From an uncultured Bacteroidales bacterium (GTDB lineage: Bacteria > Bacteroidota > Bacteroidia > Bacteroidales > Paludibacteraceae): DNA of 64,000 nt. The notes beneath the pieces are model-generated. The model made no database searches and had not been told where the DNA came from. It saw only the letters and a program-made list of their open reading frames with translations. Within the stretch, counting starts at the first letter, position 1, and each line of letters opens with the position of its first letter. A program made the translations under genes and the position numbers. This document shows positions 1-64,000 of this stretch, one piece after another. The stretch spans positions 1 through 64,000 of the forward strand of contig CADCDS010000008.1 of assembly GCA_902800215.1 (NCBI GenBank), written 5' to 3'.

Positions 1-7
1 ATAAATA

Positions 8-29
8 TATATTATCCCGTGATTTTGAA
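8..29. repeat. 22-bp element, copy 1 (before uvrB)
   Basis: The 22 bases ending 2 nt before the uvrB start codon (core ATTATCCCGTGATTTTGAA) recur exactly, in inverted orientation, at 20578-20599 upstream of an ompH/skp gene. In both places the element reads in the same direction as the gene that follows. Function unknown. Confidence 0.8.
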
Positions 30-31
30 TT

Positions 32-2050
32 TTGTTTCAATTAGAGAGTCCATATAAACCGACAGGAGACCAGCCGGAAGCGATTAAGGCATTGGTGGAA
101 GGTGTGAAAGCCGGCGCAGAAGCGCAGGTCTTGTTAGGTGTGACCGGAAGCGGTAAAACGTTTACGGTAGCTAATGTGATCAAGGAACTAAATAGACCCA
201 CCTTGATTATGAGTCACAACAAGACCCTTGCGGCACAGTTATACTCCGAGATGAAGGCCTTCTTTCCGCATAACGCGGTGGAGTATTTCGTTTCATACTA
301 CGACTACTACCAGCCGGAAGCCTATATCCCGAGTACGGACACCTATATCGACAAGGATCTGAGCATCAACGAAGAAATTGACCGTCTCCGTCTATCTGCC
401 GTAGCTGCTTTACTGAGTGGTCGGAAGGATGTGATTATTGTGAGTTCCGTGAGTTGCATCTACGGTTTAGGGTCTCCGCAGGATTTCACGGCGAATGTCG
501 TGGAGTTGAAGCGAGGTGAGGTAATCCCGATGGACACCTTATTAAAACAACTCGTGGGCGCGCAGTACGTGCGTAATGATGTCGAGTTGGCTCGTGGACG
601 TTTCCGGGTGAAGGGCGATACGATTGATATCGCACTCGCCTATGCGGATTACCTCGTACGAATCGAGTTTTTCGGGAATGAGATCGATGCTATTCTGACG
701 GTCGATCCGTTAAGTGGACAGGTATTGGAAGAGTTTGACCATTATAACTTAAGTCCGGCGACTATTTTCCTGACGAGTGCCGATCGAATTGCGGCAGCCA
801 AGGAACAGATTAAGGCGGATCTGGACAAGCAGATCGAGTATTTTATCGGAATAGGTGAAGAGTTATACGCAAAGCGTATAGAGGAACGGGTGAAGTACGA
901 TTTGGAGATGCTGGATGAACTCGGTTATTGTTCCGGCGTGGAGAACTACAGTAGGTATTTTGATGGTCGTGAACCAGGCACACCACCCTATTGTCTGTTG
1001 GATTATTTCCCGAAGGATATGTTACTGGTCATTGACGAGAGTCACGTGACCGTTCCGCAGATCCGGGGTATGTACGGAGGTGACAAGGCACGTAAGGATA
1101 ACTTGGTGACGTACGGATTTAGACTTCCTGCAGCACGGGATAACAGGCCGTTGAAGTTTGAGGAGTTTGAGCAGAAAACGGGTCAGACGATCTATGTATC
1201 AGCCACACCGGACGAGTATGAGTTGACCCAGAGTGAAGGCATCGTGATCGACCAGTTGATTCGTCCGACAGGCCTATTGGATCCGGAGATAGAGGTGAGA
1301 CCGACGAAGGATCAGGTGGATGACTTAATGGACGAGATCAAATTCCGCATTCATCGAAATGAGCGGTGCTTGGTAACGACGTTAACGAAACGGATGGCGG
1401 AGGAGTTGGATGAGTATTTGCGGAAATACCGGATCAAATCGGCGTATATCCACAGCGATATCGATACGATCGAGCGTGTTAAAATCATGGAGGATCTGCG
1501 GAAAGGCGAGTACGATGTGTTAGTGGGTGTGAACCTACTGCGCGAAGGATTAGACTTACCGGAAGTGAGTCTGGTAGCGATTTTAGATGCCGACAAGACG
1601 GGATTCTTGCGCGATCAACGAAGCCTGACACAGACGGTTGGTAGAGCGGCACGACATATTCACGGAAAAGCCGTGCTGTACGGCGATAAGATCACACCGG
1701 CGATGCAGGCAACGATCAATGAGACGAATCGACGCAGGGCGATCCAGATGAAGTATAACGAGGAACACGGGATTGTTCCAACGCCGATCAAGAAAGAGAT
1801 CAACACGAGTGCTTTGGCAGGATTGTATAAGGACCCGGAAGAAGAGAAACGCAAACTGACCGAAAGCATCAAAGCCGGTTGGAAGAATGCCGAATGGCAG
1901 AAGATGAACGCCAAGCAGTTGGAGAAAGCCATTGACGAAAAACGCAAACAGATGCTCGCCGCAGCAAAAGCGACGGACTTTGAGACCGCCGCTTTCCTAC
2001 GAGATGAGATGATTGAGATGCAGAATCGACTGCAAGCCATTAATGGCTAA
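32..2050 (+). CDS. uvrB: Excinuclease ABC subunit B
   Basis: UvrB is the damage-verifying helicase subunit of the cytoplasmic UvrABC nucleotide excision repair system. Visible in order: Walker A GVTGSGKT (residues 36-43), the YYDYYQPEAY beta-hairpin (about 89-98) that inserts between strands, a DESH Walker B box near 335, the GRAARH helicase motif near 536, and the C-terminal UVR motif (about 632-667) that contacts UvrC. The length, 672 residues, is normal. The start is TTG: an in-frame TGA at 26-28 rules out anything longer and SPYKPTGDQPEAI is the conserved N terminus. The start sits 2 nt after the 22-bp element. The stop codon directly abuts the stop of the convergent pullulanase gene, so no terminator fits between them. 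Confidence 0.98.
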   Translation: MFQLESPYKPTGDQPEAIKALVEGVKAGAEAQVLLGVTGSGKTFTVANVIKELNRPTLIMSHNKTLAAQLYSEMKAFFPHNAVEYFVSYYDYYQPEAYIPSTDTYIDKDLSINEEIDRLRLSAVAALLSGRKDVIIVSSVSCIYGLGSPQDFTANVVELKRGEVIPMDTLLKQLVGAQYVRNDVELARGRFRVKGDTIDIALAYADYLVRIEFFGNEIDAILTVDPLSGQVLEEFDHYNLSPATIFLTSADRIAAAKEQIKADLDKQIEYFIGIGEELYAKRIEERVKYDLEMLDELGYCSGVENYSRYFDGREPGTPPYCLLDYFPKDMLLVIDESHVTVPQIRGMYGGDKARKDNLVTYGFRLPAARDNRPLKFEEFEQKTGQTIYVSATPDEYELTQSEGIVIDQLIRPTGLLDPEIEVRPTKDQVDDLMDEIKFRIHRNERCLVTTLTKRMAEELDEYLRKYRIKSAYIHSDIDTIERVKIMEDLRKGEYDVLVGVNLLREGLDLPEVSLVAILDADKTGFLRDQRSLTQTVGRAARHIHGKAVLYGDKITPAMQATINETNRRRAIQMKYNEEHGIVPTPIKKEINTSALAGLYKDPEEEKRKLTESIKAGWKNAEWQKMNAKQLEKAIDEKRKQMLAAAKATDFETAAFLRDEMIEMQNRLQAING

Positions 2051-3955
2051 TTATTCCTCCTGATTTCCTATTGGGTATTCCGCCAAGATCGTTGCCGAAT
2101 AAGGAGCTACATCTACTTGTCCGTACGGGCCGAGCTCCAATCCCCATGCCTGTGCATATCCATCAGCAGCCAGCACGACACACTCACCTTCCATCTTCGG
2201 TAAGTCACAAGTTACCGTTTTATCACTACCATTCAGGATAACAAGAAGCGATTTAGCGGTATCGATACCTTCGAGGTCTTTGATGCGATAGATGATGACC
2301 TGATCGTTGTCGGCATCCAAAAACTCCACATGTTCTTTCACCGCTTCGGCGCTGCCGAGACGGAAACCCTTATGCGCACGACGAATAGCAATCATCTGCT
2401 TGTAGTATTCAAACAGATCGTAATATTCGCTTTTGTTCTCCCAAGGGATAATATTGATCGAATCGGGACTTTGGTAACTGTTATCAATGCCACGTTTCGT
2501 GCGATAGAGTTCTTCTCCGCCGTAAAGGAAAGACATACCTTGCGAAACAAGCACAGCTGTTTGTGCGAGTTTGTTCATACGCAGACGGGTTTCTTCGTTG
2601 ACACCTTTTGCGGACACTTCAATACGGTCACGCAGACAGTAGTTGTCATGGCAAGTGATATAAGAAACGTGTTGCATCGGTTCGCCAGACCATTCCGGAC
2701 AAGCGATCAGACCACGCATCACGTCCTTAACACCTGCAGGATTACCGGAAGCGAAACCGGGCTCATGGTCAAAGGGTGATCCGATAAGCGCATTGCGAAT
2801 ATCATCGCTGAACGCGCCTACACGCGGCATCTTATAGGTCCACTGTTTCATGGCTAGGTCTTCATACGGATAGGCAGGAGCCATCGCAGCCCAGCCTTCA
2901 CCGTAGGTGAGAATGGTCGGATCGATCTCGTCGAGTGCGGCACGGATCTGACGCATGGTCTCCTGGTCATGGATACCCATAAGGTCGAAACGAAAACCGT
3001 CGATGTGGTATTCGCGTGCCCAGTAGCAAACAGATTCTACCATGAAACGGCGCATCATCTCATGGTCCGAAGCGGTCTCGTTACCGCAACCCGAACCGTT
3101 CGCGTAACTGCCATCTTCATTGAGGCGGTAGAAATACTGCGGTACGACACGACCGAGCGCACAACCCATGACATCGTAAGTATGGTTATACACGACATCC
3201 ATGACAACACGGATACCGTTTGCGTGAAGGGCTTGGATCATCTGTTTTGCTTCGCGAATACGGCAAGCCGGGTCGGCAGGGTCTGTTGAATAACCTCCTT
3301 CGGGCACGTTGTAGTTCACCGGGTCATACCCCCAGTTGTAACGGTTCTTATCCAGCGCGGTCTCGTCAATGGAGCCATAGTCAAACATCGGCAGGATTTG
3401 GAGGTGGGTGATACCGAGTTCCTTCAGATAATTGAGCGGAGCCTCTTCGGTCAAACCGAGAAATTTACCCTTATGCTCTACACCGGAATTCGGCGACATC
3501 GTGAAGTCACGAAGGTGGGTCTCATACACCACGATATCGGTCGGATCAGTCATGGCAGGACGTACGTCTTTGTCCCAATTCTCCGGGTCTGTAGCCTTCA
3601 TGTCGATGATAGCGGCTTTCTGACCGTTGATAGAAACCGCTTTTGCGAAGATGCCCGGGGATTCGAGTCCCCATTCGCCGTTTTGGAACGAACGGACGGT
3701 GTAGTATTTGCCGGCGAGATCACCCTTCACGGTAGCTGTCCAGAAGTCATTGGCTCCTTTGGTAAGGGGTACGGTTTCATAAGAATCCACCTCTCCGTAG
3801 ATGAGCACTTCCATCTGTTCCGCCGCATTGGACCAGAAAGCGAATTGGGTTTGTTGGGGACTATAGAGGCACTCATCCTCCATTTTGGGTTGCTTGGCAG
3901 CGTTAGTGCAAGCCATTAATGCCACAGAAAGCATAAGCAAAATTGTTTTCTTCAT
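2051..3955 (-). CDS. Type I pullulanase, lipoprotein (GH13)
   Basis: Predicted alpha-1,6-debranching enzyme acting on pullulan, glycogen or starch fragments. A lipoprotein signal (MKKTILLMLSVALMAC) puts Cys16 at the membrane anchor. A CBM48-like beta-sandwich follows (about 30-120), then a GH13 barrel with the type I pullulanase motif YNWGYDP (about 205) and the four GH13 regions DVVYNHT (258), FRFDLMGI (323, nucleophile Asp), GEGWA (352, acid Glu) and CHDN (437). 634 residues is typical for the single-CBM48 form. Only 22 bp separate it from the upstream trpB2, so the two are probably co-transcribed. No susCD pair lies nearby, so it does not look like part of a classical polysaccharide utilisation locus. 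Confidence 0.93.
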   Translation of the reverse strand: MKKTILLMLSVALMACTNAAKQPKMEDECLYSPQQTQFAFWSNAAEQMEVLIYGEVDSYETVPLTKGANDFWTATVKGDLAGKYYTVRSFQNGEWGLESPGIFAKAVSINGQKAAIIDMKATDPENWDKDVRPAMTDPTDIVVYETHLRDFTMSPNSGVEHKGKFLGLTEEAPLNYLKELGITHLQILPMFDYGSIDETALDKNRYNWGYDPVNYNVPEGGYSTDPADPACRIREAKQMIQALHANGIRVVMDVVYNHTYDVMGCALGRVVPQYFYRLNEDGSYANGSGCGNETASDHEMMRRFMVESVCYWAREYHIDGFRFDLMGIHDQETMRQIRAALDEIDPTILTYGEGWAAMAPAYPYEDLAMKQWTYKMPRVGAFSDDIRNALIGSPFDHEPGFASGNPAGVKDVMRGLIACPEWSGEPMQHVSYITCHDNYCLRDRIEVSAKGVNEETRLRMNKLAQTAVLVSQGMSFLYGGEELYRTKRGIDNSYQSPDSINIIPWENKSEYYDLFEYYKQMIAIRRAHKGFRLGSAEAVKEHVEFLDADNDQVIIYRIKDLEGIDTAKSLLVILNGSDKTVTCDLPKMEGECVVLAADGYAQAWGLELGPYGQVDVAPYSATILAEYPIGNQEE

Positions 3956-3977
3956 AGTATATAATTTTGAAATAGAG

Positions 3978-5303
3978 TTATGCGTTAGGAGTATAATTGA
4001 TCAAGTCGCCGTTAAGGAAACTATCGTAGGCGGTCATATCGATCAATCCGTGCCCACTGAGGCAGAAGAGGATCACTTTCTCTTCTCCGGTCTCTTTGCA
4101 TTTCTGTGCCTCACGGATGGTAGCAGCTATCGCGTGACAACTTTCCGGCGCAGGGATGATACCTTCGGTACGTGCAAAGAGTAAACCGGCATCGAAAGAC
4201 TCCAATTGCGGAATATCCACACCACGCATGTATCCGTCTTTAAGCAATTGGCTGACGATTGTTCCGGCTCCGTGGTAACGCAAACCACCGGCATGAATGT
4301 TCGCCGGTTTGAAATCATGTCCGAGCGTGTACATCGGCAGCAAGGGTGTATAGCCTGCGGCATCGCCGAAGTCATATTCGAACTTACCTTTGGTCAGTTT
4401 AGGGCACGAAGCCGGTTCTGCCGCAATAAAATCAATCTTCCGATCCCCTTGGAGTTGATGGCGCATAAAGGGGAAAGCCAAACCACCGAAGTTACTACCG
4501 CCTCCGAAGCAGGCAATGATCGTATCGGGGTATTCGCCTGCCATCTCCATTTGTTTCTCGGCTTCCAAACCGATAATGGTCTGATGAAGCGAGACGTGGT
4601 TCATAACCGAACCCAGCGTATATTTGCAACCGGGTGTAGTAGTCGCCAGTTCGACAGCTTCTGAGATCGCTGTTCCTAATGATCCGGGGTGATTCGGTTC
4701 ACGCGTGATGATATCTTTTCCTGCACGAGTGGACATAGACGGAGAACCTGTTACGGTTGCTCCGAAAGTACGCATGATAGAACTGCGGTAGGGTTTCTGC
4801 TGCATGGAGATCTTCACCTGATAAACGGCACATTCGAGTCCGAAGGTCTTCGCCGCATAACTGAGTGCTGCTCCCCATTGACCGGCACCGGTTTCGGTGG
4901 TCACATTCGTTACACCTTCCTCATGACAATAATAGCATTGCGGAATAGCTGAGTTCAACTTATGCGAACCCAGAGGGTTGACACTCTCATTCTTAAAATA
5001 TATATGCGCAGGTGTACCTAACGCCTCCTCCAATGCGTACGCACGTACAAGCGGAGTGGAACGATAATAGCGATATCGACGTTGCACTTCTTCCGGAATA
5101 TCTATCCAAGCATGCTCGGTATCCAATTCCTGTTTGGCGCACTCCTTCGCAAAAAGACCACTCAGATCATCCGCCGTAAGCGGTTGACGAGTTTTCGGAT
5201 CCAACAACGGAAGGGGTTTATTGATCATCTCTGCCTGGATATTATACCATTGACGAGGCAACTGATCCTCCGTTAAAAAATAGCGTTTTTGTTCTTTCAT
5301 CAT
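3978..5303 (-). CDS. TrpB2-type tryptophan synthase beta-like enzyme
   Basis: PLP-dependent beta-replacement enzyme of the TrpB2 branch, which makes tryptophan from indole and serine and often works without TrpA. The PLP lysine lies in SHKLNSA (near residue 115) and the phosphate cup is GGGSN (near 270). The N-terminal extension starting KEQKRYFLTEDQLP and the C-terminal helix are TrpB2 features absent from the short TrpB1. An in-frame TTG 12 nt upstream is possible, but ATG at 5303 or 5300 fits the promoter, whose expected transcription start is near 5319. No trpA or other trp gene is nearby, so free indole salvage or another beta-replacement is as likely as biosynthesis. Leads into the pullulanase gene. 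Confidence 0.9.
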   Translation of the reverse strand: MMKEQKRYFLTEDQLPRQWYNIQAEMINKPLPLLDPKTRQPLTADDLSGLFAKECAKQELDTEHAWIDIPEEVQRRYRYYRSTPLVRAYALEEALGTPAHIYFKNESVNPLGSHKLNSAIPQCYYCHEEGVTNVTTETGAGQWGAALSYAAKTFGLECAVYQVKISMQQKPYRSSIMRTFGATVTGSPSMSTRAGKDIITREPNHPGSLGTAISEAVELATTTPGCKYTLGSVMNHVSLHQTIIGLEAEKQMEMAGEYPDTIIACFGGGSNFGGLAFPFMRHQLQGDRKIDFIAAEPASCPKLTKGKFEYDFGDAAGYTPLLPMYTLGHDFKPANIHAGGLRYHGAGTIVSQLLKDGYMRGVDIPQLESFDAGLLFARTEGIIPAPESCHAIAATIREAQKCKETGEEKVILFCLSGHGLIDMTAYDSFLNGDLINYTPNA

Positions 5304-5325
5304 TACATTTTTCAAAAAAACGCTG

Positions 5326-5357
5326 CAAATTTACAAAAATATTTGCACATATCCAAA
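5326..5357 (-). promoter_or_regulatory. Promoter of trpB2-pullulanase
   Basis: On the minus strand: TTTG (-33) at 5354-5357, a 20-nt spacer, TAAATTTG (-7) at 5326-5333. Matches the Bacteroidetes primary sigma consensus. Confidence 0.75.
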
Positions 5358-5391
5358 AAAAGTGCGGAAAATGAAAGTTTTTTACAGAAAA

Positions 5392-5423
5392 TTTGCATAT
5401 ATCAGATTTTTTTTGTATCTTTG
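5392..5423 (+). promoter_or_regulatory. Forward promoter P1, far upstream of rpsF
   Basis: TTTG at 5392-5395, 20-nt spacer beginning CATATAT, TATCTTTG at 5416-5423. No gene starts within 400 bp, so it makes either a long rpsF leader or a small RNA covering the tandem repeat. Confidence 0.75.
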
Positions 5424-5504
5424 CAGAAAATTTCCAGGTACGGCGATTGTGTTGTACGTTTCTAAGACAGATTTTGTATCGCGATTAAGGTGACAATGGC
5501 ATAA

Positions 5505-5548
5505 GCATCCATTGAGCACCCATTGAGCATCCATTGAGCATCCATTGG
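5505..5548. repeat. 11-bp tandem repeat, four units
   Basis: Four contiguous copies of GCATCCATTGA; unit 2 has one change (GCACCCATTGA) and unit 4 ends in G. Lies in the region transcribed from P1. Confidence 0.95.
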
Positions 5549-5716
5549 GAGTAGGTGGAAACCAGGTGGAGATGAGCATTTTTTGCAGTAAGCGACAACA
5601 GCCGCAAAAAGGCAACAGAAAAAACGTTCGAGCTTAAATAGCGAGACAAGAAATGCATGATGTAGTTGGCAAAAAGAAGAAAAATAGAGAAAAAAACAAA
5701 GTTTTTAGGCGAAAAA

Positions 5717-5748
5717 TTTGCACAATTCAAAAAAAAGCAGTACCTTTG
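5717..5748 (+). promoter_or_regulatory. Promoter P2 of the rpsF operon
   Basis: TTTG at 5717-5720, 20-nt spacer, TACCTTTG at 5741-5748. It gives a leader of about 90 nt to the rpsF start. Confidence 0.85.
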
Positions 5749-5770
5749 CACGCTTTTTTCGCGTGAATAT

Positions 5771-5805
5771 GTTATGACGAGATGACGTTATGACGAAATG
5801 ACGAA
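5771..5805. repeat. ATGACG word repeat in rpsF leader
   Basis: ATGACG repeated four times with variable one- to three-base separators. Same word family as at 21192-21224, 48805-48840 (in a coding region) and, with ATAACG, 53032-53065. Confidence 0.8.
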
Positions 5806-5847
5806 AAAGAAAATATTATTAACTAATTAAAATTAAAGTTTACTACA

Positions 5848-6207
5848 ATGGTAAATCATTATGAAACAGCCTTCGTATTGACTCCCGTTTTGTCTGAGCC
5901 GCAGACAAAGGAGGCTGTAGAGAAATTCGAGAATCTTCTCACGCAGAATGGCGGTACCATCCTGAACCGTGAGGAGTGGGGCTTGAAGCAACTCGCTTAC
6001 CCTATCCAAGGTAAAAATTCAGGTTTCTACTTCATTCTTCAGTTTGATGCAGAGCCTGCAGTAATCGCTACCCTCGAGACCGAGTTCCGTCGTGACGAGC
6101 GCATCATCCGCTTCCTGACAACGCGTCTTGACAAGTACGCATTCGAGTACGCTGAGAAGCGTCGTAACAAAGGTAAAGTTCAACCTAAAGCAGAAGAGGA
6201 GGCTTAA
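5848..6207 (+). CDS. rpsF: 30S ribosomal protein S6
   Basis: S6 is a small-subunit protein that binds the 16S rRNA central domain as a heterodimer with S18. The 119-residue sequence opens [19 protein letters not shown], the normal S6 start, keeps the ferredoxin-like core and ends in a charged tail ([19 protein letters not shown]) typical of the phylum. It is the first gene of the rpsF-rpsR-rplI cluster, with rpsR beginning 2 nt after its stop. Promoter P2 lies about 100 bp upstream. The leader carries an ATGACG word repeat; I cannot recognise the S6:S18-binding leader structure known from other bacteria. Confidence 0.98.
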
Positions 6208-6209
6208 TC

Positions 6210-6476
6210 ATGGCACAGAATGACGAAATTCGCTATCTGACTCCGCAAGGTTCGGATCAGAAGAAGAAAAAGTACTGCCGTTTCAAAAAATCCGGCATCA
6301 AGTACATCGATTACAAAGATCCTGAGTTCCTGAAGAAGTTCCTGAACGAGCAAGGTAAGATCCTTCCGCGTCGTATCACCGGTACTTCGTTGAAGTTCCA
6401 ACGCAAAGTTGCTCAGGCCGTTAAGAAAGCACGCCACTTGGCATTGCTGCCTTACGTAACCGATATGATGAAATAA
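6210..6476 (+). CDS. rpsR: 30S ribosomal protein S18
   Basis: S18 partners S6 on the platform of the 30S subunit. The 88-residue protein has the lysine-rich N terminus ([20 protein letters not shown]) and the conserved block [20 protein letters not shown] followed by [11 protein letters not shown], both diagnostic for S18. It sits 2 nt after rpsF and 31 nt before the rplI start, so all three should share one transcript. Length is typical for Bacteroidales, which carry a short N-terminal extension. Confidence 0.98.
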
Positions 6477-6507
6477 TTGTTTAACCCACTAATTGAAAGG
6501 AAAGAAC

Positions 6508-6951
6508 ATGGAAGTAATTCTTATTCAAGACCTGGCTAATCTGGGTTTCAAGAACGACATCGTAAAAGTACGTGACGGCTACGGACGCAACTACCTGTTG
6601 CCGCAGAAGATTGCTATCATCGCAAATGAGAGCAACCGCAAGCAACTGGCCGAGAACCTCAAACAACAGGCTCACAAAGCTGCTAAGATCCTGGCTGACG
6701 CTCAGGCTCTGGAGGCTAAGTTGGCAGAGACCGTAATCGAGGTTAAAGTAAAAGCTAACGAGGACGGTAAGATCTTCGGTACTGTTACCACCCAAAACAT
6801 CGCTGACGCGCTGAAAGCAAACGAGATCATCATCGACAAGAAAGTGATCACGATCGCTGAGCCGATCAAGCAGGTTGGTGAATATACCGCACAGGCTCGT
6901 CTGCATCGTGAGGTAAAAGCTGACATCAAGTTGAATGTTGTAGCTGAGTAA
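6508..6951 (+). CDS. rplI: 50S ribosomal protein L9
   Basis: L9 is a large-subunit protein with N- and C-terminal rRNA-binding domains joined by a long helix. The N terminus MEVILIQDLANLGFKNDIVKV and the GYGRNYLLPQKIA motif are the L9 signature. The start at 6508 is chosen over an upstream in-frame ATG at 6493 because it matches the family N terminus and follows a purine-rich GAAAGGAAAG. 147 residues is normal. Third gene of the S6-S18-L9 cluster, followed by a TTTAAAG word repeat and rpmE2. Confidence 0.97.
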   Translation: MEVILIQDLANLGFKNDIVKVRDGYGRNYLLPQKIAIIANESNRKQLAENLKQQAHKAAKILADAQALEAKLAETVIEVKVKANEDGKIFGTVTTQNIADALKANEIIIDKKVITIAEPIKQVGEYTAQARLHREVKADIKLNVVAE

Positions 6952-6985
6952 TTAAAGTTTAAAGTTTAACGTTTAAAGTTTAAAG
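6952..6985. repeat. TTTAAAG/TTTAACG word repeat
   Basis: Four overlapping copies of GTTTAAA-like words fill the spacer between rplI and rpmE2 and end just before the rpmE2 start codon. Confidence 0.8.
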
Positions 6986-6993
6986 AAAGACTT

Positions 6994-7248
6994 ATGAAAC
7001 AAGGAATTCATCCTGATAACTACCGCGTAGTAGTTTTCAAAGATATGTCTGACGGTACTCAGTTCTTCAGCCGCTCTACAGCAGCTACCAAGGACACGAT
7101 TGAGATTGACGGCGTTCAGTATCCGCTGATCAAGTTGGAGATCTCGAACACGAGTCACCCGTTCTACACCGGTAAGTCCAAACTCGTGGACACCGCAGGT
7201 CGTGTGGACAAATTCATGTCCCGTTACGGCAACCGCACTCGCAAGTAA
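6994..7248 (+). CDS. rpmE2: 50S ribosomal protein L31, type B
   Basis: L31 bridges the subunits at the central protuberance. The opening [21 protein letters not shown], the phrase [24 protein letters not shown] and the lack of CxxC zinc ligands make this the zinc-independent type B form. 84 residues is the usual length. It lies 42 bp after rplI with no promoter of its own visible and is followed at once by a strong terminator, so it probably ends the ribosomal operon. Confidence 0.97.
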
Positions 7249-7258
7249 TGCGAAGCAC

Positions 7259-7291
7259 AAAAAGGGGCAGGCATGTGCTTGCCCCTTTTTG
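7259..7291 (+). terminator. Rho-independent terminator after rpmE2
   Basis: Stem AAAAAGGGGCA / TGCCCCTTTTT around a loop of about 9 nt, ending in a T run. Placed 10 nt after the rpmE2 stop. Confidence 0.9.
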
Positions 7292-7294
7292 TTA

Positions 7295-7326
7295 TTTAAG
7301 ATTTAAAATTTAAGATTGAAGATTTT
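7295..7326. repeat. ATTTAAGATTTAAAATT word repeat
   Basis: Copies of the word TTTAAGA/TTTAAAA run right up to the start codon of the PnuC-like gene. Confidence 0.7.
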
Positions 7327-8085
7327 ATGGAAAACACACAACTCTGGAAGGCTTTAGGCCGCAATTTTGGGATTTCGATTGTTTTGTTTGGAGCCTTGTT
7401 AGGGCTTCTGTGGTTGGCGGAAATGATTTTTCCGAGTGCTGATTTATTGAAATGGAACGACACGGCATGGGTAGTCGGCATCCCGGCATCCGTGATCGGT
7501 GTGGCCTATATATTGACGGTAAAGGATCCTAAGAACTTCACGGGTTTCTTTGCCGGAATTGTGATGTCGATTTTGTTGGGAGTACAGTTTTTGTTGCAGA
7601 AACAGTACGATAGTGCATTTTTGTTCTTCATGGTATTTATTCCGTTCCAGATGATGTCGATCTACAAATGGAGTCGTAAGAAAGAGGACGGAGGAGCCAG
7701 TTTTGAGCCTAAGTTTTTGGATACCGCTCGTTTGATTATGTCAATAGCGATTTTGGTATTTGTGACGATAGGCGACTATGTGATGGTAACCTTTGCGTTG
7801 CAGCACAACGGGTTGACGGATAATATGGTACCGAAGATTTTGAGTGGTCTGTTGATTTCGTCGTCATTCCTGGCGAACTACTGGTTGATTTACCGCAAGA
7901 CGGACAGTTGGATATACTGGTTAATCTACAGCGTCTCCGGTATCGGATTGTTTATCTACGTAGGTAATATCTTCTCGATCGTGCTGTTCACGTTCTTCTT
8001 AGTGATCAACTCGATGGCGGGAATGGCATGGATTAAAGCGACCAAGCCGGAGAACCTCGGCTGGGTTAAAGTGTTAAAACGTTAA
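7327..8085 (+). CDS. PnuC-like nicotinamide riboside/nucleoside transporter
   Basis: A 252-residue membrane protein with about seven or eight hydrophobic segments spread over its whole length. The spacing of segments, the QFLLQKQYDSAFLFFMVF stretch and the last two helices ending in FFLVINSMAGMAWIKATK resemble the PnuC family of facilitated NAD-precursor transporters. PnuC proteins take up nicotinamide riboside across the inner membrane. No NadR or kinase gene is adjacent, so the substrate stays open. The final residues WVKVLKR are encoded inside a GTTAAA word repeat that continues into the start of the next gene, so the C terminus may be recent. Confidence 0.65.
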   Translation: MENTQLWKALGRNFGISIVLFGALLGLLWLAEMIFPSADLLKWNDTAWVVGIPASVIGVAYILTVKDPKNFTGFFAGIVMSILLGVQFLLQKQYDSAFLFFMVFIPFQMMSIYKWSRKKEDGGASFEPKFLDTARLIMSIAILVFVTIGDYVMVTFALQHNGLTDNMVPKILSGLLISSSFLANYWLIYRKTDSWIYWLIYSVSGIGLFIYVGNIFSIVLFTFFLVINSMAGMAWIKATKPENLGWVKVLKR

Positions 8086-8108
8086 ATCGTTAAACTGTTA
8101 AATGGTTA
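8065..8108. repeat. GTTAAA word repeat spanning a gene junction
   Basis: Five copies of GTTAAA separated by 2-4 bases cover the last codons of the PnuC-like gene, the spacer and the first codon (ATGGTTAGG) of the pseudouridine synthase gene. Confidence 0.8.
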
Positions 8109-8998
8109 GGAAACAAGATACAGTGTTGCGTGTGGCAGAGCCTGCGCAGTTAATGGACTTCCTCTTGGCAAAGATGGGAGGTATGGCGAAGTCGTCGGTG
8201 AAACAGTTATTGGGTCAACGGCGCGTGAAAGTAGGTAATGCGGTGCAGACACGTCACGATTTTGCGCTGAAGAGCGGCGATGTAGTGACGGTTAGTTCCG
8301 GAAGGGGCAACAGTCAGTTGACGCATCCGAAGCTGAAGATCGTGTATGAGGACGATGATCTGATCGTGGTTAATAAGCAGCCGGGACTGCTGACCGTTGC
8401 TGCCACACCGGGCAGTAGTGAGACCACGGCATTTTCTATCCTGCGCGCGTACGTTAAGAAACAGAACGCACGTGCGGGTATATATGTGGTACACCGGTTA
8501 GATAGAGAGACCAGCGGTTTGTTGGTTTTTGCACGGAGCGAAGAGTTGCAACATTACATGCGGGAATACTGGCGAGAGTTGGTACAAGAACGGACGTATA
8601 TCGCGTTGGCAGAAGGTGTGCTGAAACCGGCAGAAGGCAAGATCACGACGTGGCTGACGGAAGACAAGCGCAATGCGGTGGTTTATTCGTCGCCGGTGGA
8701 CGACGGAGGCGATATCGCCATTACCAATTATAAGACTTTGAGGACCTCAGCAGACGGACAGTATTCGTTGGTAGAGTTGCATTTGGAGACCGGAAGAACG
8801 AATCAGATTCGTGTGCATTTGGCAAGCAAGGGATGTCCGGTAGTGGGTGACCGCAAATATGGTCATGGAAACGAGAGTAGTCCAATAGACAGATTATGTC
8901 TGCATGCGAAGGTGCTGGCATTTATCCATCCCGTGACGGAGAAGACGGTTCGTTTTGAAAGTCCGGTTCCGAAAGAATTTAATAGAGTGTTACTATGA
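8102..8998 (+). CDS. RluA-family RNA pseudouridine synthase
   Basis: Isomerises uridine to pseudouridine in rRNA (RluC/RluD class) or tRNA. An S4 RNA-binding domain (about 15-75, SSVKQLLGQRRVKVGNAV) precedes the catalytic domain. The active-site motif HRLDRETSGLLVFAR (about 130-144) holds the catalytic Asp, and GRTNQIRVHLASKGCPVVGD (around 227-246) is the second family signature. 298 residues fits the family. The start codon lies inside a GTTAAA word repeat. The stop overlaps the next start as ATGA. Which position it modifies cannot be told from sequence. Confidence 0.94.
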   Translation: MVRKQDTVLRVAEPAQLMDFLLAKMGGMAKSSVKQLLGQRRVKVGNAVQTRHDFALKSGDVVTVSSGRGNSQLTHPKLKIVYEDDDLIVVNKQPGLLTVAATPGSSETTAFSILRAYVKKQNARAGIYVVHRLDRETSGLLVFARSEELQHYMREYWRELVQERTYIALAEGVLKPAEGKITTWLTEDKRNAVVYSSPVDDGGDIAITNYKTLRTSADGQYSLVELHLETGRTNQIRVHLASKGCPVVGDRKYGHGNESSPIDRLCLHAKVLAFIHPVTEKTVRFESPVPKEFNRVLL

Positions 8999-10317
8999 GA
9001 TACTTAAGCTATTGGCTATTAGCTATTAGCCTTCTTTTAGCGATGTCAACAGAGGCAGCCAAGCGGAAGGTACACACGATCGGTGACAGTACGATGTCGG
9101 AGTATAAGCCGGCTGCGACACCCAAGCGCGGTTGGGGAATGTACTTACAGGCATTCTTTAATGCCGATTCGGTGGAGGTCAATAACCGTGGTAAGAGCGG
9201 CGCAAGTACGCGTACGTTCTATGAGACGGAGAACTTATGGCCGAGTGTAAAACAACAGATGAAGGCGGGGGACTACCTGATTATTCAGTTTGCGCACAAT
9301 GATGAGAAATGCAAGGGAGAGGATGTGTATGTAGAGAATGCGAGACTACGTGCGTTAGGTCAGGATACTATCACGGACATGCGCGGTACCGATCCGAATA
9401 CGACGTATAAGGAATATCTGCGAAAATATGTAAACGAGGCACGGGAGATGGGTGTAACTCCTGTTTTGATGTCCCCGATCTGCCGGGCGTATTTTAAGAA
9501 TGGCAAGATCAATGACGAAGGCCGGCATGTATTGGCAGAGGACAAGAATTATGTCCGTTCGATGCGTGAAGTGGCAGAAGAGATGAACGTGCCGTTCTTG
9601 GATATGACAACGGCCAGCTGTGCGCTTTATGAGACGCGTGGTAAAGAGTTTTGCATGGCGCATTACTTCAACTGTGGTGATAAAACCCATACTTCTGCAC
9701 AAGGAGGAATGGCCATTTCCACGTTAGCCTATACCCTCATTTTGGAAGCTCGTAATATAGAGCTGCGCCTTTGGACAGATCTGCCGAGCGAAGAAGAAGT
9801 GGAAGCCTATGCGCAAGCCATTGAGGAAAAAGGCAAGAAAGCGGCGTTTGAGGCGAAAGGAACGCCGTTTACATTGGAGATTGGAGATTGGAGATTGGAG
9901 AATTTAGAGAAAGAGAAAGGCGGATTTGTTCCCGTAGGAGGATTATGGCCGGCAGGAGAGATCGATGAGGTGGCGAATCGGTATATCGAATATACAATCG
10001 CTGCAGAGAAGAAGAAGAAAGGATTGGTTATAGAAACGATCACTGTTCCGGTTCGAGGCAAAGGCGGTGATGGAATGAATATTCATATCAACTACGGTTT
10101 TGGGGATAGTTTTCGTGACGTAACAACGATCTATGAGAACACGGCATTACCGAAAAACAAGTGGTTGACCGTGACATTGGATCAACCAATCTTAGTTCCG
10201 GCAGGTGAGACATTGCATATCCGGATCTTGCCTTGGTATGATTCGAACGGGAAACCGCAAGGAAAGAAAATTTTAGAGATCGGTGAGATGAAAGTGACCG
10301 GAAAGAAATTAAAATGA
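8995..10317 (+). CDS. GDSL/SGNH esterase, rhamnogalacturonan acetylesterase-like (CE12)
   Basis: A 440-residue exported esterase. The SGNH blocks are GDSTM (about 31, Ser nucleophile), NRGKSGAST (oxyanion Gly), FAHNDEK (about 98-104, Asn) and DKTHTS (about 228, Asp-His), the arrangement of CE12 rhamnogalacturonan acetylesterases. A C-terminal beta-rich extension of about 170 residues is not part of the minimal family. The hydrophobic core of the signal peptide (SYWLLAISLLLA) is encoded by copies of GCTATTGGCTATTAGC, the same word seen between genes elsewhere, and a second insert (GGAGATT x4, residues about 293-302) interrupts the region between the domains. Pectin side-chain deacetylation is the likely role. 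Start overlaps the previous stop (ATGA). Confidence 0.85.
   Translation: MRYLSYWLLAISLLLAMSTEAAKRKVHTIGDSTMSEYKPAATPKRGWGMYLQAFFNADSVEVNNRGKSGASTRTFYETENLWPSVKQQMKAGDYLIIQFAHNDEKCKGEDVYVENARLRALGQDTITDMRGTDPNTTYKEYLRKYVNEAREMGVTPVLMSPICRAYFKNGKINDEGRHVLAEDKNYVRSMREVAEEMNVPFLDMTTASCALYETRGKEFCMAHYFNCGDKTHTSAQGGMAISTLAYTLILEARNIELRLWTDLPSEEEVEAYAQAIEEKGKKAAFEAKGTPFTLEIGDWRLENLEKEKGGFVPVGGLWPAGEIDEVANRYIEYTIAAEKKKKGLVIETITVPVRGKGGDGMNIHINYGFGDSFRDVTTIYENTALPKNKWLTVTLDQPILVPAGETLHIRILPWYDSNGKPQGKKILEIGEMKVTGKKLK
9004..9033. repeat. GCTATTGGCTATTAGC word repeat forming a signal peptide
   Basis: Three copies of (AG)CTATT(G/A)GC directly encode the hydrophobic core of the GDSL esterase signal peptide. 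Confidence 0.85.
9873..9901. repeat. GGAGATT word repeat inside the esterase gene
   Basis: TTGGAGA repeated four times, in frame (encodes LEIGDWRLE). The same word appears in four other places, two of them also coding. Confidence 0.85.
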
Positions 10318-10323
10318 GAGCAA

Positions 10324-10353
10324 CAATAAAAGCCACCCGAAAAGGTGGCTTTT
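10324..10353. terminator. Bidirectional terminator
   Basis: Stem ATAAAAGCCACC / GGTGGCTTTTAT with a 6-nt loop, between the convergent esterase and exbD genes; A- and T-rich arms allow use on both strands. Confidence 0.9.
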
Positions 10354-10375
10354 ATTTGGATGTATCTTCGGTTGA

Positions 10376-10852
10376 TTATAAACCGTTGGTACGTTGAGTT
10401 GCAGAATAACTGATCTTCAAAGCATATGCACGGCGCAGTTCCTGCTTGATCTCCGTGATGACACCCATGCGGGTCTCTTTATCTGCTTTGATAGAAACGG
10501 TTAACTTACCCTGCTCGTCCTCTTTCATAGCCGAACGCTCGTTGATGATATAATCACCGATCTCATTGGCTTCCGCAAACTGGTCATCCAACTGGATACG
10601 CGTATCGGTACCGAATTGCTTCACGTACTGATCGGTCGGTTTACCAACATAGATATAGCGCACAAGGCTCTTTTTCTCCAGTTTGGTAAGTTCCGAAGCC
10701 TGCGGACTATTGGAGCAGGTTACCTTATAGCTGACCTCTTTCATTGACGTAACGGACATGAAGAAGAAGAGCAGCATGAAGATAATATCAGGGAGAGACG
10801 ACGTATTGAGCGCCGGCATCTCACGTTTGTCATTTCTACGTATCTTAGCCAT
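10376..10852 (-). CDS. ExbD/TolR-family biopolymer transport protein
   Basis: A 158-residue protein with one N-terminal membrane helix (SLPDIIFMLLFFFMSVT, about 17-33) whose Asp is the proton-relay residue of the ExbD/TolR family, and a periplasmic domain behind it. With ExbB it uses the proton gradient to energise TonB-dependent outer membrane transport or envelope constriction. It is the last of four genes in a minus-strand operon and starts 1 nt after the first exbD stop. Paired, diverged exbD genes behind one exbB are usual in Bacteroidales. No tonB is adjacent. Confidence 0.92.
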   Translation of the reverse strand: MAKIRRNDKREMPALNTSSLPDIIFMLLFFFMSVTSMKEVSYKVTCSNSPQASELTKLEKKSLVRYIYVGKPTDQYVKQFGTDTRIQLDDQFAEANEIGDYIINERSAMKEDEQGKLTVSIKADKETRMGVITEIKQELRRAYALKISYSATQRTNGL

Positions 10853-10853
10853 A

Positions 10854-11456
10854 TCAATTACCGTAATTTTTAGGTTCAGCCTCCGAAATCTTCTGAGGAT
10901 AAATCTTCTGAATTAACTTCTGTTGATCCTCTTCGAGTTCGTTGTAACTCTTGTGATAAAACTCAAGCGCACATTCGTTACGCACTTCATTATACGCCGC
11001 TACGAGTTCGTTCTGAACATCGAGATAAGCCTGATACTGGGTATCAACGTCATTCTGTACCGAGATGACGTGCTCTTTCGTATATTCCATCTCTCCGAAA
11101 GGACCGCCGAAATCCTCGCGAACGAGTTTCGGTAAGTGTGCCTTGTTTTGCGGGTTCAAGATGAACTCTTTAGCCTTTGCTTTCAGGTCTCTGATATCGA
11201 TTTCCTGCAAATCGCCCATTTCCATCGAACCGTCACGATAGGTGACCTGGTTTCTGGAGTTAATCTTAACAATCAACAGGTTACGTTTATTGATATCCTG
11301 ATCCGCTTTTTCCTGATTAGGCGGAATAGGCGCAGGCAGACGGCGAGCCAATCCCTGGTTCACATCCATAGATGTGGTGACCAAGAAGAAAATCAGCAAC
11401 AGGAACGAAATATCGGCCATGGAGCTTGCATTGATCTGTGGGATTTTCTTTGCCAT
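10854..11456 (-). CDS. ExbD/TolR-family protein, longer paralogue
   Basis: A 200-residue ExbD-type protein. The helix ASSMADISFLLLIFFLVTTSM (about 11-31) carries the conserved Asp; the remaining 165 residues are periplasmic and longer than the usual ExbD domain, with a charged stretch near 55-75 and a helical C-terminal part. Sits between the 169-codon membrane gene and the shorter exbD in the ExbB operon, 12 bp after the former. Likely forms a heteromeric stator with its neighbour. Exact outer-membrane client unknown. Confidence 0.92.
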   Translation of the reverse strand: MAKKIPQINASSMADISFLLLIFFLVTTSMDVNQGLARRLPAPIPPNQEKADQDINKRNLLIVKINSRNQVTYRDGSMEMGDLQEIDIRDLKAKAKEFILNPQNKAHLPKLVREDFGGPFGEMEYTKEHVISVQNDVDTQYQAYLDVQNELVAAYNEVRNECALEFYHKSYNELEEDQQKLIQKIYPQKISEAEPKNYGN

Positions 11457-11468
11457 AATAAATGTGAT

Positions 11469-11951
11469 TTACTTAAGTCGCTTAGTATAAATATATCCGC
11501 CTAACATAGTCAGGAGCGTAGCGCCGAGGAGGGTGTAGCACAGATAGATAACCATATCCGAAGCTTTTGCCCAGAAACCTACGTTATCATGTCCTTCGTA
11601 TCCGGTAATGTTAATCTCCTTGCTGCTACCAAGCATCCAGCAAACGAATACAAGGGCAACGAAGCCAAGGATGACGCAGAGGATCGTGATTGCTTTGCGG
11701 CGATTAAATCTCCACATATTTGCATAAGCAATGGATGCAGCTACGAGCGTGATGATCACAACGATTCCGGTAAGGATATACACCCAGATGAGGAAGAGAT
11801 CCGTAAACCGAGGTATTGCTAACTCGTCACCCGCCACCTTATGCGTAATGCCTTCCAAGTTGCCGCCGAAGTAGAACATCACAGCGAAGATGATGCCCAA
11901 CACGATCAGCGCCAGAAGAGCGATTTTGGGTATTAATTTATAGTTTTTCAT
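11469..11951 (-). CDS. Hypothetical membrane protein of the exbB-exbD operon
   Basis: Unrecognised family. The ATG at 11951 (MKNYKLIPKIALLALIVLG) is preferred to one 27 nt upstream because it gives a standard start to the first helix. Four hydrophobic segments are visible (about residues 8-28, 50-75, 85-105, 130-150) with a polar loop of about 25 residues after the first. The position between exbB and exbD is a recurring one in Bacteroidales, which suggests an accessory to the proton-driven complex; this is an inference from context only. Confidence 0.75.
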   Translation of the reverse strand: MKNYKLIPKIALLALIVLGIIFAVMFYFGGNLEGITHKVAGDELAIPRFTDLFLIWVYILTGIVVIITLVAASIAYANMWRFNRRKAITILCVILGFVALVFVCWMLGSSKEINITGYEGHDNVGFWAKASDMVIYLCYTLLGATLLTMLGGYIYTKRLK

Positions 11952-11979
11952 ATTGCTCAGAATTGTTTTGTTAAACAAT

Positions 11980-12004
11980 AGCTATTAGCAGTCTGCTATT
12001 AGCT
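11980..12004. repeat. GCTATTAGC word repeat
   Basis: Two copies of GCTATTAGC separated by AGTCT between exbB and the next gene, reaching into the exbB stop codon. Confidence 0.7.
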
Positions 12005-12858
12005 TATTTCTTTTTCTGGGCAGCGTCGTACTCTACTACGATATCGAGCAGGCTAATCGAGCTGTCCTCCATTTCATTCACCAGACCCTCAATGAGGCTG
12101 AGAATGTAGTTGTAGAACAACTGCAGAACAATAGCAATAATCAAACCGAGCAATGTGGTCAACAGAGCGACCTTGATACCACCTGCAACAACCTGAGCGG
12201 AGATATCACCTACTTGTTGAATCTTATCGAACGCCTCGATCATACCGATGATGGTACCCAAGAAACCGAGAGACGGAGCGATAGAGATGAAGAGGGAGAT
12301 CCAAGAGAGGTTCTTCTCCAAAAGACCGAGCTGAACGCCACCATAGCTGGAAACGGTCTTCTCTACAACTTCGATACCCTCGTCATAGCGGCTAAGACCC
12401 TGGAAGAAAATAGCAGCTACCGGTCCACGAGTATTACGGCATACTTCCAAAGCAGCCTCGATGCCACCCTCTTTCAATGCCAACTCAATTTTCTCGAGAA
12501 GCGCTTTAGTGTTCGTCTTGCTGAGCGACAGATAGATAATACGCTCGATACAGAGAGCCAAACCAAAGATTAAGGTTACAAGCGTCAGTGCCATAAACGG
12601 AGCACCACCCTCGATAAACTTCGTCTTCAATGTTTTGTGAAGTGCAGCCAAACCACCGGGTTCTTTGTCAGCAGCAGCGATTTCCTGGATGTCTTCGTCC
12701 GTTACATCTTCTTCTACTACGAGAGCCTCGTCAGCAGCATTTTCATCTACTTGTTCAACAGCAGCTTCTGCGGGAGCAGCTGCATCTTGTGCCATTACTG
12801 CGGCGCTGCCGAAAGTCAGCATTGCCAGCACTGTAAGGGTTGCAAATACTTTTTTCAT
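12004..12858 (-). CDS. ExbB/MotA/TolQ-family proton channel protein
   Basis: The 284-residue ExbB homologue forms the pentameric inner-membrane channel around an ExbD dimer. It has a cleavable-looking signal peptide (to about residue 23, AVMAQ), then an acidic Ala/Glu/Asp-rich periplasmic stretch of about 45 residues, and the MotA_ExbB domain from about 80 on, with three helices and the conserved SLGFLGTIIGMIEAF motif. Acidic insertions before the first channel helix are common in this phylum. First gene of the exbB-hyp-exbD-exbD operon. It starts 49 nt downstream of tRNA-Ser(GGA) with no terminator or clear promoter in the gap, so both may share the tRNA promoter. Confidence 0.93.
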   Translation of the reverse strand: MKKVFATLTVLAMLTFGSAAVMAQDAAAPAEAAVEQVDENAADEALVVEEDVTDEDIQEIAAADKEPGGLAALHKTLKTKFIEGGAPFMALTLVTLIFGLALCIERIIYLSLSKTNTKALLEKIELALKEGGIEAALEVCRNTRGPVAAIFFQGLSRYDEGIEVVEKTVSSYGGVQLGLLEKNLSWISLFISIAPSLGFLGTIIGMIEAFDKIQQVGDISAQVVAGGIKVALLTTLLGLIIAIVLQLFYNYILSLIEGLVNEMEDSSISLLDIVVEYDAAQKKK

Positions 12859-12906
12859 GAGATAAAATGTTAATTAAGTTAATTTTGTATTCTAATTTAA
12901 AGTTTG

Positions 12907-12994
12907 CGGAGAGACGGGGATTCGAACCCCGGAAACCCTTTTGGAGTTTACACGCTTTCCAGGCGTGCCTCTTCAACCACTCGAGCATCTCTCC
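12907..12994 (-). tRNA. tRNA-Ser(GGA)
   Basis: Class II tRNA of 88 nt: acceptor GGAGAGA / TCTCTCC with G73, anticodon loop CTGGAAA (anticodon GGA), long variable arm, T-arm GGGGTTCGAATCCCC. The 3' CCA is not encoded. Confidence 0.97.
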
Positions 12995-13028
12995 TTCGCT
13001 TTTTAGGCGTTATTTTCAATATCGGCTA

Positions 13029-13060
13029 CAAAATTACTGCTTTTTTTTGACATACGCAAG
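13029..13060 (-). promoter_or_regulatory. Promoter of tRNA-Ser(GGA)
   Basis: Minus strand: CTTG at 13057-13060, 20-nt spacer, TAATTTTG at 13029-13036. Possibly also serves exbB. Confidence 0.75.
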
Positions 13061-13079
13061 TTTTTGAGCATTTTTTTCG

Positions 13080-13865
13080 TTATTTTATTTTAAAAAGTTG
13101 TTTTGCGTTCGAATTTGTTGCCATTATGACCGTTTCCAAGGTACAATTATAGACTTGTGCCAATCGTTCGGCGACATGAATCATAAACCGACTTTCATTC
13201 CTCTCTCCCCGATGCGGAACAGGAGCCATATAAGGTGCATCCGTCTCCAGCAGAAGACGATCCATCGGTACGACGTCTAATTTCTCCGCCAATTTGCTGT
13301 TTTTAAAAGTCAGCACACCACCAATGCCGATATAGAAACCCATCTTGAGAATTTCCTCCACCGTTTCCCGACTTCCGTTAAAACAATGGAAAACACCTTT
13401 TAATTGACGATTTGACGATGGACGATTTACTATTTCTTTTACTATGGAGAGAATATCCTCCGTCGCTTCACGGTTGTGCAAGATGACCGGTAAGTCTAAT
13501 TCTCGTGCTAAAAGGAGTTGTCTGCGAAGTACCTCTTGTTGCTCCGTTTTGTACGTTTTGTCCCAATAGTAATCGAGTCCTATTTCGCCGATAGCAACTA
13601 ATTCATCCTTGTGGGCACGAATAGCCTGTTCCACGATGGCAAGTTGTTCCTGCCAATCTGCTTTCACATCTTCCGGATGCAGTCCCAAAGCCGGATAGCA
13701 GTAACCGGGATGGGCATGACAAACATCCAAGACCGTCTTGATGGAAGCCGCATTGACTCCCGGAACGATCATCGCTTCTACTCCACTCTGCTGCTGACGT
13801 GCGATCACTTCTTCACGGTCGGCATCAAAAGCTTCTTCGTCTATATGGCAATGGGTATCGATCAT
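13080..13865 (-). CDS. tatD: TatD-family metal-dependent DNase
   Basis: A 261-residue TIM-barrel hydrolase of the TatD family (3'-5' exonuclease or deoxyribonuclease). Metal ligands are visible in DTHCHID (HxH, residues 3-9), GEIGLDYYW (Glu, about 92), LHNREA (His, about 131), FHCFNG (His, about 160) and LETDAPY (Asp, about 207). An insert VNRPSSNRQLKG near residue 146 is encoded by a GACGATTTGACGATGGACGA word repeat and falls in a loop. Third gene of the methyltransferase-queA-tatD set on the minus strand; the space to queA is only another copy of the same word. Confidence 0.93.
   Translation of the reverse strand: MIDTHCHIDEEAFDADREEVIARQQQSGVEAMIVPGVNAASIKTVLDVCHAHPGYCYPALGLHPEDVKADWQEQLAIVEQAIRAHKDELVAIGEIGLDYYWDKTYKTEQQEVLRRQLLLARELDLPVILHNREATEDILSIVKEIVNRPSSNRQLKGVFHCFNGSRETVEEILKMGFYIGIGGVLTFKNSKLAEKLDVVPMDRLLLETDAPYMAPVPHRGERNESRFMIHVAERLAQVYNCTLETVIMATNSNAKQLFKIK
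13402..13432. repeat. GACGATT word repeat inside tatD
   Basis: Three copies of (T/G)GACGAT in frame; encodes part of NRPSSNRQL. Confidence 0.8.
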
Positions 13866-13867
13866 AT

Positions 13868-15061
13868 TTACGATTTGACGATTGACGATTGACGATTAAG
13901 AATACTACTGTCGCCATAACTCAAAAAGCGGAAGTCATGACTCAAGGCGTAGTCATAAATGGTATGCCAATCCCCTCCTACGAAGGCACTTACCAATAGC
14001 AGCAAGGTGGATTGCGGTTGATGGAAATTGGTGATCAGTTGATCCACAAGACGGAATTGGTAGCCAGGCTTAATCATAATTTGGGTTTCTGCATGCAGTG
14101 TAGTTTGTTTCGTTGCATCCAAATAATCCAAGATTGCCTGAAGCGCGTCATATACAGATAAAGTATAGTCATTTTCGTAAGGTTCGAACTGTCCCACCGT
14201 CGCCTGATCCGGATGACAACCGATAAAATAAAGGCTTTCCAAGGTACGCATAGAGGTGGTACCCACCGCCACAATATGTCCGAGTTGGGTTTGGATATGT
14301 GCAATGGTTTCACGCGGCACCGCTATGATTTCGGTATGCATGGTATGCTCATTGGCATCGGCAGTCTTGACCGGAAGGAAAGTGCCGGCACCGACATGCA
14401 AAGTTACCTCATCGGTTTCAATTCCACGCGAACGGAGGTCATTGAGAACAGCGTCTGTGAAATGCAGACCGGCAGTAGGTGCGGCCACAGAACCTTTGAT
14501 ACGGGAATAAACCGTCTGGTAGGTTTTCAAATCAGACGCTTCGGTTTTACGATTCAAGTACGGAGGAATAGGCAGTTCACCGGCTGCATCCAAGATCTCC
14601 GCAAACGACACATTCGGTTCATCCCATGCAAAACGGACAGCAAATGTATTACCTAATGTTTGTTCTTTGTAGGCACGGAGAATAAAGTTACCAGCCTTCA
14701 GTTCTATCGGTTCGTCATGCCATTTCTTCACATTTCCCACCATACATTTCCATGTGCATCCGGTAGTAGAGCCCAACGAAAGTTGATAGTCATGGGGAGC
14801 AAGCGGCTCCAAACAGAAAACCTCAATACGTGCACCGGTAGGTTTATGGAATTCCAAACGCGCTTGAATCACACGCGTGTTATTATATATAAGGAGAGAA
14901 TGCGGTGCGATGTAATCGCCCACATTATAAAATCGGTCTTCAGTCACCTTACCGTCCCGATAGACCAGCAGCTTACTATGATCCCGTTCCGCCAAAGGAT
15001 ATTTGGCGATGCGTTCGTCCGGTAAAGGATAATTGTAATCAGCTATGTAGATAGGCTTCAT
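13868..15061 (-). CDS. queA: S-adenosylmethionine:tRNA ribosyltransferase-isomerase
   Basis: QueA transfers and rearranges the ribosyl group of SAM onto 7-aminomethyl-7-deazaguanine in tRNA, giving epoxyqueuosine. Recognisable: the N-terminal YPLAERDHSKLLVYR, the GSVAAPTAGLHFT motif (about residue 170), VGAGTFLPVK (about 202), the GTTSMRTLES block and YQFRLVDQLITNFHQPQSTLLLLVSA (the last part of the active site). 397 residues. ATG at 15061 is used; the longer frame adds an unrelated leader. The last dozen residues (SSILNRQSSIVKS) are encoded by a GACGATT word repeat that also fills the spacer to tatD, so this C terminus looks acquired. It overlaps the upstream methyltransferase by 23 bp. Confidence 0.95.
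   Translation of the reverse strand: MKPIYIADYNYPLPDERIAKYPLAERDHSKLLVYRDGKVTEDRFYNVGDYIAPHSLLIYNNTRVIQARLEFHKPTGARIEVFCLEPLAPHDYQLSLGSTTGCTWKCMVGNVKKWHDEPIELKAGNFILRAYKEQTLGNTFAVRFAWDEPNVSFAEILDAAGELPIPPYLNRKTEASDLKTYQTVYSRIKGSVAAPTAGLHFTDAVLNDLRSRGIETDEVTLHVGAGTFLPVKTADANEHTMHTEIIAVPRETIAHIQTQLGHIVAVGTTSMRTLESLYFIGCHPDQATVGQFEPYENDYTLSVYDALQAILDYLDATKQTTLHAETQIMIKPGYQFRLVDQLITNFHQPQSTLLLLVSAFVGGDWHTIYDYALSHDFRFLSYGDSSILNRQSSIVKS
13869..13899. repeat. GACGATT word repeat forming the queA C terminus
   Basis: Four copies of GACGATT, three of them contiguous, covering the end of queA and the spacer to tatD. Confidence 0.85.
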
Positions 15062-16220
15062 TTCTTTTCCCTTGAAAAAGGTCATATTTATTAAATTGGC
15101 AGTCGAGTTCTCCGTTAAGCAGATGAACTTTCTTGGAGGGCTTGAGTCCGATACACTTCATCGCTTCTACGTTCGATGATATGATCCATGCCGTTGCGCC
15201 GGTGAACTGATGTTTGAGCGTAGTACCGATGGCACTATAGAGATCTTCCATCTCTTTATTACTCTTGAGGCGTTCTCCATAGGGAGGGTTCATCATGACT
15301 AATGGCGAATGGTCGAATGGACGAATGGACGAAAGTTTCAGTTCCTCCATACGTACTTGCTTGAGTTCGATATCCTTCTGCACACCGGCTGACTTGATGT
15401 TTTTGGCAGCTTGTTGGATGGCGTAGAATGAAGCATCGGAACCGTAAATACGGTGTTCAAATTCCCGTTCGTGCGAATCATCGTTATAGATATCGTTCCA
15501 AAGGTCGGCATCGAAATCGGGCCATTTCTCAAAAGCATATGCTTGCCGGAAAACACCCGGCGCGATGTTACGAGCGATGAGCGCTGCTTCAATAAGAAGG
15601 GTTCCGGAACCGCACATGGGGTCATAGAAATCCGATTGGCCTTTCCACCCTGCCATCAGTAACATCCCGGCAGCCAGCACCTCACTGATGGGAGCTTCGG
15701 TCGTTGCGACACGGTAACCGCGTTTATGTAAACTTTCGCCGCTACTATCCAACGAAAGCGTCACCTGCTCGTTAGCAATGTGAATATTGATAAGCAAATC
15801 GGGATTATTCACCTGCACATTCGGCCGTTTGCCGGCACGTTCCTGCCAATAATCGACGATCGCATCTTTTACACGATAAGTAACAAAGCGGCTGTTTCGG
15901 AACGACTCGCTATAGACGATTGCATCGATAGCAAAGGACGAGTCCACTGTCATGTACTGCGACCAGTTGATCTTCTTCAGTTGCTCATACAGTGCATCGG
16001 TATCTTTGGCTTTGAACGAAGCGATAGGTACCAGAATACGAATAGCGGTGCGCAGACAGAAGTTAGCGCGATAAAGTAAAGCCTTGTCTCCTCGAAAAGA
16101 AACAGCACGACGTTCGAGTTGTACATCATTGACACCTAACTCGATTAATTCCTGTGCCAACACCTCTTCAAGGCCCTTAAATGTCTTGGCCAACATCAAA
16201 AAAGTAGCCTGTTGCTTCAT
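15039..16220 (-). CDS. THUMP-domain class I SAM RNA methyltransferase (RlmL N-half/TrmN-like)
   Basis: Predicted N2-guanine methyltransferase for 23S rRNA or tRNA. A THUMP RNA-binding domain (about 45-150) precedes the UPF0020 catalytic domain with DPMCGSGTLLIEA (SAM motif I, about 193) and MNPPYGERL (catalytic NPPY, about 303). 393 residues corresponds to the RlmL N-terminal half without the RlmK half. ATG at 16220 gives the family start MKQQATFLMLAKTFKGLEE. The stretch LSSIRPFDHSPLV is encoded by a GGACGAAT word repeat just before NPPY. First gene of the minus-strand trio with queA and tatD; it diverges from tRNA-Ser(UGA). Confidence 0.92.
   Translation of the reverse strand: MKQQATFLMLAKTFKGLEEVLAQELIELGVNDVQLERRAVSFRGDKALLYRANFCLRTAIRILVPIASFKAKDTDALYEQLKKINWSQYMTVDSSFAIDAIVYSESFRNSRFVTYRVKDAIVDYWQERAGKRPNVQVNNPDLLINIHIANEQVTLSLDSSGESLHKRGYRVATTEAPISEVLAAGMLLMAGWKGQSDFYDPMCGSGTLLIEAALIARNIAPGVFRQAYAFEKWPDFDADLWNDIYNDDSHEREFEHRIYGSDASFYAIQQAAKNIKSAGVQKDIELKQVRMEELKLSSIRPFDHSPLVMMNPPYGERLKSNKEMEDLYSAIGTTLKHQFTGATAWIISSNVEAMKCIGLKPSKKVHLLNGELDCQFNKYDLFQGKRNEAYLHS
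15300..15334. repeat. GGACGAAT word repeat inside the THUMP methyltransferase gene
   Basis: GAATGG(A/T)C repeated four times in frame, only a few codons from the catalytic NPPY motif. Confidence 0.8.
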
Positions 16221-16235
16221 TTTTTTGTCAAAATA

Positions 16236-16267
16236 TTTGGTCATGTCGATTTTTTGTAGTACCTTTG
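16236..16267 (+). promoter_or_regulatory. Promoter of tRNA-Ser(UGA)
   Basis: TTTG at 16236-16239, 20-nt spacer, TACCTTTG at 16260-16267, 13 nt before the tRNA. Confidence 0.85.
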
Positions 16268-16280
16268 CACCCGCTTTCGA

Positions 16281-16365
16281 GGAAAGATGGCAGAGTGGTC
16301 TATTGCGTCGGTCTTGAAAACCGAAGTACTGAAAGGTACCGGGGGTTCGAATCCCTCTCTTTCCG
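16281..16365 (+). tRNA. tRNA-Ser(UGA)
   Basis: Class II tRNA of 85 nt: acceptor GGAAAGA / TCTTTCC with G73, anticodon loop CTTGAAA (anticodon UGA), long variable arm GTACTGAAAGGTACC, T-loop TTCGAAT. CCA not encoded. Confidence 0.97.
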
Positions 16366-16373
16366 CTAAAATC

Positions 16374-16410
16374 AGTAGGAGCATCCTTAGTAGGTGCTCC
16401 TACTAATTTT
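16374..16410 (+). terminator. Terminator after tRNA-Ser(UGA)
   Basis: Perfect 10-bp stem AGTAGGAGCA / TGCTCCTACT with an 11-nt loop, followed by AATTTT. Confidence 0.9.
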
Positions 16411-16489
16411 ATTGAGAAGACAGGGTCTTCTCACGCCATCGGTCGGGAGTTCTCCGCCGCTTCGCTCTGTCGATTATTGCTACGCAATT

Positions 16490-16503
16490 TTCGAATCCCT
16501 CTC
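16490..16503. repeat. Duplicated tRNA-Ser 3' segment
   Basis: TTCGAATCCCTCTC repeats the T-loop/acceptor segment of tRNA-Ser(UGA) (16346-16359) 144 bp further on, in direct orientation. The intervening DNA holds the tRNA terminator and no gene. Confidence 0.8.
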
Positions 16504-16507
16504 ATTT

Positions 16508-17407
16508 TTATTTCTTTAATTGGAAGGGGTATGATCCGATCATGTTTCCGTCACAGAAGAAATCGATGTTGTAAATTCCTTTTTGAATCTCAACGTCCTC
16601 TTCCAACGCGTAATAGCAAACGCCTTTGTACTCTTCACCGGCATATTCCAATTGCTGCATCAGCGTATAAGAGATATCGCTGTCTTCAAAATGGAATATC
16701 TTCTCTTCGGTTTCGCCAAGCAGATTACCTTCCGGATCCATGATTCGTGCATACAGATCCTTCAAACCGGGTTTGCAGGTGACATTCTTCGCTATTTCAA
16801 AGTCAAATTGCAACTTACGGAGTTTGCGCAACAAGGATGTCCGATGATCTTTCTTATCCAACATGGTCATCGTTAATGATTTGATTTCCAACATAGCGGC
16901 ACGATCTACCGTCTCCTTCAGCTCCTTGTTCTGATTCGTCAGTTGGGTATTCTCTTGTTTTACTTGCTTATTCTCCAGTTTCACCTGCTGGTTCTCTGCC
17001 GTCAAACGTGCATTGGTCACATTCAGACTATCTATCTGGCGAACCAGATCCTGCGATATTGCACGCAGGGTAGCCAGTTCATTTTTCAGTTCCGTAATCT
17101 TACGAGCGTTAGAAGCTTTAGTCTGACGCAGTTCTTCCAGCAAATCTTGTACACGTTGCTGTTCACGCGCCAACTGATCCTGCAACGAGTCATTGCGGAT
17201 ATCTAACTGCTGATAACCGTCAAACTGCACATAGAGGTCTTCATATTGTTCTTCCAGTTCCTCTTTCTCGATCGTCATCAAGTCCACCATCTCGTTCATC
17301 TCCTTGCGCTGAAGGAAATACAAAGTAAGCAGAGCTGCAATGATGAGTGCCATAATAGATCCCACCACCCATATGATGGTTTGCGTTTTTTTATTTTTCT
17401 TTTCCAT
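16508..17407 (-). CDS. Membrane-anchored coiled-coil protein, unknown function
   Basis: I do not recognise a named family. One N-terminal helix (about 10-30, IIWVVGSIMALIIAALLTLYF) anchors a long, heptad-rich coiled coil (about 35-185, many E/Q/L/K with repeats such as QVKLENKQVKQENTQLTNQN), followed by a compact C-terminal domain of about 110 residues with two cysteines (VTCKPGLKDLYARIMDPEGNLL ... GVCYYALEE ... DFFCDGNMIG). The C-terminal part reads like a beta-sandwich. Located directly after murF (9 bp) in the minus-strand envelope block, so a periplasmic or division-related scaffold is possible; that is inference. Confidence 0.8.
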   Translation of the reverse strand: MEKKNKKTQTIIWVVGSIMALIIAALLTLYFLQRKEMNEMVDLMTIEKEELEEQYEDLYVQFDGYQQLDIRNDSLQDQLAREQQRVQDLLEELRQTKASNARKITELKNELATLRAISQDLVRQIDSLNVTNARLTAENQQVKLENKQVKQENTQLTNQNKELKETVDRAAMLEIKSLTMTMLDKKDHRTSLLRKLRKLQFDFEIAKNVTCKPGLKDLYARIMDPEGNLLGETEEKIFHFEDSDISYTLMQQLEYAGEEYKGVCYYALEEDVEIQKGIYNIDFFCDGNMIGSYPFQLKK

Positions 17408-17416
17408 TCTATTTCT

Positions 17417-18568
17417 TTATAATAACGGCAATACTTTTTCCAATTGATTACTACGACTCCCTTTGAGCAGGATGGTATGACCCTGCAGCGGTGCTTTCTG
17501 CAAATAGGCGCAGAGCGCTTCCACACTGTCCAAAACCGGATAGGGCGTTGTCGTATCTTTATATTCCTCGCCCACCAGCAGTACGATATCCGCCTTGCGT
17601 TCCAGCAACATGTTAACGATATTCTGGTGCTCCAGATGGGAATATTCACCCAGTTCACGCATTGCACCGAGGATATAGCAGTCCCCCTTAAAGGCATTGA
17701 TCGCTGCGGTCATAGACGTCGGATTGGCATTATACGAATCGGCTACCACGGTGTTATGTTCCGTTTGTATCAGTTGTGAGCGGTTGTTACTTGGTATATA
17801 CGCACGGATAGCCGCCAAGGCATCCTCCGGACGCACACCGAAATATTCGCCCACACACATTGCAGCAGAAACATTCTCCGCATTGTAGTTTCCTACCAAA
17901 TGCGTACCTTCCGGCATAGAACCGGTAGTATATGGTATGGTTTTCAGATCACCTGCCATCTGCGCCAGATAGGGGTTGTCTGCATTGCGGAAACACAAAC
18001 CGTCATGTGCACGCAAGAAGTCATACAACTCCGCTTTGGTACGCATCACGCCTTCGAAAGATCCGAAACCCTGCAAATGTGCTTTACCCACATTGGTGAT
18101 TAAACCGTAGTTCGGTTCAGCGATATCCACTAACTCCTTGATATCACCGGGATGCGAAGCACCCATTTCGACGATCGCCATCTCATGCGCGCGCGTGATA
18201 TTTAATAAGGTAAGCGGAACACCGATCTGGTTATTGAGGTTACCCTGCGTATAGTACAGGTTGTACTTCGTACTGAGCACCGCTGCACACAACTCTTTGG
18301 TCGTGGTCTTCCCATTCGTACCGGTTATACCTAAGATGGGTAAACCGAGTTCACGCCGCCAAGCACGAGCCAGATCCTGCAGTTCCGCCAAAGCGTTCTC
18401 TCCACAGATGACATATTCAGCTCCATCCCGACGAGCCTGATCGACAAAATCATTGCCATCGAAGTGCTCTCCCTTCAATGCCACAAAGACAGAGCCGGAA
18501 GTCACCTTCCGGCTATCTGTCGTGACATGAATAGATTCCTTATTTTTTATTAGGAAGTTCCAATCCAT
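17417..18568 (-). CDS. murF: UDP-N-acetylmuramoyl-tripeptide--D-Ala-D-Ala ligase
   Basis: MurF adds D-Ala-D-Ala to UDP-MurNAc-tripeptide, the last cytoplasmic step of the peptidoglycan precursor. The uridine-binding N-terminal domain shows TTDSRKVTSGSVFVALKGEHFDGNDF, then the ATP loop GITGTNGKTTTKEL (about 96), the NVGKAHLQGFGS motif (about 154) and DSYNANPTSM (about 270). 383 residues is shorter than the usual 430 or so: the N-terminal domain is compact and the start already overlaps the MFS gene by 29 bp, so it cannot be extended much. The C-terminal LLKGSRSNQLEKVL is complete. Confidence 0.95.
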   Translation of the reverse strand: MDWNFLIKNKESIHVTTDSRKVTSGSVFVALKGEHFDGNDFVDQARRDGAEYVICGENALAELQDLARAWRRELGLPILGITGTNGKTTTKELCAAVLSTKYNLYYTQGNLNNQIGVPLTLLNITRAHEMAIVEMGASHPGDIKELVDIAEPNYGLITNVGKAHLQGFGSFEGVMRTKAELYDFLRAHDGLCFRNADNPYLAQMAGDLKTIPYTTGSMPEGTHLVGNYNAENVSAAMCVGEYFGVRPEDALAAIRAYIPSNNRSQLIQTEHNTVVADSYNANPTSMTAAINAFKGDCYILGAMRELGEYSHLEHQNIVNMLLERKADIVLLVGEEYKDTTTPYPVLDSVEALCAYLQKAPLQGHTILLKGSRSNQLEKVLPLL

Positions 18569-19910
18569 ACCCTTTGCGTTTATCCTCCACCTTCAGAGCC
18601 AAGCTCAGTAACAACGCGATCACGCCGAATGATGCAAACACAGCCATCGGCACAACATATCCGTTCGTTGCCACACGTAACTTACCGATTAACATCGGCA
18701 CCAGGCACAAACCTATATTCTGAACCCAGAAAATCAAACAATAAGCAGAGCCTAACACTTTCTCATTGATGATCTTGGGCACAGACGGCCACATCGCCGC
18801 CGGCACGAAAGAGAAGCTGACGCCCAACACCAGAATGGTGATAATAGCAATCGTCTTGCTGGGGTAATACGGCAGTACAAAAGCGAACACACAATGACAG
18901 ATAATCATGATGATAGATCCTATTACCATCATCGTGGCACCTTTGCCTTTGTAATCGATATAGGCACCCAGTATCGGTGTTAACACCATTGCCAGGATCG
19001 GGAACCACTGAATCAAACCGGCTGCAGCGTCGTTGCTCAAACTCAGCGACTCTTCCAGGAAGTTCGTAGCGAAACGCTGGAACGGGAAGATAGCCGAATA
19101 ATACATGACGCATAACAAAGCGATGATCCAGAACATCTTCGATGTAAAGATCTGCTTGAGGTCACTAAGATGGAACTCTTCTTCCGGATCTTTCTCCGCG
19201 GTCATCTCGCCATTGGCGATTAACTGGTTATCAAACTTGCGATCCATGACGGTAAACACGAAGAAGTTAACCAATCCGATCACAAGGAGAGCCGATGCAA
19301 AAATCAGCGGTGCCGTTACGGAATTGATTCCGTCCACCGCAAAATGTGCACTGAGTTTCGGAGATAACCACATCGCAGCAAACACACCCAGACGAGCAAT
19401 CGCCATCTCCAGACCCATTGCCAAAGCCATCTCTTTGCCTTTAAACCATTTGGCGAGAATACGGCTAACCGTGGTACCTGCCATCTCGGCACCGCAGCCG
19501 AAGATCATGAAACCGAACATGGCGATCTTAGCCGAACCCGGCATAGAAGGCCACCAGCTGTTTAACCAGGATACCGTATCCGCTTCCGCCCATGAGATAC
19601 CGAAGAACTTGATACCTGCACCGATCACCATTAACGCTGCGGAAAGCAGACCGGTTCGACGGACACCAATCTTATCCAGGATGATGCCGGCTAAAATAAG
19701 GAAGCCGAACACATTGAGCATGTATTCACCGGCCGCATATGTTCCGAAGGCACCTTGATCCCATCCGTGGGATGTCTCCAAAAGCGATGCCAATGGAGAA
19801 AGGATATCCACGAACATATATGCAAAAAACATCATCGATGCCACTAAGATGAGCACGATCCATCTTGCGGTTACACTATCGCGTAGCGTCTTTTGTATTT
19901 TTTCTCCCAT
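18540..19910 (-). CDS. Major facilitator superfamily transporter
   Basis: A 456-residue protein with 12 predicted helices and a central loop (about 220-250, AEKDPEEEFHLSDLKQ). The motif GIILDKIGVRRTG (about 78) is the MFS loop 2-3 signature. The overall pattern resembles MFSD1-like and nitrate/oxalate-type porters; the substrate cannot be assigned. It overlaps murF by 29 bp and is itself overlapped by a tiny upstream frame, so all are probably on one transcript running from the ompH/bamA block. Confidence 0.9.
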   Translation of the reverse strand: MGEKIQKTLRDSVTARWIVLILVASMMFFAYMFVDILSPLASLLETSHGWDQGAFGTYAAGEYMLNVFGFLILAGIILDKIGVRRTGLLSAALMVIGAGIKFFGISWAEADTVSWLNSWWPSMPGSAKIAMFGFMIFGCGAEMAGTTVSRILAKWFKGKEMALAMGLEMAIARLGVFAAMWLSPKLSAHFAVDGINSVTAPLIFASALLVIGLVNFFVFTVMDRKFDNQLIANGEMTAEKDPEEEFHLSDLKQIFTSKMFWIIALLCVMYYSAIFPFQRFATNFLEESLSLSNDAAAGLIQWFPILAMVLTPILGAYIDYKGKGATMMVIGSIIMIICHCVFAFVLPYYPSKTIAIITILVLGVSFSFVPAAMWPSVPKIINEKVLGSAYCLIFWVQNIGLCLVPMLIGKLRVATNGYVVPMAVFASFGVIALLLSLALKVEDKRKGYGLELPNKK

Positions 19911-20001
19911 AATTGTAACTGTATTTTGATTTACGTTTCAGCCACTCTGCTTTCTTTTTTTCATATTCCGCATAGTGACTTTCCAGATAACCGTCAGCCA
20001 T
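19876..20001 (-). CDS. Small hypothetical protein, 41 aa
   Basis: Reading frame starting MADGYLESHYAEYEKKKAEW and ending at a TAG at 19876-19878, inside the first codons of the MFS gene. Lys/Tyr/Glu-rich and probably helical. Short proteins beginning MAD-YLE and rich in K/E occur as conserved orphans in Bacteroidales, which is why I keep it, but length and overlap make it uncertain. It lies 24 bp after the ompH gene, in the same direction. Confidence 0.5.
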   Translation of the reverse strand: MADGYLESHYAEYEKKKAEWLKRKSKYSYNYGRKNTKDATR

Positions 20002-20002
20002 A

Positions 20003-20028
20003 TTTACGATTGGACGAATGACGATTTA
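20003..20028. repeat. GACGAAT/GACGATT word repeat
   Basis: Three copies of ACGATT/ACGAAT between the ompH stop region and the small frame. Confidence 0.7.
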
Positions 20029-20523
20029 CTTAATGCCGAGTTCTTTCTTGACAGCCGGAGTAGCATCGATAGCATCAGCGCCGATGTGTACCATAGCGGC
20101 AGAGTCAAAGATATAGGTGTAACCCTCACGCTCACCTACCTTCTGGATAGCCTTCGTCATCTTCTCATGAACCGGCAACAACAACTCTTGCTGTTTCTTT
20201 TGGATGTCTTGCTCAGCCGTCTGATAGAAGAGTTGGATACGTTGCTGCATCTCTTGGAGTTCCTGTTGACGAATCTGCTTCACCGCATCCGGCATCGTAG
20301 CTTCTTGTGCCTGATAATCCTGCGCCTTGCGTTGGATCTCTTCGTTCATCGATGCCAGTTGCATCTCGTACTGATTCTGGATGGTATCCATCTTCAACTT
20401 GATTTGATTTACTTCCGGCATCTGCGCAAAAAGCTCTTGTGTGTTGATGTGACCGAATTTCTGTGCGCTGGCAATCATCGGTAATGCCAGCATCATTGCA
20501 ATAATAATCTTTTTCTTAGCCAT
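20026..20523 (-). CDS. OmpH/Skp-family periplasmic chaperone (1)
   Basis: Skp-type trimeric chaperone that holds unfolded outer membrane proteins on their way to BamA. Signal peptide MAKKKIIIAMMLALPMIASAQ, then the family start FGHINTQELFAQMPEV and a long helical-hairpin arm (about 50-120, rich in Q/E/K), ending in a short beta segment (YTYIFDSAAMVHIG). The ATG at 20523 is preferred over one 30 nt upstream, because it gives a clean signal peptide. It follows a second ompH and bamA in the same direction, the standard envelope cluster. The 22-bp element shared with uvrB lies in its 5' region. Confidence 0.93.
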   Translation of the reverse strand: MAKKKIIIAMMLALPMIASAQKFGHINTQELFAQMPEVNQIKLKMDTIQNQYEMQLASMNEEIQRKAQDYQAQEATMPDAVKQIRQQELQEMQQRIQLFYQTAEQDIQKKQQELLLPVHEKMTKAIQKVGEREGYTYIFDSAAMVHIGADAIDATPAVKKELGIK

Positions 20524-20577
20524 AAAGGCACGATTAATTTGTAAATTTTTCATTTTAAATATATATTTTATTTGTTT

Positions 20578-20599
20578 TTCAAAATCACGGGATAATATA
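20578..20599. repeat. 22-bp element, copy 2 (upstream of ompH 1)
   Basis: Exact inverted copy of 8-29. On the distal side it joins a perfect palindrome ATAATATAC-TAT-GTATATTAT (20592-20612). Lies 55 nt upstream of the chosen ompH start. Confidence 0.85.
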
Positions 20600-20661
20600 C
20601 TATGTATATTATAAGTATGGGTAGGATACGATATTCCCCCGATGCGCTCCCTATACGCACT

Positions 20662-21180
20662 CTATTTAGCTCCTAATTTACGTAACACCTGATCGGATAT
20701 ATCCAGTTTGGAGGACATATAAATCAGGGACGGATCTGCAGAACGATCTTTGATGATATCGATCCGTTTCTCATTCGCCAGATCCTGGATCGCATTGTAT
20801 ATTTCATCCTGAATCGGCTTGATGAGTGCTTCCCGTTTCTTGTACAGTTCACCTTCCTGACCGAAATACTTGCGTTTGAGTTCCAGCACTTCCTGTTCTT
20901 TCTTCACAATCTCCTGTTCGCGTTGCGCACGCATGGTCTCACTGAGGAAGATCTGCTCCGTTTGATAGTTCGTTGCCATGACACGTGCCTCTTGTTGAGC
21001 GGCATCAATCTCTTTCTGCCAACGTTTGGAGAGCATCGTCAACTGCTCATTCGCCTGCTCGTACTGCGGCAGGTTCTTCAGGATATACTGCATGTCGATA
21101 TACGCTATCGACTGATCTTTAGCAAAAGCCGTGCCAAAAGCCATCACGGCTGCAAATAATAGTATAATGATTCTCTTCAT
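20662..21180 (-). CDS. OmpH/Skp-family periplasmic chaperone (2)
   Basis: Second Skp-like protein, 172 residues from the ATG at 21180 (MKRIIILLFAAVMAFGTAFA signal peptide). The mature part begins KDQSIAYIDMQYILKNLPQYEQAN, the conserved OmpH start, and continues with the charged coiled-coil arm (about 50-125) and the short C-terminal beta strands (IDIIKDRSADPSLIYMSSKLDISD). Tandem ompH genes directly downstream of bamA are common in Bacteroidetes. A CATGACGTCATGACG word repeat fills the 50-bp spacer to bamA. Confidence 0.94.
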   Translation of the reverse strand: MKRIIILLFAAVMAFGTAFAKDQSIAYIDMQYILKNLPQYEQANEQLTMLSKRWQKEIDAAQQEARVMATNYQTEQIFLSETMRAQREQEIVKKEQEVLELKRKYFGQEGELYKKREALIKPIQDEIYNAIQDLANEKRIDIIKDRSADPSLIYMSSKLDISDQVLRKLGAK

Positions 21181-21191
21181 ATGCATTTTTC

Positions 21192-21224
21192 GTTATGTCG
21201 TCATGACGTCATGACGTTATGTCG
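21192..21224. repeat. CATGACGT word repeat
   Basis: ATGACGTC-like words in tandem (TCATGACGTCATGACGTTATG), itself partly palindromic, between bamA and ompH 2. Confidence 0.8.
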
Positions 21225-21230
21225 AGTAAA

Positions 21231-23795
21231 CTACAATTCTTGTCCTAAGACAAAGTGGAACTGACTTCCGCCATACTGCTTGGATCCGTTGATCTCATCG
21301 AAGCCCCAACCCCAGTCGATACCTAACAAACCGAACATCGGCAGGAAGATACGAACACCGACACCGGCGGAACGTTTGAGGTTAAACGGATTATACTCTT
21401 TGATATCCGAGAAACAGTTTCCGGCCTCCAGGAACGCATGTGCCCAGATGGTTGCATTCTGTTCCAACGAAATCGGGTAACGCAATTCCATGGTGAACTT
21501 ATTGTACAGATAACCCATGTTACGTCCCGTCGTGACATCATACGGCGTCAATGAACCGGATGAGTAACCACGCATGGAGACATACTCCGTCGAGTAACTG
21601 GTATATGCCGACATTCCGTCACCTCCCATGTAATAGGTCTCAAACGGCGATTTGGCATCCTGGTTGTAATGACCCAGATAACCAAACTCAGCACGGGTCA
21701 TAAGCACCAACTTACTGTCCTTGGTTAACGGAGTGAACACTTTTCCGGTGAATTTCCATTTATGGTATTCAATCAGATGGTATTTCTCAGACACCGTCAT
21801 CTGCGAATAGTCTTTTCCGCCAAAGAGCGACCAAGGCGGAGTGATCTTCAAGCCCAAGGTAAACTGACTGCCTCGACGGGTGTAAATCGGGTTATCGATA
21901 GACGAACGACTGATCTGCAGGTTGAGTGACAAGTTATGACTCGTACCGTCCGAAATCAATAGGTACGGCCAGTCTTTCATCATGTACATCTGGTAACTGA
22001 GTTCACCGTAGAACGTGAAGTAATCATCCGGCCAACGCAGACGCTTACCGTAACCGATCGACACACCCAAGGTGCGCAAGTACTTGTCCTTATCCGCTTC
22101 CGACTCCGCCAATTGCTGGTAGTAATTGCTATTTCCGGAGTAATAGTAATAACTCGAATAGGTGTTATACAGGTTCTGATACGCTTTCTGGTAACGACTC
22201 GAATAACCGGTCTGGTTGGCAAAATAGATACTTGCGCTCAAACTGTTCGGTCGTTTACCGCCTAACCACGGTTCGAGGAATGAGATACTTGCCGAAGTAT
22301 AATAGATACCGTTCGTACGTGCGTTAATAGAAAAGGTCTGACCTTCACCCTGCGGCACGATACGATAAGCTTTCTTGTTGAACAGGTTCTGAATAGCGAA
22401 GTTGGTAAACTTGAGTCCCAACGAACCTACCAGACCCGTAGCACCCCAACCGAGAGAGAACTCAATCTGGTCCGATGACTTGGTCTCCAACTGATAGGTG
22501 ATATCCACCGTTCCCTCTTCCGGGTTCGGCTGGATATCCGGCACTAACTTCTCCTGATCGAAGTGTCCCATCTGCGCCAACTCACGCAACGAACGCATGA
22601 TATCCGACTGCGAGTACAGTTGTCCCGGTTTGGTATATAACTCACGCCGAACCACATGCTCATAGACACGGGTGTTGCCGACGATCTTGATATCATTGAT
22701 GGTAGCCGGTTTTCCTTCATACATGCGCATCTCGAAGTCAATCGAGTCGTTCTCCACGTTCACCTCTACGGGTTCTACGTTAAAGAACAAATAACCACGG
22801 TCCGTATAGAGTTTGCTTACAGCATCGTCGTCACCCGTCAGACGGTCATTGAGCGTCTTGAGGTTATAGACGTCACCGGGTTTGACACCCAGCGTCGCAT
22901 CCAAGTACTCGTACGGATAGACAGTGTTTCCCACCCATTTGACGGAACGGACATAGTACTTATCACCTTCACTGATGGTCATGTACACATCCACACGCGT
23001 CGGGTCTTCCGGATTCGGCACCACACTGTCCGACACGATATACGCATCGCGATAACCGTACTCATTGTATTTCTCGATCACCGCCTGCTTGTCTTTCTCG
23101 TATTCTTCCGTCACGAATTTCTTGGTCCGGAAGAGATTGACGATATCGTTATCGTTCGTCTTCTTCATCGCCTTATTGATCTGCCGGTCGGTCAAAGCCT
23201 CATTGCCGGTGATATAGATCTTACCCACTTTCGTCTTGGCTTTCTTATCGATACCGATCAGCACACGCACATAGCCCGGATGATCCGGATCGTTCTGCTG
23301 GATCACATGCACCTCTGCGTTATGGAAACCTTTCTCGGCGAAGTATTTCTTGATTACGGTCTTGGCATGGTCCTCCAAGTTCGGCGTCATCTGCGAACCT
23401 TGCCGGATGCCGGCCTTCACCTCGATATCTTCTTTCTCACTCTTCTTGATGCCTTCGTAACGCACTTCACTGATACGCGGCCGTTGCTCCAGCGCAATGA
23501 CCAGCCAGATCTTATTGCCTTCGATCTTCTTGGCTTTGATCTTCACGGACGAGAATAGACCCTGTTTCCAGAACCGTTTGATGGCCTTGGTGATCTGGTC
23601 ACCCGGCACATCGATCTTATCCCCCACTGCCAGACCGGAGAAACCGATCAGCACGAAGTCTTCGTAACTGTCCGCTCCTTCCACCTCAATGCCTGCGATC
23701 TCGTAGGTGTTACGCGTCATGCTATATTCAATCTCCTGCGCAAACGCACCGACACTGAATAGCAACAATAATAGTATCTTACTGAATCTGTTCAC
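21231..23795 (-). CDS. bamA: Outer membrane protein assembly factor BamA
   Basis: BamA inserts beta-barrel proteins into the outer membrane. After the signal peptide ([17 protein letters not shown]) come about five POTRA repeats (to about residue 430; phrases such as [21 protein letters not shown]) and a 16-strand Omp85 barrel with the lid motif [11 protein letters not shown] (about 735-745). 854 residues is typical. A TTG at 23807 opens the frame, but GTG at 23795 gives a normal signal peptide and a 17-bp overlap with uppS. The barrel has a Tyr-rich extracellular loop (about 555-580). Upstream of two ompH genes, so chaperone and insertase are expressed together. Confidence 0.96.
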
Positions 23796-24519
23796 TTGTC
23801 TTTCCAAATCTACGTTCTCTTTTCTGATAATCTACGATGGCCTTATAAAACTCCTCTTCCGTAAACTCCGGCCACAGACAATCGGTGAAGTACAACTCGC
23901 TGTACGCCAACTGCCATAACAGGAAGTTACTGATCCGGTATTCACCGCTGGTACGAATCAGCAGATCCGGATCCGGCATCTCACGGGTTGTCATTAAGGA
24001 AGACACCAACTGTTCATTCACATCTTCCGGACGTAACGCACCTTTCTGTGCTTCACGCACCGCTTGACGCACCGCTTCGGTGATCTCCCATCGGGCGGAA
24101 TAACTGAGTGCTATCACCATCGTCAGACCGGTGTTCACACTTGTCTGCTCGATGCAACCTAAGAATTTCTGACGCGTTCCTTCCGGTAAACGGTCGATAT
24201 CCCCGATGGTCTGCAGACGGACGTTGTTGTTCATCAGCGTCGGCGTCTCTTTCACAATCGTATCCACCAGCAGCGTCATCAACGCATCCACTTCCTCTTT
24301 GGGTCTGTTCCAGTTCTCGGTACTGAACGTATAAAGCGTCAGATACTCCACACCCAGTTTGGTAGCTGCCACGGTGATGTTATGCACGGTCTCCACACCC
24401 TGTTTGTGACCGAACATACGTGCCAAACCCTGTTTCTTTGCCCACCGGCCATTCCCATCCATGATGATGGCGATATGCCGCGGCAAGCGCTCTTTGTCTA
24501 TTTGTGTTTTATAATCCAT
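23779..24519 (-). CDS. uppS: Undecaprenyl (di-trans,poly-cis) diphosphate synthase
   Basis: UppS condenses IPP onto farnesyl-PP to make the C55 carrier lipid for peptidoglycan and O-antigen. The catalytic loop [16 protein letters not shown] (about 15-30, Asp in MDGNGRW), [23 protein letters not shown] and the C-terminal [19 protein letters not shown] are all present. 246 residues. The ATG at 24519, 4 nt after the previous stop, is used; the longer frame would overlap the DUF6089 gene with non-homologous residues. It overlaps bamA by 17 bp. Confidence 0.97.
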
Positions 24520-24523
24520 TTTC

Positions 24524-25213
24524 TTACCAATTACAGATGCGACAAGGTTTAGGCGCCTTGGCAAACTCAAAGACGATACCGGCTGTAAGCATTCCGGTTA
24601 CATCGCAGTTCATCCAGTTCCATCCGTTCAGATCATGCTTGTTGTCCAAGGTGTTCTGTGCCTCCAGATTATCGGAGAAATAGATGTTATGCTGCCAAGC
24701 GATGTTCAAACCCACACACGAAGCGAATTTCCATTTAAAGCCGATACCTAACGGCACATACCCGGTGGCCGTGATCTTTGATTTACCATCCGTGCTCTTG
24801 TCGTTATACATTCCGGCACCGAGGCCGATGAAGATATACGGTGTATAGGGTTTGATGCGCTTGTCGTACTTCCCTGCTTCTCCAAAACGGAAGAAGTTAA
24901 ACTCCGCCATCAGGTCCACGTTATACAAACGGTTCGACCATTGGCTGTCCAGTTTTTCTCCACGCATCGTATATTCGTTTCCTACGATCCGTTGACCGGA
25001 GAACTTCGCCTGCAGCGCCCAGCGCTTGGTGAACTTATACCGGAAATGCGCACCGTACGCTTCCCGTACGTTCATGAAGATATGCGGTGTTGCGTCACCG
25101 ACATAATAACCACAACCACCTTGCAAACCGATCTCACACAAGTACGGCACCTCTTGCGCCTGCATCGTCGTGCCCAGCAGGGCAAACATTATTATGTATA
25201 GTAGTTTTTTCAC
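24524..25213 (-). CDS. DUF6089-type outer membrane beta-barrel protein
   Basis: A 229-residue exported protein (signal [20 protein letters not shown]) with alternating beta-strand pattern and the motif [18 protein letters not shown], followed by [24 protein letters not shown]. This fits the Bacteroidetes DUF6089/porin-like barrel usually found beside uppS and bamA. The start codon is GTG overlapping the radA stop (GTGA), so translation is coupled. A role in barrel assembly or envelope stability is only suggested by position. Confidence 0.85.
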
Positions 25214-26559
25214 CCTTTAATCAATAATCTAAATGCGTCTGTCACTTTCTTTACGCCTACCACTTCGATGCTGTATCGTTTTGCATCGATCTTTTGTTCC
25301 GCCGGAATCAATATCCGTTTGAATCCTAATTTCTGTGCTTCTGCAATCCGTTGCTCGATGCGGTTCACCGGTCGAATCTCTCCGGCCAAGCCCACTTCAC
25401 CGCACAGACAGGTTCCGGCATCGAGTGCGATATCCATGTTACTGCTCAGCACCGCGGCCAGCACCGCCAAATCGATCGCCGGATCCTGCACTTTCAAGCC
25501 ACCGGCTATATTAAGGAACACATCTTTCTGCAGTAACTTAAACCCTACCCGTTTCTCCAGCACGGCCAGTAACATGTTCAGGCGTCTGCCGTCAAAACCC
25601 GTCGATGAACGTTGCGGTGTTCCGTAAGCAGCACTTGAAACCAGTGCCTGTACTTCAATCAGAAACGGCCGCACACCCTCCACCGCCGCAGCGATGGCGA
25701 TTCCGCTCAGTCCTTCACGAGCGGTGCTTAACAACAACTCCGACGGATTCGTCACTTCCCTTAAACCGTTCTGCTGCATCTCGTAGATTCCGATCTCCGA
25801 CGTCGAACCGAAACGGTTCTTCTGCGCACGCAGGATGCGGTACATATATTGCTGGTCACCTTCAAACTGCAACACCGTGTCCACGATATGTTCCAGCACT
25901 TTCGGTCCGGCCAACGAACCCTCTTTATTGATATGACCAATAATGATGAACGGGATGTTACGGGTTTTGGCGAACTCCATGATCCGTGCGGCACATTCCC
26001 GCACTTGACTCAAACTACCGATAGTAGCCTCAATCGCTTCCGTACCAATGGTCTGAATCGAATCAATCACCACAATCTCCGGTTCTAACTCCTTCACTTG
26101 CTCTAAGATCCGCTCCAAGGAGGTCTCAGAGGATATATACAGGTTCTCAGCATTTCCGGCGATGCGTTCGGCACGTAACTTGATCTGCCGTGCACTCTCC
26201 TCACCGGACGCATAGAACGTCTTGCGTTCGCCTTGTTGCATCAGCACTTGCAGAGCAAGTGTAGATTTACCGATACCCGGTTCGCCACCTAACAATACTA
26301 AACTACCCGGCACGAGACCTCCACCTAACACGCGGTTGAACTCCCCGTTATGCATGTCAATCCGCATCTCCTCCGTTGCCTGAACGTCTTGTAAGCGCTG
26401 CGGTAAAGAGCCTTTCGCCATTCGCCTTTCGCCTTTTGCCTTTACCTCAACTTCCTCTTCATACGTCCCCCATTCGCCGCACACCGGACAACGACCTAAC
26501 AACTGTGGTGCTTTTGCTCCACAGGACGAACATACATATTGAATTGTTGTTTTTGCCAT
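25210..26559 (-). CDS. radA: DNA repair protein RadA (Sms)
   Basis: RadA is a RecA-like helicase that extends D-loops during recombination. It shows a C4 zinc finger CSSCGAKAPQLLGRCPVCGEW (about residues 10-30), Walker A GGEPGIGKST (about 90), the RadA-specific KNRFGSTSEIG motif (about 250) and a C-terminal Lon-like domain (from about 290). 449 residues from the ATG at 26559. The linker after the zinc finger (VKAKGERRMAKGSLPQ) is encoded by a CGCCTTTCGCC word repeat, so an intergenic-type repeat sits inside the gene. RNase Z ends 7 bp upstream. Confidence 0.96.
   Translation of the reverse strand: MAKTTIQYVCSSCGAKAPQLLGRCPVCGEWGTYEEEVEVKAKGERRMAKGSLPQRLQDVQATEEMRIDMHNGEFNRVLGGGLVPGSLVLLGGEPGIGKSTLALQVLMQQGERKTFYASGEESARQIKLRAERIAGNAENLYISSETSLERILEQVKELEPEIVVIDSIQTIGTEAIEATIGSLSQVRECAARIMEFAKTRNIPFIIIGHINKEGSLAGPKVLEHIVDTVLQFEGDQQYMYRILRAQKNRFGSTSEIGIYEMQQNGLREVTNPSELLLSTAREGLSGIAIAAAVEGVRPFLIEVQALVSSAAYGTPQRSSTGFDGRRLNMLLAVLEKRVGFKLLQKDVFLNIAGGLKVQDPAIDLAVLAAVLSSNMDIALDAGTCLCGEVGLAGEIRPVNRIEQRIAEAQKLGFKRILIPAEQKIDAKRYSIEVVGVKKVTDAFRLLIKG
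26411..26446. repeat. TTCGCC/TTTGCC word repeat inside radA
   Basis: CCTTTCGCCATTCGCC-type words, four units, in frame; encodes the linker KAKGERRMAKG. Confidence 0.85.
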
Positions 26560-26562
26560 TAA

Positions 26563-26593
26563 TTCTTCAATCTCCAATCTCAAATGTCAAATG
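26563..26593. repeat. CAATCTC word repeat at the RNase Z C terminus
   Basis: TTCAATCTCCAATCTCAAATGTCAAATG-like series; encodes the last residues LTFEIGD and reaches the radA start. Confidence 0.7.
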
Positions 26594-27382
26594 CTCTTCG
26601 GCAAGAACACAATTATCGAAGATAGGTTGTGCTTCTTGCAAGAAGAGGTTATGGTCCTCCACCCGTGCGCTATAATGTCCTAAGATTAACTTTCCCACAT
26701 GCGCCTTCTTGGCGATGGTAGCCGCCTCAGCCGCCGTGGAGTGTTTGACCTCTTTACTCCGTGCACCATGTTCGTTCAAGAACGTGGACTCATGATATAG
26801 CGCTTCCACCCCTTCGATGATCGGCACGATCTTCTCGCTGTACTGCGTGTCGGAACAATAGGCGTAGCGTTTGGTGGTCACATACTCAAACGAACCGTCT
26901 TCTTTCTTCTGCCGCTTGGTCTCTTTAAACAGGAAACCGCAAGTAGGTACCCCGTGTTTCAACGGAATGGTCTCCACACTCACCGTCCGGTCTTCAAAGA
27001 TCACCTCGTGTTTCCGCGGATTGATAGGATGGAAGATGATGTCATACTGCCGGTCATTGGCATGGTAGTCCAGCAGCGGTTGCAGTAACTTCTCCAGATC
27101 CGGTTGGGCGTATATATGCATCGGCTGCGTACGTTTCAACATACCCAGCGTCGTCAGCAAACCAATCAGACCGAAACAATGGTCCCCATGCAGATGCGAA
27201 ATGAAGATGTTATACAGACGACCGGTTTTGATGCCTAATTTCTGCATTGTCAGGATCACTCCCTCTCCGCAGTCCACCAAAAACCGCTTGTCGCCTATAT
27301 CCACCAACTGCGCCGAAGGCGACGTGGTCTTCGTCGGCTTCGCACTCCCGCATCCTAATATGGTTACCTTAGCCTCTGACAT
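26567..27382 (-). CDS. rnz: Ribonuclease Z
   Basis: Metallo-beta-lactamase-fold endonuclease that trims tRNA 3' trailers. The zinc motif FISHLHGDHCFGL (about 58-70), the GCGSAKP N-terminal loop and the later HST and GHYSAR motifs are visible. 271 residues is about 30 shorter than typical RNase Z; the reduction falls in the flexible-arm region. The C-terminal residues come from a CAATCTC word repeat. Several tRNA genes here lack encoded CCA, so RNase Z plus CCA-adding enzyme would be needed. It overlaps the DUF4954 gene by 14 bp. Confidence 0.93.
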   Translation of the reverse strand: MSEAKVTILGCGSAKPTKTTSPSAQLVDIGDKRFLVDCGEGVILTMQKLGIKTGRLYNIFISHLHGDHCFGLIGLLTTLGMLKRTQPMHIYAQPDLEKLLQPLLDYHANDRQYDIIFHPINPRKHEVIFEDRTVSVETIPLKHGVPTCGFLFKETKRQKKEDGSFEYVTTKRYAYCSDTQYSEKIVPIIEGVEALYHESTFLNEHGARSKEVKHSTAAEAATIAKKAHVGKLILGHYSARVEDHNLFLQEAQPIFDNCVLAEEHLTFEIGD

Positions 27383-29354
27383 GATTCAGTTTTTCGAGCA
27401 TCTGCTCTCCTAACTTCGATTTCTTCTCAATATGTTCGAGAACCGCTTTCACGAACGAGTTGGATTCAAAACTGCCACGTACTTCTTCGAAGTCCGCTTG
27501 TGCCTGGTTACGGTCACCGTCCACACCGAAGCCCGTCTGACTGTTCAGGTCAAACTCCTTGCGTGCATCGTCGTACACCATTCTATCCAGTTTCACCACC
27601 GCTTCCTGCCATTCCTGCACGGTCTTGCACAGCTGCTCCAGACTCACTTCCTCTAGGTTGCAACCCCACACCTGCTCCAGGTGCTGCAAGGCCCAGGTCC
27701 ACTCGTACGAGTAGTAATTGGCATGCATGGTCTCCATACGCGTCTGAATAGCCTCCAGACTCAGCGCACCGGCTTGGATATCGTCCAGCAGCCGTTTCAC
27801 TTCACCCTTCGGCGCGATCAGTCCGGCCATATCCACCCAGTCTCCGGCACCGGCAGCACTGTCCGGTCGCAGTGCCTTACGCACCTCGTCCATCGTGTGC
27901 CATTGGGCTTTCTCCAGACGGCTGATCAGACTGTTACCTAAGAACTTCTGAATACCGATGGTATATAACTCCCGACCGTGTTTCAATGAACTGTTCCGGA
28001 TCTTGCAGTTCCGGTAACCGTACACCTCCGTGTTCTCTCCGCTCAGTGTCTGCAGTTCATTCAGCACTTCGCGACCCGTCCACATTTTCTGCACCGTATA
28101 GGGACTTAACAGGTTGAAATTGATCTGGTCGATCTTATGCGGATCCTTTCGGTTGTCACGTTTCGGCCATTTCTGCGCATCACGGATCGTACCTACTGTA
28201 CGCAGGTTCGCACCCGGTACCAGGTAACTCTCCGAGTTATTCTCAATCAGGTACGAGAACGGCAGATCCGACGTGTCCGCATGGTGGGTATGACGCCCCA
28301 TCACGAGACTGAACGCACCTACCTTGCTCGGCCATAACAGGTAACTGTCACTGGTGGTCTTCGCACCGCGTTCAGCGATACCCTGATGAATCGGACCGAG
28401 TTTGTACATATGGTTACTCTGGTTACTACCCGATCCTGCGTTGAGGAACGAGAACATACCGGCGATCAGCAACGTACTCTTATGGTGCGTCACGGTATAA
28501 GGACCGGCGAAGATCGCACAGGCCTCTCCGTGCATACCCTGGCAGTTCGAGAAGAACAGACTCTCCCCGGCTGAATAGTGCTTGTCGAAGATACACCCTT
28601 GACCCACAAAGCACTTGTCCACCAAGGTACTGTCCCCGATCTCCACGCCCGAAGCAATAATGAAATCCGTGCACTTGACACCACTCGTCAGACGCACCGG
28701 TGCCGCTTCGTTGGAGTTGATCGTGCCGTTCTTCAAACGACTCACACCGCATAACTCGGCATAATCGCCTATCCACACGTTTTTGATCGAACCGCAGTTG
28801 AGGATACGTACGTGGTCACCGATGTAGCCATGATCGGAAGCATGTGCCTCTGCATACGCGTCAATGAGGTCTTCCAACTGCTTAATCATCTGAGGACGGT
28901 GACGGTACAACGTCAGGATATACGCCAGACTGGCACTCAACTCATTGAAGATAGGGATCTCACGACCACCGCCTTCGTTCATCACCGGTACACGCACTCC
29001 GTTACCGAACGTCGTCTTGCCGTCCACTAAGATGGCATTGACGTTCTCGATGCAGGTATGCGCGCCGATGTGGTAGTTCGCAATATAGTTATGGATATTA
29101 TACAGATGCGCCTGATCACCCACCTCGCAGTTATGCAAGGTCGCGTTGTAGATACCCGTATGGATCGTCAGACCACCCGGTAAGGTGATCTCCTCTCCAA
29201 ACACGCCTAATTGGTTATGACCGGAGAAGACGGTGTTACGGACAAACTGCGCATCAAACGCCTCTGCCACTTTCACCTCTTTCCAGTCCTGCGCTCTACA
29301 ACCCTGTGCCTCCAGTTGCGCTATCTCTTGTGCTGTTAATGAACGGTAGTTCAT
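27369..29354 (-). CDS. DUF4954 family protein (left-handed beta-helix)
   Basis: A 661-residue cytoplasmic protein of the Bacteroidales DUF4954 family. The N-terminal two thirds have hexapeptide-like repeats (for example IGDYAELCGVSRLKNGTINSNE, IGDSTLVDKCFVGQGCIFDKH) that should fold into a left-handed parallel beta-helix as in sugar-nucleotide acyl- or uridylyltransferases. The last 200 residues are helical. No enzymatic activity is established. ATG at 29354 is preferred over the TTG just before it. Placed between dnaN (24 bp upstream) and rnz. Confidence 0.9.
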   Translation of the reverse strand: MNYRSLTAQEIAQLEAQGCRAQDWKEVKVAEAFDAQFVRNTVFSGHNQLGVFGEEITLPGGLTIHTGIYNATLHNCEVGDQAHLYNIHNYIANYHIGAHTCIENVNAILVDGKTTFGNGVRVPVMNEGGGREIPIFNELSASLAYILTLYRHRPQMIKQLEDLIDAYAEAHASDHGYIGDHVRILNCGSIKNVWIGDYAELCGVSRLKNGTINSNEAAPVRLTSGVKCTDFIIASGVEIGDSTLVDKCFVGQGCIFDKHYSAGESLFFSNCQGMHGEACAIFAGPYTVTHHKSTLLIAGMFSFLNAGSGSNQSNHMYKLGPIHQGIAERGAKTTSDSYLLWPSKVGAFSLVMGRHTHHADTSDLPFSYLIENNSESYLVPGANLRTVGTIRDAQKWPKRDNRKDPHKIDQINFNLLSPYTVQKMWTGREVLNELQTLSGENTEVYGYRNCKIRNSSLKHGRELYTIGIQKFLGNSLISRLEKAQWHTMDEVRKALRPDSAAGAGDWVDMAGLIAPKGEVKRLLDDIQAGALSLEAIQTRMETMHANYYSYEWTWALQHLEQVWGCNLEEVSLEQLCKTVQEWQEAVVKLDRMVYDDARKEFDLNSQTGFGVDGDRNQAQADFEEVRGSFESNSFVKAVLEHIEKKSKLGEQMLEKLNHVRG

Positions 29355-29355
29355 C

Positions 29356-29384
29356 AATTCTTAATTTTTAATTTTTAATTAATC
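29356..29384. repeat. TTAATTTT word repeat
   Basis: AATTCTTAATTTTTAATTTTTAATT words fill the spacer between dnaN and the DUF4954 gene. Confidence 0.6.
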
Positions 29385-30503
29385 ATTCAACAGCATCGGC
29401 ATCAACAACATCAGCACATCCTCGTTCTCTGCATTCTCAGCCGGCAGGATCAGACCTGCACGTGCCGGATCAGCGAGTTTGAGTTGTACGTCTGCACTCT
29501 CGATAGACGAAAGCAGGTCGATCAGGAACGGAGCCTTGAAACCGATAGCCATCGGCATACCGTTGTAACTGCAACCAATCGTCTCTTCTGCACTCGTCGA
29601 GAAATCGATATCCTGTGCACTTATCTTGATCTGGTTCTCACTCAAAGCCAGACGCAACTGAGCCGTACCGTTGTTAGCGAACACCGCTACACGCTTGCAG
29701 GCGTTGATGATCGTTTGACGGTCGATCGTAACTACGTTCTGGTTGCCCTGCGGAATAACAGCATTGTAATTCGGGAAACGGCCTTCGATCTGACGACAAA
29801 CCAGAATCGTGCTGCCGAACTCAAAACGAGCGTTCTTCGCTCCGAAAATCACTTTCACTTCCGCTTCCTCTTTCGCCAACAGGTTCTTCAACAGACCTGC
29901 CGGTTTCTTCGGTAAGATGAAGTTAGCGGTTACGCCGGACTGAACACCGCTGTTCATGTAACGAACCAGACGGTGTGCGTCGGTAGCCACCATCGTCACT
30001 TTGTCCGCCGTGATATCGAAATAGATACCGTTCATCACCGGACGCAGGTCATCGTCTGCCGTGCAGAAGATCGTCTTCTCGATCGCTGCCTGCAGCACGT
30101 TCGCCGGCAACAGGATCTGCTGTGCCTCAGCCTCAACTGCCGGCATCTCCGGATACTCGTTACCGTTTACACCTACAAACGAATAGGTACCGTTCTGGCT
30201 GACCATGTTCACGGCGAAGTTGTTCTCGTCGATGGTGAACACCAGCGGCTGCTCACTGAACTCCTTAAGGGTCTCCAACAGCAACTTGGCTGCCGATGCC
30301 ACTTTACCGGCACCTTCAGCACCCTCTACCTCCACACTCGTACGGATGGTGGTCTCACCGTCCGAAGCGGTTAAACGCAACTCATTACCCTGCAGGTCAA
30401 AGAGCACGTCATCCAGAATCGGAAGCGCATTTTTGTTGTTAATCACACGGCTTACAGCCTGTAACTGCGAAAAGAGTTTTGAACTCGAAACATTGAATTT
30501 CAT
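29379..30503 (-). CDS. dnaN: DNA polymerase III sliding clamp beta
   Basis: DnaN encircles DNA as a dimer and tethers polymerase III and many repair proteins. 374 residues with three equivalent domains; the opening MKFNVSSSKLFSQLQAVSRVI, the middle LKNLLAKEEAEVKVIFGAKNARF and the C-terminal ALLLMPMLL-like end (DVLMLLMPMLLND) with the hydrophobic clamp-loader/client pocket are conserved. It is the first gene of the long minus-strand block that runs into rnz, radA, uppS and bamA, with a strong promoter at 30562-30593. dnaA is not in the window. Confidence 0.97.
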   Translation of the reverse strand: MKFNVSSSKLFSQLQAVSRVINNKNALPILDDVLFDLQGNELRLTASDGETTIRTSVEVEGAEGAGKVASAAKLLLETLKEFSEQPLVFTIDENNFAVNMVSQNGTYSFVGVNGNEYPEMPAVEAEAQQILLPANVLQAAIEKTIFCTADDDLRPVMNGIYFDITADKVTMVATDAHRLVRYMNSGVQSGVTANFILPKKPAGLLKNLLAKEEAEVKVIFGAKNARFEFGSTILVCRQIEGRFPNYNAVIPQGNQNVVTIDRQTIINACKRVAVFANNGTAQLRLALSENQIKISAQDIDFSTSAEETIGCSYNGMPMAIGFKAPFLIDLLSSIESADVQLKLADPARAGLILPAENAENEDVLMLLMPMLLND

Positions 30504-30561
30504 ATACGTATATTTTTTAATAATTTATTTCCGTCTCTTTAAATGTAAACATTTAAGCGTG

Positions 30562-30593
30562 CAAAGATACTACTTTTTTTTGAATTATGCAAA
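30562..30593 (-). promoter_or_regulatory. Promoter of dnaN
   Basis: Minus strand: TTTG at 30590-30593, 20-nt spacer, TATCTTTG at 30562-30569. Confidence 0.85.
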
Positions 30594-30632
30594 TTTTATG
30601 CCATTTTTTTTATAAAAATGAATAAATTGCAT

Positions 30633-30655
30633 AAAAAAAAGCGACCGAAGTCGCT
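30633..30655 (-). terminator. Terminator after the BASS transporter
   Basis: AGCGAC-TTCG-GTCGCT hairpin with an ultrastable tetraloop and eight T, starting 2 nt after the stop codon. Confidence 0.92.
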
Positions 30656-30656
30656 C

Positions 30657-31517
30657 TTAGGATTTTATTTTCGTTATTCCAACATACGCCAGCAGGATGA
30701 GGTTCATCATCAGGGCGTAGATGATCGCCGGGATAGCTATGATCTCGTTGTTAAAGATCAGGGGACTGCAAGCGATGGTGATGGCTTGTGCGGCATTCTG
30801 CATACCGATCTCGATGACGAGTGTACGCCGCTCTTTGGTGGTCAGTTTGAGCAGCCATGCAAGCAGTGCGCCGCTACCGGTGGTAGCCAGGATGAGGGCG
30901 GTCATGCTCAGACCGAGCGATGCAAACTCAGCGATGATGGTTTGCTTATGCTGAATGAAGAAGATCGTCACCAGCAGCACCAATGCCGGCATAGCGATGC
31001 GTTTGAGCACATTATGGATCTTCGCTGCCGCTTGTTCTTTAAAGATATTGACGATGAATCCGATAGCAATCGGCACCACCATCAGCACCAGGTTCTGCAT
31101 CAGCAGTTTGCCTATTGGCAAGTGGATGCTGACATCAGAAAACTGCACACTCTTCATCACCCACGCCATGATCAGCGGTAAGGTAAAGAGCGTGATGATA
31201 CTGCTGCAGGCAGTGAGCGTCACCGATAGCGCCACATCCCCCTTCGCCAGCATCGAGAACACGTTGCTGGAACTACCACCGGGACTGCAGGCAACAAGCA
31301 TGATACCGATGATGAATAAAGGCGAAAGGTTATTGGCGAAGGGCAAATGGATAATTGCCCAGGCAATTAAAGGCAATAAGATGATCTGACCCACCAATCC
31401 CACAATAACCGGTTTCGGCCGTTGTGCAATCAGTTTAAAATCCTTCGGCTTGAGGGTTAAACCCAAGTCGAACATCAGCAATGTCAATATCGGTAATACA
31501 ATAAAGATAGAATTCAT
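30657..31517 (-). CDS. BASS (bile acid:Na+ symporter) family transporter
   Basis: A 286-residue inner-membrane protein with about nine or ten helices. The block VACSPGGSSSNVFSMLAKGD (about 84-103) is the crossover-motif region of the BASS/ASBT fold; GMQNAAQAITIACSPL is the second half. Members take up bile acids, pyruvate, pantoate or related organic acids with sodium. The longer frame (to 31604) is rejected because the promoter lies inside it; the ATG at 31517 follows the expected transcription start by about 20 nt. Monocistronic, with its own terminator. Confidence 0.92.
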   Translation of the reverse strand: MNSIFIVLPILTLLMFDLGLTLKPKDFKLIAQRPKPVIVGLVGQIILLPLIAWAIIHLPFANNLSPLFIIGIMLVACSPGGSSSNVFSMLAKGDVALSVTLTACSSIITLFTLPLIMAWVMKSVQFSDVSIHLPIGKLLMQNLVLMVVPIAIGFIVNIFKEQAAAKIHNVLKRIAMPALVLLVTIFFIQHKQTIIAEFASLGLSMTALILATTGSGALLAWLLKLTTKERRTLVIEIGMQNAAQAITIACSPLIFNNEIIAIPAIIYALMMNLILLAYVGITKIKS

Positions 31518-31541
31518 TGGCACACTCTCCCAAATTCGCTG

Positions 31542-31573
31542 CAAAATTACTGCTTTTTTTGCATATATACAAG
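31542..31573 (-). promoter_or_regulatory. Promoter of the BASS transporter
   Basis: Minus strand: CTTG at 31570-31573, 20-nt spacer beginning TATATATGC, TAATTTTG at 31542-31549. Confidence 0.8.
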
Positions 31574-31581
31574 AGAAACAC

Positions 31582-31610
31582 AAAAAAAGTGCCCCGAAGG
31601 ACACTTTTTT
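31582..31610 (-). terminator. Terminator after the DUF4874/DUF4832 gene
   Basis: Stem AAAAAAGTGTCC / GGGCACTTTTTT with a TTCG tetraloop; about 40 nt downstream of the stop codon, separated from it by a word repeat. Confidence 0.88.
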
Positions 31611-31615
31611 CTACT

Positions 31616-31653
31616 TTCGCCATTCGACCATTAGCCGTTAGCCATTCGCCGTT
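31616..31653. repeat. GCCATTCG/GCCGTTAG word repeat
   Basis: TTCGCCATTCGACCATTAGCC-type words, five units, reaching the stop codon of the DUF4874/DUF4832 gene. Confidence 0.8.
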
Positions 31654-34633
31654 ATTTTACCTCCTGTCCGGTGACGGTATAAACTTTTCCGTCGCGGAGG
31701 ATGAAGATCTGACCGTCACGGATGACCTTCTGAACGCTGATTGCTGACGGCTGAATGCTCTCTATTCCCGTCGGCACGTCTGCGAACAAAGTGATGGATT
31801 TCATCTTCGGCTGTCCCCATGCAGTCGCATTCTGGATACGCAAGGTATAGGTGCCTGCAGGAACAGCACTCAGATCCCATTTTGTGCTTTGTGTATAGCT
31901 CTGGTCGCCGGATCCCCAGTGGTCATCTGTAGTAGTGTATGATGCCACTTCGGTCGTGCCGTCCATCAGTTTCAACGAGAAGGTATGACCGTTCTCGCAA
32001 TAACTTACCTCCGATACATCATACGCCTTCGGGTGCTTGAGATAGACGGTCCATTCTGCCCAGCGGTCGGTATTCGTTGCATCGGTCGGACCAAAATCAA
32101 AGTAGTCGGTGTTATACCAGGTCATATCATCGCTGTATGCCGTCACGTTGGACTTATCGAGCGTAGCCGGCAGTTGGATGGCACCTTCCTGCGGTTGAGG
32201 ATCGGGATCCGGATCCACCTGACCGCCTTGCGACGAACCGGGACGAACCACTTTGATAGCCGTCAGACCGGAACCGCTGCCTACGGCACGCTCGATGTTC
32301 AAGGAAGCACTGGAGACGCCTTCGCCTATCACAGCATACGTAACAGCATAATTGCTCTTGTCTGCACCACCCGCCATACTGCTTGCTACGTCACCGGAAT
32401 GTGTTCCTGCCGTAGAGGCTTTGAACGTGTTGTAGGCACAGATATAGATGGTATCGCCGGTCTTGAAGCCGCCTGCTTCTGCTATCGGTTCGATGGTGAA
32501 ATACAGCGCGTTGGCACCGAACTTAATACCCTTGTTGTTGGTCGCTTTCAGATCGTCCGGCACGGCCGAAGTATAAGCGGCACTCTCCACGGTGAAGTTC
32601 TTGGTAGCATCCGTCTTATGGCAGGTCAGCGTACCGGCATTGGTTGTCAGAACGGTGCCTTCCGTAGGTACGGTCGTAGTGTTGTTCTGCCAATGGAAGA
32701 TAACGGAACTGCCGGTAGTCGGTTGAGGATCGGGATCGGGATCCGGATCCGGGTCCGGGTCTGGGTCAGGATCAGCCGGCACTTCTGCAAACAAGGTGAT
32801 GGATTTCATCTTAGGTTGTCCCCAAGCAGTCGCATTCTGAATGCGCAAGGTATAAGTACCTACCGGAACAGCACTCAGATCCCATTTGGTGCTTTGTGTG
32901 TAACTCTGGTCGCCGGCTCCCCAATGGTCATCCGTCGTGGTGTAAGATGCCACTTCGGTCGTGCCGTTCATCAGCTTCAAGGAGAAGGTATGACCATTCG
33001 TGCAGTAACTAACCTCCGATACATCATACGCTTTCGGATATTTGAGATAGACGGTCCACTCTGCCCAGCGATCGGTATTAGTTGCATCGGTCGGACCGAA
33101 ATCGAAGTAATCGGTGTTATACCAGGTCATGTCGCTGCTATAGGTCGTTACATTGGCCTTGTTGAGCGTTGCAGGCAATTGGACAGCTCCCTCTTGCGGT
33201 TGAGGATCGGGATCCGGGTCTGGATCAGGATCCGGATCAGGGGTAACGGCATTGCCGGAAACGGTGACCGAAGCATTCAGTTTGTTCATACCCGTGGACG
33301 AATCCCACAGGTTGCCTTGGTTCGCAAAACGGATGGCATACTTCGGATTCGAAGCCAGCGAAGCGTATTTATCGGGCATATGCAGGTAGAGTTGGTAAGT
33401 GCCTGCCGGTATATTGGTCGGCACGGTTAACTGCTCATTGATCGTCGTCACCGCATCGTTCGGCAACCACCGACGGGGATCGGAGTTGAGTTTCAGCGAA
33501 TAGACGTTATTGCCGTTCTTAAGCACGATATACGCATGGCGCTCGTTATACAAAGGCGCATAACCCGTGTTGCGAATCTGCATGTTCACGGATAACTTAC
33601 CACCCGGTGCGACTTGGTCACTATAGGTACCGCTCACCAGTTGGTAACGGTAACCCATCTTACGGTCCAGGTTATCATAGATACCGCTGCTGCGCCATTT
33701 ATCGGTCACCGCTTCTGCGTACGTCGAACCGCAGAATGACCAGTGATAGGTACTCATCTCGCTCTCCGCCTGAGTATAGACGCTGTTGGCTTTCGAATTA
33801 CTCTCCACGTTGGTCTCGCCGCCGTTGGGCACATAAAGTGTCTCGTCAGCAATATACTGTCTTACGGCAGGATCATCGCTTTTATTGGTGCTGGCATACG
33901 TGCCGTCATTACCGTAGGAATTGAGGAACGCATCATTATGATGGCCGATGCGGGCACGGGTAGCCGTGGTGAATGCCTGCGAAGACGTAAGTGCGGTTTC
34001 GTCACCCAGATACTCGGTCTTGATCATCGGATAACGGACTAAGAGGAAACGGTCCGACGGACAGGCATCGATCATCGCTTCCAGTATCTGACGACGGTTG
34101 GCCGTCAAGTTCTGGGTCTCGTTGCCGTGATGCGAGGAATAATACCACTCACCCCATTGGCCGACAAAACCCGTTTGTAACACATAGATCACATCGGCAT
34201 TGGCTGCCAGGTACGGTTTCAATTGTTCGATATGCCGTTTGGTCCATGCGACGGTAGCATCGTTGTTGCTGTTCCAGTCATAGGCAAAACGCAAAACGCA
34301 TTTAAATCCCTTGTTACGCAGGATCTGCATGTCTTCGTTAAAACCCTGCAGGATCTGCGAGGAGAGGTCCTGGGAACGATAGTTGCCTAAGTAGTAAATA
34401 GCGACCACCAGCGTCTGGTTAGCACGGTCACTGGAAGTAAAATACCAGCTGGCCTCCGGCTGAATAACATGATTGCTGGAGTTCGACAGCATCGTTTCTC
34501 CACCCAACTCTTCCGTAAAACCACGTTCCGGATTCGGGAAAATAGTGGTGTTGTCTGCCGTGTAGGTCACATTCGTGGCATAGGCAGTCATCAAGCCCAT
34601 TGTGAGCATCAAAACAGAGAAAAGTTTCTTCAT
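31652..34633 (-). CDS. Secreted DUF4874/DUF4832 protein with duplicated beta-sandwich modules
   Basis: A 993-residue exported protein. After a signal peptide (to about 19) come DUF4874 and DUF4832 (about 30-450; PNPERGFTEE, FAYDWNSN, QTGFVGQWGEWYYSSHHG), a TIM-barrel pair resembling glycoside hydrolases. Three modules follow, joined by (Asp-Pro)n linkers: a beta-sandwich (about 480-620), an unrelated sandwich (about 640-800) and a near-identical second copy of the first (about 812-950). The modules look like carbohydrate-binding domains. The C terminus (GQIFILRDGKVYTVTGQEVK) resembles type IX secretion sorting tails, so surface export is likely but not certain. Residues just before it (SIQPSAISVQ) come from a GCTGATTGCTGACGGCTGA word repeat. 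Monocistronic, own promoter and terminator. Substrate unknown. Confidence 0.85.
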   Translation of the reverse strand: MKKLFSVLMLTMGLMTAYATNVTYTADNTTIFPNPERGFTEELGGETMLSNSSNHVIQPEASWYFTSSDRANQTLVVAIYYLGNYRSQDLSSQILQGFNEDMQILRNKGFKCVLRFAYDWNSNNDATVAWTKRHIEQLKPYLAANADVIYVLQTGFVGQWGEWYYSSHHGNETQNLTANRRQILEAMIDACPSDRFLLVRYPMIKTEYLGDETALTSSQAFTTATRARIGHHNDAFLNSYGNDGTYASTNKSDDPAVRQYIADETLYVPNGGETNVESNSKANSVYTQAESEMSTYHWSFCGSTYAEAVTDKWRSSGIYDNLDRKMGYRYQLVSGTYSDQVAPGGKLSVNMQIRNTGYAPLYNERHAYIVLKNGNNVYSLKLNSDPRRWLPNDAVTTINEQLTVPTNIPAGTYQLYLHMPDKYASLASNPKYAIRFANQGNLWDSSTGMNKLNASVTVSGNAVTPDPDPDPDPDPDPQPQEGAVQLPATLNKANVTTYSSDMTWYNTDYFDFGPTDATNTDRWAEWTVYLKYPKAYDVSEVSYCTNGHTFSLKLMNGTTEVASYTTTDDHWGAGDQSYTQSTKWDLSAVPVGTYTLRIQNATAWGQPKMKSITLFAEVPADPDPDPDPDPDPDPDPQPTTGSSVIFHWQNNTTTVPTEGTVLTTNAGTLTCHKTDATKNFTVESAAYTSAVPDDLKATNNKGIKFGANALYFTIEPIAEAGGFKTGDTIYICAYNTFKASTAGTHSGDVASSMAGGADKSNYAVTYAVIGEGVSSASLNIERAVGSGSGLTAIKVVRPGSSQGGQVDPDPDPQPQEGAIQLPATLDKSNVTAYSDDMTWYNTDYFDFGPTDATNTDRWAEWTVYLKHPKAYDVSEVSYCENGHTFSLKLMDGTTEVASYTTTDDHWGSGDQSYTQSTKWDLSAVPAGTYTLRIQNATAWGQPKMKSITLFADVPTGIESIQPSAISVQKVIRDGQIFILRDGKVYTVTGQEVK
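31731..31760. repeat. GCTGA word repeat inside the DUF4832 gene
   Basis: CGCTGATTGCTGACGGCTGA-type words in frame, encoding SIQPSAISVQ just before the C-terminal tail. Confidence 0.75.
31772..32210. repeat. Direct repeat, beta-sandwich module copy A
   Basis: About 440 bp, closely similar to 32777-33215; encodes the C-terminal copy of the duplicated module (WYNTDYFDFGPTDATNTDRW in both). Confidence 0.9.
32777..33215. repeat. Direct repeat, beta-sandwich module copy B
   Basis: Second copy of the module, offset 1005 bp from the first. Differences are mostly synonymous, which indicates a recent duplication or gene conversion. Confidence 0.9.
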
Positions 34634-34662
34634 GATCGTTTCGTGTTTAAGTTAAACCGCTG

Positions 34663-34694
34663 CAAAGGTACTGCTTTTTTTGCAAATGTGCAAA
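34663..34694 (-). promoter_or_regulatory. Promoter of the DUF4874/DUF4832 gene
   Basis: Minus strand: TTTG at 34691-34694, 20-nt spacer, TACCTTTG at 34663-34670. Confidence 0.85.
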
Positions 34695-34756
34695 CCTATT
34701 CAATAAAACTTTTCTTTCGCATTCGCGAGGCAATATCTTTTCCTTATCTCCGCACC

Positions 34757-34774
34757 TTTCGTAATGTTACGAAA
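34757..34774. other. Perfect 18-bp inverted repeat
   Basis: TTTCGTAA-TG-TTACGAAA in the spacer after the TamB fusion gene. No T run follows on either strand, so it is not a classic terminator; it could be an operator or a mRNA 3' hairpin. Confidence 0.5.
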
Positions 34775-34788
34775 AATGAACCCTTTGA

Positions 34789-37700
34789 TCAGAACGGATA
34801 GCCGATGCCGAAGTTGATACGGATGGCATCGAGTGCCGACGGGATATTAAAATAGGTGGTGATCGGTGCGTTGTAATCGGGTTTTCCTTCCTTGTCATAC
34901 CGGTAGGTCTGGTAAGGCGCATGGATAGCCACACCGATATCCAGCCGCACAACGAGTCCGTCGATATCCAGTCGCAGACCGGCACCGGTACCGAGAGCAA
35001 TCTGTTTCGCCCATTCCGGGTTATTGAGAATACCATCCCGTAAGGTCTCCGGGATCTCCAGTTTAGCGATATACTCCTCCATTCCGGCGGCTTTGAGCAT
35101 ATCCGTGAGAGATAACCAGTTCCATACGTTTCCGGCATCTACAAAGGCCGCACCGTATAGTTTCCACACGATAGGGAAACGCAGTTCGAAATTCGCTTCC
35201 AACTTCACATCGCCCGAGTGGAAGAAGTTCTGGTTATACTTGGCGGAATAGAAGTTACCCGGTCCGTAAGCATAGGCTGTTGCAGCACGGAGACTGTTCG
35301 GTCCACCGGTGTAGAACGCTTCCGAGAGCGGTGTGAAATTCGAGTTACCCACCGGTATATTCGCTCCGGCAAAGAGACGGGTAGCGATCGAGACCTTATC
35401 CGTGAAATTGAATTTATTCCTCAGTTCCGCCTGCAGTTTGACAAACTGATTAAACGTGATCTTGCCGAACGGTTTTTCCATATCCTCCCATTTGTATCCT
35501 AACGCACAATAGAGGGCGTTGAGGATGTTTCCCGACTCCTTGATACCGAGGTTAAGGAAGGTGTTCACATGCCTTTTGGCACGGTAGTCATTATAGACGA
35601 AGTTATACGCGATAGAGGGCACAAACTCATCTCCGGCGATCACCTTGATGAGTTGCGGATATTCCGCCGCCTTATCCAGCAGACTGTCCGACTCCGCTTT
35701 CATGCGCACCACGGAGAGCGAGAAAGGAGTGAACGCATGCGTGATATAAGGACTGTTGGCAGAACGGATGAAATAGGAGAAGGAGCCGGTGATCTTATGT
35801 ACCCCGTATCCACCGGCGATGTTCTCGTACTGATAACCGAGCATGTATCGGGTGTCCCCTTGCGGGTTGTTATCACCCTTCCAATGCAGATAAGGGAAGA
35901 TAAGAGATGCATTCAGACCCAGTTTGTAGGTATCCGTCTTACGGGGATCCCCCGGGTGACGGTTTCGCAATGCCCAGTAATAGGCACCGTTACCTTTGAG
36001 CGTGAACGTCTCGCCGTGACCGAGGATATTCTTGATGGAGGACTTGAGCGTCAGATCCGGTCCGATACTGTTATTCGACCGATAGGCGACACCTGCATCG
36101 GCTGTCAGACCGTAGGTGCGGATGATACTGTCCGACCGGTACCATTCCTTTCGTTTCCAGTCCTTGGTGGCACGCACCGCCAAACCGGATTTGTACAGTT
36201 CTCCTTCCAGCACATTGTTATAATCGCGTTGGGAGAAGAGCCGCAGCTGCACGTTGCCGTCCTTGGTCAGTTTATAATCGGCAGAAAAGGAATTGAGCAG
36301 ACCACTGGTGGAGTTGATCTCAGGGTTGTCGGTAAGGGTAGACCCTAAAGTCAGCCGCAGACGTTCTTTGAAGAAGGACTTACTGATGGAGATATTCATG
36401 TCGTTGGTGGTGCCGCCGGCATGGGTACTCTGCGCACTGCTGACATCAATATCGATCACCTTACCCACTTTGGAGTTGGCTAATGCGGCATTGATACGAC
36501 TGTTGATGATGGAGGACAAGGCATAGCCGCTCCGTTGTGCCGCTACGTTACTCTCCCCGACGTACATACCGGTAGCCAAGAGCGTAGCCGCCAGACCTTC
36601 CCGGGTACCTTCATCGACAGTAGCCAGTTCTCGTGTTATAGCCTCATCATCCGGTGCTTCGAGGAAGAAAGCAATGCTCTTCAGACCGATGGTATCCAGT
36701 GCACCGTGTACCCGTACACCGGTAACAAAATCCACCCGTCGTGTCTCTTCTTCTTCCGATTCCACATCGGCTTTCACTTTCTGCGAAGCGGAGATATTCA
36801 GTTGCGTCTGACCAATCGGTCCGTTAAAGACCACATGACTGCCGGAATCCAACCGGAACGGCATGATGGGGTATATCTTCGGCGAATAAAGCACTTTGCC
36901 GTCATCGACGTGGATCCGTCCATGCAGGGCAAGCGAGTCGATGGAAGCCACCGGACAATGCACCGTAACCGCACCGTGCGGTTTGACTTGCGCTAAGTTC
37001 TTCTTATCAATCGGATAGGTGATGTCGGTGGATGGTAAGAGTGCCACTTCGACGTCAGCAATGATACTGTCCAGCGCACCGGAGACGGTTCCATGCAGAT
37101 CGGTAGCCAAAGCGCCATGCACCGGTAGCGGTCCACCGGCAGGTAGAGACACCGGCACCAGACTGTCTGCATCCAAGCGGATGTTCAGACGCATGCTATC
37201 CAGGTCCAATCCACCGTTCAAAGCGATAAAGGTGCTATCCACCATGTATATCGGCAGACCGTTGAGGTCCACATGGTTATGCTGCATAATAATCGGTGTC
37301 TCGCCTAAACGGACATCGACCGCATAAGGTATGTATTGTGCCTTAATCCCGACGGGTTGCACTTGCGCAGAGATGTCGGTGACAAACGGTAAACCGTCCA
37401 CGGAAGCGGAAGCACGAACGGCTCCGTGCAGATCGATGTCGGGGAGGGTGACAAAACCGTCCATGAGTTCCAAAGGCAGTTCATCCGGATGCACCTCCAC
37501 CCGGAGGGCATTCGTATAGGTGTCTGAGGAGGAGAGACGGATATCCACCGCCCTGTTTCCGAACTCCTTATCACCGTATGCGAGACTATCCAGCATCAGT
37601 AGTCCGGTACCGCTGATCTGTTGACCGACCTTATGTACATCCATGCGGAAGGCGGCATCCGTACAGAGGCCATAGAAATCCGAGGCACCGTCGGTAAGGA

Positions 37701-39252
37701 AGGTATTGGTCGTCACAAACGCATCCGTCGTGCTGTCCGTCATCGTCACGTCCAAGGCCGCTTCTGCAGTCGGCAGGCGAAGAGAAGGAGGAAGGGTAAC
37801 GGCGATCGGCGAAAGATGAACGGTCGAAGAGTCCGCATCGGAACGGATGGCCAAGGAGAGTTGGTCAAAATCCACGCCGAGACTGTCTAAGATCGCCTGT
37901 GCCGGACTGTTCCTGGCGATATGCAGATCGGTCTGAATAGCAGGTATCAGATGCCGGATCCGTTCCGGTTGATACAAATCGCTATCCTGAATGGCTTCCA
38001 ACAGTGGTGAAAGGCTGTCCAGGAAGGTAAAGAGCGACATCGGAGTACGCACATCGAGTTGAAGCGAAGGCATGGTGATGGCCACCGAAGTGCTGTCATC
38101 CGGAGATGTCGTTGTAATTCCCCTACCCGATGCCTCGATGTCACCGGTCAAGGTGCGCAAAGGCAGGTCGGTCACAAAAGGAGACAGATCCACATGACCG
38201 ATATGAACCGTCGCATCATAGACTTCCTCATCGATGGCATAGGATGCTTTGAGTCGGGCTTGGTTCCCTTGATAGGTCACGGCACCGACAGTGGAAACCT
38301 GCATGGTAGCTAAATCCATCTGCGCTTCCGACAGATCGGCTTCAGCACCCATCTCATCGGAACGCACATAGATACCGTCACTGGTGATGAGGTTCTTTTC
38401 CAGATCGACACAGGCCTCGGTACGCACGGTGTCAACAGGGATACGCAGGTCGTTCATGACAAAGGTTAGTTGTCCCACTTCCAACCGTCGGGCTTCGTAC
38501 CGATTCGCACCTACATCCGCCAAGGCATTGGTAGCGATACTCCGTGTACGGACATCGATACCCATGGGGTTGAGGCGAAACCGCACATTGCGGATATCGG
38601 CATTCGGTACGTCAAAAGCCATCAGCAGCGGTGTGGTGTCCTTGGGTAGGGTATCCACTTCCGGACTGTCCTGCGTTGGCCGCAAATCGATCGCTACATC
38701 CGCATCATACAGACACAGGTCACGGATGGGATATTGGCCATCCGCTATGATGATCTGAGGACTGTTTAGCGTCAACAGACCTAACATACCGTCGATGCCT
38801 ACTGCTTCAATCAGGCTGTCAGAATGGATGACAGCGGAATCCAATAGCAGTTGTTCCAGAATAATAGGAAATTGGAGATCGGATATTGGAGATTGGATAT
38901 TGGCTGTTTGTGCGGTGGCTTTGAACCGTAAGGAACGGGTGTACAGCAAGGTGTCTTGACCGCGGTGACCGATGAAGAGACTGTCGATCTGCACGTCGAT
39001 GGGTAAGTCCACATCGCCTTTGTACGCCCGATAAAAGGTTAAAGGCGAATGATGGAAAGGCGAGAGATAAATATGCCCTAAGTCAATATCCAAACCCGTC
39101 TGTTCCCGGGCGACCGCTATTCCGATATCCAGCACGGCTTGCCGCACCGTAGGTACATACAGTACGCACACGACGGTAGTCAGTACCCAGAACACGATAC
39201 CGAACAGCACACCCAAGAAGGCGCAGAATATATTAGAAATTCTTCTGAACAC
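34789..39252 (-). CDS. TamB - Omp85 (TamL/TamA-like) barrel fusion
   Basis: A single 1487-residue chain. Residues about 1-40 form a signal anchor (FLGVLFGIVFWVLTTVVCVLYV). Residues to about 1040 are TamB-like: AsmA-type start, long beta-rich repeats and the conserved C-terminal TamB segment (LLATGMYVGESN near 890; SKSFFKERLRLTLGSTLTDN near 960; DYNNVLEGELYKSGLAVRATKDW). Bacteroidetes TamB proteins normally end here. Instead the frame continues about 445 residues as an Omp85 barrel: repeated aromatic beta strands, GGPNSLRAATAYAYGPGNFY (about 1335, the TamL/BamA lid motif), FVDAGNVWNW and a final INFGIGYPF. No POTRA domains are visible. TamB bridges inner and outer membrane; here bridge and barrel are covalent. 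GTG at 39252 (or TTG 39255) is the start, overlapping the previous gene. A GGAGATTGG word repeat is in frame near residue 125. Confidence 0.85.
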   Translation of the reverse strand: MFRRISNIFCAFLGVLFGIVFWVLTTVVCVLYVPTVRQAVLDIGIAVAREQTGLDIDLGHIYLSPFHHSPLTFYRAYKGDVDLPIDVQIDSLFIGHRGQDTLLYTRSLRFKATAQTANIQSPISDLQFPIILEQLLLDSAVIHSDSLIEAVGIDGMLGLLTLNSPQIIIADGQYPIRDLCLYDADVAIDLRPTQDSPEVDTLPKDTTPLLMAFDVPNADIRNVRFRLNPMGIDVRTRSIATNALADVGANRYEARRLEVGQLTFVMNDLRIPVDTVRTEACVDLEKNLITSDGIYVRSDEMGAEADLSEAQMDLATMQVSTVGAVTYQGNQARLKASYAIDEEVYDATVHIGHVDLSPFVTDLPLRTLTGDIEASGRGITTTSPDDSTSVAITMPSLQLDVRTPMSLFTFLDSLSPLLEAIQDSDLYQPERIRHLIPAIQTDLHIARNSPAQAILDSLGVDFDQLSLAIRSDADSSTVHLSPIAVTLPPSLRLPTAEAALDVTMTDSTTDAFVTTNTFLTDGASDFYGLCTDAAFRMDVHKVGQQISGTGLLMLDSLAYGDKEFGNRAVDIRLSSSDTYTNALRVEVHPDELPLELMDGFVTLPDIDLHGAVRASASVDGLPFVTDISAQVQPVGIKAQYIPYAVDVRLGETPIIMQHNHVDLNGLPIYMVDSTFIALNGGLDLDSMRLNIRLDADSLVPVSLPAGGPLPVHGALATDLHGTVSGALDSIIADVEVALLPSTDITYPIDKKNLAQVKPHGAVTVHCPVASIDSLALHGRIHVDDGKVLYSPKIYPIMPFRLDSGSHVVFNGPIGQTQLNISASQKVKADVESEEEETRRVDFVTGVRVHGALDTIGLKSIAFFLEAPDDEAITRELATVDEGTREGLAATLLATGMYVGESNVAAQRSGYALSSIINSRINAALANSKVGKVIDIDVSSAQSTHAGGTTNDMNISISKSFFKERLRLTLGSTLTDNPEINSTSGLLNSFSADYKLTKDGNVQLRLFSQRDYNNVLEGELYKSGLAVRATKDWKRKEWYRSDSIIRTYGLTADAGVAYRSNNSIGPDLTLKSSIKNILGHGETFTLKGNGAYYWALRNRHPGDPRKTDTYKLGLNASLIFPYLHWKGDNNPQGDTRYMLGYQYENIAGGYGVHKITGSFSYFIRSANSPYITHAFTPFSLSVVRMKAESDSLLDKAAEYPQLIKVIAGDEFVPSIAYNFVYNDYRAKRHVNTFLNLGIKESGNILNALYCALGYKWEDMEKPFGKITFNQFVKLQAELRNKFNFTDKVSIATRLFAGANIPVGNSNFTPLSEAFYTGGPNSLRAATAYAYGPGNFYSAKYNQNFFHSGDVKLEANFELRFPIVWKLYGAAFVDAGNVWNWLSLTDMLKAAGMEEYIAKLEIPETLRDGILNNPEWAKQIALGTGAGLRLDIDGLVVRLDIGVAIHAPYQTYRYDKEGKPDYNAPITTYFNIPSALDAIRINFGIGYPF
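38868..38904. repeat. GGAGATTGGATATTGG word repeat inside the TamB fusion gene
   Basis: GGA(A/G/T)ATTGG words, four units, in frame; encodes NIQSPISDLQFPII. Confidence 0.85.
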
Positions 39253-40057
39253 CAAACTTCAATCCATACATTCCGGGAGTAAACTGACTGGCTAACAAGT
39301 TCTTCAATTTACCGGAGAAGATGATGATATCGTTGCTGTACTCATTATGACGGTCACCGGTAACGGCATCCTCATAGAACCGTGTCGTTCCGCTATAACC
39401 GAAACTCATGATGGAAAAGAAGATCTGGAACGTGCTCTTGCGGTTAAACCGGTAGGTGATCACCGGCGACACCTGGCATCCGTAAGTGACGCTGTGCCGT
39501 AAACCATCGTAGTCGGTGCCGATCACCGCACCGTCTTTGACACGCGGAAACTCCATACCTGCATACAGGTGCGCTTCCAACCAGATGCCCACTTTGTCGT
39601 TAAACAGCGTCTTCATACGGTAACGCACATACGGCGCCGCTTCCCAAGAACCGTGCATCACCCGGATGCTCTCCTCGTATTTGGTGCCGTCATCTTTGAT
39701 GTAGTTCGTCGTGGTGTACGTATCCGAATAAGCACCACCGAAACGCAAACCCAGATAGATGCGTTCCTTCAGTTTCCATCCGATCTCCGGTGTGAAAGCG
39801 ATCGACCAACCGTTCTCCTTCTTATCCGTCTTGGAGTCATGATGGAAATAGATGTCGAAGTTATACCCGTAGTACAACTTCTGCTTCCACAGCGGGATCT
39901 CCTGCACCGGTACTTCCACCGCCACACTGTCCGTCGCCGTCTGCGTCTCACCGGCTACCGTCGCTACACCCATCACACCTTCCGAGATCGGATCCTGCGC
40001 CATCATCGGCAGCATACCTAACACCGCTGCCAAAATAGATATATAAATTTTCTTCAT
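39233..40057 (-). CDS. Outer membrane beta-barrel protein, unknown function
   Basis: A 274-residue exported protein: signal peptide MKKIYISILAAVLGMLPMMAQ, a low-complexity T/V/E-rich linker (about 25-55), then about ten amphipathic strands (YYGYNFDIYFHHDS ... GIWLEAHLYAGMEF ... YGLKFGVQKNF) ending in Phe, as in small outer membrane barrels. I do not recognise a named family. The ATG at 40057 is chosen; a longer frame adds MANGERRMV, encoded wholly by a CGCCATTAGCC word repeat. It overlaps the TamB fusion gene by 20 bp and may be its client or partner. Confidence 0.8.
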   Translation of the reverse strand: MKKIYISILAAVLGMLPMMAQDPISEGVMGVATVAGETQTATDSVAVEVPVQEIPLWKQKLYYGYNFDIYFHHDSKTDKKENGWSIAFTPEIGWKLKERIYLGLRFGGAYSDTYTTTNYIKDDGTKYEESIRVMHGSWEAAPYVRYRMKTLFNDKVGIWLEAHLYAGMEFPRVKDGAVIGTDYDGLRHSVTYGCQVSPVITYRFNRKSTFQIFFSIMSFGYSGTTRFYEDAVTGDRHNEYSNDIIIFSGKLKNLLASQFTPGMYGLKFGVQKNF

Positions 40058-40060
40058 AAC

Positions 40061-40090
40061 CATTCGCCTTTCGCCATTAGCCATTAACCT
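40061..40090. repeat. CATTCGCC/CATTAGCC word repeat
   Basis: CCATTCGCCTTTCGCCATTAG-type words at the junction of the antiporter stop and the barrel gene. Confidence 0.8.
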
Positions 40091-41436
40091 TTATGATCAT
40101 TCTCCGTCATATTTTTGAAGAACAGATTCACCACCCGTTTGGTGATGATCGTATGACTGAGCAGTTTCTGTACCCGTCCGGAATGCGTTTGCAGTTTTTC
40201 TTCCGAAGCGGTGGTTGTCATCTGTTCCTTGCGTGCCACTTCTTCCTCCCGACGGTCGATCTTATCGCGCATGCGCTCAGGTGCATGCTTATAAATAAAG
40301 TTATAACACGGCATGGTGCCCTTCATGATATAAGGAGTCAGGAAGGTCGTCAGCACCGATGCGGCCACGATGATCGGATAGATCGCCGGATCGGTCACCT
40401 GCAGTTTGGATCCCAGTGCCGCGATGATGAAAGAGAACTCACCGATCTGCACGAAGGAGAATCCCGTCTGCATCGCATCTTTGAGCGTCTGACCGCCCCA
40501 CCAGCAACCAAGGGTACCGAAGGTGATCATACCGACAATGATGACAACAGAGACAAAGAGGATCGATGACCAGTATTCGGCTAACGACGCCGGGTCGATC
40601 ATCATACCGACGGAGACGAAGAAGATGGCGGAGAAGACATACTTCAGCGGCGCCATGAGTTTCTCTATCCGGTGGGACTCCAAGGTCTCGGCTAACACCA
40701 TACCCATTACAAACGCACCCAGTGCGCTACTGAATCCGGCTTCTTCCGCCGTCAGCGCCATACCTAAACACAGACCCAAGGCCAGAATGATGAGGATCTC
40801 ATCGTTCAGGTGCTTGCGCACCTTGCGGAACAGCGTCGGGATGATCAATATACCGACGATGAACCAGACGGCCAAGGTGGCGGCTAAGACACCGATGGTT
40901 TTCAGCATCACCACGCCTTCAAAACTACCTTTCTCTGCGATTCCGGACAGCAGCACCAACAGCACCACCGCCACGATATCTTCCAAAATCAGGATACTCG
41001 TAGCACCCTTCACGAAACGCGCTTTACCCAGTCCGGCTTCATCCACCGCTTTCATCACGATCGTCGTGCTGGACATACAGAGCATCGCGGCTAAGAAGAG
41101 GGAGTTCATGTTATCCAGTTGGGCAAAACGACCGACACCGTAACCTAAGAGCAGCATACCGCCGATGATGGTGGCGGCACCGATAAGGGCGGTTTTTCCA
41201 CTCTCTAACAGGTTCTTGATGCGGAACTCCAGACCGATGCAGAACAGCACAAAGAGCACACCGATATTTCCCCAGGCCTCTACGTTCTCGTGGCTCACCA
41301 GGTTCTCTCCGAAGAGATTTGGCCCCACTAAGATACCGGCCACAATGTAACCCAAAACGACCGGCTGCTTGAGCAGTTTGAACAACAAACTCACCACGCC
41401 GGCCGTGATCATTAAGATGTATAAGTCTTGTACCAT
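40084..41436 (-). CDS. CPA2-family cation:proton antiporter (KefB/GerN-like)
   Basis: A 450-residue inner-membrane protein with about 12 helices. GYIVAGILVGPNLFGE (about 30), the CPA2 ion-binding region and FVQIGEFSFIIAALG (about 335) are family signatures. The cytoplasmic tail (from about 390) is short and charged, with no RCK/TrkA-N domain. Likely exchanges K+ or Na+ for H+. ATG at 41436 is used because the promoter (41461-41492) excludes the longer frame. The minus strand continues with the barrel and TamB fusion genes, so those may be one transcript. Confidence 0.92.
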   Translation of the reverse strand: MVQDLYILMITAGVVSLLFKLLKQPVVLGYIVAGILVGPNLFGENLVSHENVEAWGNIGVLFVLFCIGLEFRIKNLLESGKTALIGAATIIGGMLLLGYGVGRFAQLDNMNSLFLAAMLCMSSTTIVMKAVDEAGLGKARFVKGATSILILEDIVAVVLLVLLSGIAEKGSFEGVVMLKTIGVLAATLAVWFIVGILIIPTLFRKVRKHLNDEILIILALGLCLGMALTAEEAGFSSALGAFVMGMVLAETLESHRIEKLMAPLKYVFSAIFFVSVGMMIDPASLAEYWSSILFVSVVIIVGMITFGTLGCWWGGQTLKDAMQTGFSFVQIGEFSFIIAALGSKLQVTDPAIYPIIVAASVLTTFLTPYIMKGTMPCYNFIYKHAPERMRDKIDRREEEVARKEQMTTTASEEKLQTHSGRVQKLLSHTIITKRVVNLFFKNMTENDHKG

Positions 41437-41460
41437 ACGTATAGAAATTGTTTGCGGCTG

Positions 41461-41492
41461 CAAAATTACAAAAAAAAAATGAAATGTGCAAG
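41461..41492 (-). promoter_or_regulatory. Promoter of the antiporter operon
   Basis: Minus strand: CTTG at 41489-41492, 20-nt spacer, TAATTTTG at 41461-41468. Its -33 box is 5 bp from the -33 box of the divergent murI promoter. Confidence 0.82.
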
Positions 41493-41497
41493 AATTA

Positions 41498-41529
41498 TTT
41501 GCATATATGCAAAATTTTTCGTACCTTTG
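41498..41529 (+). promoter_or_regulatory. Promoter of murI
   Basis: TTTG at 41498-41501, 20-nt spacer beginning CATATATGC, TACCTTTG at 41522-41529, 10 nt before the start codon; the transcript should have almost no leader. Confidence 0.85.
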
Positions 41530-41538
41530 CAGCCGATT

Positions 41539-42408
41539 ATGGCAAAGATCGGTGTTTTTGACAGCGGATACGGAGGACTGACGATATTGGAAGCAATCCG
41601 GAAAGAGATTCCTGAGTACGACTATCTGTACTTAGGCGATAACGCCCGTGCTCCCTATGGCACCCACTCTTTTGACGTGATCTACCGCTACACCCTGCAG
41701 GCCGTTAACTACCTGATCGAGCAGGACTGTGCACTCATCATTCTCGCCTGTAACACAGCAAGTGCGAAGGCGCTACGAACGATTCAGCAGACTTATTTGA
41801 TATCCCGGAATATCGGTATCCCGGAATCCCGAAGAGTGAATGTACTCGGAGTGATAAGGCCGACCGTGGAAGCCGTGCCGGAGATGACCAAAACCGGACA
41901 CGTAGGTATCCTTGCCACACCGGCGACCGTGAGTTCGGAGAGCTATGTGCTGGAGTTAGAGAAGATAGCCAAGAGCCAAGAGCTAAGAGCTAAAAGCTTA
42001 GTCGTTACGCAACAAGCGTGCCCGATGTGGGTACCGCTGATTGAAGCCGGAGAACATACGCAGGAAGGTGCCGATTATTTCGTGGAGAAATATATCCGTG
42101 AGATTCTTGCCAAAGATCCGCAGATCGATACACTCGTACTCGGTTGCACCCACTATCCGCTACTCATCGAAAAGATAGAAAAGAGTCTAAAGTCGAAAGT
42201 CGAAAGTCAAAAGATTCAGATCATTGCGCAGGGAGAATTGGAAGCCAAATCGTTAGCCGACTATCTGACCCGTCATCCGGAGTACCGGGAACAACTGTCC
42301 ACCAACGGTACCTGCACCTATCTGACTACAGAAAATGCGGATCGTTTTGCACAATCCGCATCGCAGTTCCTAGGTTCCGCTATTCAAGCGGAACACATTA
42401 GCTTTTAG
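41539..42408 (+). CDS. murI: Glutamate racemase
   Basis: MurI makes D-glutamate for peptidoglycan. Catalytic Cys residues lie in ACNTAS (about 70) and GCTHYPLL (about 201); the start MAKIGVFDSGYGGLTILEAI is canonical. 289 residues is longer than the usual 265 because three in-frame word-repeat inserts are present: YLISRNIGIPESRRV (GGAATATCGGTATCCCGG words), KIAKSQELRAKSLV (AGCCAAGAGC words) and KSLKSKVESQKIQ (AAAGTCG words). All fall between catalytic motifs, in probable loops. The first ATG after the promoter is used; a longer upstream frame crosses the promoter. Convergent with sufB. Confidence 0.95.
   Translation: MAKIGVFDSGYGGLTILEAIRKEIPEYDYLYLGDNARAPYGTHSFDVIYRYTLQAVNYLIEQDCALIILACNTASAKALRTIQQTYLISRNIGIPESRRVNVLGVIRPTVEAVPEMTKTGHVGILATPATVSSESYVLELEKIAKSQELRAKSLVVTQQACPMWVPLIEAGEHTQEGADYFVEKYIREILAKDPQIDTLVLGCTHYPLLIEKIEKSLKSKVESQKIQIIAQGELEAKSLADYLTRHPEYREQLSTNGTCTYLTTENADRFAQSASQFLGSAIQAEHISF
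41801..41834. repeat. ATCCCGGAAT word repeat inside murI
   Basis: TATCCCGGAATATCGGTATC-type words, in frame. Confidence 0.8.
41964..42000. repeat. AGAGCCAAGAGCTA word repeat inside murI
   Basis: Five units of (AAG)AGC(C/T)A, in frame; encodes IAKSQELRAKS. Confidence 0.85.
42183..42214. repeat. AAAGTCG word repeat inside murI
   Basis: AAAGTCGAAAGTCGAAAGTC, in frame; encodes LKSKVESQK. Confidence 0.85.
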
Positions 42409-42427
42409 CTGTTAGCTATTGGCTTTT
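42397..42427. repeat. TTAGCTATTGGC word repeat
   Basis: TTAGCTTTTAGCTGTTAGC-type words covering the murI stop codon and the gap to the sufB stop. Confidence 0.8.
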
Positions 42428-43869
42428 TATCCGATTGAACCCTCCAAGGAGACTTGGAGGAGTTTTTGGGCTTCGACGGCAAACTCCATCGGCAGTTTGT
42501 CCATCACCTCTTTGGCGTAACCGTTCACGATCAGTCCCACGGCATCTTCCAGACCAATACCGCGTTGCTGGCAGTAGAAGAGTTGGTCCTCATTGATCTT
42601 ACTCGTCGTGGCCTCATGCTCCACCGTCGCCGTAGGATTCATAATGATCATGTCGGGGAAAGTATGCGCACCGCATTTATCGCCCAGCAACAACGAATCA
42701 CACTGACTGAAATTCCGGGCGTTTTCGGCTTTAGCACCCATCTTCACCAATCCCCGGTACGCATTCTGACTATGCCCGGCGGAGATACCTTTGGAAATAA
42801 TCCGTGACCTCGTGTTCTTACCGATATGAATCATCTTCGTTCCGGTGTCGGCCTGCTGGTAGTTATTGGTGACAGCCACGGAATAGAACTCGGCTGTGGA
42901 GTTATCGCCTTTGAGGATACAAGACGGATATTTCCAGGTGATCGCAGAACCGGTCTCCACCTGCGTCCAACTCAACCGTGCGTTCTCATGGGTGATGCCG
43001 CGTTTCGTCACGAAATTATAGATTCCGCCTTTACCGTTCTTATCACCCGGATACCAGTTCTGCACCGTCGAATACTTGACCTCGGCATCCTTATGCACCA
43101 CGATCTCCACAATGGCGGCATGCAACTGGTTCTCATCCCGCATCGGCGCCGTACATCCCTCCAGATAACTCAGGTACGCACCTTCATCAGCGATCAGCAA
43201 CGTGCGTTCAAACTGACCCGTGTTACCCGCATTAATGCGGAAATAGGTGCTTAGTTCCATCGGACAACGGACTCCCTTCGGCACATAGACGAACGATCCG
43301 TCGGTGAAGACCGCTGAGTTCAATGCCGCATAGAAATTATCGGAAGACGGCACCACCGAACCCAGATATTGTTGCACCAGTTCCGGATAATGCTGCACGG
43401 CTTCAGAAATCGAACAGAAGATGATCCCTTTCTCCGCCAAAGTCTCCCGGAAGGTGGTCTTAACACTCACCGAATCCATCACCGCATCGACGGCCATGTT
43501 TCCCGCTAACGCCGCCCGTTCCTCCAACGGAATACCGAGTTTATCGAAGGTCTTCATGATCTCGGGGTCGATCTCTTGCTGTTGGCTGTTAGCTATTGGC
43601 TTTTGGCTTTTCGGCGCGGCATAATAGGAAATAGCTTGGAAATCGATCTCGGGAATATCAAGGTGTGCCCAGGTAGGCACCGGCATCGTCAACCATTTGC
43701 GGTAGGCTTTGAGACGGAACTCCAGCAACCATTCCGGTTCGTGCTTCTTCGCCGAGATCAACCGAATGATGTCCTCATTCAGTCCGGCAGGTACGATATC
43801 CGTTTCGACGTCTGTCGTAAACCCGTACTTGTACTCCTGTTCCGTTATGTCCTTGATGATCTCTTCCAT
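42427..43869 (-). CDS. sufB: Fe-S cluster assembly protein SufB
   Basis: SufB is the scaffold subunit of the SufBCD complex that builds iron-sulfur clusters from sulfur taken from cysteine. The start [17 protein letters not shown] is canonical; [29 protein letters not shown] (about 335) and the C-terminal [13 protein letters not shown]-like region with the conserved Cys ([21 protein letters not shown], about 390-410) are present. 480 residues is normal. A loop near residue 90 ([13 protein letters not shown]) is encoded by a GCTGTTAGCTATTGGC word repeat. The ATG lies 2 nt after the U-tract of the tRNA-Cys terminator and no other promoter is visible, so expression needs read-through from the tRNA gene. 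sufC and sufD are not adjacent downstream, which is unusual. Confidence 0.95.
43574..43612. repeat. TTGGCTGTTAGC word repeat inside sufB
   Basis: Four to five units of (C/T)TGTTGGC/TTAGC/TTTTGGC, in frame, in a loop near residue 90. Confidence 0.85.
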
Positions 43870-43870
43870 A

Positions 43871-43899
43871 AAAAAATGCCGCCCTTCTTCAAGGCGGCT
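43871..43899 (-). terminator. Terminator/attenuator between tRNA-Cys and sufB
   Basis: Minus strand: GCCGCC, 9-nt loop, GGCGGC, then A and six T. It begins 1 nt after the encoded CCA of tRNA-Cys and ends 2 nt before the sufB ATG, so it occupies the entire sufB initiation region. Confidence 0.85.
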
Positions 43900-43974
43900 T
43901 GGAGGCCGGTAGCGGAGTCAAACCGCTCTAAACGGTTTTGCAGACCGCTGACTAAGTCGCTCATCCAACCGGCC
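43900..43974 (-). tRNA. tRNA-Cys(GCA), CCA encoded
   Basis: 75 nt with CCA: acceptor GGCCGGT / ACCGGCC, U73, anticodon stem GCGGT / ACCGT, loop CTGCAAA (anticodon GCA), T-stem AGCGG / CCGCT. The D-loop reads AGCGACTTA, so position 19 is A rather than G, and the T-loop is TTTGACT, so position 56 is U rather than C: the usual G19-C56 elbow pair is replaced by A-U. Variable loop TTAG as in E. coli tRNA-Cys. The only one of the three tRNAs here with an encoded CCA. Confidence 0.9.
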
Positions 43975-43993
43975 GTTTCGTCAAAAGCGGGTG

Positions 43994-44025
43994 CAAAGGT
44001 ACTACAAAAATTTGACATACGCAAA
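43994..44025 (-). promoter_or_regulatory. Promoter of tRNA-Cys-sufB
   Basis: Minus strand: TTTG at 44022-44025, 20-nt spacer (CGTATGTCAAA...), TACCTTTG at 43994-44001. The spacer CGTATGTC is also used by the tRNA-Ser(GGA) promoter. Confidence 0.85.
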
Positions 44026-44053
44026 TATTTGCGCACTTTTTTGCACTTTTTTG

Positions 44054-44926
44054 TTAAAAAAGGCTCAAATCGGCATCAGAAAGTGTACCTTTTGGACGTT
44101 TTTTGCCTCGTGAAGGGGATTTGGGGGCTATTGGCTCTTGGCTTTTGGCTATTGGCTTTTTGCGTCCGATATAAGGACCGATAATGTCTCGTGTCTGCTC
44201 ATCGGTGTTGGGACATTTATCCACGATCCATTCGAGATACGAGCGGTCGATGCGCACCATGGACTCAATGGATTCGTTCTTATGTGCCCCCTGGGTGAGG
44301 TAATAATAATTACCGCGTTTGGTTAACCAACGGTCAAAACAGATGAAACCGAACTCATCCCGGCATGCCCATTCCCAACCGTGATTAGCAATCTGGGCTT
44401 TGAACACCTCGATCGTCGCCAGCACGTCATCCAAGGAGTTATGCGCACCCTCAAAAGGATGACCGTAATACCGGGTGTAGGCTGACGTTAAGTTATTCCG
44501 TAACCGTTCCCCGTTCTCATCCACCTTTCCTTCGGTATGAATGCGCTCCAGCAGCAGGGCATCGAACCAGGTTCTGCCGTCAAAATCAAAGTCCTTACCA
44601 ATCCGTTTGAGGTTATAATGCAAGATCGGTGCATCGTAGCCGTTACCATTGTAAGACAGCATGTTACACCCTTTGGTGAATGCCACCAGGTCATCGTACA
44701 CGCTGCGTAACGAAACACCGTGCTCCAACAAAAACTCCTTGGAAATATGATGCACCGCTTCCGCTTCCGCCGGAATCGAAAACTCCCCTTCGGGTAAGAT
44801 ATACCAGTCACGCTGGTCGATAATCGACCAATTGTCCGTGTCAAATTTCACTAACGATAACTGGATAATATGCTCTTTCTGCACGTCCAATCCGGTCGTC
44901 TCGGTATCAAAACAAACTAAATTCAT
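44054..44926 (-). CDS. DnaQ-family 3'-5' exonuclease
   Basis: A 290-residue DEDDh exonuclease: CFDTETTG (Asp/Glu, residue 5-12), SYNGNGYDAPIL (Asp, about 95) and HNSLDDVLA (His and Asp, about 162). The C-terminal 110 residues contain FICFDRWLTKRGNYYYLTQGAHKNESI, a winged or small alpha/beta region also found in proofreading-like exonucleases of this phylum. The tail KKPIAKSQEPIAPKS is encoded by a GGCTATTGGCTCTTGGC word repeat. It belongs to the nucleosidase-rlmI-exonuclease run, and the tRNA-Cys promoter follows. A role in repair or RNA processing cannot be separated by sequence. Confidence 0.9.
   Translation of the reverse strand: MNLVCFDTETTGLDVQKEHIIQLSLVKFDTDNWSIIDQRDWYILPEGEFSIPAEAEAVHHISKEFLLEHGVSLRSVYDDLVAFTKGCNMLSYNGNGYDAPILHYNLKRIGKDFDFDGRTWFDALLLERIHTEGKVDENGERLRNNLTSAYTRYYGHPFEGAHNSLDDVLATIEVFKAQIANHGWEWACRDEFGFICFDRWLTKRGNYYYLTQGAHKNESIESMVRIDRSYLEWIVDKCPNTDEQTRDIIGPYIGRKKPIAKSQEPIAPKSPSRGKKRPKGTLSDADLSLF
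44125..44161. repeat. TTGGCTCTTGGC word repeat inside the exonuclease gene
   Basis: GGCTATTGGCTCTTGGC-type words, four units, in frame near the C terminus. Confidence 0.85.
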
Positions 44927-44927
44927 A

Positions 44928-44955
44928 AATCTTCAATTTTCAATCTTCAATAGGG
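44928..44955. repeat. TTCAAT(C/T)TTCAAT word repeat
   Basis: Three units of TTCAAT-type words fill the 30-bp spacer between the RlmI-like and exonuclease genes. Confidence 0.7.
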
Positions 44956-44956
44956 T

Positions 44957-46192
44957 TTATTCCACGTAGAGGACTAAGCCTTTGAGGTATTCGCCTTCGG
45001 GGTGATAGATGTTAATCGGATGATCCTGCGGTTGATGCAGTTGGTGCAGGATTCGCACCTTTCGTCCTACGGACGCCGCAGCACTGAACACCGCCAACCG
45101 GAAGGCCTCTTTATCCACAGCTTGCGAGCAGGAGAACGTAAACAGGATACCACCCGGACGAATCATCTCAATCGCCTTCGCATTAATACGCTGATACCCC
45201 CGTAACGCATTCTTCACCGCATCCCGGTGCTTGGCAAAAGCCGGTGGGTCCAAAATAATCAGATCGTAGGTCTTACCGGCATTCTTCTGCGCCGTCAGAT
45301 ACTCAAACGCATCGGCTGCTACCGCCTGATGGTTCTTAGCATCCGGGAAGTTACGCGCCACGTTGATATTCACCAGATCAATCGCTTTCTGACTCACATC
45401 CACCGAATCCACCGTCTTGGCTCCACCACGCAAGGCATATAACGAGAATCCACCCGTGTAACAGAACATATTCAGCACGTCTTTATTGGCCGCATACCGC
45501 TCCACCAACGCCCTGTTCTCCCGTTGATCCACAAAGAAACCCGTCTTCTGTCCTCTCAACCAATCAATCCTAAACTGCAGACCGTTCTCAAAGGACCAGT
45601 ATTCGTCGGCTGTTGGCTCTTGGCTCTTAGCTATTAGCCAGCCTGTCTTCTCTCCTTCGACAGGAGCTTTAAACGGTAGGGTGTCATCGGATTTATAGTA
45701 CACGTTCTCCACCTGCGGTACTTCCTTTACCAGCGCCTCAGCAATCTCTTTCCGACACACGTGCATACCCACCGAATGCGCCTGCACCACCGCCGTGTCG
45801 GCATAGACATCCACAATCAGGCCCGGCAGAAAATCCCCTTCTCCGTGAATCAAGCGGAACGTGTTGTTGGCTGTTGGCTCTTGGCTGTTAGCTATTAGCC
45901 CTAAGGACTCACGGACGTGATAGGCTGCACGGATGCGCTCTGACCAGAATCCTTCGGGCAGTGTTTCCACACCGAACGCCAAGATTCGGACGGCAATTGA
46001 ACCTACCTGCCAATGACCGACACCCAGCACTTCATTCGCTGCCGAACGAACAGTCACCAGTTCTCCTTCCACCGGTGCGTCACCTTGATGCTTGGCATCC
46101 AGCACCACCTTTGAAATGGCACCGGAGAACACCCAAGGGTGAAAACGCTTGAGCGACTCTTCTTTATGGGATTTTAAATATATCGTCGTCAT
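44957..46192 (-). CDS. Class I SAM-dependent rRNA methyltransferase, RlmI-like
   Basis: Predicted 23S rRNA m5C methyltransferase. A PUA domain at the N terminus (about 1-75; HPWVFSGAISKV), then a Rossmann methyltransferase with GQKTGFFVDQRENR (about 218), LNMFCYTGGFSLYA (SAM motif I, about 240), ILDPPAFAKHR (catalytic, about 316) and a TFSCSQAV Cys loop (about 356). 411 residues is about 20 longer than RlmI: two separate inserts, LIANSQEPTANN (about 102) and LIAKSQEPTADEY (about 192), are encoded by nearly identical GGCTGTTGGCTCTTGGC word repeats at different sites. It overlaps the nucleosidase stop as ATGA. Confidence 0.93.
   Translation of the reverse strand: MTTIYLKSHKEESLKRFHPWVFSGAISKVVLDAKHQGDAPVEGELVTVRSAANEVLGVGHWQVGSIAVRILAFGVETLPEGFWSERIRAAYHVRESLGLIANSQEPTANNTFRLIHGEGDFLPGLIVDVYADTAVVQAHSVGMHVCRKEIAEALVKEVPQVENVYYKSDDTLPFKAPVEGEKTGWLIAKSQEPTADEYWSFENGLQFRIDWLRGQKTGFFVDQRENRALVERYAANKDVLNMFCYTGGFSLYALRGGAKTVDSVDVSQKAIDLVNINVARNFPDAKNHQAVAADAFEYLTAQKNAGKTYDLIILDPPAFAKHRDAVKNALRGYQRINAKAIEMIRPGGILFTFSCSQAVDKEAFRLAVFSAAASVGRKVRILHQLHQPQDHPINIYHPEGEYLKGLVLYVE
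45608..45640. repeat. TTGGCTCTTGGCTCTTAGC word repeat inside the RlmI-like gene (1)
   Basis: Five units, in frame; encodes LIAKSQEPTA. Nearly the same words as at 45864-45900. Confidence 0.85.
45864..45900. repeat. TTGGCTGTTGGCTCTTGGC word repeat inside the RlmI-like gene (2)
   Basis: Six units, in frame; encodes LIANSQEPTANN at a second site of the same protein. Confidence 0.85.
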
Positions 46193-46698
46193 TCCACTCC
46201 GTTGGATAATTCGTGATAGGCATGCAGCGACAGGTTATCGCTCACATACTTGAAACTGTGCAGGTGCTTGAATCCCAGCGCCGCAATGAACGCTAACTCC
46301 ATGTCGAACACGCAGTCCTTATACTCCGAGGCTAACACAAAGTCGGTACCGGTGAAACAAATGGCAGATTTATCGGGATACCGGGATACCGGGATACCGG
46401 AATCACGAAGAGACTCCAATTCCAAACGCGGCTCCGGATACGTCACATTCGGATGGTTCAACCGTACTTCCGTCACTTCCACCCATGTGCCCAAATCAAA
46501 ATTGGCGCTGCCGGCATAACCGATATTGTATAATTCCGCATCCCGATCCAAATGTTGCAGAGACCTTATAACATTTATCGCGCCCACACCCGTGTACACG
46601 AGTTCGGCATCGGATAAATCAAGCCCCAAGGTGAGCCGTGCTTTCTCCAGCAGACTGAGCTCCCCTTCTTCGGCCATGATGATGTATTTTTTTGCCAT
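46189..46698 (-). CDS. Nucleoside phosphorylase/nucleosidase family protein
   Basis: A 169-residue protein of the PNP/UDP/MTAN fold: [15 protein letters not shown] (about 30), [19 protein letters not shown] (about 52-70), [11 protein letters not shown] and the [13 protein letters not shown][14 protein letters not shown] end with the ribose-binding Glu and the Asp of the base pocket. Members cleave nucleosides such as MTA/SAH or futalosine-type substrates. Shorter than MTAN (230). A loop [14 protein letters not shown] is encoded by a GGGATACCGGGATACC word repeat. ATG at 46698 is chosen since the promoter lies inside the longer frame. First gene before rlmI-like. Confidence 0.82.
46373..46411. 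repeat. GGGATACC word repeat inside the nucleosidase gene
   Basis: CGGGATACCGGGATACCGGG, three perfect 9-bp units and a fourth changed one, in frame; encodes [11 protein letters not shown]. Confidence 0.9.
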
Positions 46699-46717
46699 AC
46701 TTGAATCAATTTGGGTG

Positions 46718-46749
46718 CAAAGGTACGATTTTTTTTTGATATATGCAAA
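46718..46749 (-). promoter_or_regulatory. Promoter of the nucleosidase-rlmI-exonuclease run
   Basis: Minus strand: TTTG at 46746-46749, 20-nt spacer beginning CATATATC, TACCTTTG at 46718-46725. Its -33 box is 4 bp from that of thrS. Confidence 0.85.
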
Positions 46750-46753
46750 TAAA

Positions 46754-46785
46754 TTTGCACAATTCATTTTTTTTTACTACCTTTG
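46754..46785 (+). promoter_or_regulatory. Promoter of thrS
   Basis: TTTG at 46754-46757, 20-nt spacer, TACCTTTG at 46778-46785. Confidence 0.85.
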
Positions 46786-46816
46786 CAGCCGATTTGCAAA
46801 AAAAGAACACATAGAT

Positions 46817-48646
46817 ATGATTAAAGTACAGTATCAAGACGGCAGTGTACAGTCGTTTGAATGGGAAGATGAACAAGCCAAGCATGCTTTCTGGCATACG
46901 AGTTCCCACCTCATGGCAGAAGCCTTGCAGGAGTTGTATCCGGGTATCCAGTTCGGTATCGGTCCGGCGATCGAAAACGGTTTTTACTATGACGTAATGC
47001 CGCCCGAGGGTGTGGTCATCAACGACACCTGCTTCGCAGCCATCGAGGATAAGATGATGGAGCTGCGTGCCAAGAAAGAATCGGTGGTACGTGCCGAGAT
47101 CTCGAAAGCCGATGCACTCAAGGCCTTCGGTGACAAGGGCCAGAGTTACAAATGTGAGTTGATTTCGGAACTGGAAGACGGTTCGATCACCACCTACACG
47201 CAAGGTGATTTCACTGACCTGTGTAAGGGTCCGCATTTGCTGAGTACCGGCGATATCAAGGCCGTGAAGGTACTCAGTTGTTCCGCTGCTTACTGGCGCG
47301 GTGACGAGAAACGTCCGATGATGACGCGTATCTACGCCATCTCGTTCCCGAAACGTTCGATGCTGGACGAGTACTTAGCATTGCTCGAGGAAGCAAAGAA
47401 ACGTGACCACCGTAAGATCGGTAAGGATCTGGAGTTGTTCATGTTCAGCGACATGGTCGGTAAAGGTCTGCCGATCTGGTTACCGAAGGGTACCGCCCTC
47501 CGTCTGCGTCTGGAGGACTTCCTTAAGAAGATCCAAAAACGTTACGGTTATCAGCAGGTCATCACCCCGCATATCGGTTCCAAACAGCTGTATATGACCT
47601 CCGGTCACTGGGATCACTACGGCAAGGACTCGTTCCAACCGATCACCACGCCGGAAGAAGGGGAGGTCTATCTGCTCAAGCCGATGAACTGTCCGCACCA
47701 CTGTGCGATCTTCAAGAACAGTCCCCGTTCGTACAAAGACCTGCCGTTCCGCTGTGCTGAGTTCGGAACCGTTTATAGGTACGAGCAGTCCGGTGAGCTG
47801 CACGGTCTCACCCGTGTACGTTCGTTCACCCAGGACGATGCCCATATTTTCTGCCGCCAGGACCAAGTGAAGCAGGAGTTCATCCGCGTCATGGAGATCA
47901 TCAACATCATCTTCAAGGCGTTGAACTTCGAGAACTACGAGGCACAGATCTCGCTTCGTGACCCCAATAACCACGAGAAATACGTGGGTTCAGACGAAGT
48001 ATGGGAGCACGCAGAGAATGCCATCCGGGAAGCCTGCAAGGAGATGAACCTGCCGGCACGTGAGGAGACCGGTGAAGCCGCTTTCTATGGTCCGAAACTC
48101 GACTTCATGGTGAAAGATGCCCTCGGTCGTCGTTGGCAGTTGGGTACCATCCAGGTGGACTATAACCTGCCGGAACGTTTCGAACTCGAATATACCGGTG
48201 AGGATAACCAGAAACACCGTCCTGTGATGATCCACCGTGCGCCGTTCGGTTCGATGGAGCGTTTCGTAGCCGTGCTGATTGAGCATACAGCCGGTAAGTT
48301 CCCGTTGTGGTTGACACCGGATCAGGCTGTTGTACTGCCGATCTCGGAGAAATCCAATGACTACGCATGGAAAGTGAAAGAGATGCTGGAAGCACAAGAC
48401 GTACGTGTCATCGTAGATGACCGTAATGAGAAGTTAGGCCGTAAGATCCGTGATAACGAACTCAAACGTATCCCGTACATGCTCATCGTCGGTGAGAAAG
48501 AAGCCGAAGAGGGTAAGGTGAGTGTGCGCCGTCAAGGAGGAGAAGCAAGTGGTCAACCGGCACCCGAAGGAGACGGTTCGATGACGATCCAGCAGTTCGC
48601 TGACTTCATCAACGAGAATGTTAAAGCGCAGATGAGTGCCTTCTAA
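46817..48646 (+). CDS. thrS: Threonine--tRNA ligase lacking the TGS domain
   Basis: ThrRS charges tRNA-Thr. The editing domain starts almost at once ([21 protein letters not shown], residues about 23-43; editing pocket motif [13 protein letters not shown] about 151), followed by the class II catalytic core (motif 1 to 3: [10 protein letters not shown] about 295, [24 protein letters not shown] about 315, and [12 protein letters not shown] about 476) and the anticodon-binding domain. 609 residues instead of about 645. Only [16 protein letters not shown] remains of the N-terminal TGS (N1) domain, joined directly to the conserved editing-domain lead-in. The start at 46817 lies about 25 nt after the expected transcription start, so a longer protein is not possible. 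Convergent and overlapping with the methyltransferase gene by 26 bp. Confidence 0.96.
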
Positions 48647-49370
48647 ACTCCGCTAACACAATAGCGGTTGCAATAGAAACGTTGAGGCTTTCCGAAGTCT
48701 CAGCGTTTTTTGGATAACTCGGAATCCGAATAGGAGAGGTGATGAGTTGACGCACTTCTTGCGAAATGCCATTTCCTTCGTTGCCCATAATGATGATAGC
48801 CGGCGTCTCGTCATGACGACATGACGACATGACGTCGTACATATCCTTCCCTTCCAGCAACGTTCCGTAAATAGGTCTGTCTTCTGTATTCTGTGCTCTG
48901 TATTCTTTTAACCATTTCGGCAGATCCACATAGTGGACGCGCACTCTTGCCAGCGCACCCATCGTGGCCTGAACCACCTTCGGATTATAACAATCCGCCG
49001 TGTCGAGCGAACAAACGATATCGTGCACACCGAACCAGTCACAGGTACGAATAATCGTTCCCAAATTCCCCGGATCCTGCACGCCGTCTAAGGCAAGGAT
49101 TAAATTTCCAATTTCCAATTTCCAATCTCCAATCGGGCGTTTCTTAAACACGCCCACCACCCCCTGCGGTGTCCGCAATCCGCTCATCTGTTCGATCTCG
49201 GTGCGTGTAGCATTCTCCCCTTCCCGATAGAGGTGAACCAACTCAAACGCCTTCGTCAGTTCCGAAACACACTTATCGCCTTCCGCCACAAAAAGTCCCG
49301 ACTCATCGCGGAATTTCTTCACTTGCAGACTCCGAACGGTCTTTATTTGCGCCTTACTGATTTTTTCCAT
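48621..49370 (-). CDS. TrmH/SpoU-family RNA 2'-O-methyltransferase
   Basis: A 249-residue SPOUT methyltransferase. The N-terminal substrate-binding part ([32 protein letters not shown]) precedes the knot domain with [21 protein letters not shown] (motif 1, about 87), [11 protein letters not shown] (motif 2, about 190) and [15 protein letters not shown] (motif 3, about 225). Probably acts on 23S rRNA (RlmB/TsnR type). Three in-frame word-repeat inserts are visible: [16 protein letters not shown] (TTTCCAATTTCC words), [13 protein letters not shown] (TGTATTCTGTGCTC words) and [10 protein letters not shown] (CATGACGA words). ATG at 49370 follows the promoter. Its 3' end overlaps thrS. Confidence 0.92.
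48805..48840. repeat. CATGACGA word repeat inside the TrmH-family gene
   Basis: TCATGACGACATGACGACAT, three to four units, in frame; encodes [10 protein letters not shown]. Confidence 0.85.
48879..48907. repeat. CTGTATTCTGTGCTCTGT word repeat inside the TrmH-family gene
   Basis: Three units of (T)CTGT(A/G)(T/C)T, in frame; encodes YRAQNTEDR. Confidence 0.75.
49102..49136. repeat. TTTCCAATTTCCAATCTCC word repeat inside the TrmH-family gene
   Basis: Four units of CCAATT(T/C), in frame; encodes [12 protein letters not shown]. Confidence 0.85.
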
Positions 49371-49388
49371 ACTTCCGATTTTACGGTG

Positions 49389-49420
49389 CAAAGGTACAAA
49401 AAAAAAATGAATTGTGCAAA
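49389..49420 (-). promoter_or_regulatory. Promoter of the TrmH-family gene
   Basis: Minus strand: TTTG at 49417-49420, 20-nt spacer, TACCTTTG at 49389-49396. Its -33 box is 4 bp from that of the nuclease promoter. Confidence 0.85.
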
Positions 49421-49424
49421 TTAA

Positions 49425-49456
49425 TTTGCATATATAAAAATTTTTTTGTATCTTTG
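49425..49456 (+). promoter_or_regulatory. Promoter of the S1/P1 nuclease operon
   Basis: TTTG at 49425-49428, 20-nt spacer beginning CATATAT, TATCTTTG at 49449-49456. Confidence 0.85.
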
Positions 49457-49480
49457 CAGCGGATTTTTGATTCGAGCATT

Positions 49481-50287
49481 ATGAAACGAACCATTTCTAT
49501 TTTCCTTATTCTTTTATGCGCATGCGCGTATAGTCTGCCTGCCCTTTCTTGGGGACAAGAAGGACACCGCATCATCGCTAAGATCGCGTACGACAACCTC
49601 AGTAAGAAAGCACGGAAACAAGTGGATAAGATCATGGGTGACCATGGGATGATCTATTGGGCTAACTGGCCGGATGAGATCAAATCCGACACCATCTATC
49701 CGCAGAGTATCAAAGAAGGCTGGCATTATCAGGATTTTGCCGGTGGTATGTCCGATAGTCTCGTTGCTGACGCCCTTATCCATTATCCCGCCGAAGGCGG
49801 AAATTTATACCGAGCGCTGGATAGTTTGACGGCAATTTTACGGAATACCGCAATCTCGGGATACCGGGATACCGAACATGTGCTTCGTTTTGTGATCCAT
49901 CTGAGCGGTGATCGGTACTGTCCGATGCACATGGCGCACATGGATGACAAAGGCGGTAATGCCGTGAAGATGAAATGGTTCGGTCGGGAAACCAACCTCC
50001 ACTCCGTTTGGGACACCAAGCTCATCGAGTCGCAGGGTTACTCCTACACCGAGTATGCCGATAAACTGGAACGCGAGTACGCATGGAAAAAGAAAGCCAT
50101 TGAGCAGGCTTCGGACACCGAACTGCTGCTCATGAGTTACCACGTCACGGAGGATATATACACTTACCAATCCACCTGGGACGGGAACACCTACCATTAT
50201 ATCTATCATTGGCGGCAACCCATGGAGTACCAACTCTACGTCGCCGGAATACGACTTGCAAAGCTGTTAAACAGCATTTACAAATAA
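49481..50287 (+). CDS. S1/P1-family zinc nuclease, exported
   Basis: Zinc-dependent single-strand nuclease and 3'-nucleotidase of the S1/P1 family, 268 residues. Signal peptide (ISIFLILLCACAYSLPALS) ends exactly before the mature Trp of WGQEGHRIIAKIA, whose N-terminal Trp is a zinc ligand in this family. Further ligands: WANWPDEI (Asp), WHYQDF (His), FVIHLSGDRYCPMHMAHMDD (His, Asp) and NLHSVWDTKLI (His, Asp). The insert NTAISGYRDTEHV is encoded by a GGGATACCGGGATACC word repeat. First gene of an operon with a TonB receptor, a lipoprotein and a Tsx-like protein, which suggests release of nucleotides from nucleic acid outside or in the periplasm. Confidence 0.92.
   Translation: MKRTISIFLILLCACAYSLPALSWGQEGHRIIAKIAYDNLSKKARKQVDKIMGDHGMIYWANWPDEIKSDTIYPQSIKEGWHYQDFAGGMSDSLVADALIHYPAEGGNLYRALDSLTAILRNTAISGYRDTEHVLRFVIHLSGDRYCPMHMAHMDDKGGNAVKMKWFGRETNLHSVWDTKLIESQGYSYTEYADKLEREYAWKKKAIEQASDTELLLMSYHVTEDIYTYQSTWDGNTYHYIYHWRQPMEYQLYVAGIRLAKLLNSIYK
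49842..49873. repeat. GGGATACC word repeat inside the S1/P1 nuclease gene
   Basis: GGAATACCGCAATCTCGGGATACCGGGATACC-type series, in frame; encodes NTAISGYRDT. Confidence 0.85.
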
Positions 50288-50311
50288 CAAACAAACTCTA
50301 TTAACTTCTTT

Positions 50312-53029
50312 ATGAGAAAAGTTCTTACTTTGAGCTTGTGTCTTTTTGCGGCGGTTAGTCTGTTCGCCCAGGCACAAAAAGTGACAGGTATGGTCATCGA
50401 TGCCAAGACCCAGGAACCCCTCATCGGTGTGACGATCTTGGAACTCGGTACCACCAATGGTATTGTCACGGACATTGACGGTAACTTCACCCTCTCGGTG
50501 CAACCGAATGCGAAGTTACAGTTGACGTATGTCGGTTACCACCCGCTGGAGATCTTAGCGAGTAAAAGTAACTACGGTATCATTCCGATGGAGCCGGAAG
50601 CGATTGCATTGGAAGACGTAACGATCACGGGTCAGATGGCTCGTACGCAGCAGACGCCGGTGGCTGTCAGTCAAGTGACTGCCCTCGAGATCGAAGAGCG
50701 TCTGGCAGGCCAGGAGTTTCCGGAAGTACTGAAGAACACCCCGGGTGTACATGCCAACGGTCAAGGTGGCGGTTGGGGTGACTCCGAGATCTGGATGCGT
50801 GGTTTTGATAACACCAATGTAGCGACGATGATCAACGGTGTGCCGATGAACGATATGGAAGGCGGAACCGTCTATTGGTCCAACTGGCAAGGCCTCAGCG
50901 ACGTCACCTCCGTCATCCAGACCCAACGTGGCATGGGTGCATCCAAACTGTCCGCTCCCTCTGTCGGTGGTACGATCAACATCGTCACCCGTGGTATCGA
51001 CGCCAAGAAAGGCGGATTCCTCAGTTACGCCATGGGTAACAACGGTTATAACAAAGTGGCCTTCTCCGTCAGCACCGGTCTCATGAAGAACGGTTGGGCG
51101 ATCACGGTCCTCGGTAGCCGCACCTGGGGTGACGGTTACATCCAGGGAACCGGATTCGTCGGATACAGTTATTTCGCCAATATCTCCAAGCGTATCAACG
51201 AGAACCATCAGCTCAGTCTCTCCGGTTTCGGTGCGCCGCAGCACCACTGGACCCGTCCTTCGGGTTCGTCGGGTGCGTTGACACTCGCTGAGTGGAACCG
51301 CGTAGCACAGTACATGCCCAGCGGCATGGATCGTCGCCAATACAACCCGTCTTACGGTATCGACAAACGCGGTGATCAGGCGGGTACCAACTACAACCAG
51401 TACCACAAACCGCAGATCAGCCTCAACCATATTTGGCAGATCGATGATAACAGTTCTCTCTCCACCACCGCCTACGTCTCCATCGGTCGTGGTTTCGGTC
51501 GTACTGCCGAGAACGGTCTCAACTCAACTTATAGTTACAGTGACCTCACCCGTGGTGCGTACAACGGTGTTGTAACCACTACCTTCCGTGATGAGACCAC
51601 CGGTATGTTCGACTACGGCATGGTGCAGGACATCAACGCTGCATCCGAATACGGATCGGAACTCGTCATCTGCGAGAACCGGAACTATCATAACTGGGTA
51701 GGACTCGTCTCCACCTATGACAAGAAATGGTTTGACTGCCTGGAGATGACCGCCGGTGTCGATGTACGCTGGTACCAGGGTATTCACCAGGCCGTGATAT
51801 CTGACCTCTTCGGCGGCAGTTACTATGTGGATGCTACCCGTCAGAGTGTGTTGGCGGAGAACAACCCCAAACGCAACGATGACGCATGGGTGTACGAGAA
51901 ACTGGGTGTAGGTGACATCGCTTACCGTGACTACACCGGAACGATCGTGCAGGAAGGTGTGTTCGGTAGCCTCGAGTACAGCAAGAATAACCTCTCTGCG
52001 TTCATCAACGGATCGCTGAGTTTCAATCATAACTGGCGTACCGACCGCTATTACTACGACAACGTCACCGCCCGTGACTCCGTAGTGCGCATCGGTGGAA
52101 CGGTCAAAGCCGGTGTGAACTACAAGTTCGCTAAGTATCATAACGTCTTCCTCAATGCCGGTTTCATCAGCCGGGCACCGAAATACCAGGCGATCTACAT
52201 GTCTGTCAGCACCTCGAATGCCATCAACAACGAGGCCAAGAACGAGAAGATCGCTTCCGTCGAACTCGGTTACGGCTTTGAGAACCAGTACGCTTCCATC
52301 CACGTCAACGGTTATTTCACCGAATGGATGGATAAGACCATGACCAAGTACGGTAACCTCTCCGATCCTGATCAGACCCAGTATTACATGAACATGACCG
52401 GTGTCAGTGCCCGTCACATGGGTCTTGAGTTTGAAGCCAAAGCACGTCCTACCAAATGGCTCGAATTAAGTGCCATGGTATCGCTTGGTGACTGGAAATG
52501 GGACAGCGACTCCGTTATCGGTCGTGCTTACGACGAACACGGTTTTGCCATGACGGCTGACGGTCAGCGTACCGAGATCGGTGCCGATGACCACGCTTGG
52601 GCCATCATCAACATGAAGGGTATCCACGTCGGCGGTCAGGCGCAGACGACCGCTAACTTCGGTATCCTCTTCAAACCGTTCAAAGGCTTCCGCATCGGCG
52701 GTGAATATACGCTGTACGATCGTAACTACAGTTACTACTCTTTCTCGGGTTCGAACCTCAACCTCGGTAAGAAGATGAACATCGTAGAACCGTACCGCTG
52801 CGGTCTGGGTGGTTCCCTCGACCTCCGTGCCAGCTACTCCTTCGACATGGGTCCGCTTCGTGCTACCATCCGGGGTAACGTCACCAACGTGCTTAACCAG
52901 TACTACATCGAGAAAGCATGGTCGGCGAATACCGCAACACAAACCGTTTCCGAGAATACGAAGGATAACATCTATTTCTTCTATAACAAAGGACGGCAGT
53001 GGAACATCAGTCTCAAATTGCAATTCTGA
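50312..53029 (+). CDS. TonB-dependent receptor with carboxypeptidase-regulatory-like domain
   Basis: A 905-residue outer membrane active transporter. Signal peptide (LTLSLCLFAAVSLFAQAQ), an N-terminal CarboxypepD_reg-like domain (about 22-95; VTGMVIDAKTQEPLIGVTI), a plug (about 105-235; PEVLKNTPGVHANGQGGGWGDSEIWMRGF and VGGTINIVTRG) and a 22-strand barrel ending NISLKLQF. Energised by TonB-ExbBD. No SusD follows, so this is not a SusC-type glycan pair. The gene lies 24 bp after the S1/P1 nuclease and is followed by an anchor-J lipoprotein, pointing to uptake of nucleic-acid breakdown products; the substrate is inferred from neighbours only. Confidence 0.94.
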   Translation: MRKVLTLSLCLFAAVSLFAQAQKVTGMVIDAKTQEPLIGVTILELGTTNGIVTDIDGNFTLSVQPNAKLQLTYVGYHPLEILASKSNYGIIPMEPEAIALEDVTITGQMARTQQTPVAVSQVTALEIEERLAGQEFPEVLKNTPGVHANGQGGGWGDSEIWMRGFDNTNVATMINGVPMNDMEGGTVYWSNWQGLSDVTSVIQTQRGMGASKLSAPSVGGTINIVTRGIDAKKGGFLSYAMGNNGYNKVAFSVSTGLMKNGWAITVLGSRTWGDGYIQGTGFVGYSYFANISKRINENHQLSLSGFGAPQHHWTRPSGSSGALTLAEWNRVAQYMPSGMDRRQYNPSYGIDKRGDQAGTNYNQYHKPQISLNHIWQIDDNSSLSTTAYVSIGRGFGRTAENGLNSTYSYSDLTRGAYNGVVTTTFRDETTGMFDYGMVQDINAASEYGSELVICENRNYHNWVGLVSTYDKKWFDCLEMTAGVDVRWYQGIHQAVISDLFGGSYYVDATRQSVLAENNPKRNDDAWVYEKLGVGDIAYRDYTGTIVQEGVFGSLEYSKNNLSAFINGSLSFNHNWRTDRYYYDNVTARDSVVRIGGTVKAGVNYKFAKYHNVFLNAGFISRAPKYQAIYMSVSTSNAINNEAKNEKIASVELGYGFENQYASIHVNGYFTEWMDKTMTKYGNLSDPDQTQYYMNMTGVSARHMGLEFEAKARPTKWLELSAMVSLGDWKWDSDSVIGRAYDEHGFAMTADGQRTEIGADDHAWAIINMKGIHVGGQAQTTANFGILFKPFKGFRIGGEYTLYDRNYSYYSFSGSNLNLGKKMNIVEPYRCGLGGSLDLRASYSFDMGPLRATIRGNVTNVLNQYYIEKAWSANTATQTVSENTKDNIYFFYNKGRQWNISLKLQF

Positions 53030-53031
53030 TT

Positions 53032-53065
53032 CGTAATAACGTCATAACGTAATAACGTCATAACG
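53032..53065. repeat. GTCATAACGTAATAACG word repeat
   Basis: ATAACGT repeated four times in the spacer between the TonB receptor and the lipoprotein gene. Confidence 0.8.
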
Positions 53066-53080
53066 AAAAAAACAACCATT

Positions 53081-54481
53081 ATGAAAAAGATATATTTATT
53101 CAGCCTTGCCGCTTTAACGTTAGGACTGACGGCATGCGATAATTATTTCGACGATAAGTACCTCGATAACGGGGATCCGCAGATCTCGGTGGTGAAGACG
53201 ATCGATTACACCCTCACTTCCGATGATTACAAGACGATCGCCGATAACAAGGTCAATAAGAAATATGCGGCGAACCTCGACTCGATCAACGAGACCGAGA
53301 TCTACTCCACCTCGCTGGCTGCTGTAGGAGAGAAACGCTGCTTCAACGACATGGCTTCGGCTGATATGTACGTGCCGGCGTATATCTACAATAAGTATCC
53401 GCAGTTTGATGCCGGTTCGACTTGTAACATCACTTATCTCACCGATGAAGGTCAACCGCTCTATCTGGAGCTCTTTAACCAGACTATCCAGTACGAACTC
53501 AAGGCCAAAGACTATAAGTCCATCTACGGCGATGAGACCAATTACCTGACCCCGGACAACGAGGATCTGGTGACGAATTTCCTGCCGATGGTGGACGATG
53601 ACTACCTCTGCGGTGCGAAGTATAACTTCGCCGAAGTGGTAGGAGGTCCCGTTTCCGTCAAGGAAGTGCTTTACATCTACAAAGACGGTGTCGTTTGGCA
53701 GGTTTATTCCTCGGCTGATGTGAACGCACAGATCCTTCCGGCCGCAGCGAACGGTCAGGCGGAGAAATGGCTCGCTAACACCTACCCCTATGCCGTTACC
53801 GATCAGGTAGTGGTCCTCATGACCTATGATAGCAAAACCAAGTTCTATGTTGCTACCGAATATACCTTCAACGGTGAGACATGGAACGCTACCACCGGTA
53901 TCATCGAAGAGACCATGTCCTTCATGCTCGGTGAAGGTTGGGCCGCTAACCTCTCTACCTACTACAAACAGGCAGTAGCAGGCGAAGGAAACATGGGTAA
54001 GATCCAACTCTTCCATTATGACCTCGAAGACGGTATATCCTATATCTGGCGTTTCGACAACCTCTACGGTATGCGTGGTTCAGCGTATGTAGGCGGTCCT
54101 CACTACGGCGAAGGATGGTTCGTCACGCCGAAGATCAAACTGAAGAACGCTACGGCTCCGGCTCTCTCCTTCGACCATGCACTCAACTATGGTCCGCTCG
54201 ATGAGACCCGTGAACAGCAAGTCACCGTTTGGGTTTCTACCGACTTCACCGATGACGTACATTCCGCTACCTGGACCCAACTGCCGTGGAACGAATGGAA
54301 CGGTGAGACCGGTGTGCCCGATGCCAACAGCTGGACCTATTACAACTCCGGCCGCATGGATCTGAGTGCATGGAACAACCAGACGATCTACATCGGTTTC
54401 TGCTACAAGACCGAAGCCGGTCAGACCTGTCCGACCTGGGAGGTAAAGAACATCCTTGTAAACGAACCGGAAGAGGAATAA
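53081..54481 (+). CDS. Lipoprotein with C-terminal choice-of-anchor J domain
   Basis: A 466-residue surface or periplasmic lipoprotein: signal MKKIYLFSLAALTLGLTAC with Cys19 as lipidation site. The N-terminal 290 residues contain unrecognised beta-rich sequence; the last 160 residues (LSTYYKQAVAGEGNMGKIQLFHYDLEDGISYIWR to the end) match the choice-of-anchor J/cleaved-adhesin beta-sandwich (ALSFDHALNYG, VTVWVSTDFTDDV, YIGFCYKTEAGQTCPTWEVKNI). It sits right behind the TonB receptor, where a SusD-like binding lipoprotein would be, so it is a candidate surface binder for the same substrate. Confidence 0.85.
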   Translation: MKKIYLFSLAALTLGLTACDNYFDDKYLDNGDPQISVVKTIDYTLTSDDYKTIADNKVNKKYAANLDSINETEIYSTSLAAVGEKRCFNDMASADMYVPAYIYNKYPQFDAGSTCNITYLTDEGQPLYLELFNQTIQYELKAKDYKSIYGDETNYLTPDNEDLVTNFLPMVDDDYLCGAKYNFAEVVGGPVSVKEVLYIYKDGVVWQVYSSADVNAQILPAAANGQAEKWLANTYPYAVTDQVVVLMTYDSKTKFYVATEYTFNGETWNATTGIIEETMSFMLGEGWAANLSTYYKQAVAGEGNMGKIQLFHYDLEDGISYIWRFDNLYGMRGSAYVGGPHYGEGWFVTPKIKLKNATAPALSFDHALNYGPLDETREQQVTVWVSTDFTDDVHSATWTQLPWNEWNGETGVPDANSWTYYNSGRMDLSAWNNQTIYIGFCYKTEAGQTCPTWEVKNILVNEPEEE

Positions 54482-54512
54482 AGGCTAACAGCTAAAGGCT
54501 AATGGCTAAAGT
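54481..54512. repeat. GCTAAAGGCTAATGGC word repeat forming a start codon
   Basis: AGGCTAACAGCTAAAGGCTA-type words; the ATG of the DUF5020 gene (54502) is one of the repeat words (CTAATGGCTAA). Confidence 0.85.
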
Positions 54513-55272
54513 CAAATACATAATAGTAGGTTTATGCTTGCTTGCGCTTAATGCGCAGGCAGGCACGAACTTGCAGATCTATTACGACTTCGGGTCGTTG
54601 GGTACGGCGTGTGCGAATCAGCGCTCACCGCGTGTCACCACGACGTTGGAACTCTTCTACCCGGACTCCTGGGGTAACACCTTCATGTTCGTCGATCTCG
54701 ACTATGCCATCCATCCCAACGACCCCAAGAACACACCGTTCATGGCGTATATGGAGGTCGCTCGGTGTCTTAACTTCTGGCAGAAAACGGCAGCCAAAGA
54801 CCTCAGCATCCAGGTCGAGTACAACGGTGGACTCGGTATCTACAAAGACGGTGCTGGAGACCTAAGAGGGTACGGTATCAACCATGCGGCGCTTGTCGGT
54901 CTCAACTACTGTCTCCATACACCCGATTACAAGAATATCTTTAATCTCGAACTGCTGTACAAATATATCGTCGATGACTTTAACGGCATTCATAACTCCG
55001 TGCCGCTGCAGTTCACCTTCGTATGGGGATGCGACGATTTCTGTACCGCTCCCGGTTTACGTTTCTCCGGTTTCCTCGATATTTGGGGACAAAAAAACGC
55101 CGGTGGTCAGTCCTTCGTGATGATCTCCGAACCCCAATTATGGTACAACGTCGGACGCTGGTTTAAGTGTCCGAACCTGAACATCGGCACCGAGATCGAG
55201 TTCAGCTATAATTTCTCGGGTTCGGGATTTATGGTGAACCCGTGTTTGGGTATCAAATGGAACTTTGACTAA
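54502..55272 (+). CDS. DUF5020 family, Tsx-like nucleoside channel
   Basis: A 256-residue outer membrane barrel with signal peptide (VKYIIVGLCLLALNAQA). The motif TNLQIYYDFGS at the mature N terminus and the 12-strand pattern up to GSGFMVNPCLGIKWNF fit DUF5020, which resembles the nucleoside-specific channel Tsx. Four cysteines are present, unusual for a porin. The start codon and first three codons lie in a GGCTAA word repeat. Last gene of the operon, closed by the terminator at 55276-55306. With the nuclease upstream it would let released nucleosides cross the outer membrane. Confidence 0.78.
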   Translation: MAKVKYIIVGLCLLALNAQAGTNLQIYYDFGSLGTACANQRSPRVTTTLELFYPDSWGNTFMFVDLDYAIHPNDPKNTPFMAYMEVARCLNFWQKTAAKDLSIQVEYNGGLGIYKDGAGDLRGYGINHAALVGLNYCLHTPDYKNIFNLELLYKYIVDDFNGIHNSVPLQFTFVWGCDDFCTAPGLRFSGFLDIWGQKNAGGQSFVMISEPQLWYNVGRWFKCPNLNIGTEIEFSYNFSGSGFMVNPCLGIKWNFD

Positions 55273-55275
55273 AAC

Positions 55276-55306
55276 AAAAAGGGCTGCCCAACCGGACAGC
55301 CCTTTT
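55276..55306. terminator. Bidirectional terminator
   Basis: AAAAAGGGCTG / CAGCCCTTTT stem with CCCAACCGGA loop region, between the convergent DUF5020 and DUF4301 genes. Confidence 0.88.
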
Positions 55307-55351
55307 CAAACTTTCAAACAAAGTCCGAAGGACTCAAACCTTCAAACCTTT
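55305..55351. repeat. TTTCAAAC/CTTCAAAC word repeat
   Basis: TTTCAAACTTTCAAAC followed by CAAACCTTCAAACC around an inverted AGTCCGAAGGACT, reaching the DUF4301 stop. Confidence 0.75.
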
Positions 55352-56711
55352 ACTGATGCTGCTCTCTAAGCAGATCATTCACCGTCTTCACCGGATTGAA
55401 GGTCGATACCGGTACTTCCACGAAGATCGTGTTCCATTTGCTCATCGCGCCGTTCCACAGACCCGGTAACTCGAGTGCCAGCAGTTCCTTACCGTCCTTA
55501 CTCTTATTCGAGATAAAGCCCGTCTGCGGATCTACGTACTGCGGCAGATCAAACGGTTTACCCTCATAGTCCTTGATTGCACAAACGAGGTCCACCGGAT
55601 TGAAGTGGGTACTCTGCGCCATCAAAGCCGGATCACTGATCTGCGTACTCTCCAGAATCTGATAACTGATACTGCCGTCTGCTTCACGAACCAAGAACGG
55701 ACCACCACCGGGTTCTCCTGTGTTCTTAACCACACCGCATACACGGATAGGACGGTTCAGTTTCGCACGTTCTTCGTCACTCAGATTCGGATTCTTCAGT
55801 GCCTCAAACACCCGTTTCTGCTCAGTCACTAATACACCGGCAAGGATCTGTTTGTAACGCACCGTGTCTTTCTTGAGACGATCCGGTACCACGTTATCAA
55901 TGTTCTTGATGAAGACGATGTCTGCGTCCTGTTGGTTCAGGTTCTCGATCAGCGCACCGTGACCACCCGGACGGAAGAGCAACTTACCGTCCTTCGTTCT
56001 AAACGGCGTACCGTCTGGATTAGCGGCGATCGTATCGGTGCTCGGTAACTGCTCCGAGAAAGTAACGTCATACTTCACGTTGTATTTCTCTTCGAACTTC
56101 TTCAGGTTCTCTGCGATATGATGACGGAACAGCGGCAGATGATCATGACTGACCGTGAAATGCAGATAAACAACCGGCTTTTCGCCATTCTTCTCTTCGC
56201 CTTTGCAATACAAGGCACCCTCTACAAGGTGCTCCAACGCCGGCGTACGTGCGCCGTCACGGTATTTATGGAACAGCAGCAAACCCTTCGGTAGTTCACC
56301 GTAATGCATATCGTTCAGCAGGTAACGAACCGCTTCCTGACCTTCCTTACCGGCTAACTCCGGACCAAAAGCAAAACAATCCTTGTGCGCCAGGAACTCC
56401 TCGATGAACGGCGTCTCAATACCGTCCTCCAGGTACTGGAACAGGTTCTTGAACATACGGCTGGCAGCACCCGATGCCGGAACGAACTTGAGGATCTTAT
56501 GTCCCTCTTCCAGATACTGCTGCCATGCAGCGATATACTCTTCCTGCTCCGCACGTTTCGGTGCTAAGATACCCTGCTTCGTCGAAGCCGGTGCTACGAT
56601 GTCTAACTCAGGAAAACCGTTCTTGAAGCACTCCAACTGTGCCTCTGCTTTTTCCACAGAAATGCCCCGAGCCGCTAATTGCTCAAGGTCTTGTGCACTA
56701 AAATTGTTCAT
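55350..56711 (-). CDS. DUF4301 family protein
   Basis: A 453-residue cytoplasmic protein of the Bacteroidales family DUF4301, function unproven. It shows KFVPASGAASRMFKNLFQYL (about 75-95), FRPGGHGALIENLNQQDADIVFIKNIDNV (about 247-275) and GGGPFLV. The glycine-rich loop and GHGALIENL...DAD pattern resemble nucleotidyltransferase-fold enzymes (sugar-1-phosphate or mannose-type), which is only a resemblance. Monocistronic, with a clear promoter at 56743-56774 and a shared terminator downstream. Confidence 0.9.
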   Translation of the reverse strand: MNNFSAQDLEQLAARGISVEKAEAQLECFKNGFPELDIVAPASTKQGILAPKRAEQEEYIAAWQQYLEEGHKILKFVPASGAASRMFKNLFQYLEDGIETPFIEEFLAHKDCFAFGPELAGKEGQEAVRYLLNDMHYGELPKGLLLFHKYRDGARTPALEHLVEGALYCKGEEKNGEKPVVYLHFTVSHDHLPLFRHHIAENLKKFEEKYNVKYDVTFSEQLPSTDTIAANPDGTPFRTKDGKLLFRPGGHGALIENLNQQDADIVFIKNIDNVVPDRLKKDTVRYKQILAGVLVTEQKRVFEALKNPNLSDEERAKLNRPIRVCGVVKNTGEPGGGPFLVREADGSISYQILESTQISDPALMAQSTHFNPVDLVCAIKDYEGKPFDLPQYVDPQTGFISNKSKDGKELLALELPGLWNGAMSKWNTIFVEVPVSTFNPVKTVNDLLREQHQ

Positions 56712-56742
56712 GATACTCGCGATTTAAAATCCAAATTTGCTG

Positions 56743-56774
56743 CAAAGATACTGCTTTTTTCTGATATATGCAAG
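56743..56774 (-). promoter_or_regulatory. Promoter of the DUF4301 gene
   Basis: Minus strand: CTTG at 56771-56774, 20-nt spacer beginning CATATATC, TATCTTTG at 56743-56750. Confidence 0.85.
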
Positions 56775-57199
56775 AATTTGGGGGCTTTTTTTTATTTGGG
56801 GGCTTTTTTTATTCTTTTCTCTCATCCTTTTGCGCCTAAGAGCGGATAACCATTAGGCAGATTAGCTTATCCGTGTCCTATCTCCGCGATAGGACGTTAT
56901 TCGACCCTCGCGTCCGCCGCTTTTCGTGAATTGGGGTCCCCAAATAATTTACAATTTTTTGGGAAAGCGTAGCGCAAGGCATAGCGTAATTGAGCAGCGG
57001 TGCTGCGAATCACGCGAGCCTTAGCGCAAGCGCGCCGCCCTGCCCGCTCGGTCTCAATGCGGATGTGGGCTCCGTGGCGTGTTCAGTGCGCGCGATTTCT
57101 ATGAGCGCATATCTGCCCACCTGCCCACCTCTTTGTCCATTTCCAGAGATTGTATCCTGGGTCATTTATAACCGTTTTTCCAGAAATCTGCACTTTTTT
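56775..57199. other. Noncoding stretch at the edge of the defence operon
   Basis: No gene supported. It contains adjacent hairpins (56842-56895: CGGATAA / TTATCCG, then GTCCTATC-TCCGC-GATAGGAC) and a GC-rich stretch (about 56950-57110) unlike the neighbouring DNA, with repeated AGCG(C/T)AA words. It could be an island boundary or a remnant of a lost gene. Confidence 0.5.
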
Positions 57200-57231
57200 C
57201 TTGCATATATGCGAAAAAATTTGTAACTTTG
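57200..57231 (+). promoter_or_regulatory. Promoter of the McrBC operon
   Basis: CTTG at 57200-57203, 20-nt spacer beginning CATATATGC, TAACTTTG at 57224-57231, about 45 nt before the transcribed start codon. Confidence 0.82.
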
Positions 57232-57283
57232 CGCACTTTTTGTGTGCAAAGGCACTAACAAACGCTAAAAACAACACCACAAT

Positions 57284-59728
57284 ATGGAAACACAATTCAC
57301 TTGGATTGCTTTCTACAAAGAGTTGGCTCAGAAACTTTTGCCCTACCGGCATAACATCCAACCTTTGCTCGATTTTATTTATTCCCTCAAGGATAAAAAC
57401 GGGAAGTCGCAGACCTCGTATATCCACGATAGTAAAGGGAATAGGGTTCCGACGATTGACCCGTTCTCTGTCATTGCCATCTTCAATCGTAACTCCAGAT
57501 GGGAGAATCGCAGCAAGATGTGTCAGGAATTTAAGCAATTCCTTTCTATAGAAAGCGAAGTGCCGACCGATTTCGATGGCATTCCCGTGGTCAATCCTAT
57601 GCGTTCTTTCTTCTTCGATTGGAACGATTGGCCCACTGTGGATCTTCTTTGGGATTTGTTTGAGCGAGTTGTAACAGGTCAGCCCTACCAAAAGGAATTG
57701 GATAATATCCTTCAACTGGGTTGGTATCCTGGTATGCTAACGATGGCTCTCTACTGGATTGATGCTGATTCCTTCTTAGCGCTGGACAGCAGAAACCGCG
57801 CATTTTTGCATACTTTTGGTTTTAATACCGAAAAGGTCAAGACCGCCGATGACTATTTTGCACTGCTTGATAAAGTAAAGCAGGCTATGCAAGATGGTAC
57901 CCTTCCATATAATTCCTTCTCCGAACTCTCCCATGATGCCTATGAGAAATCGTTTGACAAAGGTCTATGGATGTGGCACGGCAACTTCGACGACCTGCAA
58001 CAGGCTTTCATTGAGTGCGGTTCATCTGCTCCCATGATCCCGTTCGCTGATATCAAATCCAAAGAGCAGATGATTCAATCGTACCAGACCTTTGTTAAGA
58101 ACAAGGACAATAGCATCCCCTCGATGTACTGGCAGTTCATCTCCGAAATGAAAGAAGGTGACACCATCGTGGTTTTCGATACTAAGAAGGAAAACAAAAA
58201 GCAATACCATCTGCTCTACGGCTACGGAACCATCTCCAGCAGTTACACGGTAAATCCTCAGAACGAAAACCCGCTGCACCGTGAAGTGCAATGGCATCGT
58301 CCGTTCCTAACCGCACCCGTTGCGGAATATAAAACGCAAAACGCCCTTTACATCCACAAGGTAGAAGGCCTTGAAGCATATAACATTCGTAAACTTTTAC
58401 ACATTTCCGATACCACTATGGCAACCAATCACAGCGACATCGTCGCGTTGCTCAAATCCAACAAGAACCTCGTGCTCACAGGCGCACCTGGAACAGGTAA
58501 AACCCACTTAGCGAAAGAACTCGCTCTCGCACTTGGTGCAGACGAGTCCACAATCCGCAAAGTACAATTCCATCCCTCGTACGACTACACCGACTTTGTC
58601 GAAGGTATTCGTCCGCAACTCGATGGCACTTTCCGTCGCGTCGATGGTGAGTTCAAAGAGTTCTGCAAACGAGCACTCCTCGCTCAATCTACCGATTCAG
58701 ACATGCTCGCTGAACTGAACAACGACCCCAAGGTGTGGAAAGTATCGCTTATGGGTACTGGCGACAACGAGGTTCGTCGCGACTGTCTGGAGAACGGTTA
58801 TATCCGTATTGGTTGGGTGCAGTACGGCGATGAGGACTTCTCGGAGTTCGATCAGTTCGCGCATGGCGGTAAGAATGTCCTCCGCGCTTTCCAATCAACC
58901 ATGCAAGTCGGCGATATCATCGTTTCCTGCTATTCCGAGAAAGAGACCGATGCAATCGGTATCGTCACCGGCGATTATGAGTACCGCGAAGAAGGTGGGG
59001 ACTATCCTCGTTATCGTACGGTCAAATGGCTCGCCAAGAATATCCGCGAGAACATCATCGATATCAATGGAGGTAAGCGGTTTACGTTGTCAACGGTATA
59101 TCTCTCCAATATCAAACCGGCTGATGCATTAGAAGTTGCCAAGAGAAATAGCATGCCGACGACCGCTCCTACCAACAAACCTTTCGTCTTCATCATCGAT
59201 GAGATCAACCGTGGTGAACTCAGCAAGATCTTCGGTGAACTATTCGGCGCTATCGAGAAAGGCTATCGCGGCGAGAAAGGTCGTGTCCGTACGCAGTACC
59301 AGAATATGATTGCGGAAGGCGACCCGTTCAAAGATGGTTTCTTCGTTCCCGAAAACGTCTATATCATCGGCACGATGAACGATATCGACCGCTCCGTCGA
59401 AAGCATGGACTTCGCAATGCGTCGCCGCTTCTCGTGGAAAGAAGTAACGGCTGCTGAGAGTTACGATACCATCATCGCTAACAACGCCGCTTTCAAAGGT
59501 AACAAAGCCGAAGTAGAGGCACGCATGGTTCGTCTCAATGCCAAGATCAAAGAAAGTTTAGGTCAAGCCTACCAAATCGGTGCCGCTTACTTCCTCGAAC
59601 TCAAAAACGATGACTTCGAAGCCCTCTGGAAGACCCATCTCGAAGGACTATTGTTCGAGTACTTTCGTGGCGAAAGAGATGCAGAACAGAAAGTAGAAGA
59701 ACTGCACGGTATCTTCATTAATGGATAA
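57284..59728 (+). CDS. McrB-type AAA+ GTPase with two EVE/PUA-like domains
   Basis: Motor subunit of a McrBC-type, modification-dependent restriction system, 814 residues. Residues 1-260 are unrecognised. About 270-360 looks like an EVE/PUA-type domain (WQFISEMKEGDTIVVFDTKKENKK, LLYGYGTISSSY). The AAA+ domain has Walker A GAPGTGKTHLAKEL (about 404), Walker B FVFIIDEINRGELSKIFGEL (about 632) and the McrB signature TMNDIDRSVESMDFAMRRRFSW (about 700). A second EVE-like segment (about 484-610; WKVSLMGTGDNEVRRDCLENGYIRIGW, MQVGDIIVSCYS, IGIVTGDYEYRE) lies between Walker A and Walker B. EVE domains read modified bases. It overlaps mcrC by 8 bp. Confidence 0.88.
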   Translation: METQFTWIAFYKELAQKLLPYRHNIQPLLDFIYSLKDKNGKSQTSYIHDSKGNRVPTIDPFSVIAIFNRNSRWENRSKMCQEFKQFLSIESEVPTDFDGIPVVNPMRSFFFDWNDWPTVDLLWDLFERVVTGQPYQKELDNILQLGWYPGMLTMALYWIDADSFLALDSRNRAFLHTFGFNTEKVKTADDYFALLDKVKQAMQDGTLPYNSFSELSHDAYEKSFDKGLWMWHGNFDDLQQAFIECGSSAPMIPFADIKSKEQMIQSYQTFVKNKDNSIPSMYWQFISEMKEGDTIVVFDTKKENKKQYHLLYGYGTISSSYTVNPQNENPLHREVQWHRPFLTAPVAEYKTQNALYIHKVEGLEAYNIRKLLHISDTTMATNHSDIVALLKSNKNLVLTGAPGTGKTHLAKELALALGADESTIRKVQFHPSYDYTDFVEGIRPQLDGTFRRVDGEFKEFCKRALLAQSTDSDMLAELNNDPKVWKVSLMGTGDNEVRRDCLENGYIRIGWVQYGDEDFSEFDQFAHGGKNVLRAFQSTMQVGDIIVSCYSEKETDAIGIVTGDYEYREEGGDYPRYRTVKWLAKNIRENIIDINGGKRFTLSTVYLSNIKPADALEVAKRNSMPTTAPTNKPFVFIIDEINRGELSKIFGELFGAIEKGYRGEKGRVRTQYQNMIAEGDPFKDGFFVPENVYIIGTMNDIDRSVESMDFAMRRRFSWKEVTAAESYDTIIANNAAFKGNKAEVEARMVRLNAKIKESLGQAYQIGAAYFLELKNDDFEALWKTHLEGLLFEYFRGERDAEQKVEELHGIFING

Positions 59729-61025
59729 TCTGATTCATATATCAGATAACAGCAAAGCCAAGTTCGAGCCCCAACAACTCGAACAACTCAGAGCGATTGC
59801 TGGAGTGCCCATCCGAGATATACAATTGGATGGCAATCCCCATTTGCTCGTCTTCCCGCATAGCCTCAGCGACTGCCCCGACAAGATCCAAGACACGCCA
59901 ATCTTCACCATCGAAGGCGACAACACCCTCGTCACCGGCAACATCATGGGCTTTGTGGGATACAAGAACACACGTCTGCGCATCTACTCGCGTTTTACCA
60001 AACCCGACGAACAGGATTATTTCCTCCATTACATGCTTCAGCGTGTGTTCTCCATCAATCTCTTCGATCTCCAGTATGGTGCAACCAACGAGGACATCTT
60101 CGATTTCCTCATCTATCTCTTCCCCGCGTATCTCAAACGTGCGTACCGGCAAGGTCTCTACAAAGAGTACCAAACCCACCGCTACAACGATACCCACATA
60201 CGCGGTCGAATAGACATCGCGCAGCATATCCGCCTCAACCTGCCGTTCTCCGGCAATGTGGCTTACCAAACGCGTGAGTACGCTTATAACAATGACCTCA
60301 CCCAACTCATTCGCCATACCATCGAGTATATCCGTCAACACCCCTACGCAGGCGGAATTCTGCAAAACGATGCCGACACCAAGGATGCGGTCAAAGCGAT
60401 TGAGCAAGCAACGCCGACCTATAATCGTCAGGAGCGCGCCAAGATCATCAATCGCAACCTGCGCCCTGTGCACCATCCTTATTATTCCGAATACCGCTAT
60501 CTCCAACAGCTCTGCCTCCAGATTCTTCGTCACGAAGAACTCAAATATGGCACGTCTGACAACGAGATTTACGGCATCCTCTTCGATGGTGCTTGGCTTT
60601 GGGAAGAATACCTCAATACGCTCCTTGCACCTGCAGGCTTCTTGCACCCGCGCAATAAAGACAACGTCGGTGCTATTCACCTCTTCCATCACCCAATGTC
60701 TGCACCGCGTTACCCCGATTTTCACAAACCGGACTTTATCCTCGATGCCAAGTACAAAGGCTATACCGACAAACGTGTCTCCGAAGTGGACCGAGACGAT
60801 CTTCATCAACTCATCGCCTATATGTATATCCAGCAGGCGTCTCGTGGAGGTCTCGTCTATCCTTGTACCTCTACGGATACAATCATCCCAACCGCTTCCC
60901 TCAACGGTTACGGCGGTTCGATATCCCTCTACGGTCTTCCCATACCCCAACAAGTTCCAAAATGGAACGACTTCCAGACCGTCATGCACCAATCAGAAAT
61001 TCAGTTAACGTCCCAAATTGCATGA
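59721..61025 (+). CDS. McrC-type PD-(D/E)XK nuclease subunit
   Basis: Partner of the upstream McrB; cuts DNA when the GTPase motor encounters modified sites. 434 residues: N-terminal beta-rich domain that docks to McrB, the HIRGRIDIAQHI motif (about 160) conserved in McrC, and the nuclease core with FILDAKYKGY (about 337-346; Asp-x-Lys catalytic pair) and RDDLHQLIAYMYI (about 358). The stop codon overlaps the next start as ATGA, so the three genes mcrB-mcrC-transposase are translationally coupled. Confidence 0.9.
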   Translation: MDNLIHISDNSKAKFEPQQLEQLRAIAGVPIRDIQLDGNPHLLVFPHSLSDCPDKIQDTPIFTIEGDNTLVTGNIMGFVGYKNTRLRIYSRFTKPDEQDYFLHYMLQRVFSINLFDLQYGATNEDIFDFLIYLFPAYLKRAYRQGLYKEYQTHRYNDTHIRGRIDIAQHIRLNLPFSGNVAYQTREYAYNNDLTQLIRHTIEYIRQHPYAGGILQNDADTKDAVKAIEQATPTYNRQERAKIINRNLRPVHHPYYSEYRYLQQLCLQILRHEELKYGTSDNEIYGILFDGAWLWEEYLNTLLAPAGFLHPRNKDNVGAIHLFHHPMSAPRYPDFHKPDFILDAKYKGYTDKRVSEVDRDDLHQLIAYMYIQQASRGGLVYPCTSTDTIIPTASLNGYGGSISLYGLPIPQQVPKWNDFQTVMHQSEIQLTSQIA

Positions 61026-62098
61026 CCCAAGATCACGACACATGGCAATGGCAGGAACCCGGCAAAGCATGGAAAGGCTCCGGGTTATACCATATCACGC
61101 TCAAGATTCCTACGTGTGAACCCTTGCTCGGCGATCTGGTCATCCCCGATAACGACCCCACGCAAGCCTACATCAAGCATTTGCCCCTTGGCGATGCACT
61201 TTTGTTATGTCTCCGTGAGTTCCCCAATTATCATCCCGAGATACAAGTGTTGCATTATTGCCTTATGCCCGACCATTTGCACATGATCTGGTATGTGCGG
61301 CAGGCGATGCCGAGAAGCATCCGCATGGTAGTGTCCGGTTTTCGTTCTGCCGCTCAAAAGCTCGGTCGCGCGTTTTCGTATTATGACGAGGCTACCTTTT
61401 CTTCTGTTGCCCCGACTGTCAGTCGGGAGAAATACCAAGAAAATACCTTACGCAAGCAACTGGGCAATGATGCGTACTATGCCCTCCCGCCTATCTTCAC
61501 CGAGATGCCGCATATCCGTCCCATGGGACAGCGGCGCCAATTGCCCGCTACGCTTCGCTATATCGACATGAATCCGCAGCGCCTGGCTACCAAGCGTCTC
61601 ATGCCGAAATATTTCCGTGTACAGGACAATATTGAGATTGCCGGGCGGATATATTGCGGTGTAGGTAATACGAACTTGTTACAGGCAGCGCACCATATGC
61701 CTGTCCATGTGCGGCACACTATGCTCGACGAGGCGGCACATGGCGATGACAATCGCCTCAACGCTTATATGGATAGCTGCATCGCTGCGGCTGAGAAAGG
61801 TGCGGTGCTCGTATCGCCGTTCATTCACAAGAAAGAACGCGAGGTGCTCTATAGTGTCCTGGCCGAAGGAGGCAAGGCTATCTATCTCGCCGATAACGGT
61901 TTCGGCGACTATTACAAACCCTCGGACAGTCTCTTTGATGCGGTCGCGAATAAGCAGGTTCTCATCCTGAGTCCGTGGCCGTACGACCCCAAAAAGCGGG
62001 GCATCACGCGCGCTGAATGCGTCGCGATGAATCAGATGGCGGAAGAAATATGTTCCCTTTCTTCCATTGCCCCGACTGACAGTCGGGAGAAATACTAA
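61022..62098 (+). CDS. IS200/RAYT-type Y1 transposase with Rossmann-like C-terminal domain
   Basis: A 358-residue protein. The N-terminal Y1_Tnp/TnpA_REP domain (about 12-220) has the HUH motif in MPDHLHMIWYV (His85, His87), the family opening YHITLKIP and LRYIDMNPQRLATK. The catalytic Tyr cannot be placed with certainty. The C-terminal part (about 240-340; GAVLVSPFIHKKEREVLYSVL, AIYLADNGFGDYYKPS, VLILSPWPY) looks like a DprA/SLOG-style nucleotide-binding fold. Two REP-like palindromes are in its own sequence, at residues about 125-140 (SSVAPTVSREKYQ) and at the C terminus (SSIAPTDSREKY, including the stop codon). ATG overlaps the mcrC stop. Either a resident transposase or an enzyme recruited by the defence operon. 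Confidence 0.8.
   Translation: MTQDHDTWQWQEPGKAWKGSGLYHITLKIPTCEPLLGDLVIPDNDPTQAYIKHLPLGDALLLCLREFPNYHPEIQVLHYCLMPDHLHMIWYVRQAMPRSIRMVVSGFRSAAQKLGRAFSYYDEATFSSVAPTVSREKYQENTLRKQLGNDAYYALPPIFTEMPHIRPMGQRRQLPATLRYIDMNPQRLATKRLMPKYFRVQDNIEIAGRIYCGVGNTNLLQAAHHMPVHVRHTMLDEAAHGDDNRLNAYMDSCIAAAEKGAVLVSPFIHKKEREVLYSVLAEGGKAIYLADNGFGDYYKPSDSLFDAVANKQVLILSPWPYDPKKRGITRAECVAMNQMAEEICSLSSIAPTDSREKY
61396..61444. repeat. REP-like element copy 1 (inside RAYT gene)
   Basis: Palindrome CCCGACTGTCAGTCGGG at 61411-61427 with flanks CTTCTGTTGC and AGAAATACCAAGAAAAT. Matches copy 2 over about 45 bp. Confidence 0.92.
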
Positions 62099-62104
62099 GA
62101 AAAT
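62057..62104. repeat. REP-like element copy 2 (RAYT C terminus)
   Basis: Palindrome CCCGACTGACAGTCGGG at 62071-62087, same flanks (CTTCCATTGC, AGAAATACTAAGAAAAT). Contains the RAYT stop codon. Confidence 0.92.
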
Positions 62105-62114
62105 TCAAAATACT

Positions 62115-64000
62115 ATGACCCAGATACAGCAACAGAAAGCCGCGCGCGACTTTGCACAGAGATGGAAAGATAAAGGCTACGAGAAAGGCGAGAGCCAGAT
62201 CTTTTGGAGTACGCTTCTGACCGAGGTATTCGGCGTTGAGCATGTGGATGCCTTCTTGCTCTACGAGCAGCAAGTACATCTCGATCATACGTCCTTCATC
62301 GACGGTTTCATCCCGTCCACAAAAGTGATGATCGAGCAAAAATCGCTCAACAAAGACCTTGGTGCGCCTATCAAACAGTCCGACGGTACTTCCCTCAATC
62401 CTTTCCAACAGGCAAAACGCTATGCCGCAGAATTGCCGTACAGCCAACGTCCGCGTTGGATCGTCACATGCAACTTCCGCGAGTTCTGGGTCTATGACAT
62501 GGAGCAGCCAAACGGCGAGCCCCAAAAGATCCTTCTCGAAAACCTCGAAAAAGAATACTACCGTCTCCAGTTCCTTGTGGACGAAGGCAACGAGCATATC
62601 AAGCAGGAACAGAAAGTGTCCGAAGAAGCCGGCAAACTGGTAGGCCTCATCTATGATGCTTTATTGGCGCAATACCACGAGCCGGAGAACCCCGAAACGC
62701 TCCGCAGCCTTAACATCCTCTGTGTGCGCCTCGTGTTCTGTCTCTATGCCGAGGATGCCGGTCTGTTCAGCAGCCGTACCGCCTTCCATGATTTCCTCGC
62801 CCAGTATCCTGCCAAAGACATACGTCGTGCCTTGAAAGACCTGTTCGAGATACTCGACACGCCTGAAGATCAGCGCGACCCATATCTGGAAGATGTGCTC
62901 AAAGCCTTCCCCTATGTCAACGGTGGTCTGTTCAGCAACGACACACGACTGGAGATTCCGCAATTCACGGACGAACTCAAAGAACTCATCCTCGCTAAAG
63001 CCTCCGATGACTTCGATTGGTCAGAGATTAGTCCTACCATCTTCGGCGCGATCTTCGAATCAACCCTCAACCCTGAGACACGCCGTTCCGGTGGTATGCA
63101 CTATACCTCGATCGCCAACATCCACAAGGTCATTGACCCGCTTTTCCTCGACGATCTCAAAGCAGAGTTCGAGGCTATCAAAGCTATCACGAACGACAAA
63201 CAGCAGCGTCAGCGTCTCGATGCCTTCCAAGACAAACTGGCATCCCTCACGTTCTTCGACCCTGCCTGCGGTTCCGGTAACTTCCTCACGGAAAGTTACG
63301 TCTCGCTCCGTCGGCTCGAAAACCAACTCATCCTTCTGCGCAACAAAGGACAGGGCACGTTCGGTGATATAGCCAATCCCATCAAGGTCGATATCCACCA
63401 GTTCTACGGCATCGAGATCAACGACTTCGCTGTCTCCGTTGCCACAACCGCTCTTTGGATCGCCGAGCAACAAATGCTTCAGGAGACACAGAAGATTGTA
63501 TCGTTTAACGTCAATCCGCTTCCACTCAAAGCCTACCATAACATCCTCGAAGGCAATGCCCTCCGTCTCGATTGGTCAGAGGTAATCGCCCCCGACCGTC
63601 TCAACTATATCATGGGTAACCCGCCGTTTGTAGGTGCGCGCTTAATGGCACAGGAACAAAAGGATGACCTATTGGAGATTTTTGGTAAGAAATGGAAGAA
63701 CCTCGGCAACATGGATTACGTCTGCGGTTGGTATTTGAAAGCCGCGCAGATGATAGCCGCCAATCCTGCTATCCGTGCTGCTCTCGTTTCTACGAACTCT
63801 ATCACACAAGGTGAGCAGGTCGCTAATCTTTGGAAGCCTCTCTTTGAACAATATAATATCCGTTTCGACTTTGCCTACCGTACTTTCCGTTGGGATTCCG
63901 AAGCCGACATCAAAGCCCACGTCCATTGTGTCATCATAGGATTTTCTTCTGTTGCAGGCGATTGTCAATCGCCGCTCAAAAAGATCTACCTCTCCGACGC
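62115..64000 (+). CDS. MmeI-family type IIG restriction-methyltransferase (partial)
   Basis: Open to the window end; 628 codons are visible. Single-chain restriction and N6-adenine methylation enzyme of the MmeI family. N-terminal nuclease-like segment with FIDGFIPSTKVMIEQKS (about 60-77; D-x(n)-ExK), then the helical spacer (about 150-330; RLVFCLYAEDAGLF), the methyltransferase core with FFDPACGSGNF (motif I, about 380) and MGNPPFVG (motif IV NPPF, about 501). The DNA-recognition domain lies beyond the edge. A REP-like palindrome (63957-63973) is in frame near residue 612 (SSVAGDCQSPLKK). Start codon is 16 nt after the RAYT stop. Confidence 0.92.
   Translation, partial: MTQIQQQKAARDFAQRWKDKGYEKGESQIFWSTLLTEVFGVEHVDAFLLYEQQVHLDHTSFIDGFIPSTKVMIEQKSLNKDLGAPIKQSDGTSLNPFQQAKRYAAELPYSQRPRWIVTCNFREFWVYDMEQPNGEPQKILLENLEKEYYRLQFLVDEGNEHIKQEQKVSEEAGKLVGLIYDALLAQYHEPENPETLRSLNILCVRLVFCLYAEDAGLFSSRTAFHDFLAQYPAKDIRRALKDLFEILDTPEDQRDPYLEDVLKAFPYVNGGLFSNDTRLEIPQFTDELKELILAKASDDFDWSEISPTIFGAIFESTLNPETRRSGGMHYTSIANIHKVIDPLFLDDLKAEFEAIKAITNDKQQRQRLDAFQDKLASLTFFDPACGSGNFLTESYVSLRRLENQLILLRNKGQGTFGDIANPIKVDIHQFYGIEINDFAVSVATTALWIAEQQMLQETQKIVSFNVNPLPLKAYHNILEGNALRLDWSEVIAPDRLNYIMGNPPFVGARLMAQEQKDDLLEIFGKKWKNLGNMDYVCGWYLKAAQMIAANPAIRAALVSTNSITQGEQVANLWKPLFEQYNIRFDFAYRTFRWDSEADIKAHVHCVIIGFSSVAGDCQSPLKKIYLSD
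63941..63976. repeat. REP-like element copy 3 (inside MmeI-type gene)
   Basis: Flank TTTTCTTCTGTTGC as in copy 1, then the stem GGCGATTG-T-CAATCGCC (63957-63973). Stem bases differ from copies 1 and 2 in three pairs, each compensated. Confidence 0.8.

Follow-up and report, generated by a model that had tools for sequence, protein, structure and literature searches.

A single open reading frame on the minus strand of the window, the 64,000-nucleotide stretch of uncultured Bacteroidales DNA analyzed here, joins the C-terminal domain of a TamB protein to a complete Omp85 barrel of the TamL type, as shown by profile comparisons of its translation. The gene occupies positions 34789..39255 and encodes 1488 amino acids counted from a TTG codon at 39255; the start is either this codon or a GTG at 39252, and the stop codon lies at 34789-34791. 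There are no internal stop codons in the 1488 codons, as expected from the initial annotation, which had named no strand and had described one uninterrupted frame that runs from a TamB-type N-terminus and repeat region through the conserved TamB C-terminal segment into an Omp85 barrel that lacks POTRA domains. We regard it as virtually certain that the fusion is real. The reading that we favor, with modest confidence, is that it represents a TAM of a second type in which a TamB2-TamL2 pair has become one chain, forming a permanent covalent hybrid barrel and a two-membrane bridge, probably for lipids.

Both halves of the protein are recognized by profile models. Pfam TamB (PF04357) matches residues 772-1011 with 60 bits (cut-off 22.4), and Pfam Omp85 (PF01103) matches residues 1269-1488 with 59.3 bits (cut-off 24). 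The NCBIfam TamL model NF052279 covers residues 1048-1488 (34792..36114, minus strand) with 305.6 bits over model positions 336-747 of 747 only, a match that includes the entire barrel half and nothing of the POTRA half. The full-length cut-off of this model is 400 bits, which the fusion does not reach and which the separate TamL of the same genome exceeds at 624.6 bits. No Pfam model of a POTRA domain matched the fused protein at E <= 1, in a search where HMMER filters remove most matches above E ~0.1, and the same library found five POTRA stretches in the genome's own BamA and one in its own TamL. A PDB search with the fused sequence returned no match, and one with a profile of the fusions returned only weak matches to BamA and TamA, the best of them to BamA at E 0.062. 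That the barrel is something other than Omp85 is ruled out by NF052279, PF01103, and an alignment to E. coli TamA that is described below.

A total of 1047 residues stand N-terminal of the barrel match. Residues 33-930 (36466..39159, minus strand) make up the TamB repeat region, which is partly covered by the Pfam TamB match and is otherwise conserved over 72 fusions; by analogy with the fold of the family, it is presumed to form a beta-taco groove that spans the periplasm. The TamB C-terminal domain follows at residues 931-1033 (36157..36465, minus strand). By eye, it presumably contains six beta strands, with the last at about residues 1024-1033. Unlike in TamB, where this region is the end of the protein, the fused protein extends about 455 residues past it. 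The repeat region varies by entire blocks (alignment columns 435-607, near residues 380-390 of the window gene). The window copy and the fusion at locus L038 are without a block of roughly 70-90 residues that is present in the other nine aligned fusions, and locus L036 has an additional near-copy of about 72 columns. The length of the TamB groove seems free to change.

The end of the TamB portion can be placed in two ways that agree. When a profile of the TamB C-terminal region was aligned by hhalign with residues 960-1259 of E. coli TamB (probability 84.5; E 6.9e-6, a value that applies to one template and not to a database), the last E. coli residue, F1259, fell on W1033 of the fusion. The alignment confidence is good in the preceding strands and takes its lowest mark over the last ten residues at the TamB end. 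In 20 unfused TamB2 proteins, the match of the fusion profile to TamB stops at positions equivalent to residues 1027-1041 of the window protein, consistent with the hhalign placement. The barrel match to 20 unfused TamL2 proteins starts at window-equivalent residues 1025-1058, which is residue 352-388 in TamL2's own numbering for 18 of the 20 and residue 492-495 in the two longest frames. These boundaries indicate a fusion that lacks the TamB2 tail and the TamL2 signal, lipobox (assigned by eye), and POTRA region. With a TamB end near residue 1033 and a TamL model start at 1048, the entire link would be some 10-20 residues, at approximately 1034-1047 (36115..36156, minus strand), and it stands in place of the TamL2 signal peptide, lipobox, and POTRA region. 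The barrel start of about 1040 that had been proposed initially is therefore correct to within about eight residues.

Aligned with E. coli TamA by hhalign, the barrel scores a probability of 96.4 (local) or 97.8 (global), and these alignments are credible in their C-terminal half only. Because their N-terminal half is not credible, strand 1 of the barrel was placed by the start of the TamL model and by eye, which sets T267-Y274 of TamA beside T1051-Y1058 of the window protein. The lid motif reported earlier, GGPNSLRAATAYAYGPG, is found in loop 6 at residues 1317-1333 (35257..35307, minus strand), and the protein ends in INFGIGYPF as described. The loop-6 motif of Omp85 proteins is (V/I)RG(F/Y). 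The window protein reads LRAA here, so that the arginine is present and both the glycine and the aromatic residue two places after the arginine are absent. This aromatic residue occurs in all 20 TamL2 proteins and in all 27 TamL1-side rows that have the motif pattern (38 rows examined), compared with one of the 82 fusion frames that have it (94 examined, duplicates included).

The same junction is found in many other genomes. When named genomes were scanned with an alignment of 11 fusions, at least 569 relatives were confirmed, of which the best 80 were retained. All 80 carry the junction in one open frame, which argues that the fusion is not an assembly join and excludes the join or stop codon near residue 1040 that the initial annotation had offered as grounds for discarding it. 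In two of these loci (L088 and L102), the frame is broken upstream of the junction. The 80 were retained for their similarity to a fusion and so demonstrate its wide occurrence, not its frequency. By record title, 74 are Bacteroidales or Paludibacteraceae and six are Bacteroidia or Bacteroidetes, and all of the source records are MAGs or uncultured. A host is named in 32 of the 80 titles by our own count, comprising 31 ruminants and one horse.

One frame with both halves exists in at least 11 of the 150 family genomes searched, which represent four genera; in at least six of the 13 genomes of the window's genus; and in at least five of 393 genomes of the order, in three families, all counted among the matches listed. 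The listing starts from the strongest matches, and fusions that are weak or divergent could have escaped it. In 395 phylum-wide genomes searched at E 1e-50, the sole frame with both halves is the window's own. The TamL model matches 110 of 118 phylum genomes at E 1e-20, and among the matches listed only the window's frame exceeds 936 amino acids. Thus, neither phylum search found a fusion outside the order, although many of the genomes are drafts, which makes such absences soft. The gene seems to be patchy even inside its genus. Confinement to one genome is rejected by the family, order, and named-genome counts, and the question raised earlier of how widespread the fusion is can be answered with at least 80 other loci, which make it a lineage-wide gene rather than a one-off.

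The fusion is very likely of the TamB2/TamL2 type, a name that rests on gene arrangement as described for Flavobacterium johnsoniae (PMC12045153). In a barrel tree of 75 rows, from which BamA was left out because it had no profile coordinates, 17 fusions are monophyletic (SH-aLRT 100) and fall, together with all 20 TamL2 proteins, in a set of 37 rows (100); the closest unfused row is L163 (98). In a TamB tree of 68 rows, the 17 fusions likewise group with all 20 TamB2 proteins (37 rows, support 100) and away from TamB1, and the TamB2 rows' own grouping has a support of 9. A careful barrel tree, trimmed to 54 rows by omitting three long TamL1 rows and others, again recovers the fusions as one clade and the TamL1 side as one group (both 100/100). 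An AU test of fusions nested within TamL2 versus sister to it settles neither placement (p = 0.23). The fusion profile also scores 175-243 bits on the 20 TamL2 proteins versus 97-151 bits on nine other TamL rows of the family. Together with the profiles, the TamB2 and TamL2 boundaries, and the 80 loci, the two trees bear out the architecture first proposed.

In the 20 unfused pairs, TamB2 (1490-1627 aa) precedes TamL2. The two frames abut or overlap in 18 pairs, by exactly 4 nt in six of them, and are separated by gaps of 847 and 291 nt in the remaining two. Abutting or overlapping frames offer a ready starting point for a fusion. Four other adjacent TamB-TamL pairs in genomes of the family (L048, 5053-10862; L050, 3131-10412; L051, 3905-11243; and L053, 1216-8616) were rejected as the unfused ancestor because both trees place them with TamB1/TamL1. 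They are possibly a third type of TAM.

A fusion of the main TamB and TamL is ruled out by both trees and by the presence of separate main copies. The window genome contains TamB at two places and Omp85 at three, and the check for a separate tamL suggested by the initial annotation finds one of 724 amino acids with a lipobox-like VSC (by eye), along with a separate TamB of 1500 amino acids and BamA. Among 14 fusion genomes, a separate TamB (frames of 1399-1586 aa) and a BamA-sized Omp85 (866-939 aa) occur in all 14, and a TamL-sized Omp85 (722-781 aa) occurs in 13, missing only in G365. No second TamL-sized Omp85 was found in these genomes at E 0.001. This combination suggests that it is the second TAM, rather than the main one, that the fusion replaces. 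Further short Omp85 frames of 360-540 amino acids occur on G142:C21, G008:C58, G041:C104, G040:C48, G123:C5, G365:C3, G126:C15, and others. They are too short for the usual POTRA domains and are perhaps noNterm proteins or another short type. At the edge of the window, positions 1-1175 (uvrB-like) match the end of contig C23 (L046, 15070-16244) with 94.2 percent identity over 1175 bases. The two contigs look adjacent but from different strains. The separate TamB1 on C23 may therefore belong to another strain that was co-binned, although a separate TamB is also present in 13 other fusion genomes.

Strand 1 of an Omp85 barrel begins, and the last strand of its partner ends, on the periplasmic side, so a short periplasmic turn would suffice to join them. 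The fusion could then be a permanent covalent version of the TamA-TamB hybrid barrel, with six TamB strands added to the sixteen of the Omp85 barrel; by analogy with the noncovalent complexes, we consider such a covalent hybrid somewhat probable. By cryo-EM, about half of the E. coli particles show strand 1 of the TamA barrel paired with the final TamB strand (PMC12800296), and a TamL-TamB model has 22 strands (PMC12045153). POTRA domains are described as necessary and sufficient for TamA-TamB binding (PMC11014939). If the tether performs the docking that is done elsewhere by these domains, then they could be lost. The N-terminal helix would stay embedded in the inner membrane, the TamB repeats would span the periplasm as a groove, and folding of the barrel into the outer membrane by BAM would leave the protein anchored in both membranes. 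The complete arrangement, in which a periplasmic turn makes the hybrid barrel permanent, both membranes hold the bridge in place, and the groove delivers lipids directly to the wall of the barrel, is more tentative and falls slightly below an even chance.

The fusion resembles several known systems in part. F. johnsoniae TamB2-TamL2 (Fjoh_1899-Fjoh_1900), whose function is unknown, has the same two partners encoded by overlapping genes in the same order, as a second TAM beside the main one (PMC12045153), and both of our trees group the fusion with unfused pairs of that arrangement. It differs in consisting of two proteins rather than one, and TamL2 is predicted to be a lipoprotein and to contain three POTRA domains (PMC12045153), whereas the fusion has neither feature. 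Deletion of tamB2-tamL2 in F. johnsoniae is reported to be viable (PMC12045153). In E. coli TamA-TamB, the TamB C-terminal domain and the Omp85 barrel both align with the fusion, and the last TamB strand pairs noncovalently with TamA strand 1 (PMC12800296), but the gene order is tamA-tamB, and TamA has three POTRA domains. The noNterm subfamily of Omp85 proteins shares a barrel without POTRA domains but has no N-terminal extension, whereas the fusion carries TamB (PMC4104836). The Borrelia burgdorferi BamA-TamB hybrid is similar in that TamB C-terminal strands are proposed to complete an Omp85 barrel; these are separate proteins, and their interface has been modeled only (PMC13382580). We found no published description of a TamB-Omp85 fusion in the open-access literature. 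In the main texts of related studies, the words "fused" and "fusion" are absent from PMC12045153 and PMC4494059, "fused" is absent from PMC12800296 and PMC13382580, and "fusion" is absent from PMC11014939.

As a gene fusion, the protein is evidence for joint action of TamB2 and TamL2 in a 1:1 ratio. It also makes it testable whether the hybrid barrel of TamA and TamB represents the machine at work or at rest, since that state would here be fixed covalently. If the hybrid is permanent, then POTRA domains in this type of TAM would serve mainly to dock TamB, and the machine could work without ever freeing the gate of the barrel. A natural join of this kind could reveal the way in which bridges of the TamB type are attached at the outer membrane. 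If one chain carries both an inner membrane helix and an outer membrane barrel, then BAM would have to fold a barrel that is tied to the inner membrane; to our knowledge, no other single chain combines the two.

A TamB strand held permanently at the gate would occupy the site that an outer membrane protein substrate needs, which makes a fixed lipid bridge seem likelier than a protein insertase, and lipids would have no POTRA domains to cross. We judge a main role as a lipid bridge to be plausible, at not quite an even chance. Depletion of TamL in F. johnsoniae causes no substantial change in outer membrane lipids (PMC12045153), so a lipid role is doubtful for TamL itself. The fused TAM might instead mainly assemble outer membrane proteins and use its TamB strands as a built-in template or as a gate that swings aside for substrates. 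TAM is known to assemble autotransporters, hybrid and non-hybrid states both exist (PMC12800296, PMC11014939), and TamB strands on a short tether could still peel off. Against this role, the tethered strand would compete with any substrate for strand 1, the loop-6 aromatic residue that is kept in every TamL2 is gone in nearly all fusions, and the fusion is without the POTRA domains whose deletion from TamA inhibits or abolishes Ag43 folding in vitro (PMC11014939). In E. coli, deletion of TamA POTRA2 is lethal and deletion of POTRA1 or POTRA3 is harmful in the authors' assay (PMC12800296), and hence POTRA loss could mean that function has changed. On balance, assembly of outer membrane proteins is unlikely to be the main role, although it is the most credible of the alternatives. 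A possible client for it is the probable outer membrane protein encoded directly upstream in many fusion loci.

This neighbor encodes 283 amino acids (39233..40084, minus strand) and overlaps the fused gene by about 20 nt. Its product is, by eye, a probable small outer membrane protein, and it has no Pfam or NCBIfam match at E 0.01. Of 93 fusion loci, 53 have a homologue of this gene upstream in the same orientation, and the distance is at most 24 nt for 40 of the 54 homologues; the 93 loci, like the frame sets used for the N-terminus and the loop-6 motif, include at least five contigs twice. The 283-aa protein is thus a candidate partner or client of the fusion.

Bridging of two membranes by the fused protein depends on its N-terminus. 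Residues 12-32 (39160..39222, minus strand) form a hydrophobic segment with a Kyte-Doolittle mean of 2.6 over 21 residues, which is presumed from this hydrophobicity to be an inner-membrane signal anchor. A strongly hydrophobic segment is present in every fusion frame whose N-terminus is intact (91 frames, counting duplicates; Kyte-Doolittle 2.07-3.39). A lipobox-like string occurs in one of the 91, and no lipobox pattern is present within the first 70 residues of the window protein. If the segment were instead a cleaved signal peptide, then the protein would reside in the outer membrane only and its groove would be free in the periplasm. In 51 of the 91 frames, the hydrophobic stretch has a small-x-small string close to its end, which would fit cleavage, but the stretch is long, the window copy has no such string there, and a signal anchor is among the defining features of TamB (PMC4494059). 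Cleavage is accordingly improbable, and anchoring of the fused protein in both membranes is what we consider likely.

Another possibility is that the chain is cut after insertion to give a separate TamB and a barrel without POTRA domains. The linker is charged, and residues 1030-1039 are the least conserved (0.56) of 21 ten-residue blocks between 920 and 1129, as an exposed cleavage site would be. The length of the linker, on the other hand, is nearly constant. The distance from G1018 to N1061 is 44 residues in 48 of 72 fusions, 46 in 15, and 33-53 in the other nine; these linker and conservation counts leave out nine of the 80 loci that are truncated by a contig end or frame break. A cut barrel would also have no tether, POTRA domain, or lipid anchor to hold TamB. 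Cutting is therefore a little more improbable still than loss of the N-terminal helix, and an intact chain agrees better with the constant linker.

Both halves of the fusion are under purifying selection. For ten close pairs, dN/dS is 0.09-0.21 in TamB residues 1-929 and 0.05-0.19 in the barrel; the TamB C-terminal domain gives 0.04-0.15, with one pair undefined. Values for the linker, which is only 39-45 nt, range from 0 to 0.56 (undefined in three pairs). The window genome is a 30-contig draft that is 85 percent complete and has two contig ends that look like different strains, but an assembly join, sequencing error, or decayed gene is hardly conceivable with dN/dS far below 1 in both halves and the junction intact in the 80 best loci of other genomes. 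In one close pair (L073/L074), dS is 1.32 in the TamB C-terminal domain versus 0.14 in the rest of TamB and 0.17 in the barrel, as if this stretch had been exchanged by recombination.

Two other genes flank this region. A sodium/hydrogen exchanger family protein (Pfam PF00999) is encoded at 40084..41463 on the minus strand, and homologues of it lie near 43 of the 93 fusion loci, upstream in 28 and downstream in 15. A 993-aa DUF4832/DUF4874 protein (window positions 31652-34633) adjoins the fused gene; by eye, it contains a module that is repeated internally, and it matches a sorting domain weakly.
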